Of a DNA stretch of 64,000 nucleotides, positions 1 to 64,000 are shown piece by piece (the first letter of the stretch is position 1; each line of letters starts with the position of its first letter). The stretch lies in contig JAQGDQ010000031.1 of the NCBI GenBank assembly GCA_030141605.1, positions 790,001 through 854,000 on the forward strand. Reading direction: 5' to 3'. This stretch comes from Tubiluchus corallicola (lineage: Eukaryota; Priapulida; Priapulimorpha; Priapulimorphida; Tubiluchidae). A program made the translations under genes and the position numbers. Below the pieces are notes generated by a model. It made no database searches and was not told the DNA's origin. It saw nothing but the letters and a program-made list of their open reading frames with translations.

Positions 1-407
1 AAAACAATTCAAATAAAATAACCAATAACTTTACCATTTCTAGCAAGAAATTGAAATCAACCCAAAAACCTGGTAACTTAACTGTATGTTGAGAGACACC
101 ATAAAAGATTGCCTATTATGAAACAGAACTTCAAAGTTAAATAACTGATATTTTTAAAAGAATACGAAATGAATAATGACAGAATACACAGTTACTTAGT
201 GCTTTGTTCATCACAAGACTATATATAACAACACTATCATATCTACATTTTACAAAAATCTCAACCAGAATCACAAATAATGTCAAATAAACTGACCTTG
301 TAAAAAGACATCAATCAATAGCTCATTTAATCGTTTGAATTGAGGTGCCTGTTTCTAGTAAAATCTAGCAAAAGAACTAGTTTAAAACAACAACTTTAAC
401 AGCATAC

Positions 408-3400
408 TTTGTTTTGTAGTATACGTTCTACTATATCAAGTATCTTCCGGGACTGGGAAAAGAATAATGTCCGATGGCCGTCTGCTTTCAGCTGGTCCAG
501 TAAAGGAAACAAAACGACGAACTTTCCAGACTCCATTGTCAGATCAAAATCACTAACGTGATCGATTTTCATATTCATGGCATGAGGAGACGTGTCTGGA
601 CCAGTAGTGTCACCCATATCTAACCTAAACAAAACATAAATCAAATTTGTTATCACAGAATTCCCCACACTTAGTGTTAAGCAAGAGCCAGTGCTTAACT
701 TTTACTGAAGTACAGACAAAATCTTTGAAAGCACCTTCATGTTTAATTTTCAAAATTTTTTCCAGCTGATTCATTGATTTTAGTAATACATTAAAAACAG
801 AAAAAAGCTCTGGTCTGATGGCTCAGCCGACTCTTATTCTGAATAGAGTCTGTCTGTGTTTCTTCGCTATTTCCTTGAGACTGCTGATCTGATTCCAACC
901 AAACTTGCACAGCAGTCTGAACTCTACGTGTGCAATACAAAATTTGGTTGATACGGTGATGATTGTAGCTTAGCAAAGCCTGAAAATATTCTAAAATTGG
1001 TACAACAGCTTGAGAACTGCTGAAGTAGTGAAGTCAATACTCAGTAGTTTACAATCTCTGGTAATTATTTAAAAGACGTCAAAGCCAAAGTTAGGAATTT
1101 TATAATGTCACCTTCACAAAAGTCGTAAGACTTAAATTGAACATCCAAACCGTCAAACATTATCAGCCGCCCGACTTCTTTCTCTACTTTGTTGAAATAA
1201 ATATTTTTGTTAGGCCTTGGTACACTGTTAAAGTACAAAGTGCACAATGAATCCTATGATTGCTGCTGAACATAATTTGCAACTACTGCAATTCTGTGAA
1301 ACTTCACTAATGTCTTGTGAAATTTAGTACTCATATGAATGAAAGACTATAAACAGCTAATATAGATAACACTCTTACACACAAAATTTTGAGTGTTACA
1401 AATAATAGCAAAAAAAACAGAATAAAATATAGCTAGTTGCTGTCGGATTACATTTCAAAAATGTTTAGCTTTCCTATACCCAGTTTCCACAATTATGAAT
1501 TCAGAAATAATAAACATGGCACAACAGATTCACATAGAATACATTTTGAAAAGTCGAAGAAGTTCAGAACTTACCCACTTTCACCATCTAAGCCTAACTG
1601 AGCACAAGCGTTTCTGGACAACAATCTAGGATGATCACAGAGTTTCTTTAAAACAGTCAGCTCAACAAGAGGTGATCGACTCGTCATCAATAACTGTGTG
1701 AATATGTTTTAAAAAATAATTAATAATCTTCATTCAATAAATGGATAGATAGATAAGCAATAGTAAATGATAAGCAAGTAGGTATCAATCAAATTCAGTC
1801 AAAAACATACATCTAACTATTACAAACTTAGATTAAGCATAAACATCACAGTATGACGTGCATAATTAATCGATAGCCGCCGAAAGCACGAATCCCGTGA
1901 AAACGTGGCTTTGGACCCTGAAAACCTGGCTTTGGAGACTTGTTTGCCACGAATGCTATGCAAATTATGCAAAAAAACTTAGGTTACTAAACATACTCAC
2001 TTCCTTTATCTGATCTAGAGCCAAAAAATCCTGGTATATCTTCTGTTGAACATCAGTTAGAAACAACCAAACGATGAACTCATTCTTCTGAGGTAAGTTA
2101 TTTGAAAAGCTAAACAAAGGATAAAGAAAAAGTGTTCTGGCTTCAAACAGCATCCAAAACAACAAAATGGTATCACTGATTCAGTTTAGTAACATATGTA
2201 TGATAGACTGCCTATTATCATTTTGTTGTAGATAATTTCTTTAAAGCACTAGATGAAAAACGTTGTGATGTTAAATGTAAAGATGAATGATTTGGTAATA
2301 CGACATACTTTTTTCTGAAGACAGTTTCCGAAAACAATAACCTCTTCTTCAAACGATATGATACGATGTTATTTTGAACGACAAAAACAACACTGAAAGT
2401 TTGGTTAGTTGTGCAAGGAATCTCAGTGTATTGCAACAGTGTATTTTCTTTTCTAAAAAAAGGAGCAGCTGAGGCAGTGACCAATGGGTCTTTCTCTGCT
2501 CCTACTCACATAATATGTTATAGATTTTGCTTTTACTACGCATTAGTTTCCCTATTAATATATAGATACATGTAATTTATGACAAAGTTTTAGTCTTTGT
2601 TTAGTCATAAAATAATATCAATATGTGACAGATAAACATATTATGTATAGACCTGTTACTACATAATATATTTATTTGTGAACCCATAAATGCGACAATG
2701 CCTCTAAAAATACCGAACTTGGAACACGTGTGTCTATAAACAGACTGAAGACAGCTGCTATTGCATGAACAAATACAAAGAGGTTATTGGTACAACCTTA
2801 TTTCAATAAATAACTCTTTTTTTCGATTTTTTTTTGCATAATCCTAGTGCACAAAGGAAAAAGCTAAATGCTTTTATAAATGTGAGCGATATGTAGTGGT
2901 ACACACCGAATTCAATGCAAAAACTACATTCCTAGAATCATATCGATATGATAACGATAAAAACTAATTTTCCGTATAGATACTATTATCAACACCATAT
3001 TGTTATCGTTAACATTCTTACAAGTCACAACATGTACTAACTTTTGTTGGTCTGCATTAACAGTAGTAACTGACAAGCTATGAGTTTTCTCATTTCCCCT
3101 GTTTTCCTTGTTTCCGTCCGGATCTTCCATATTCACATCAGCCTTCGTTCGGCGTAAGAAGTATGGACGGATGAGTTGCCTCAAACTCTGTGCCATTTCT
3201 TCACCTAATCTTTTCTCACCCGGAGTCGCATCTTTCTCTCTAGACTGCAAAGGAAGCTTAAAAACATGTAAACACGAAACCTTGTGTTTTTGCAGGCACG
3301 CACGCATGTGCACTCACACACACGTACGCACACACACACACACATATATCAGGATCGCACTAAAAACATTTAATATGCAGGGTAATCATATATCAAATTA

Positions 3401-6400
3401 TATATGTAAACAAAGAACAAAAGAATAAGTATCAAGAATAAAAACAGCAATGAGTAAAGAAATTCTCATAAAATGAATTTTTGCATGTATCTCTGTGCAC
3501 TGAAATCACAAATCTAGTTAAGCCACATATTAAAAAAAGGGGGAATAAAAACATACGCACGGCATAAAATTGCACTTTAAAAATAAAAAAGTGAGTTTTA
3601 AAACTGCTTAAAGAAATATTACTCACATTTCCAAAGTAAAAAAACAATTTATTTAAAATACCATATATGGCTTAAATGAAGAGCCGAGACACACATAAAC
3701 CCTTAACCAAAGACTTTATCCTCCTTTTAAGTAAAAGGCAATTGATTAATATTTATTAGTAATATAGAAAGCACATTATACATCTGAAAATATGGCCTTG
3801 CGACACCGTATGTGCAAAAAATTCGCAAAAATTAGAAACGATAAGATATACAGCACAAACTAAATCTAGCAAACAAAAATGTTCCGTGTGTGTAACATGC
3901 ATAAAAATAAAACTATTAAAAGTTACGATATCTTAAAATCTATGAGAAATAAAATGGAATTCTTAAATTTAAAAGTATTTGATTTTCTTCTTAAATGTTG
4001 ACAAAATTAACTAAATTCTCCACCATTGAGACTCCACCAACAATGACACGCTGTTGTAAACAAGCTTTTACATTCAAAATAAATTATGTGCTCCACCGTT
4101 AATCAATATTGTGAAGTGGAGTACTTGAGATGTCATCAGAGGGGCAGAACGTCTAATTAACTACGTCCAACTGGCGATGCATATATTTTACTAACTCACC
4201 CGCTTAATTATGTTGCCATATTCAGCCATGAAAGTTCTCATTGTTCCTAACAGCGCCCCCTTCTGTACAAAGTCATATAACGCCCACAACTCCTGCAACA
4301 TTAGTATAAACAATTAGAAATCTGGAAAGTTTTTCGAGGCTATAGGCCTGTAATAACAAATACAGTTATGTGATATTACACCACTGCTAAAATAGTGAGG
4401 AGGTTTTAAATAGGAAAGCGACATCTCCAAATGCTCTATCCGGTCCAATTTTAGATATCACGACATGGCAGAACAATACACAATGTCTGTTAGTGCTACT
4501 TGTGTTAAAATGATAACCCGTCAGACCAGGAAATTAAAAGACTTCTTCTACTAAGTGAACCATCAAATTTAAATGAGGTGAACAAAAAAGGAATAATTCC
4601 ATTTAGTCATGAAATCAAGACAGAATTGTTGAAAAAACTTAATACGTTAGTACAAAAGGTTTTTGGTTCAATTGCGTATTTGAGAGATATCTAAAGTAAT
4701 GAACTCACAAAGTTAAAATGGTTGAAACTCGTGCTCAAAATCATGTACTTAAGCTGAAAACCGTGATTACATTTCTTTAACTGAGAATACTACATAAGAA
4801 ATGTAAAAATTTATTCTATATCACCATTGCGCAGCAGTTCACATTATTAACGGACAAAGTGTGAATAGTTTTGCTAAAATTCAAGTGCTTGTGAGTTTGT
4901 TTTGACACTGCTCAGATACGATATATTGGAACCAGATCTGACATATTTGATTTTGATACCAGTAAGTAACAATTAGGTGTGTCTTTGCATTTTTGAACTT
5001 TGAAACTTTATTACCTAGAATGCTTCTAAAATGTAAAATTGCAGTGAAAGCAATTTTACCGATGTAAAGTTTTTTCAATATTTCTGTTTAATTTTGCAGC
5101 TTTTCTAGGAAATTTGGTTACTCACTTTGCAGTATAACCTCAAATACATAAACCATTAAAATGACACAACAAAAGAATGCCAATGTATATTCAAACAAAT
5201 CATTTATCTGGTTAAACTCAAAAATGCATTTACAACCAACCCTCAAGTCATTCTGTAGGGGCGTCCCGCTCAACACAAACCGAGTCCTTGCTGAAATAGC
5301 ATGAGCTGCTTTTGCTGTCTTGGTAGGATTCTTGATTTTGTGACCCTCATCTAGAATAACTACATCCTAGATATCAATACAAATTAATACAATCGTTCCA
5401 CAAATGAACATGAGTGCCAAAATATAGCAGAGTATTATATTTCTGAAAACCTATTTTGACCATTTTCTTTGCTTTGCTAAAAATCGATGGTGTTACATAA
5501 GCATCGTACACCCTGTTCAAAATCAGGCTACCATCAGGCTGCATTGGCCAGAACCCCAAAATATGTAACATTTTTCTAAAAACCGAAAGGCAAGTTAGCT
5601 GAAAAAGTGCAGGTCATGTCTCCTCCCAGATATCTCATCATCTGTGTAATTGCTAGTCAGCTTCTGAATAATGGCACTTGGAGTCATTAAAAATGAATTT
5701 ATATAAATGTTGAAAGAAGTGTAGATTTGTAAATCTACAAGCAAACCAAAAGCAAATCATGGAGATTGTAAAAAAGGTTTCTCGTTGCTAGCTGGTGCAA
5801 TTTTTACTTCCTAACTTAAAGCAAATGGCTCTGCTGATGCACATCAGTCAACCAGGCATAAAGGAAAACTGACAAAAAGATGGCACCTATGGAACTGTAT
5901 TGTGATTAAGATCACTTACCCAAGTGAAATGTTTGCCTCTGTAGTTTGATAATTCTTCCCAAGACGTTGAAATCGTCCCGTAAGTTGTCATAAGAACGCC
6001 ACCTCGTCGTTGCACTTTATCCAGAGCGCGCTCTTTTTCTTTTTTGCTACTGCCATGATACACATGCACTATGATGCCAGGAGCCCTGCAATACAATTTG
6101 CATAAGAAAAAAGTTATACAAGTTGAGGTTGACTGCTTTAACAAACATACTCCTTGATAGTGAAATTTGGTAGTGCCTTTTAGTGATGGGCAATTTAGAA
6201 ATTTTGTAATTCATTTACAATCTTGCTTTTGCAATTCGATATCACGACCAAGCTTTCACGACGATTTTTAGTGTTTTACTTACATTTTTCAATGGTTGCA
6301 GCAAAATATAACCTATAACTTCTTCACAGCTTTTGTCGCTGTTTGACATTTTCATACTAGCAAACTATTTTTATAGGCACTCATCGCTTTTTCACTATCA

Positions 6401-9400
6401 ACTTTATAACTATGTAACTACATCCATCGTGTGACAGCAAATTTGAAGTCCCCTGTTTGCAACAAGGTTGTTCGCAATTGTGCGCATCATGTAAGGTGAG
6501 GAAAAATGAAGAGAAAACGCAAAGATACTGTTTATTTGTGCTAAAATACTGCGTTTTAGTCAGCGTGTCACCTTTACTATTTATGATTAATTGAACTGCT
6601 ATTCAATTATCGATTATATGGATTCATACGTGCTTGTAATCTATTAATCTGTTAATCGCTGGGACCATAACTTTTGTTGGTGCTTTTAATTGCATATGTA
6701 CTTTATTTTATGCAACATGAAACATAGTTTTAGGGTCCACCAGTTATTCAACAGATTAAATAATAAAATTATTTAAAGTTATTACATCTGTTGGAATCAA
6801 AATCAAGTCCATCATATATATTTTGCATAATTCTGGTCTTATGAGACAACCCGTTTTGTCTGTATACTCACTAAATTCTAATGTTATTTAAGTTTTTACA
6901 TCCCAGAATAGGATATCTAGTACTTGCTTGCATTGTTGTTCTTCTTCTTCTTGTGAACAGTTCATTTTGAAGTTGCGGTTCTCGGAACACGGTTTATTTA
7001 GTTCGCATTGCATAATGCACTTAGGGATGTTATGGCTTACTAAAACTCGTTATGTTAGTAAACGCCCTAATATTTCACTAGATGAGATGTTTTTTGCCTT
7101 TAAGTTCCAAAATCATTTCCAAGCGCAAAGATTTATCACACAAACATGAAGCAAAGTGGTACGTAGTAAGCAAAAACTTATTATAGCAGCAAAATACTAT
7201 CACGATTGGCAATTTATGCAAAACATTGGCAGTACTGATTTTCATCTACCTTAACAGTCGTCAGATGGTTTCACATTGCAGCAGTTTAAAAAATTTCCAT
7301 TATATACAAGAGCTATAGCATGATCACAGAAAACTAGCTCTTGTTACTATATTATAGTGGTAATTAAAGAGACTTCTTGATCAAAAATCCAGAATTTACA
7401 TAACTGTTAATACTCAAGTATTTAAGCTTGTACAGAAATTTATATTTCTTATTAAGCGCTTATAACCACTGTATTAGTTTACATTGTTTACGATGCGAAA
7501 GCAATACTATGGTTATTTTCAACATTATGCTATGTATGTATATCTACTGCTAGTATTATACTGTAATGCTTCTACTGTTTATTTGTTGTCTGCACTCTTC
7601 TAAGTGTTATGTCCCATCAGCAAGAACGTTTATCTGCTGTAACACTGTCTTGTTCAATCACTCGTATCGCTCTCATTATTACAATAAAACTACGTTTAAA
7701 CTAAAATCCAAAATTATAATTGACACTAATGACGCAGAAAAAAATTTTGTGACTAACAATTATCGACATAAAAAATGTTACTTTTATGCTTTTGATTTTA
7801 CCAGTTATCAAATTCTTTCTCCCAATTTGGAATAAGGGATACGGGCATCACGATGAGAACTGAGTTCAGACGACCAGCATCAAACATTCCACTTAGAAAG
7901 CCGATTACTTGAATAGTTTTCCCTAACCTATAATAAATATAAAATTGTAATTACTATATGTGTGCTTGCAAACCAAAATGCTCCACAAGTAGGAATAGCT
8001 AAAACCATGTTATGCTTGAAAATAGAATGCACCAAAAATTGGGCCAGATATTAACTTTTTTTATAAAAGCAAAAGCTAAATATATTGTAATTTTATATTC
8101 TAGCATCAAATCATCAGGAAAATGTTAAAAAAATACTAAAAATTTTGTTTTATAACTCTTACCCACTTCGCCTAAAAACTAGTGTTGCGTTTGTCACAGA
8201 CATTTTCAAATGCCGATAGTAGCTTGTGGAAGCTGTTATTTTGTTTCCTTTTGTCAAGGCCAGATTTTTGTCCGGAAGAGCCATCTACTGAATTTAAATA
8301 TAATTTCAATATGCTCTTGCAAAGTCCATAGCAACCATCCGTTCATTCGGTTGCTAATTCCTTTGCGAAAAACAATGGCAAAATTTGACAGCGATTTTCT
8401 CAATATTATGTTTTTCAGTGAGCAGCGTGCATTTCAACTTCAACGTGGATTGTATCAGCGTAGAAATAACATAGCTTGGTATCAAAATAATCTTCAAGAA
8501 TTGGAGATTCAGGATGTGCGAACAACTAAAAAAGTTTAATTGCTAACTCATGGACCTTTTTTTGCAAGACACATATTATTGTAATTCAATAAATACATGC
8601 ACTTTTTCAAATTATATTCTAAGCTTGTAAATATATGGAAAATTAAAAAATTGAGCGAGGCTGAATTCTCATTTTTTATCAGTGCAAAAATCCATCAAAA
8701 AGTGCAAACAATATTCTGCTCATTATACTAAACTTACCCCATATCATCTCCTAAAATGCCTCCAGTACGCTTTTGGTGTAAGTCGTGCAACCATTGTACG
8801 CCCTCTACCTGATACCTGTACAGACGATCATAGATTTCTTTATACAACACAAAGCCATTCTTCATTTGAACCATTGTACTGTCTTCTTCTTCTTTTTCTT
8901 CAGTGACATCATTCTCTTTCATGAATGCCTACAAGAAAGTACAAATAAATTGTTAACCTGTAGCTTTACAGTGAAATGAAAAACGTGAAGATCATAGATT
9001 TTAAAGTCATGCTAATATGTAGAAAAGATGAATTCATAACTTGTGAGAATTCCAGGACTTTGACTAACCATCCACTGAAATTTAATAAGCAACATCAACT
9101 TTAACGAACACACCCTCTCTCTCTTTTTAAACCTGGTCTAATTTAAAATTTGTTTAAGTATAAAGCCAAACATTCAAGATTCAAGATTAAAAGAGTCATA
9201 ATCATTGATAAATAATGAAAAAACACAAACATTGTTAGTGAAAGAAATACAGGAAATCTGCTACACTAAATCTGTTGATAACAAAAAGTTTGAGCAAAAG
9301 ACATGAGACAACAGTTTTATTTATGTTATAGCACAGTGATGTAATAATGTTGTAAACTTTAAAGCACAAGAAAACCATTCACTTACATAAAGCTTTAAAA

Positions 9401-10069
9401 AAAAATTTTTTTTGAAATTTTATACCACTTAAATGTTGTCTTATTGCACACAGGGCTTGCATTAACAGTAACAATGTATAAAACTTGAGAATTTAAATTT
9501 CCGCGATGACTGTTAGGCACAGCCATTTTGACAGTAAGTCATTTGAAACAAGTTTAGATAATACTGAAGCTTGAAAAAATAATCAAAGCATTCGTAGCAA
9601 AGACTTCACTAACTAAGCAAAATTATAACATCTTATCAATAAGAATAAAAATAGTTCTTTTGTGAGTCAGTGGTCCAACACTGGGAAGGTCAGTCAGTGA
9701 TATTTGACCAATTGGCGCAAACATTTTAAATTATTAAGAATTTCCTATTATTAAGAAGTTACACAAATCTTTCAAACAGGCAAGCGTAATGCTAAGTAAT
9801 ATAACTGTGCATGGAAAGCCTTTTGTAACATAGTTTAACATTGCCTTTTCTTAGTCTTTAAAATAAACACTGATAAGTCAAAACTTTCTAATTAGATATA
9901 TAACCTCTATTTTTGTAATTCGGCGTTTAACTTTTTCAGAAGGGAATATGTCATATGCCAATTTGAAACTGGTTATGGATGCCACAAGTTGTCCTTCCTC
10001 TGCTTGCTGTCTTGCCTTTTTTACTAGTTTATAGAACCTCTCTTTGTCGCGTTCCGTCACACCATCCAT
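408..10069 (-). CDS. ERCC6L: ERCC6L/PICH-like SNF2 DNA translocase, N-terminal half (3' part off window)
   Basis: Ten coding exons, all phase-consistent: 10069-9905, 8928-8738, 7927-7802, 6085-5920, 5366-5241, 4292-4200, 3244-3042, 2109-2001, 1693-1575, 624-408 (about 505 residues). Exon 1 starts at the ATG of MDGVTERDK and encodes the TPR-like N-terminus typical of ERCC6L. Walker A reads GDDMGLGKT across an intron; helicase motif II is DEGH (human ERCC6L has DEAH); motif III region SGTPLQND; the lobe 1/2 linker carries REKDATPGEK and YFLRRTK; KKLCDHPRLLS and LFFSQSRKILDIVER follow. In the family this ATPase coats ultrafine anaphase DNA bridges at centromeres. The rest of lobe 2 (QVGGVGL, QAVDR region) and the C-terminus lie left of base 1. 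The linker contains a KEN tripeptide. Orthology to ERCC6L rather than ERCC6 rests on the N-terminus and on the 31-residue exon at 4200-4292. Confidence 0.93.
3305..3350. repeat. (CA)n microsatellite in an ERCC6L intron
   Basis: An imperfect run of CA dinucleotides that turns into TA dinucleotides. It sits in the intron just upstream of the exon at 3042-3244. Confidence 0.85.
7404..7612 (+). repeat. LINE 3' untranslated end (copy 1), in an ERCC6L intron
   Basis: This stretch closely matches 35158-35360 base by base, with shared runs such as ATTTAAGCTTGTACAGAAAT and ACTGTAATGCTTCTACTGTT. At 35 kb the same sequence directly follows a reverse-transcriptase zinc-knuckle ORF end, so this copy is read as a 5'-truncated LINE 3' UTR. 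It lies antisense to the ERCC6L transcript. Confidence 0.75.
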
Positions 10070-10708
10070 AATACCATGCTAGTCTTGTCAGAGAACTAGT
10101 TAGGACAGATTACGATATCGCTGAAACAAATAAATACTGTGTAAAAGATCAAGATGGCAGTCATGACATCGCAACACGGATTGAAACCAAGAGTAAATTT
10201 ATGTACTGACTAAAGCACCTTCACTATAATAAAGACGTTACAGTAGCATATTTTTGTCTTGCTACTTATCTTAATACATGACTTTAATATTCACTAGTTA
10301 ATAAGACAACCCAAAAGTAACATGGACTTATTAGCAAATGCATCTCCTATGTAAATTGTGATGTGAGAATAACAGAGTTCCAAGTGATGTCAGGGTTCTC
10401 ACAGAATTTTATTAAAATAAATTTCCCTGACTTTTCCCTGACCAAATATTGATTTTCCATGATCAAGATATGCAGAAATTGTATTACCAGGATACATATT
10501 CAAACATTTTTGAGTACGGACATTTCATACATGTATATAAAATACCGTTTAAACGAAATATAATAATCTTTTGCTGGGCTTCGTGACCGTCTCATAGACT
10601 TTTTTCAATACCTCACTGAGTTGTGCATGGTCGTGAGTCTAAGTTATTTGTGCAATCAGCTAGAACCAACATTAAATCACACTTCTTTGGGCATCGTGTA
10701 GTTCAACC

Positions 10709-11395
10709 ATGGAATCATGGTATCAAATGCCATTTAACACAGTTAAATGCAAAACTTTACATCTAGGGAACAACCATGACGAATTTAACTACTTCATGAG
10801 TGATACGTCAGGCTGGCAGAGATTCATAACGCAAATTGAGTGTCAAAAGGATCTTGGGGTATATGTGGATAACAAGCTGACATTTAGCCAACATATTGAT
10901 GAAGTCACCAAGAAAGCAAGAAAGAGGCTTTGGTTAATTAGAACTTTGAGTTTCCTAGATATCCTAATGTTTCTGATTTTATACAAAACATCTGTCCGTC
11001 CTATCCTTAACTATCATATGAAATCTCTAGACTGAATGCAATAAGAAAAGTGGAATCTGTCCAACATAGAGCTACAAAATTAGTTCCCGGCCATGAGCCA
11101 TCTGACATATTCAGAACGGATGAGGAATTTGAAACTCCCTTCATTGAGATTTCGAAGAAGTGATTTGATCCTGATGTTTCGTATCAAGAACAATCTGACT
11201 AAACTACAGCCTGGTCGTTATTTTGCTAATAATGTACGAGGTACTAGATATAAAGTTATTAAGCCCAGATGCAGAAACAGGAATAGGTTTATGTTCAGGA
11301 CTGTCAATGACAGGAATTCATTAAATACTAAGATATGGTGTGCCACTAATGCTTCACACTTTAAGACACAACTGGATTAGTATTGGAAAGACCAT
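10709..11395 (+). mobile_element. Decayed non-LTR retrotransposon, C-terminal end of reverse transcriptase (CR1/jockey-like)
   Basis: Three frames in series carry the usual C-terminal RT signature. 10709-11035 encodes VKCKTLHLGNN, DLGVYVDNKLTFSQHID and YKTSVRPILNY. Around 11036-11100 another frame gives KVESVQHRATKLVPG. 11093-11380 gives SERMRNLKLPSLRFRRSD and a FRTVNDRNSLN segment. Two frame changes and missing upstream RT motifs mark it as a dead 5'-truncated copy. The family type comes from motif pattern only; the clade is uncertain. Confidence 0.85.
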
Positions 11396-11846
11396 CCTGA
11401 AATGTATCACAACCCACTTCAGCCTGAATGGACTTTATTGGCGGAGAATTAAAGACTCCCACCTGATTATACACCACAATGACAGTTATTATAGTATTAA
11501 CAGTTACAGTGTTTAACTGGACCCACAACGTTATGTATCCATCCATCCGTCTGGTGCCTAAATCCCTTTTATATCAGGGCGAATATATCAGGTATATAAT
11601 GAAGTATTGCAAGCATGAGCAAAAAGCTATTAGCTTTGGCCCGATCATCGAAGGTAATCATCTTTCATCATCAACCAGTTAACAGTTTCAAAGGCTATGC
11701 TTACCATAATGGTGAGCACGTTGTGATATTTGTCATACGTAACAAAGCAGTTATCTTCACATAATTAAAGGGCAATTCATTGTGCTCTTTGTGGACAGAT
11801 ATTTACAAAAAACGTGCTCTGCCTCCAATCATACCTAAAAGATATT

Positions 11847-12040
11847 AATATAGGAGACCTTTAGTGCATAAATATCTGTCTAGAACATTTTTGAAACTGT
11901 CGATCGTATGTAATTCTATGACTTCTTCCGATAAGGAATTAGAGAGGACATGAGGACCGTTTATTTCTTTGGATGAGGTATTCTTTGTGGTTCGAGCAAT
12001 TTATGGTTGTCAATTCATACTCCCAGAGAATTGTGAGCCT
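11847..12040 (-). mobile_element. Second LINE 3' coding end, opposite orientation
   Basis: The minus strand encodes NSLSEEVIELHTIDSFKNVL followed by DRYLCTKGLLY and a stop. This matches the typical last residues of CR1-like LINE ORF2 (WNSLPEEVV...FKNRLD pattern). Upstream on the same strand the frame reads ARTTKNTSSKEINGPHVL. It lies tail to tail with the plus-strand fragment ending near 11395. Confidence 0.65.
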
Positions 12041-12049
12041 GCTATTCTA

Positions 12050-14340
12050 TTATGTAGACCTAGATATTATGCCATCTGCACTAATGCTTTAATAAGAAGC
12101 CTATCACGCATAATTTTCATATGTTAAAATTTTGCAACTTTTGAATAAACTACTATATAAACAACTAAGTTCTATACAACGCTGCGCATTACTTATCAAC
12201 AATGTGCTTTACTCAGAAATATCAAAGATAAAATTAAGAATTGCGAAATCTGAAGTCACATTAATTAATCGCCACAATTACCGTACTAAAGTCTTCTTCT
12301 CTGAACGGCCGTAATAGATAATTCCAAATTCGCGCGTTAATGGCTCATATTTTTTTCGCTAGGTGTCAGGCAATTCGAATTCACATTCACGTGGATTGGA
12401 AATGGTAAATACTTAACAAATTTTTATGAGCTGTTTTCTTATATTTTAATGATCTGTATGTTTTTTATCCTGGTGTACTGACTTTTGAATGACAAAATTA
12501 ATGTGGAGATAAAGAATTCTGTTAATTCGTACTCGGTTGCAGCTGAATGATTGGGCTTAACATGATGTTGTCATGCTTTGGGTTGAGCATTGTGTCGAAG
12601 TTTTGCTCATCTCGTTTTTATTCTAATATCGTAACTCTCGCCACTATTTAGACTAAAAAAAGTGTATAAACCAAATAAGGTCCATTGGAGAATCCCGGGT
12701 TAAAATAAGGAGTTTAAGTTCATAAGTTTTAGGGTGGTAAAAATTGGCAAAATCATCTGTTAATTTCATGCATAGTGTAAGAATAAGAATCCTTTTATTT
12801 CACACACATGGCTAGTACTAGTACTACATCAAGATGCAACAAAACAATGGGAAATGTGAGGGCAGCATACGACCATACAGTCCTGTACATGTTGCTCTTA
12901 TTCTAATATTAAACTGTATAAAATACTGTAGTTGTACAGAAATAATTATAATAATATAGTACAATAATTTAATGAAGTAGCGCAGAAATTGCAAACATTT
13001 TACACTTAGAATTGAGAATACCTCTATAAATACATAACAAATTGAATAGTAGTAAGCTATAAAGGTGCATGTAAACTTACTATTTACCTGTTTTGCTACA
13101 GGATGACTGTATATTACTATAAACAATTTTAAATAATAGGAAATAAATATATATACTTTTGCATGCAAAATAATCGTGTACTTGATCAGTATATATATAT
13201 ATATACTCGAATAATACCATATGAGTAATTACCATTACAGTAGATTACCGTAGATCGACAAGGCGAAGCCTATAAATAGGCTTTTTGCCAATAGTTGTCT
13301 CTCTTGATAAACCTCTGTTAATTGTTTTATCACACATTTTCTCTCTCGTGTTTTATATTTATGTTGTCTCTCAAGTGGAAGTGCTGCCTAGCGGCAGTTG
13401 TCATAGTATGGTGAGGAAGCAAGGTCAGTGGTGGTATGGCAAATGGGTCAAATGTGTTGATTTATGATAAACTGAACTGTAATACTATAATTGTATCTGT
13501 AAGAATAATTATGGAGAAATTCACTATGTAGTATGAGTGTAGTAACACTAATGAGGAGTATGCCATTCAGGACAATATGTCGTAGGCAAAGCTAGCAAAA
13601 ATGAACCACTCAAGTACCGTACCGTACATTTATAGGTAGAATACGTATTTTTGTAAAACACAGAACGCCATTTTACAGGAGAGAGCGTATGCAGATTCTG
13701 CATGTCATTTATAGGTGGTAGCTGCTATTGCATCATACTATTACGATTTTATGCAAAAACAAAATATAGTTCAGTGTTTCTTACTCATTTACATATAAAC
13801 ACAAAATTTTAAATCATTGTTAGAATACAGGATCGATGTGTCAAGTTTTTATTGCTATTGCAATTAAAAGAACTAATTTCGTTTTGTAGGTGATGTCAGT
13901 TACTAAACCCAAGTAGAAAATTGTTTTTAACCATTTTTTCTGCACCATTTTTTCTCTCATCATGTTGTATTGTTCACTATGAAATTACCTGAAGAAGTGA
14001 TGAACAGTAACATATCAAGATTCACATCTTTTCAAATTTAAACTTTGTAAATTTGTTAGCTTAAAAGCCTCAAACTGTCTGCCACTTTATATACCTCGTT
14101 ACTAAATGCAGAATATGTGTTATGTTTTGTTAAGATACCTAACCGTGTATCTCTACTTTACTTTATACTTAGCAAATACACTTGAAGAATTGTCACCTAT
14201 TTTAAAAGTTATACGTTTACTTAAAAAAGTTTATTTGTTCCTTTGTATGCGTAAGTAAAATTACTGCCAAGTCAGCATAATGCAGCCTCTAGTTTTACAG
14301 GTATGTTAGAGCATTTTGTCAAAAGGAGTAAAACGTTGGA
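12050..14340. other. Intergenic spacer with no recognisable gene
   Basis: AT-rich sequence between the LINE debris and RALBP1. It has a short (AT)n run at 13187-13204 and scattered ORFs of up to about 114 codons with no family features. The RALBP1 promoter and 5' UTR must lie at its right end, but no TATA box or initiator could be assigned with confidence. Confidence 0.5.
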
Positions 14341-14353
14341 GTAAAAAGGGGCA

Positions 14354-17300
14354 ATGAGTTTTGATGATAAAGACTTTCCTGGGTTGTATTCGGCAGATGA
14401 CGATTTAGGTAAGTACATATGTGACCCAAAATTTTCATTGTGTAAATTCCAATGACTTTGTTTGCTTGTTATGGTCATTATGCAACTACTTTTATGTAAA
14501 TTGTATACCATGGTATACTGTTAGTATATTTAACTTCCTTAGAGATTCTCATTTCACACTTATGTCAAAGATAATTTAGTTGAACTTAATTTTATACATA
14601 ACCCTTATAAAATAAAGAACGTATGCTGTCTTGATGAGAATTAGAATGTGTCGTGATTGTAGTAATTCAGATAGACAGAAGAAGGGTTTTATTTCCTTGA
14701 TGCCCTATTTCAATATGAAGGCTGTGAATGAACATCCAACTTCTTATCTAGGCAAGGCTACAACGTGGTCAATTAAAAGTGTTGTTATTGTCGTTTTTTC
14801 CAGATGATGAAGGTGAAAAATCATCTCGGAAAAAAGATTCCAAAAAGAAAGACAAGAAGGATAAAAAGGATCGTGGTTACAAAGTTTTTGAAGGTGAAAG
14901 TTCGGGAGAAGAACTTGTTCCTGATGGAACGAAGTGAGTGATATCTTACTTTCTTATATTTTTTGCACATTTGTAACATCAATTTTGATTTACAACTCAC
15001 TAATCAGGGATATTACTGAATGAAATTTTGTTTTGGTTTGCACTTTCTGTTGAGTTTGCTTTCACCGAAAAGTATTAAGTTTCGCAGCTGCAAATTATTT
15101 TCGGAAGCACTTTTCCAAGGTTTTCGTAGTATTTATCCAACTTACCTTTTTTCTGAATGTTAAAAATTGCTGAAAAATAATTTTGGCTAAAATAGTTTAA
15201 TTTAATTTAACTTTTTGTACCATTTGTAGCATACTTTTTACAGCAATGTGGCATATTTTCAGTGCTGACAGCTGAGAAGCTTTAAGATCTCCAGGCACAA
15301 TCAACCGTAATATTAAAGCATAATTTGACTAAAAAACTGTCTGATTTTATAATATATGAAATATAGGCAACAAAATGTTTACAAAATAAAATTTGTCAAC
15401 TTTTTTGAAACTTCGTGATCTTTAGCCATAAACATTGTGCTACTTTTTTGGTTAGGTATTTTTTGCCTAGCTACTTCATCGAGCTTGTATCAGAGCAATA
15501 AAACCAAACAAGCAATAACAAAGTATTTTATTTATTTCTGAATATTCTTCGTTTTTTGATAGTAGGTGGTTTTGCAAAAATGATTTCGGTTCCGTTTAGT
15601 TTCGGTATCGGTTTCCTATGTTTCGTAAATTTCGGTTTCGGCTTGTAATTTCAGTTTCGATAACATGTTTGTTACTAATGTAGTGAAATGCAAATTTCTG
15701 CTTGTGTAGCTAGTAATGACGTAGAACGTGACGTAAAAAAGAAACTTTCCTGCCATTCTTGTCAATTCTTTTTCATGACGACAAGCTTTTAATATCTTTC
15801 TCTCTTTTAACGATGGATATTTTGTTTTAATGAGAAAAATATGGTCTCAGCCTTGTCATATTTATGTTTATAGTGTTGGTTCTTTATCATAAAGCTGCCA
15901 TCAACTGAACTTGTAGACCTTCAATGTTTGTCATCCTTAAAATGTCTATAGCAGATTGTCAGATAACATATTGTGATTTGTTAAAGGTCTGTATTATCTC
16001 AACAGGCATTTAAGTTTTTTTAACGCATTTTTATGATTACACATAATTATTATTAAACAAAGGAAACTTATAACTTAAATTTTTCTGGCGAATTTTGAAT
16101 GAGGGCATTGCCGTGTAGATTGCCATGTTTCGTTTTTTTACACGAGTGAGCAGGAATGACAGCTTTGACACACATTTGACAGCTTATGCATGAGCACAGC
16201 GGTAAATTTGAAACTTAAATTTTTATCTTAAAACTTGCCTAGTTTTAGTACAACACATTGAATATCTTACAGTAGCACTATATTCAACTTTCGCTTTCGC
16301 AAACTCGTGCAACACGCTTGTGGAATATTTTTGCTGTTGAAAATTATATTAGTTTGCGATGTCATCAACAGTTGGGTTCGCCCGCTGTTAGTTAAGATTT
16401 TATTCTATTATTTAAATATCAAAAACGCTTTTGCAGTACTAATTCTGTTAAAATGCGTATGTTTTATGAGGCTTGAGAATTGGGTAGTATATGAAAAATC
16501 ATCCTGCCCTCCTTTACCTTTACATGTTCACCGGCAGTGCAAAACTGCTGTATTTGGCTGAAACACTGTATTTTTATTATTAATCGAAAGCTTACTGCAA
16601 AAAATTTAGTGTGGATGCACTTGCCTTTGGTGGGTTTTATAAATCTGCCTCTTTGAATGTAACTTTTCTGTTATATAGTATAATTTACTTTTTGAGAAAT
16701 ACACGTATTGCAGCCATGAAATCTATTATATTTTTAGCTCATAATTCAGTGTCATATGCTGTTCATTTCAGAAGTCCAATCTCAAAGCTCAAAAAGTCAA
16801 AGCATTCGTTTCGTTTCGCAAAACGACCAGACAAACTGAAAGCGAAAGAGAAGGAGCGGGAAAAGGAGAAGGAAAAAGAGAGGGGGAAAGAAAAAGAAAA
16901 AGAAAAGGAAAAGGCAAAAGAGAAAGAAAAATCAAAGGAAAAGGAAGGAGTTGGAAAATTGAAATTGAAAAGCAGGAAGAAGCATAACATTGGAGGAGCA
17001 ATAGCTGACCTCCCTGGTAAAGTATAAATCATTGTTTATTTTATTTTCTATTATTTGATTCCTAGATCTTGTAGTGACGGTTTCTTAGTACTGTTATGGA
17101 TCTTTTCTTTCTTGGTTTGGCATCTATATTGGGTGGTGAAAAAAAATGCATCAAATTTAAAGTACAGTAATATTAGAAACAAGTGTCCTCCCTACAAAGT
17201 TGAAATTTCACAATGTGTTGTAATACATTAACTTTGTCTAAACTTGCAAGTTTATCCCTTTAAAAGTTTTTGTTAAAGTTGCGACTGAAAAGTTTTCACA

Positions 17301-20300
17301 CATTTAAAATTTAGAATTTGGAACAATATGAACTAATCATCATTTGAAGAAAAAACAGCCTCGTTGATGTAAAAACAGCCGAGTTGCTAGGACTCAATAA
17401 GTGGTAGCAAGACAATGAAGAAATTATTACATACACACCCAAATTGATACATAAGGACAGTTGGTCACTGCCATTTTATAAAGTAGTTGAACTACTGATG
17501 TTTGGTGAACTACCTCTCTCACATTTTAAATAAGTTGTACATCAATGGCATATATATTGTAAGTGTTTTGCAGAATTACTTCATTATTTTCTCTAAATTT
17601 AACTTGTGAGGTCACAAATCTGGACTAATTCTGGCTTTTCTGACTTGCTGTCCTCTGAGCAAGGTAACTTAAACTATCGTACTGATTGCCACTGCTTCCA
17701 CACAAAAAGTTTGATGGCTGTGTGTGTAGGAATGGACTAAAGATCGGAAGTAAAAGATGTTTTTAGCTTGCCGAGCCATGAGTGTTTCAAACATACAGCT
17801 GCTGGCTTTGTATACTCCATAGAGAGTGGAGACTACAATGAAATGAAAGTCTTGATGAACAAGGGATAAAACTGCACTCATGTGAACCTGTACATGGAAC
17901 AAAACTATATGTCTTTTTCTTTATTCACATAGTTCAGAATTTCAGTAAGACAACTAGCCTAATACTGCTTTAATTTGATGTTACCAATCAGGAAGAAAGT
18001 CAGTAAGTCACATAGAATAATAATATTATTAAATTTGAATGATGTCATCGTTGTGCATCGTAAATCACACGTTTCTACAGACTTTAAGTAAACAGAGTGT
18101 TAAACAAGAAATTTGGAAAATCATTAACATGTATCAATTTCTGCAGGTGAAAAATGATGTTTATAGAAGTGTCCTTGTGAACAATGTCAGTAACTAGTAT
18201 TACTATAGAGTGTTTTTTTTTCAGATTGTCTGGTATTTGGCATACCCCTTGCAGTTGCAGTTGAGCAGAGAGGGTGTCATGATGGAGTGCCCATACCAGC
18301 TATTGTTCGTGAATGTATAGATTACATAGAGGAACGTGGTGAGTAGAATAAATCCAACCCTCAGTTAGATTAAATTACAATTTAATTTTGTGGTATTGTG
18401 AAGATCCCAGAGCAGAATGATTTGGACACAAATTGTAGGGCAAGGTTTACTTTTAGCCTGTGACAAACTGTTTTTACTTTCTGCCTTTCTGGAAATATTA
18501 CAAAAACTGATTAAAGAGGAATAAGCCTTTTCACGGTTTCGCTTGTGCAACTGCTATAGGTCAAAGGTTAACTGAACCTCACGTGACCTTATTCAAGTAA
18601 CTTGGGCCTCGAGGCATTGTCAAGTGTAAAGAAATGTGTTGTTCGCTAAACTGGCAGAGGTGTTTGCATGTATTATATTTCCACTTTTTATGAGGTAAAA
18701 AGCCAGGATCAGTATGGCAAACATAACTGCCCAGAATGATTAACAAATCTGGCTGGTCACAAGCCGTTATTGCAAAGTAGATCCACAAGACCACTGGGTC
18801 GTGAACCTTGTTGTTAATATCGCTCACATTTTTACAGGACTAAGTTGTGAAGGAATATATCGTCAACCAGGAACCAAGTCTAAAGTAGAGGCATTGAAGA
18901 AATGCTACAATAAGGGCCTGTCGCCGACATTGTCAGACTATGATCCCAATACTGTTGCTAGTTTACTGAAGCAATATTTGCGCGAGATACCAGATCCAAT
19001 CATACCAGTGGGTTTAACAAATAAACTCGAAGATGCATGCAGTAAGTAAACATGTCAAATTTTATGCGTTCTTAAATTATCTTTAATGCAAGTATTAATT
19101 GTGTGTAAATTTATTGTGCACATCCTGTAATTGTTTGCGTAGTATACTGTTAGTAGCTGCTATTGTATTGTAAATAGAAAATAACAGGCAGATGTTTTTT
19201 AACTTAAAATGCATTTCATTATTATCAGCAACTTCACGATACAAGTAGTCTTGCTTTTTTTACTCTATGAGACAGATTCTCTGCACTGTTCTACTCTTTT
19301 TTCTTTGCTCTGCTTTACTCTGTTTTATTCTGCTGTGCTCATTTTTATTCTTTTCTACTTTGTCCTGTCCAGAACAATTCTGTTTTGTCGTGTTCTGTTC
19401 TATCCTGTTCTGTTCTGTTCTGTTCTGTTTACTCCTGTTTGCTTCTCTTGTGGTTGTAATCAGGTTTCTGCATATGTAACATTACAGTGACCTTTGTGCT
19501 CTTTGTGTTCTACCTAACTGTACTGTGTTTTCCACCTCTCTGCTTTGCTTTCTTCTGCAGTGTTCTGCTGTTGTGCATTGTTTTGCTTCATTCAGTTGCT
19601 CTTAATGTTCAATGTTGTACATTTTTATTTACTTTGACAGTTATCGAAAAAAGTGTTTGCTGTCTTAATAAATCACTTTATTATTTCAGCCAAGAAAGAA
19701 GGAGAGAAAAAAGTTGATGCTGTGATAAAAATTATGCATGAACTACACAAATACAACTTTACTTTACTTTCTTGGATACTAGTTCACATGAAACATGTGA
19801 TCGATAGAGTAAGTACATCTAATTTCACTTTCTCAATGAATAAATATACTGCTACTCTCATTATAATTATCGCCGTACTTTCACTTGATTGAGACCATTG
19901 GGAGAGTTACTATCATAATGATGCAAGAACAGAGAGTTCACAGAGTTGAGGTAGACTTACATGTTAAGTTTTCATCATAAAATTTGAATGTAGTCAATCC
20001 CTTGCTTTACAAAATATTTATAGTAAGTAAGTTTATAAAAAAAGTTTCCATTCTCCACGGCTACTTTACAATTAAGAAGTTATTAGTATAATTTGAGAAC
20101 AATATTTAAACAAGTTATTTTACATTTCAATTTAAATTACAGCTGCTAATAAACTTACAAAAGATCAAATAAAAACTAAAAGTGGAATTATTGGGTACTA
20201 AAATGTGTATAAAACAGTGAAAGTAAAACCAGAAAAGAGCAGCAAAAGATAAAATATTAATGGCAATCTACATTAAAAATACGTTTATTTATAAAAGTAT

Positions 20301-23300
20301 CAGTTGCCCATTTTGTTTTTAATTTGGGTCTAGAAAACAAGCACTTTCTGTATCTAAGGCGTTCTGATTTTCTTTTTGAGCCAGCAGATCATGAAGTGGA
20401 CTTCGCTCAGTTACTTCTAAGTCAGCTGACTTCCTTGCAAGAAAAACAACATCTGAATTTCTTGATGATGTCTGTGGACATCACACACAGTTCAAGTGTG
20501 TCTAATTTTAACAGTAATTTGTCATAAGTTTTTTACATGTTCATATTTTTCTTAAGTTCCCCTGCAACTGCATACATGTTAAGGATTTGTTTTCAGGAAC
20601 GGGAAAACAAAATGACTTTGCAAAACATATCGATTGTACTAAGCCCAACGCTGCAGATCAGTCATCGAGTTCTGAACGTTCTTTTCACCAACTGTGCTAC
20701 AATATTCAAGGATACTATCATCACTAGGTTAGAAACATTTTTCTTTAATTTTAACTTTTTCGTGAAACCAGATGTAATGGAAAGCTTTTGCTCCTTCTGG
20801 CATCGCAACAGTTCAGAATTTCACAGTAAGTCACATGTAGCTTTGCAGTGTCAGGTTTTAGAGGAAGGTAACTAGCATTTGTTTTGTGGAATAATCGTTT
20901 CACGGCCCTTAATCGATCACAAACCAAAATGAAGCGGGTATTTATAATTCACCGACGGAAACATTGTGGAAGACCAACGGCCTCCTAATTAATCATTTAT
21001 CATTAAGTTAACATGAAATTTTATGTTCAGGGCCCTTTTTATAAGATACTGCTCGCTCAATTAAAGTATGTATGAAAAAATGCATGCTACAGACTGTTTT
21101 TGCTATAGTAATTAGTAACTCCATACTTATGTACACATTATTAAGGTACTAATATTTATTTGCCCCTTAATATTAGTACATAAATTTTACCAATTGTGCA
21201 AGCGTAAACTGACTGAATTTCACTGGATTTGTTTGTCAAAACTATAACGAAGTACATTAATTGGTAATTAGATGTATTTAAATGTATCACGCTGTATGCT
21301 ACATCAAAGTAAATCAAATGAAATTAATATAAATTTATTTTTGAGGCATGTGATCATGATTGGTTGATAGTGATGATGAGTAATTAGTCAAGAAAATGCG
21401 ACTGCATCTGTTATTAGATTGTTACAAAGTATTGTGAACCAACTATTACGTACTCACTTTGTCAATTTATTTGTTCTTATTTATCAAATTAGTCATATCT
21501 TCATACAGGTACAGTTGTGGTATGTTCCATTTTTCCATTTTCTTCACTAAAGGTACAGGCCCCTCATTAAGCCTGGTACTGCAACTCGATGGTCCATTGA
21601 ACTGCCAGATAGTACGGAAGGCATACAGAGGGAGTTGGCGAAGCAAGAAGCCAAACTTGATATGCTTCATAAGGAGATAAATGCTGGAAAAACAAGCAAG
21701 GAGAAGGAGGAATTGTTGTGGGAGATACAGCGCATTGTAACACAACTCAAAAGAAAGGTTTGTTATAGACTAGAATTGATAATGTAGCTCAAGACCTAAA
21801 ATTACTTCAGTGTGCTAAACTTGCTCTTATACATTTTGGTTACAACTATGCTTAATGGTAATAATAGTAACAACGATGATGATAGTGGCAGTGGCGGCGG
21901 CAATGGTGATGGTGAAGATGATGATGATGGTGGTATCATATGACGAAAATGTAGGTATCAGTTTTCAAGTTCTGGATGCGTTTTTACTGATTCTTTTTAG
22001 CTCAAAATTGCAAAGCGAGTCTCAGATCTGAAATCATCTAATGCAAAAGAGGGAGATGTTGCAGTCAACAGTGTAAGTGCCTCTGGAACTCCCTCAAAAT
22101 CACCTCGTTCAAGACACGCAAAAGGTGAGAAAGTCAGATGTACCTTACCATAGCTTGTTCAATAAAAAATGCAACAAAAATGGGATTAAAACACGATTTA
22201 AAACAAGATTAATAAAATTACTCTAAATATAGTTAATACACAGTATCTAAAATTGGTAAAATACATTCTTAAAATTTTTAACATGTAAACTTAAAGATTA
22301 CTAAACAGAATCTGAACAAAATTTGCACAAATATGCAGTGATTAGCTAAGTACAAACAAAGAGTTATTGATAGTTAAATAAACTGTAGGAAATAAAACTT
22401 TTTTGTATCATTCAATTTTGATTATAGGCAATTTAAACTTGGTGGTGTTTTTGCTGTTGTAACGTTTAGTCTGTGCAGGGGGAGTAAATGGCTTAAGTTG
22501 TGCGAATTATCTGTACACCAAAAAAACACTTTTTCTTGCAATCTTTTTATAGCTACCTTCGCTTACCTTCCGTTACACAAACATACTGATTTTGTATTTA
22601 GCACTGATACCTTTTTTCCACGTATTTGTTGCATACTCGTTAGTACAACTGAACTTACTAGAATTAGCAGCTGCTGCGGTAATACTGAGCCTGGTTGAAT
22701 GATACGGCACTAGTTACTGTAACAGTAATGCTACCTAAGAACTACTTTCATTTTTTCTTCACTTCTAAGTTCTTATGTCAGTTCTTTTACATAATTTAGG
22801 ACGAGCTCCTGATCCAACGAAAGCTTTAGCAGCAGTAAGACGGAGTCTACACACTAGTCAAGAGTCTGGGCTGAATTTAGAAGCTGCAAGTAAACCTGAA
22901 CTCAATCTCAACTGGTGCGTTGATCCTGGACAAATTACTTTGGGGCTAGAAGAGGGAGATGCAACCAAAGCAAGGGAACTAGGTGCTAACCTTACAGAAG
23001 ATATCACTACTAAGTCAGACAGTGGAAAAGAGACAAAAGTGACTTTCAAAAATGAAAGCTCCACTGTAATTACAGCAGATGTTCATAATGCTAATGTGCA
23101 TAACTTGAATATGAGCACGACCCAAAAGCACGTCGCAGGTGAAAACAATGTACCCAAAATTGCTAGAGAAACCAATTTTGTAGGTGCAGGTGAAGATGGG
23201 ACCATGCTAGAAGAAAAGCAAGCTAAAGCAGATGGTAACGTTACTGATGTTGAAAATGGTGAGGCTACAGACGTCACAGACGAAATACTCGATCTGTTAG

Positions 23301-23994
23301 CCGAGCAAAGATACTTACTAATAGAAGAGGAAGAATTGAAATCCATCGGACAGCAGTTGCAGCGTCGCATCCAGTCAGAGAAGGAGGAGGTTCTGAGGCT
23401 GCGGGAAGAGAAAGCAGAGATTGAACGATCCCGCCTAGAATTCAGCAGCAGTGAGTCCAGTTCATCTACTGATTTTGAAAGCGCAAGCAGCAGCGACTCA
23501 GAAGATGAGGAAGAACTCCTCGAGATGCTGCGCAAAGTCATGATAGATAATGATTCGTTGGAGGTAAGTAAGCTCGATGATTTCATGGATTCTGTGAAAT
23601 GTAATATACTAGTGTTATAGCTGAGTGAGCTTGCAGCTGTATTATAGCTGTAGTTCATTTATTTAGCAGAAAAATATTTCAGTGATGCTTCAACATCATT
23701 GAAATATTTTTCTGGTAAATAAAAAGGAAACCTTTTGCAGATATGTGTTTGCTAGCTACTGACTCAGTCCTTAATAATGTAGCTACTAAGTTGCCATCAG
23801 TCAGGGTGCTCTGTTTTACATTAATGAAATTACTTTTTTCTCTCTTGCAGCAAAAAAATGCAGATCTGCTTAACCAAATACGGATAGAACGAGAAGCCTG
23901 CACAGACATCAAGGTTCAGATACGCATTATGCAGTATCATAGAGAGCAAAAGGGCGACTATGCTTTCTCTCCTATTAAGGAAACCATCATTTGA
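14354..23994 (+). CDS. RALBP1: RalA-binding protein 1 (RLIP76), RhoGAP and Ral effector, complete
   Basis: Eleven coding exons, all in phase: 14354-14408, 14804-14933, 16772-17016, 18225-18338, 18838-19041, 19690-19808, 20597-20727, 21559-21757, 22001-22124, 22800-23563, 23851-23994; 742 residues against 655 in human. The N-terminus has the conserved DFPGLY motif, followed by Lys-rich segments (KEKE repeat in exon 3). Exons 4-8 make the RhoGAP domain, with the arginine finger in EGIYRQPGTKSK and the NTVASLLKQYLR and NISIVLSPTLQISHRV signatures. Exons 8-9 carry the coiled-coil Ral-binding region (LLWEIQRIVTQLKRK). Exon 10 adds a linker of roughly 130 residues missing from human, then a Glu-rich coiled coil. 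The protein stimulates GTP hydrolysis on Rac/Cdc42 and links Ral to endocytosis. The C-terminus KETII resembles human KETSI. Confidence 0.96.
15583..15665. repeat. Degenerate TTTCGGT-type short repeat in RALBP1 intron 2
   Basis: Repeated TTTCGGT, GGTATCGGTTTC and TTTCGGTTTCGG words over about 80 bp, unlike the flanking AT-rich intron. It may be an end of a decayed DNA transposon; no partner end was found. Confidence 0.5.
16130..16530 (-). repeat. Dispersed repeat family R1, copy 1 (reverse orientation)
   Basis: The reverse complement aligns along its whole length with 56875-57250 and 26200-26540. Shared runs include AGGATGATTTTTCAT, ACTAAAACTAGGCAAG and TTTAAGATAAAAATT. It lies inside RALBP1 intron 2. 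No terminal inverted repeat or coding capacity was seen. Confidence 0.85.
19262..19460. repeat. (TTCTG)n-rich low-complexity tract in RALBP1 intron 5
   Basis: A pyrimidine-rich tract built from TTCTG, TTCTA and TTTTC words. The cleanest part near 19400-19430 has four or five consecutive TTCTG units. The long ORFs seen here in two frames are products of the repeat. Confidence 0.8.
21870..21945. repeat. Imperfect GAT/GGT trinucleotide tract in RALBP1 intron 8
   Basis: Repeated GATGATGAT and GGTGATGGT words within the short intron between the two Ral-binding exons. It would encode an acidic Gly/Asn/Asp run, but the flanking exons splice in phase without it. Confidence 0.7.
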
Positions 23995-24571
23995 GGTGCT
24001 CACTAGAAATCATGGAAAAGCGGTGCATTGATGTAGCAAAGATTGTAAATTTGTTGACTGTCGCAGGGAGTAAAATAATGCTGTTCAACATATTAAACGT
24101 CTCTGAATATGGAATTGAGTCATAGATTTAAATGCTGCACGTGTAAGACGTGCTTTAGCCTCGCGTAAATTGTGACACAGAGAATGGGTGCCATCTTGTT
24201 ACACAAGAAAGGCAGTCTGTTGATAGGCAAGCATTCTAATACTAAAACTGCATTCGACTGTTAAGCATAAATCTTGAGCAACACCCTTACGATGTATTGC
24301 CCAATATTGCAGGCTAGGAATTCCTTTCTTACGCACGTGCGACATTTAAATCTGTGAATCGGATACTCACATTTTTTACTCCTGACGAAGTTATGTTACA
24401 ATTCGAGATTAATGGATCGTGGACAATGGACTGTGAAACGTATACCATGCGTGCAAATATAAGCACACAAAGATGTATACTGTTCACTATCTCATTCTTA
24501 CTCAGGACTGCATGTTGGTGCCCCCTCATTGTAGGATGGTCAACTAGTATTATTTGATTCATAAATCATGC

Positions 24572-24577
24572 AATAAA
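24572..24577 (+). other. Probable RALBP1 polyadenylation signal
   Basis: AATAAA about 580 bases after the RALBP1 stop codon; the first canonical hexamer found downstream. The intervening sequence would be 3' UTR. Confidence 0.5.
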
Positions 24578-24599
24578 ATTGAGAGTGCTGACACAGCAC

Positions 24600-26190
24600 T
24601 ACTCCATGAACCACTTTTCTGCAATTAAGAATAACACCTTTATCTGTATCATTATATGGATAAGTTCACGTGTGAACTTCATGTGTATTTGAACATTAAT
24701 ATGCTAATATACTTTTTTATGTATTGCAAATTCAACTTAACCTAAGCATAATATAACTAAATGTACTATTTTGTGAAAACATTCTTTGAATAAATTATTT
24801 ATTTTGTAAATTTTGTTGTAGTAGTAAATAGATTATTATTGAATAAATGTCTGTGATTAAACTAACATATTTTTCGGTGAAATATTTTAGGTTTTCAAAA
24901 AGTTTTCAGTTTTCTAGTTTAAATATGAACACCAACAATGTAAAAAACATGATGCAGAACTTTATTTGGGATGTTTCGGCAGTGGAAACAGCTTTCATCA
25001 AAATGTTTAATTCAGACTTCTTTTCCCATTCAATAAGAGGCTTCTCAAATTTTGTGTTATTCAGCAGTGTCACACATATTTAGACAAGAAAAAATAATAA
25101 AATTAATCTTATTTAAAATTTAATTATAAAATTTGAAGTTTTTTTTCAAAATAAAAAAAATAAAAAACAATAATTCATACATACATTGAAATAGCGATGT
25201 ATATTCCAACTAGATACAAATTACAGTTAAATATGTAATCAACAAGATATAAAATATGTTTAAATTATAAAAATATCACAATTTTGCACCTGTAGAGAAA
25301 CCAGGTAAACAATGAAGAAAACTTAATTAAGAACATCAACATAAAAAATGGAAAATAACTATTGTATTTGTCATTATTTTGGCACCTGTAGCACTCATAA
25401 TTCAAACAAATTGTGCACTCTTATCAATTCTTCAATTGTATTAATTGATTAGTAATCGCTCCTGAAGCCAGAGTAATTTTACCTGCATGATGCTTGCTCA
25501 ACACATTTCTATAGAATCCAATTTTCCATTCCTTAGTAACAGATCACTGGATGATCATTAACTACAAGATTTGTCGAATTTTTGTATGCCAGTGTCGTAA
25601 ACTTGAATTGTAAACCATGTGGTCGTAAACTTGAATTGTAAACCATGTGTTCTAAGTTCTTTGGAACTCCATGAATAGTAAATACTACTACTACTACTAA
25701 CTCATATGGTATAAAAAAATTTTAAATTAACTTGCTTTGAAGCTGGGGAATAATGAAAGGAATAGAAAACTGAAACAAGAACAAAGAAATCAATGATAGA
25801 TATTAACCCGTTTACATGCCTAATGTTGAACAATAAAACACAGTACGACAATCTTCAACGGTTCAACAGCAAACGTTCACCTGACAGTTCAAAAAGAACA
25901 AAACTACAACTCAAAGTAGTAATTAAAGTATACAACTAATGTATAGAAACATGGCATGCTTTTGTTCGAGCTTGACTTGTTGGTTATTGTTCTTGCTTAC
26001 CAGTCCAAAAAATCTCCAATATTGTACATAGTATTATCGGATATTCAGAAGTGGCTTATGGTACTCAATTGTAATTTTCACAAACAGACCAATGAAATTA
26101 ATTAGAGATTAGTGAAACCAGTACTTAAAACAGAAGCCAAATGTCACATTGAAATATTAAATTATTTCTGACAAGTATTCTTAAAACAAA
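24600..26190. other. Spacer between RALBP1 and AGPS, no gene seen
   Basis: Very AT-rich sequence between two convergent genes. It holds a tandem duplication (25594-25649), a short (TAC)n run near 25684, and one 78-codon ORF at 24847 with no family features. Confidence 0.5.
25594..25649. repeat. Perfect 28-bp tandem duplication
   Basis: Two adjacent identical 28-base units (25594-25621 and 25622-25649), each beginning GTCGTAAACTTGAATTG. Perfect identity points to a recent duplication or slippage event. Confidence 0.9.
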
Positions 26191-26199
26191 ATTCCATTT

Positions 26200-26800
26200 T
26201 CAGTAAAATATTTGAAGCAAAACAGGACGATTTTTCATATCCTACCCCACCCTGAAATACAGTAAAATGTATACATTTTAACAAACATAATAAAACCAAA
26301 GCATTTCTGATAATTAAATAATAGGTTAAAAACTTAATTAATTGCCAGCCCAGCTACTGATGACATCACAAAACGAACACAATTTTCAACAGCACAAACA
26401 TTCTATAAGAGTGTTGAATGTGGTTGTAAAAGTGAAAATCGAAGTACAGTGCTACTGTACAACAATCGGTGACATATACAAAATCTTTTTAAGATAAAAA
26501 TTGAAATTTTAAATTTACAGCTGTGCTCGCACATGAGCTCTTGAACTTGTGTATTACGTCACAAATGAACAGCTCTGAACTGAGATGTGCAGGACATGTT
26601 TTTTATGCAAAGTTTTAATGCAAATCTAACTAAAGAGTGGCGTAACAGCGAAGAACAAACCACTGGAACAGAAAATTATTCTTTCACTAAGTCATTCTTT
26701 AAAAAATAATATGTTCTCTTTCAATATTCTAAAGAGTAGATTGTTTTGACCTACAGTTTAGGATTGGGTCCAGTTTTCCTTTAAATGTTTTTGCTCCCAT
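26200..26800 (+). repeat. Dispersed repeat family R1, copy 2
   Basis: Aligns from end to end with 56880-57490. Shared features are the left-end word GATTTTTCAT, GCATTTCTGATAATTAAATA, a GATGACATCACAAA segment, and a right end reading GGATTG-GTCCAGTTTT. This and the 57-kb copy define a unit of about 600 bp. It lies 3' of AGPS. Confidence 0.85.
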
Positions 26801-27019
26801 CATCAACATCTTACAATAAAGATAAGCAGTTAATCGTTAAAACATTTCATTCATGCTACATAAAACAAATCAGCCTATGACATAATTAACAAACATGGAA
26901 CAATTTACCCTGTCAACTGCTGTGTCTAAACCTAGATGAGAAATTGGGTAAAAAAATTACAGATCAATAAAACCAAGTAAAAATCACAGGATAATAATCG
27001 CCCCATTCTAGTAATATTA

Positions 27020-27025
27020 TTTATT
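27020..27025 (-). other. Probable AGPS polyadenylation signal
   Basis: The minus strand reads AATAAA about 35 bases after the AGPS stop codon. This implies a very short 3' UTR. Confidence 0.55.
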
Positions 27026-27059
27026 CTTGCGTGCATGCTCTAATGGATTCACATAGCTG

Positions 27060-39090
<12,031 letters not shown>

Positions 39091-39099
39091 AATGACTTA

Positions 39100-39420
39100 C
39101 TGTAGATGCATCCATGGCTTCTTGGCAAAGCTTGTTCTACGCATTTATGATTCTCTGACTATAAAAGAATTTTCTTGGATCCAAATTAGCCCATTTCTTA
39201 TATGTCTACAAACTGCAATCCTGTATACATTCAAGAACTCGAAGAAGTAGTTCCCACAGTCAACTTTGTCGATGCTTTATACTAGCTTGAAGACTTGAAT
39301 TAAATCAGCACGAGTTCTTCTAGTAATGAGTGTTTGTAGTTTTAGTTGACATCTTTGTGGCTCTTTTTTGAACATTTTCTAGGGACAAACGCAGGGGCAT
39401 TTCTACATTCTTACGAACAT
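39100..39420 (-). mobile_element. Decayed CR1-like LINE, RT C-terminal end
   Basis: The minus strand reads LENVQKRATKM, then LKLQTLITRRTRADLIQVFK, SIDKVDCGNYFFEFLNVYR and a FIVRES-MRRTSFAKK remnant of the FFSQRVINAWNKLP block, with in-frame stops. This order is diagnostic of the C-terminal RT domain of CR1-type LINEs. It is a non-functional fragment. Confidence 0.8.
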
Positions 39421-40009
39421 TTTAGTGAACCCCAGCCCAGACTTCCATGTTCAAAGCATTACTTAGGGAGCTTTAAATTCGTAGTGTAATTATGATGCTT
39501 GCATGCCTGTTACAATCATTCCTAGAATGGCATTTTTAACACTGTTTAAATGGTCAATCTTTGAAACTCATTAACGGCTGATGCTACCTACTGATTCAAC
39601 CTACAAATTTAAAATCATCGTGAGAAGGGACAGTTCACGAGTTAAACTGTAGCTCCAGAAATCAATCATTCTACAATTCGAAAAGTTTACAACGACACAC
39701 CTTCTTTTCGGTATTGAATTCATGCTAAGGTTAATTTAAGGCTCGGCTCAATGATCGTAGATTTGGTTTAATCTGAATTTTTAAAGAAATTTCCCAAAAA
39801 TGTTCAGAAACCGACGACTTGCATGCCGCTTCCAGGCAATACTAAAAGTGGCGCTTCACAGTGTCCAAATGTAAAACTACATCAAAACTGGTAAACCATA
39901 GATAATAATACTCATTCATTAATTTTTATTTCTGGAGACAATCCTCATGTCTCTGTTTTTTTGGCATCTAATGGTGCGTTGATAAAATCTTTTTGGATGA
40001 AATTAATGT

Positions 40010-40325
40010 AAGTCAGCAATAGTCTTCCTTGCGTTTTCTTTCAATTCTTTTTGCAGTGCTTCTTGAAACATAATTTTAATGGGCTGTCATCTGGTAGTCG
40101 GATAACATGCCCTATCAATCGTAATCTTTTAGTTTTGATCTTAACTGTCCGTTTGCCTGCCTAGGCTTTATTATGCAGATCCTGGTTTGATATTTTCTTT
40201 GGCCGTTTTTCCCTACAATTTTATGTTTCTACAATTTCTTTGAAATACATCTATTTTCTGATTTGTGATGAGATTTGATTTTCCATAATTCTGAGTTGTA
40301 GAGAATGTAAAAACAGTTATTTGTC
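40010..40325 (-). mobile_element. Second LINE RT C-terminal fragment
   Basis: The minus strand encodes NYGKSNLITNQKIDVFQRNC, ISNQDLHNKA in a shifted frame, then RLRLIGHVIRLPDDSPLK, with stops and frame changes. The LGH(V)-R-PDDSP block resembles the one at 54947-55310 and is typical of RTE/endonuclease-type LINE ends. Confidence 0.7.
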
Positions 40326-40390
40326 CAAGAGGTAGTGAAACACCTGTCTGCGAAGCGAGACGAAATATGCAGCTTTAGCAAATGTTGGAA

Positions 40391-40711
40391 TCGCCTAAAA
40401 TGCAGGCTTATTTCACTTCAAAAACATTAATATCGAAGCCAAATTTAATATTGGCCGTTCTACTAGCTCAGAATAAGATTCTTTTATTTTATCAGATGTA
40501 TCATAAATTACTCAATATGTACTGACGTTTTCAACTATTATTATTAAATAAAAAAGGACAACGAACCCTGCCAGTAAGTTTAACGACTCAATTCGTGATC
40601 TGCCTCTAGTGTCCTACTTGGGCAGCCCATGTACGACGCGTCCTACTTGGGCTAGCCCTTGTACACCAATTGTGGTACGTGGGCTAGTGTCATACTCAGC
40701 TCCCAACAATT
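40391..40711 (+). mobile_element. Partial (right-end) copy of DNA transposon family R3
   Basis: Matches 50592-50908 nearly base for base, including TTCTTTTATTTTATCAGATG and the repeated TCCTACTTGGGCAGCC units, and ends in a degraded version of the same terminal repeat. The left half and left terminal repeat are absent or too diverged to see. Confidence 0.85.
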
Positions 40712-41100
40712 ATTTACTACTACGGTGGTGGTACGCAATTCTAGCGTGACTGTAAACCTCACACGCTCTGTTAATAATTACAAATATACTATTTATCCCG
40801 AATTCCGATTAAGTACGCGTATTGTACTAGTAGTAGTACTGTAATATTCTTATTTATGAATACTTTGCAGCGAGGCTGAGCGAGCACATGCAGTCTGGTT
40901 CAGATTTTAGAACATTCAAAACCATTTAACGGCCGTATACTGTGTTGCTAACTGAATACTAAACGAAAATGGAAATTCAGCAGATGGAGAGCTGTAAGAC
41001 TCGAAGATGCAGAAGTGGAAGTCCGCAACCGAAGAAAAATCTAGGAGATATAAGAAGTCAGTGAGGTGTGACTCGCAAACCAGTGAAGTATTCTTGTTAG

Positions 41101-42670
41101 TTAATATTTATGTTTTTCTATTACTGAAGAGAATTTTCTATTACTAGGAGACGACCTCAATTGCTGCACCTCCCCCAGGTCTACGCTACTCGAAGGCACA
41201 GGTGGGTAAGAACGTCTCGTCGCATGCAACCTAAAATGTCTTGCAGAAGACTGAAGCTGATGCACTTTGCCATGGTCCGTATCAGAAGGTGCAGGTGGCA
41301 AAAATGCGTATGCAGGTGATCCGGGTCGCCTCGGAGAAGACCTCACTGGTCGTTCCAAACTCGGGGATGACTGTGAGATAAAATTCCTAGCAGAAGACTT
41401 TCCGCTGGAAGAACTATTCCGTAAGATTCCATTTGATTGAATTCGCTGTTGACAAGAAAAGATTTCCGTGCCGTTTGTTTAACCGAGGACACAGATGTCG
41501 CCTTGGTAGAAGATTTCACTCTGGATTCAGCAGGAGAACTTTGTTTCTTTGGAGAAAGGTTCCGCTGGCTCGCTCGAGTGGTCGCTCTTGGAATGAACGA
41601 CTTACGAGCCGTCTGCTTTACTGCTGGCTTCTTAATACCAGGACTTGTAACTGATGAATTAGCAACAGGTTGAACGTTGGTCACATGTGCAGCAGCAACA
41701 GAATCTTCTGACAGTACTACGGACGAAAGATCGGGAGGAAACAGTCGACCGACTTGTTTACGACGAGGAGTACTTGTTGCTGGAATAATCTGAGATGACT
41801 GATGTTTTCCGGGCAAATATTTCTTTTTACTACCAATCTGATAAAACATGTGCAACTTTCATATTATAATGTTTCTTTTGTACATTTTAGTAACCAATTT
41901 ATTTGACTAGAACTATTTGTATTGTCTATATTTCTAGAGCTTATTTGCTGAAGTCAGTATAAAAAAATTCCAGAACATTCAAGTTAAAGAGTTTTCAATT
42001 AAAGGGAAGATAAGGGAATTTTAACTGTATCCCAAGGAACTATCTCTGCAGAGTTATATTGCTTAGTATTTTTTAAGTTTTGAGAAATTTTTTAAACATC
42101 CATGAAGGGTGTTTCCTTGTGTTTTAAGCTATTATCTTTTCATAACGGTATGAACAACAAATTGGTGGAACGATTGGCTTTAATAAATCTTGTAAGTCTC
42201 AAAACACTAGGCCACATATTATCCATCATATAAATGTGTGGATGTCTGTGGACACAGTTTATCCCTGAGGCACCCAAGGCAATAATATTATAATTTTATT
42301 AAAGCAATAAGTGTTTGGAAACAGTTTTGCAGTTGCAGCTGTAATGGCAAAAGCTGGCAGAATCTTTCAAAGGTGGCAGTATTGCCTTTCAAGTGGGTGA
42401 AAAATCTGACCTGGGTTAAGCATATGAGGTAACGACCACCTAATTCATCTCGTGGTTTATATCCAGGATGTGTACACTGTAGCTTTGGTATGTTTTGCAC
42501 TAGCGTCTCACAGCATATACAATATCAGGAATTCAGGATAGTGGAAACATTTGTGACAGATTATTGATACCAAGTGTTGAAACATCAAGTGCAACTACAA
42601 ATTTCATCAAACAGATCCTAGTTTCCACGGATATGATGATGTTTTCACACATTTTCTGCATAGTCTTCAT
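41101..42670 (-). CDS. Unrecognised small gene with two histone-H3-tail-like KQTARKS motifs
   Basis: Three exons join in phase: 42670-42571 (start ATG, MKTMQKMCENIII), 42499-42411 (QNIPKLQCTHPGYKPRDELG), and 41837-41101. I do not recognise the family. The last exon is Ser/Lys/Arg/Pro-rich and probably disordered. It encodes KQTARKS at 41618-41598 and again at 41480-41460; this equals residues 4-10 of histone H3. The flanking VxxxxxxxF is also shared, and eight of nine codons differ synonymously between copies, which supports coding. The first frame stops at 41343. A second open frame, shifted by two bases and rich in SSP/SSAR words, runs to a stop at 41101. The two join only by a frameshift or by removing a 38-base stretch (41483 to 41446) that would delete the second motif. 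The first exon is the least certain. Confidence 0.55.
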
Positions 42671-42727
42671 GGCAAATAGACTCATGTGGAAATTAGTTTG
42701 CATTTTTTGTTTTTTAGATCCCTGGTC

Positions 42728-45700
42728 ATGGCAGAATGTCGACTGATCATCAATGCTGATGATTTTGGTTATTGTCCAGAGCGCAATCGTGGCATTGTAG
42801 AATGTTTGAAGGCTGGTGCAGTGACTAGTTTTTCTATCCTTGTCAACTGTGAATTTGCAGAACAGGGAATGCGAATGATACAGACTGATGTCCTGCCATG
42901 CAAACTACCAAATGAAATACCTGCAGGTTTTTACTTTAATCGCATTGTCTCATTTAGTCTAATCATCTAACATATTACTGTAAAAGTTCAAGATTAAAGT
43001 ACAGTGGACTCTCGTTATAAGAATCACCTCGGGAGAAGGCAAAGTGATTCTTATAGCAAGCGATTCTTATAACAAGCATGACACAGAATTGCTTTAAAAA
43101 AATTTTATGCACATAAAAATTATTTATTTCCCGAAATTACGCTAGAAATGACATGAAACAGCATAACGTTTTTCTGGCCTAAAAAGGACCTAAAAATTAC
43201 TAGACTAATGTTTTCATTTCATGGTTGGGTAAATATTTCATGATGCCAGAATTGCCTTAAAAATTTTTTTAATGCACATTATTTTTTCCGCCACGCCCAC
43301 TGCGCAGAACCTTGTAAGCAGGGCGTGAGAGACAATGGAGTTGGTGCCAAAATTGATTCTACTATCGAAAGAAGGGTGATTCTTATACGGGCGGATTTTC
43401 ACTAGGAAAATGCCGATTAAATTCGGGAAACGCGATTTTGATTCTTATATCGAGCTGATTCTTATACGTGTGATTCTTGTAACGAGAGTCCACTGTATTA
43501 TGAATTTATATGTGTGACATCTCCTGACATCCCCCATAGAGTGCTTCATTAGATGTGTCTCAGCAAAAGTTATAATGTATTTTGCGATCTGTGTAAGCAG
43601 GGCTGGCTCTAGGAAGTGTGGGGCTCAATTAGAAAATTGTTAGTGGGGCTCTTTACCCTACTAATACTGCAGAACAGTACAGCGCTCTTTCTATGTTGAG
43701 GGTTTGAATATAGTGCACAAAATAGTAAAATCAAAATTCAATGACGATCTACCTAATGTACATAGGGCTTTATTTTTAAAAAAAAAGGAAATTGTTACAA
43801 TAAACTGAAATTAGAAAACAAAGAAAGAAGTGATCAATAAAAAAACATTAAACATAAACATACGAGGACTGATCGAATAGTTTCACTGCCTGCACAGTAT
43901 CGAGAAACTTCGCACGCATTGGACATTCATTAATTCATCATAGTGTCCTCTACTCGAACACGTGTGCGGGGTTTAGCCCAATTTGAACAAATCTGTCTAA
44001 ATGGATTAAAACTTGGCCCTGCATGTAAGGCCATAACAAAAATAAGGTCCTGCATAAAGCTCATGCCATGAGTTATTAATGCTATTATGATGTTGTTGTT
44101 TAACTTACTTGCTCAATTGTCAAACTGTTAATAGCAAAAATGGAAATACTTATGGCTAAATTAATGGTCGACACTTATTGTCGTGCTGCTGTGTGGAATG
44201 GGAGTTGTTTTGATTAGCCCTGTGTAAATAACATTTCACTATTTCTTCTTAGCACAGCATATGGCTATCTTGGCAGTGATCTGTACATGACTTCCTTTTT
44301 TGAACGTGATGGTGTCAATCTTACCTAAAGCTGTGATACTGAGATACAGAACTACCTGCTTATTAATTAGTAATTGGTTACTGACTAATTACTTTGAAAA
44401 AGATTGTTGGAGCGTTGCTTCTAGGGGAGGGGGATCAGGGCTACTATGTCAAATTAAGTGAATTTTAGAGAAAACTCTGCATCATTTACTCTGAAAAGAA
44501 GTAACATTCTAGCAAAGACAGTCCTTATTTTTATTGCGTTTCATTCAAAATGTTAACCGAACATGTCTGTTGTAACGTGAGAACAAAGCTGATTCTCATT
44601 TTTGTTAGTTTAATTAGTCGTCTTTCTTCTTCTAGGTTTGCACTTGAACCTGACTGAAGGCAAACCAGTAGAAACAACATCACTGGTTTCATCTCTTCTT
44701 GGAAATAATGGCTTCATGCGTGGCAAGGACAAATTCTATGAAGCTTGTAAAAGAAATGAGATTATTTGTGACGAGGTACCGTTTTTGTGTGTTTGGTGTT
44801 GACCTACTGCCCTGATATGTTTTAACAAAATCTTGTGTTTTTAACCGTGCAAAATGTATAAGCTTCATCTTGCGTGGATTACCGTTGTCCATTCTCTGTC
44901 TGGAAGTAACTCTCTCAGTTTGGTAGGAAGATCATTTTCAGGTTTCAAGTTTAGGAACTACTTTTCTTGTAATTATTTTTCTTGGAGTGCCAGTGTACTT
45001 CAGTAAAGTAATTTCACATTTTGGCAAATATTTTTTTTTGGAAATAGTAAGTTTAATCTGAATGGGAGTCTTACAAGACCTTCTGTTTTGAAGCTGAATA
45101 TGAGAGTTAAACTACAGTTGGTTTCGTTATCTATTATAATTTAACAATAGAGACTCTTCTCGATCTTCTAAACAGAACAAACTTTTACTGTCTTATGGAA
45201 CGTTCAAACTAGCACATTTTTTCTCTGACAGCAAACTTGCAAGTGGAACTGCTTTGCTAGTTCCTGTCAGCAAGAAATTGCAAACTGTCTGGCACTAATT
45301 AAACAAGCTAGTTACTTGGCAAGAAAACTCGCTAGTCTGAACGTGTTGTTATAACAACTGCTTCATTTTTTCAAACTTAACTTGCACCAAAAGGCATTTT
45401 TGTTGCAGGTAAGAAGAGAGATTCGAGCTCAAATTGAGAGGTTTTATCAGCTAGTTGGTTGTTATCCAAATCATGTTGACGGTCATCAACATGTTCATGT
45501 GATACCAGGTAAATGATACCAGAGAAATTTAGTTTTCTTATTCATTTTATTTTTCTTTTGATCCAAATAACCTACTTCTTGAATGATCTTTTTCATTCTG
45601 TGATTTTAGTTCTTAACATTTTTATAATAAAACATAATTTTAATTATTTAAGTGGTTTCTAATGGCTTGAAACCTGCCAAAGCACTGAAAGAGCAGAAAA

Positions 45701-47387
45701 AAAGTGTTTAAAAAGATTATGGAAAACTAAAAGACTTGAAGGAATTTAAAGAATACAGAAGAAACCAAAACAAGACAATAATAGTGCTGAGTGAGGTAGC
45801 AAACTACTCGTGCTTAGTTGACAGACTGACCTGTTTGGCATCTTCTAGCTGAATTCTACATGGCCACATGACCAAACCTGTCGCACTGCTAATGCTATAT
45901 TAACGCATTATAACATAACATACAGCATACGAGTTCTCTGATATATATATGTACTAATTGTATAGTCAAAATGTTTGTAGGTGCAGTTCTGTTTACTAAA
46001 GTCACTGACTGTGCTACTCTTTACATACTATGTTTCAGAATTTAATAAACTATAGGTAATCCTAGTTCGTTTGTAGAGTGAATCTATGTAGTGTATCACC
46101 TCCTATTCAATACTGAAAACTAACTTTGTAGTTATTAGTGTATCACCTCCTATTCAGTACTGAAAACTAGCTTTATAGTTCTTTTTGTAGCTTTCAACCT
46201 TAAAATATGTACAACTAATTTTTTTAAATTATTACTATCACATCTTTTTGTTGAATGCTGTTTTTTTTCAGAGATCTGTGATATATTAGTAGATGAGCTA
46301 CACAAGTATGGCATAAGTCGAGTAAGACTCCCTCTAGAATTGGAGCTGCTTAACAAACATTCTCAAATGGTAGATGGAGCATACAAAAATTCATTGTTTT
46401 TTAAAACTGTATCAGATAACGCTGCACGATGTGCTCCAATTTTCAAGTTGAACAATATAAGGTTTGAAAGAGATTCTTTAATATCTTCCTATTATTACTA
46501 TATTGCTTTTTATCTTCCTGTGAGGCACTAAATGAAATTACTACTGTTGGTAACTCCTGGTTCAGGGTAGCTGACTTTGATGACCAATTGGTCCTTCGCT
46601 TTCCTTTTTCCTGCACCCCTGACACTTTCTTATATATATATATAGAAAACGAAGGACCAATTGGTCATCAAAGTCAAAGTAACGCCCAGCACCCACTTAA
46701 ACAAAGACATAGGTTTTATTCAGCATATAAACTTCTGCAATGTTTCACTCATTCCACCTAAATAAAATGCAGGGTAGAAAAATTACAAAAATCAATATTG
46801 TGCGAAGCAAACTACACAAATAAATCACACAATGTTGATTTTTGCAATTTTTATACACTATTTTTATTCAGGTGTATTGTTGCATGAAGATGACCATAAC
46901 TGGTCGAAACATTTCAGATGTTTGTATATGAATAAAGTCGTGTCTTTGCTTAAGTGGGTGCTGGCTGTTATTTTCGTTCTGAGAATTTGTTTTCCCTATC
47001 ATCATTCTGCTTAAACAATGCTTGAAAACTGCTGTGGTAAAGAAACAGTTCATTCTTTAACATGGAGTTGTTTTATTTTCTCCCAGATTTCCAGATGGTT
47101 TTGTTGGCATTTCAACAATGTCTCAGTTTTCGAGCGTACATAACATAGAAAGTGCAATCTCGTCTATGTATGCTCGAGCTAAACATCTTTCTCATCCTTT
47201 CATTTGTGAACTAATGGTACATCCCGGATACAGAGCCATTTCAGGTGCTGGGACATGCCCTGGCATTCCAGACAGTTTTGCACAATCATCCGACAGAGAA
47301 CACGAAGTGCGAGTGCTCAAGAGTGCTGAAATGAAAGCCATGTTGGAGAGGCATCAGATTGTGTTGACATCATTCTTGGACTTGTGA
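42728..47387 (+). CDS. YDJC: YdjC-family carbohydrate deacetylase, complete
   Basis: Five in-phase exons: 42728-42926, 44636-44775, 45409-45508, 46272-46461, 47087-47387; 309 residues (human 323). The start MAECRLIINADDFG gives the metal-binding Asp pair; GLHLNLTEGKPV and HVDGHQHVHVIP supply further conserved histidines; ELMVHPGYR is the late conserved block. The family removes acetyl groups from N-acetylated sugars or chito-oligosaccharides; the animal substrate is not settled. A strong acceptor (polypyrimidine then TTTTTTAG) lies at 42717, 11 bases before the ATG, so a 5' UTR exon further left is likely. Intron 1 holds a Tigger-like MITE, and intron 4 holds a 27-bp inverted repeat plus hammerhead-like repeats. 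Confidence 0.95.
43002..43495. mobile_element. Tigger/pogo-like MITE, 494 bp, intact ends
   Basis: Terminal inverted repeats CAGTGGACTCTCGTTATAAG (left) and its complement (right) continue to about 26 bp with one difference, flanked by TA dinucleotides at 43000-43001 and 43496-43497. A TA target site and CAGT termini fit the Tc1/mariner-pogo group. No transposase frame is present. It is inserted in YDJC intron 1. Confidence 0.9.
45199..45345. repeat. Small palindromic MITE-like element
   Basis: The left end ACGTTCAAACTAGC is matched in inverse by GCTAGTCTGAACGT at the right, with one mismatch over 14 bases, about 147 bp apart. The interior is non-coding and holds further GCTAGTT words. It lies in YDJC intron 2. 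The target-site duplication is unclear. Confidence 0.55.
46090..46183. repeat. 47-bp tandem duplication
   Basis: Two adjacent 47-base units, each starting AGTGTATCACCTCCTATTCA, with a few substitutions. They lie in YDJC intron 3. Confidence 0.9.
46572..46676. repeat. Perfect 27-bp inverted repeat
   Basis: The arm at 46572-46598 (TGACTTTGATGACCAATTGG...) is repeated exactly in inverse at 46650-46676. The loop contains a (TA)n run. It lies in YDJC intron 4, directly left of the hammerhead-like repeats. Confidence 0.9.
46688..46990. repeat. Head-to-head pair of hammerhead-like repeat units
   Basis: The left end CAGCACCCACTTAAACAAAG and the right end CTTTGCTTAAGTGGGTGCTG are inverted copies. 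The inner parts (GAAACATTGCAG and GAAACATTTCAG) also match, so two copies of one unit face each other. The family also occurs at 30209-30340. It may be Penelope-like element debris, inferred from the hammerhead-like fold only. Confidence 0.6.
46863..46936 (+). ncRNA. Hammerhead-ribozyme-like fold, probably inactive
   Basis: The elements occur in type I order. Outer stem I pairs TTTATTCA (46863-46870) with TGAATAAA (46929-46936). The core TGAAGA is at 46885-46890, stem II GACC/GGTC at 46892-46905, and the core GAAA at 46906-46909, followed by a stem III hairpin ACAT/ATGT at 46909-46921. The base expected to be the invariant core C before TGAAGA is A, so cleavage is unlikely in this copy. Confidence 0.4.
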
Positions 47388-47674
47388 CGCTAATTATTTT
47401 TAAGCTCATTTCAAAGTTATAGGCTAACACAACATTGTAAAGTAACAGGGTTTTTATCAATTGTGCAGTATTAATGACTTTTGACTTTTTAAGTTATCAT
47501 GTATCTATTACGTGTTTCTGCTAGACTTTAAATGACAAAAATTTAGTGTAGGTGGCAGCACATTCACAGGAGGTTGTTAATTTAGGCCACTTTTTAAAAG
47601 CACTTTAGCTACTGTTAGTTCAATATTAATTTTGGTACATAGCAACACTAGTGTCATAACTTGGCTAGAATTAA

Positions 47675-47680
47675 AATAAA
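47675..47680 (+). other. Probable YDJC polyadenylation signal
   Basis: AATAAA about 290 bases after the YDJC stop codon. Confidence 0.45.
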
Positions 47681-47689
47681 AATGTGTAG

Positions 47690-49335
47690 CTTCAGCTTGG
47701 TGGTATCTAATGGCAAAAGGAGGAAGCATTGTGAGCGAGAGCTTTTTTTAACAGTCAGTAAGAATCTCTGTGTGACTGTGATCAATGTAAAATATTTTTG
47801 TGCTTGAGAATAGAGATATGGGCACTGATCATTATCAGATGAGTATTACAACTGGGCTCTTATCATTATAGCTATAACAAAGTAAATAGTCAGACTGGCC
47901 AGTATTTGCTCTGTAGCAATTTAGTTTACTAATGCATTAATAAAAACTGGTTAGTATAATTAGTGAGAAAATGGAAATGGTGAAAACTTCAATTTTTCTG
48001 CATCTCCATAATTATAATTTGTGAAAGTAACTTGTTTGCTGCATACGTTATTTTTTACTGTGTAACAATTAAGAACAATCAATATTATATGCAAATCGAT
48101 GCACTGTCTCGCAAATATAGAGTTATAGTAGGTAAAGGCTAATATATTGTCGTAATAATTTTCCAATCTTATTTTTTTGATACTTTGGGGCCTTTATGGC
48201 ACACAACTACAAGACCTATACAATCTAGATCTCGCCCACTCCACAGTTTTACAGCAAGTGTAGAAAAGAAACATTTTAGATAAACTAGATAAACCTTTTA
48301 CATAATTTTTACATACACTGAACAAATAATCTGCAATATAGATTTTAACGCTGGCAAATGGTAGAGGCTAAACATAGGTCAGCCAACTGTTATGATCATG
48401 TGACATACAAGTCATAAGTGCAACATGGGAGGGACAAAGCTAAGTGTGACAGTGTCAAGGTTGTGAACATTACCCGAACATCAACATAAATAACAGTTTA
48501 TAAGCAAGACAGTATTTTTGGATATGCAACTGAAGACAGTCTGAAATTATGAAAACTATTTAATGATTTTCCACTTTTTAGGCCCATTTCAGTAGTACAA
48601 GAAAATAGCAAGTTATGTCTGTGAAAGATTTAACCCACTTCGTTGAATATAATCCCAATAGGATTGTGGAAACCATGTATTTAATTCAAATTACTACCAC
48701 ATTGAAGCACACTAAGAATATACATTATAGTATATAAAATCATTTTCAACTTGTTCATTGAAAATTTGTTTTGCAGTTACACCTTGCGAGTCTTTCACAA
48801 ACAGTGATTTGCAATTTTCAGATTTAATAAAACCTTTATCAGAGCATTTGGAGAAACATCAGAGATAATTACATGAATTTTTCCAAAAATCCAGTAAAAG
48901 GCCTAGATGAAAAATGTTTAAAATGCGGAAGCTCAAGTGAATTAAAAACTATTGCGTTTTAATACTGTGTATCACTAATTTAGTGATGTTGTGCATTAAA
49001 AGTGTACAACAGAACACATCTCTATTTTAATTGTACCTTTTCATTATTCGAAACTTTTTAAATTGTGCTTTGTAAATTATTCTTATCGGGTTTTCTATGT
49101 CTGAGATTTCTATTTTTATTAATTATTACTGTTTCTATTATGTGTGCATTATCGTTGTGATAATAAAATAATTATCCTGGTGCAATAATATTTTATTTGC
49201 TGAAAATATGTTTTTCTGCAAGTCTTCTTAAAAGAAAAATTCAGATAAAATTCGCCACGGAGTAGTAATGTCGTGGAAAAATAAATAATGCAGATTTACC
49301 ACTTTGACATTTATTTTACTGACAATATTTTAAGG
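47690..49335. other. Spacer between YDJC and the phospholyase gene
   Basis: AT-rich; no ORF with family features, no long repeat and no RNA gene were recognised. Confidence 0.5.
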
Positions 49336-49339
49336 AAAG

Positions 49340-49768
49340 TAGTTTGCTCTGCTCACTAGATGGAACAAGCAGAAAGCAAATGGGCGGAGCTACAGAGCTG
49401 CACGCGTGACGCACGTTTCCCGTATTTGCACAGTTTGCACACGCTTTGTGTTAGAAGTTTGTTGAGCATCGGTGAAGTTGTCAATCATGTGTGTAGGATC
49501 TGTGTAGTTAGTTGGAAAGTTGAAGCAGCTTTTGGTCATGCGTTGACCGTGTGATATCAGCGGTTTCTTTGTCCGCGTGTTCAGGTCTAGTTGCAGCTAA
49601 ATCGTCTGCAGACGATTATCACAGAGAATCAGAGTTATGTTGAACGAAAATCGTACCGTAACTCATCGGCACTTCAGCCCGTAAATAAAAGTTCCTATCT
49701 GGTCGAGTTATCTTAAGGAAGAGGATAGAACGTTAGCTAGTGTTGATAATAGGCACGTTGCTAAGAAA
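49340..49768 (+). promoter_or_regulatory. Likely promoter and 5' UTR of the phospholyase gene
   Basis: Composition rises to a locally GC-richer stretch with words such as GCACGCGTGACGCACG, a CRE-like context, just before the first coding exon. The frame upstream of the ATG at 49769 stays open to a TAA with no other ATG, which fixes the start. The transcription start itself is not identified. Confidence 0.35.
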
Positions 49769-61098
<11,330 letters not shown>

Positions 61099-61111
61099 GA
61101 TGCACTAAATC

Positions 61112-61117
61112 AATAAA
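61112..61117 (+). other. Probable polyadenylation signal of the phospholyase gene
   Basis: AATAAA only 14 bases after the stop codon, implying a very short 3' UTR. Further AATAAA-like words lie near 61440. Confidence 0.45.
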
Positions 61118-61129
61118 TTTTGTGATAGT

Positions 61130-62780
61130 AATTTATATCTTAATTATTATAAAAATATGAATCATATTAATCTAGATCTAATTAACATTTTTGCGTAGTA
61201 ATTTCATTGTGCATGTGCAATATGCTTTCATTGACTTGCAGAATATTTAATCCTGTAAGTTAATTTCCCGGTGCCGGATAAAGTTGGCCTACAGGCATAT
61301 ATCATTGTTTGTCGAAGTTATGTTACTTTTTGGAATGCTGTAAGCCCTATATAAAATGTCTAAATTAAAATGACTGAATATATTAACCAGTGTAATGCTT
61401 ATGAATTGAGTTTAAGTTTGAAGGTGATAAACATTTATAATAAATGTAGTTTTATACAATGCGCTATGGATTTATTTTCTATTTTTCTCAATATGTCATA
61501 AGAAGTTTTTTGCCTTTGCTGTTATGGTACAATGCTTAAGACACACCATACAAAAACAGTATCATTATTAATAAAAAAATCCCACGATAAAAAATACGCA
61601 AAGATCCAGGCTGACTGAAACGTCATATTTTGTTTCTTTTATCTTCATCGTATCAATACTTGTCATTAATGACCTCTTTGTTAGCATTATGTTCTACTTG
61701 TAGCATTTTTTGCTGTGGTTTTAGGGTATTTTGTAACATGACATCCATTCAAACAATATAAAAAGTGCACTATTGAAGTTTTCCAAGATTTTAATGAAAA
61801 ATAGTTTAAGAAAATGGTAACAAGTGGCTAAATAGTCCTGTGGTCAAATTTATACGATGTTGCTTAACAAAAAATGATAACTGGCCAAGTAGTCATAAAT
61901 TGGTGCTGATCTACATCAATAACTAAAAACTTGTGCACAACATGTCACTTCTTTTAAACAAGCCTACATATATAATAAGTAATTTTATACAATCACGCTA
62001 TGTCTCAATCACATTATTTAATTTTCTGTTCAAGCTACATCACACCAAACCGAGCAACTGTTTCGTTTTCACAGTAAGACCAATTGTTTTGAATTTAACT
62101 GGTTTATTTTTACTTAGAATCTATAAATTAAGAAAGGAATTTTGTAAAATTATATTAAAATAAAAATCTGCAAGGATAAGTGTTAAATCTGTATTATTGC
62201 AAGTTCAGCTGTGAAATTAGGTATGCTTACCATTATATAGCTATACTTTAATTTAAAAATTTTGCAAGAATAAAATTAGTATGATACAATGAAACTATGA
62301 AACAGCAATTATCTTGGTTAGTTGTGAATGTGAATTGAAATAGTAGCAATTAGACATAACAGCTGCTAGACTTGAATTTGTTTTGCAGCAGTTGTAGTAA
62401 CAGTCTGGCATAAATGTGGTGAAACACAATGTGTTTTGCACCACAGACCACATTCAGACAACTCAAAAACCATTTATGTATGCTCTGTCGTAGTTATCAA
62501 GGATTAAAAATGATCAGTTTATTTAGTAACTATAAAATCCTACATTTAACGATAATCACACATTGTGACAACAAAATCGAATCCATCATAAATATATCTA
62601 ATTTAAAGATGCTATAAATAACAATGCATATAAGAACTGCATGTTGATCACATTGCTCAATAGAAAACACAATCTCGATAATCTCTGAGCTCACTTATTG
62701 TGCTTGAGCTGACTGACTAGATAACAGCTAAAATATATACAAGTAGTTTCTCGTTTGGCTTTCCTCGTCACTACTGCACA
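61130..62780. other. Spacer between two convergent genes
   Basis: AT-rich 3' flanks of the phospholyase and SCP2 genes. Several ORFs of 60-76 codons show no family features. No repeat from the families named here was recognised. Confidence 0.5.
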
Positions 62781-62784
62781 GTAC

Positions 62785-62987
62785 TCATTTTGAACTTATT
62801 ACATCCAGCAAAGTCTTCAGGCGAACAGCATCTTGAAGATTACCCACAATGCCTAGTCGTCCATTCATGTACGCATCTATTGGCTTCACGTGACCTGTCA
62901 ACATCTGATGAAGATAGTCCCGTGTCAACTGAAACGTGACGTCTGGGTTACCTGACCGAAGTGGCCCTGTACCGGCATCACCTGATC
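62785..62987 (-). CDS. SCP2 sterol-binding domain, last exon of a partial gene (STOML1/UNC-24-like?)
   Basis: One terminal exon opens after a TTTTTCTAAAG acceptor and encodes 66 residues to a stop. It reads NPDVTFQLTRDYLHQML, then HVKPIDAYMNGRLGIVGNLQ, then KTLLDVISSK, which is the C-terminal half of an SCP2 lipid-binding domain (PxxAYMxGRLxxxGxL pattern). Such a domain ends stomatin-like 1 (UNC-24), HSDL2 and SCP2 itself. The AYM-GRL wording and the absence of a PTS1 favour STOML1, a membrane-associated lipid-transfer candidate, but this is a judgement from memory. Upstream exons must lie beyond 64000; none was recognised at 63000-64000. Confidence 0.75.
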
Positions 62988-63321
62988 CTTTAGAAAAATT
63001 TACAGTTTTCAAGAGTTTATAGTTATTAGTTATTGGCAAACAACAACTTATACGAAATTTTTATGAACAAAAGAACCAAGATATTTTAAATTACACCTTC
63101 ACACCACCTTCATAAATGGCTGCACTACTCACATCAAATAATACAACCTCTTAAACATTAAGAATTCAAAAATTAACTTGATATTTATTTTATAAATTAT
63201 TAAAAAGACTTGTTCAGAAAAACATTGAACACAAAAATTTACAGTGAAAAATGACCGAGTATTTTTCCTATCCAAATCAGCAAACATTACATGAATCATT
63301 TACAGTAAGTCACCATTCAGG

Positions 63322-63560
63322 CAATTAAAGGAAGACCGGACGATTGCTATGACTCAATCTCATTTTAATTTTCTGTCCAAAATATACATTTCTTGCCTAT
63401 AAAAGTTAACAATTGTTCCTTATATTTGAATAATAAGTTTAGAAAGTTTAATTAACGGCAACTGAACACAGCTATTGCTTATGTCAGAAACTAACCAAAA
63501 TTGTGCAATGGCAGACATCTTCCCTTGCACGTCAAGCACATTTGCATAGATGTTACAGTA
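63322..63560 (+). repeat. Dispersed repeat family R1, copy 4 (partial, diverged)
   Basis: Aligns with the left part of the 56.9-kb copy: AATTAAAGGAAGACCGGACG, the spaced AATAATA-AAGTTTAATTAACGG segment, and CAGCTATTG-T-ATGTCAGAAACTAAC. It fades out after about 240 bp. It lies in the presumed intron of the SCP2-domain gene. Confidence 0.65.
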
Positions 63561-64000
63561 CTGCTTAAACGCATGATATCATCTAAAATGGGCTTTACAT
63601 CATATGACGTCATGAAACTAACACAGCAGTTCATGATCATGGTTATCACGGTATTGCCTTCTATTTGTCGGCCACGCGCACATGACAAAAAGGCGCCGCT
63701 GCCAATCCAAGTAGATTCACTGAGCCGTGCGTAGCTTTGAAAGTTTAACGAAATTTGAGTATTCGAGGTAATTTTTATTTAATTTAAGCTTTGATTTAAA
63801 ATAAGCTATTGTAGTTTTCAATATTTTAGAGCATTCTTTATTCTGAACTCGTGTTTACACAATCATTTGGTTTCCTTTAACAGATGGATCAATGGTATGC
63901 GGTGTCTACCGAGGAGTTAAAGCTGTACTGTGCATACTGAGTAGCGAAGCTTATTCAAATGGAGCTACTGAAAAATACTCCGGCTTTTGGCCTAAAAACA

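Follow-up and report, generated by a model that had tools for sequence, protein, structure and literature searches.

Histone mimics and CENP-U

Histone mimics have so far been known singly, and mostly as four-residue ARKS or ARKT sites. CENP-U belongs, as part of the CENP-O/P/Q/R/U group, to the constitutive inner kinetochore. Work on the Cbx3 chromodomain with H1K26 and G9a peptides showed that Ala at position -2 is strictly required and that the groove is filled by six residues (KKARKS, HRARKT), with H1K26 carrying Lys at -3 (PMC3325965). ADNP, which reads EARKSF, acts at pericentromeric heterochromatin (PMC3022755, PMC3325965), and a trimethylated ADNP ARKSF peptide showed no direct HP1 binding (PMC3022755). 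The methyltransferase G9a needs Arg at -1, R8 being essential (PMC10611923). In yeast, Sli15/Ipl1 is bound and positioned by COMA, the complex that contains the CENP-U orthologue Ame1, and Ame1/Okp1 reads the Cse4 tail (PMC6546395), so that connections of CENP-U with Aurora B and with the recognition of histone tails have been described before, if in a different form. A literature search found no description of CENP-U as a histone mimic, and none of the ten papers found for KQTARKS points to CENP-U in its title or abstract.

A decayed duplicate in the window

The window, i.e. the whole stretch of 64,000 nucleotides analysed here, encodes the peptide VKQTARKSF twice on its minus strand, the copies being 138 bp apart. 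A sequence-only reading had placed the pair in a three-exon protein at this locus. The locus is instead a pseudogene fragment, in which the frame is broken at 41428/41427 and one exon fragment only is present. Its features are the following:

41144..42140, minus strand: partial duplicate of a CENP-U-like gene that lies on contig C1229, with the 3' end of one intron followed by the 5' part of exon 3, almost certainly non-functional; found by comparing the complete C1229 contig with the window in blastn
41144..41837, minus strand: remnant of CENP-U exon 3, aligned to exon 3 of C1229; it follows a conserved 3' splice site (TTTTATCAG), and the homology ends inside the exon
41427..41428, minus strand: junction left by a 55-bp deletion, in comparison with the parent, that shifts the reading frame
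41595..41618, minus strand: motif copy 1, KQTARKSF (AAGCAGACGGCTCGTAAGTCGTTC), DNA identical to the intact parent
41457..41480, minus strand: motif copy 2, KQTARKSF (AAACAAACGGCACGGAAATCTTTT), DNA identical to the intact parent

Searching the assembly with this exon as query yields two copies, one on C1677 with identical sequence and one on C1229 with 85% identity. The region C1677:790001-854000 shows 100% identity to the window at the two places tested, at a constant offset (window + 790000), and therefore seems to be the same locus, held twice in the assembly. With the whole C1229 contig as query, homology to CENP-U in the window is confined to a single segment of approximately 1 kb (41144-42140) and no other CENP-U exons are found; alignment to C1229 likewise places none of the CENP-U domain exons in the window copy. 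The window matches only residues 1-156 and 170-268 of the protein encoded by the parent exon 3. Because the 55-bp deletion shifts the frame, this exon is split into the ORFs 41343-41858 and 41101-41478, which are the two halves of the broken exon and have no match in Pfam. Divergence between fragment and parent amounts to 7.7% in the intron and 5.6-7.9% across codon positions, with a dN/dS of 0.65; such similar divergence in the intron and in all codon positions is as expected for decay. It is almost certain that the window holds a dead, partial duplicate of CENP-U exon 3. A functional second gene at the window locus is very improbable indeed: the 48 bp of motif DNA are unchanged relative to the parent despite about 7% divergence elsewhere, and an ORF of 171 codons is still present, but the frame is shifted, exons 1, 2 and 4 onward are lost, the CENP-U domain is absent, the dN/dS of 0.65 is near-neutral and zero changes in 48 bp have a probability of about 0.03 under neutrality. 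The case carries a warning: a conspicuous motif noticed in raw sequence can belong to a dead copy while the live parent lies elsewhere.

Several other elements surround the fragment. It is adjoined by an exon at 42680-42970 on the plus strand, whose product MAECRLIINADDFGYCPERNRGIVE resembles a YdjC-type carbohydrate deacetylase, and nearby, at 43000-43492, lies an element with inverted-repeat ends (cagtggactctcgttacaagaatcac ... gtgattcttataacgagagtccactg) that is probably a short DNA transposon. One dispersed repeat family occurs at 16169-16506, 26209-26601 and 56876-57279 of the window and also in a CENP-U intron on C1229.

The intact parent gene

On C1229, the corresponding exon is open over 418 codons and forms part of the following gene model:

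C1229, 32049-31961, 29901-29754, 28241-27010, 26351-25675, 24031-23923, 23770-23692 and 23549-23440, minus strand: exons of the CENP-U model, with GT-AG borders, joined in phase

These seven exons join to 814 residues, and a candidate further last exon (NLAAKVIANRREKGLPIDDVFSSSDDDD) brings the model to 842 residues; its first and last exons are predictions, and the gene has at least seven exons. The joined protein matches the CENP-U profile PF13097 at residues 710-798 (36.3 bits, E 7.2e-9, cut-off 21), and its isolated C-terminal region reaches 41.5 bits. The family that the earlier reading could not recognise thus becomes visible from the intact copy, while intact exon 3 alone has no Pfam match. 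A genome-wide, exon-by-exon search for the CENP-U family returns the C1229 gene alone, at a score below the cut-off for a single exon. A phmmer comparison of the CENP-U core with PDB sequences gives no match, so that the homology is visible only by profile and direct alignment. Human CENP-U (PDB 7pb8_U) aligns to the same core with a local score of 61, compared to a shuffle mean of 33.6 (z 4.7), the best of 500 shuffles scoring 62 and thus above the real sequence; identity between the two proteins is 23% in a MAFFT alignment. The assignment rests mainly on the PF13097 profile, the human alignment being weak by itself, and on this sequence evidence the intact C1229 gene is identified as CENP-U.

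Both KQTARKSF sites are intact in the C1229 gene, at residues 164-171 and 210-217 of the model, within a tail that contains many SPxK/SPRR sites. The product is predicted to consist of a long disordered N-terminal tail rich in Ser, Pro and Arg, followed by a short C-terminal CENP-U domain, and the tail is best read as rapidly evolving and disordered. Readings of the tail as a PxVxL or LxxIxE (B56) ligand were rejected, both motifs being absent; for PxVxL, the chromoshadow motif, this extends to the complete 842-aa model. An RVxF-like site is found at residue 13 only (KLVIW). Where exons 1 and 2 of the model join, the sequence LRYSKRKVTLRPWVFE is similar to the CENP-C motif (R-x-S-x-R...P...) apart from one additional residue.

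Apparent constraint on the repeated peptide

The two VKQTARKSF copies of the window lie at 41618-41595 and 41480-41457. One reads GTA AAG CAG ACG GCT CGT AAG TCG TTC and the other GTT AAA CAA ACG GCA CGG AAA TCT TTT, the Val codons preceding KQTARKSF being GTA and GTT. As the sequence-only reading had stated, eight of the nine codons differ and all do so synonymously; the changes affect third positions only (0/18 first and second positions changed). For KQTARKSF alone, 7/8 third positions are changed and none of the others. Given the window's base composition, chance alone would produce KQTARKS 0.44 times and KQTARKSF 0.024 times in six frames of the 343.5-Mb assembly, so that two occurrences of KQTARKSF in one exon are not due to chance, in agreement with the earlier suspicion. 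The likeness to residues 4-10 of histone H3 also holds within this genome, as the same heptapeptide is encoded by the H3 genes of the assembly. Copying from an H3 gene was considered and rejected, since the codons are unlike those of the H3 genes seen and adjacent H3 residues are not in common. The flanks of the two sites in the live gene show no mutual resemblance. Near-saturated synonymous divergence combined with unchanged amino acids points to constraint on the peptide in the CENP-U tail.

Recurrence in other genes

A genome-wide search with a degenerate KQTARKS pattern recovers the H3 genes, the CENP-U copies, a gene on C2063, and matches on C304 and C2145 that sit in short ORFs. A relaxed pattern adds three further genes, listed here together with the C2063 gene:

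C2063:138236-133728, minus strand: gene with KQTARKSF (site KSKKQTARKSFPHC), five exons, ~430 aa with exon phases adjusted by hand, C-terminal coiled coil
C1987 (L069:1235-2899): RQTARKSF near the N-terminus of a 555-codon ORF with a basic C-terminal stretch; relaxed pattern
C1395, around 260.1-260.8 kb: HKQTAKKSF, HKQKAKKTF, HKQTAKKSF and HRQKAKKSF in an 807-codon ORF; relaxed pattern
C1923: KQKARKSF in a C2H2 zinc-finger ORF; relaxed pattern

The C2063 gene is unrelated to CENP-U and no relative of it was found in Pfam or PDB. The presence of exact KQTARKSF in two unlinked genes, compared to 0.024 expected, corresponds to a Poisson probability of about 3e-4. The C1395 ORF, for which Pfam gives no match, has a Cys-rich N-terminus and contains, at regular spacing, four H[KR]Q[TK]AKK[ST]FS sites and two degenerate AKKSCS sites. 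The consensus [KR]Q[TK]A[RK]K[ST]F covers nine sites in five genes, compared to 0.32 sites expected per genome, an enrichment that is optimistic as the wider consensus was fitted post hoc to the matches; a tenth match, in a 17-codon ORF on C968, was taken as chance and left out. Because the consensus was fitted after the matches were known, more weight is placed on exact KQTARKSF in two unlinked genes. A reversed-peptide control of the consensus gives three sites, in ORFs of 12, 35 and 45 codons, and none in a long ORF. The close H3-tail versions in four other genes suggest, at the level of sequence, a docking site used repeatedly as an imitation of the histone tail.

It is improbable that the motif is a functionless, old internal repeat of a low-complexity tail whose recurrences elsewhere are due to chance. 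The tail does contain other internal repeats (RSSPRRP, DHGEVHQLQSS/DPGEVQQLRSS and a 33-bp tandem), and the consensus is post hoc. However, such a repeat would not account for divergence that nears saturation at third positions while sparing the first and second, for the exact octapeptide in a second, unlinked gene, or for a reversed control devoid of sites in long ORFs. The KQTARKSF sites of CENP-U are probably a selected binding or modification motif.

Such a motif could serve a lineage-specific partner unrelated to the readers of H3, the likeness to H3 4-10 being chance convergence and the true consensus being [KR]Q[TK]A[RK]K[ST]F with an essential Phe. The Phe at +2 is present in 9/9 sites, whereas H3 has Thr11; furthermore, the equivalents of T6 and R8 vary to Lys, and the Gln-to-Phe spacing (Qx5F) recalls a PIP-box, without its central hydrophobic residue. 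This explanation is unlikely, though it retains some weight, as the core A-[RK]-K-[ST] coincides with what chromodomains need (PMC3325965) and the sites in CENP-U (twice), C2063 and C1987 match H3 at 6-7 of seven residues. A PIP-box proper was rejected for the tail motif, whose central position does not fit, and so was a WDR5 WIN motif, because Lys replaces Arg at several sites.

A proposed H3K9-like mechanism

Under the preferred histone-mimic reading, the two KQTARKSF sites in the CENP-U tail would serve as H3K9-like linear motifs. A SUV39/G9a-type enzyme would methylate the lysine equivalent to H3K9, after which an HP1-type chromodomain may bind the Q-x-A-x-Kme-S/T strand, with Ala in its small pocket, and this binding would tie the inner kinetochore to pericentromeric heterochromatin. 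In mitosis, phosphorylation of the adjacent RKS-F serine by Aurora B would release the reader. Methylation, reader, Aurora B switch and localisation are steps that we infer. The genome encodes a chromoshadow (HP1) gene and Pre-SET methyltransferase genes.

Across the sites, Ala-2, Lys0 and Ser/Thr+1 are constant, and these are the residues needed by HP1-type chromodomains. Position -3 is Thr or, as in H1K26, Lys, position -1 is either Arg or Lys, and by analogy such a peptide would fit the Cbx3 groove. A specific HP1-type reader of KQTARKSF in CENP-U is possible, at somewhat less than even odds. The ADNP result is a direct caution here because its peptide has the SF in common with KQTARKSF. 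By the same kind of analogy, G9a should not be expected to accept the fourfold series on C1395, which has Lys at -1.

The serine beside the motif lysine is a plausible Aurora B site, and only four Aurora-type [RK]x[ST]-hydrophobic sites occur in the CENP-U model, two of which are RKSF. The motif could even be chiefly a site for Aurora B or another basophilic kinase, its resemblance to H3 arising from the fact that Aurora B also phosphorylates H3 at S10. The match of RKSF to the kinase pattern, at two of only four sites in 842 aa, and the binding and positioning of Sli15/Ipl1 by Ame1-containing yeast COMA (PMC6546395) speak for this account, whereas a kinase consensus leaves unexplained why all nine sites, spread over five genes, keep Gln at -4 and Ala at -2, and this account is regarded as rather unlikely.

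Taken together, a dead CENP-U duplicate combined with an H3K9-like motif in the live gene, with HP1 as its reader and Aurora B as its switch, is given a probability of roughly 0.5. Of the histone-mimic scaffold first proposed, the part concerning the heptapeptides survives, as these are real, non-random and constrained-looking and occur in a chromatin protein; the window locus as their functional home does not, being a pseudogene fragment. The sequence partly supports the mimic idea, and a chromatin protein bearing a histone-mimic motif is the preferred interpretation. The live gene makes this reading worth testing, its function being one that we infer. If true, a seven-residue copy of H3 would place CENP-U in direct connection with the pathways of H3K9 methylation and of Aurora B and would offer a simple peptide-level test of crosstalk between the constitutive kinetochore and pericentromeric heterochromatin. 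A broader version, in which [KR]Q[TK]A[RK]K[ST]F is a docking code common to several non-histone proteins of the lineage, CENP-U among them, which would compete with or replace the H3 tail at a chromodomain reader, with Aurora B in control, is speculative and on the doubtful side.

Comparison with known systems

The C1229 protein and known CENP-U (PF13097; human MLF1IP, PDB 7pb8 chain U; yeast Ame1) have in common the C-terminal domain and coiled coil, the order of elements, the LYCP/IWCP signature and a disordered N-terminal tail. The tail before the domain is much longer, with ~705 residues compared to ~230 in human CENP-U. KQTARKS was not found in human CENP-U (7pb8_U), and since this relative lacks the heptapeptide, the motif is not one that CENP-U carries in general.

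Compared to the H3 N-terminal tail, KQTARKS is identical to residues 4-10 of the H3 genes in the same genome, but in the C1229 protein the motif is internal (no free Ala1), Phe replaces Thr11, a histone fold is absent and other codons are used. The described ARKS/ARKT mimics (G9a K185, histone H1.4 K26, ADNP K767, LIG1 and WIZ) likewise present an A-R-K-S/T core in a nuclear protein. Exact ARKS occurs in the CENP-U model at two sites, each inside KQTARKSF, with Ala at -2. In contrast to the known mimics, seven H3 residues (K4-S10) match here, followed by Phe; one kinetochore protein carries the motif twice, and it recurs, exactly or as a variant, in four further genes of the same genome.
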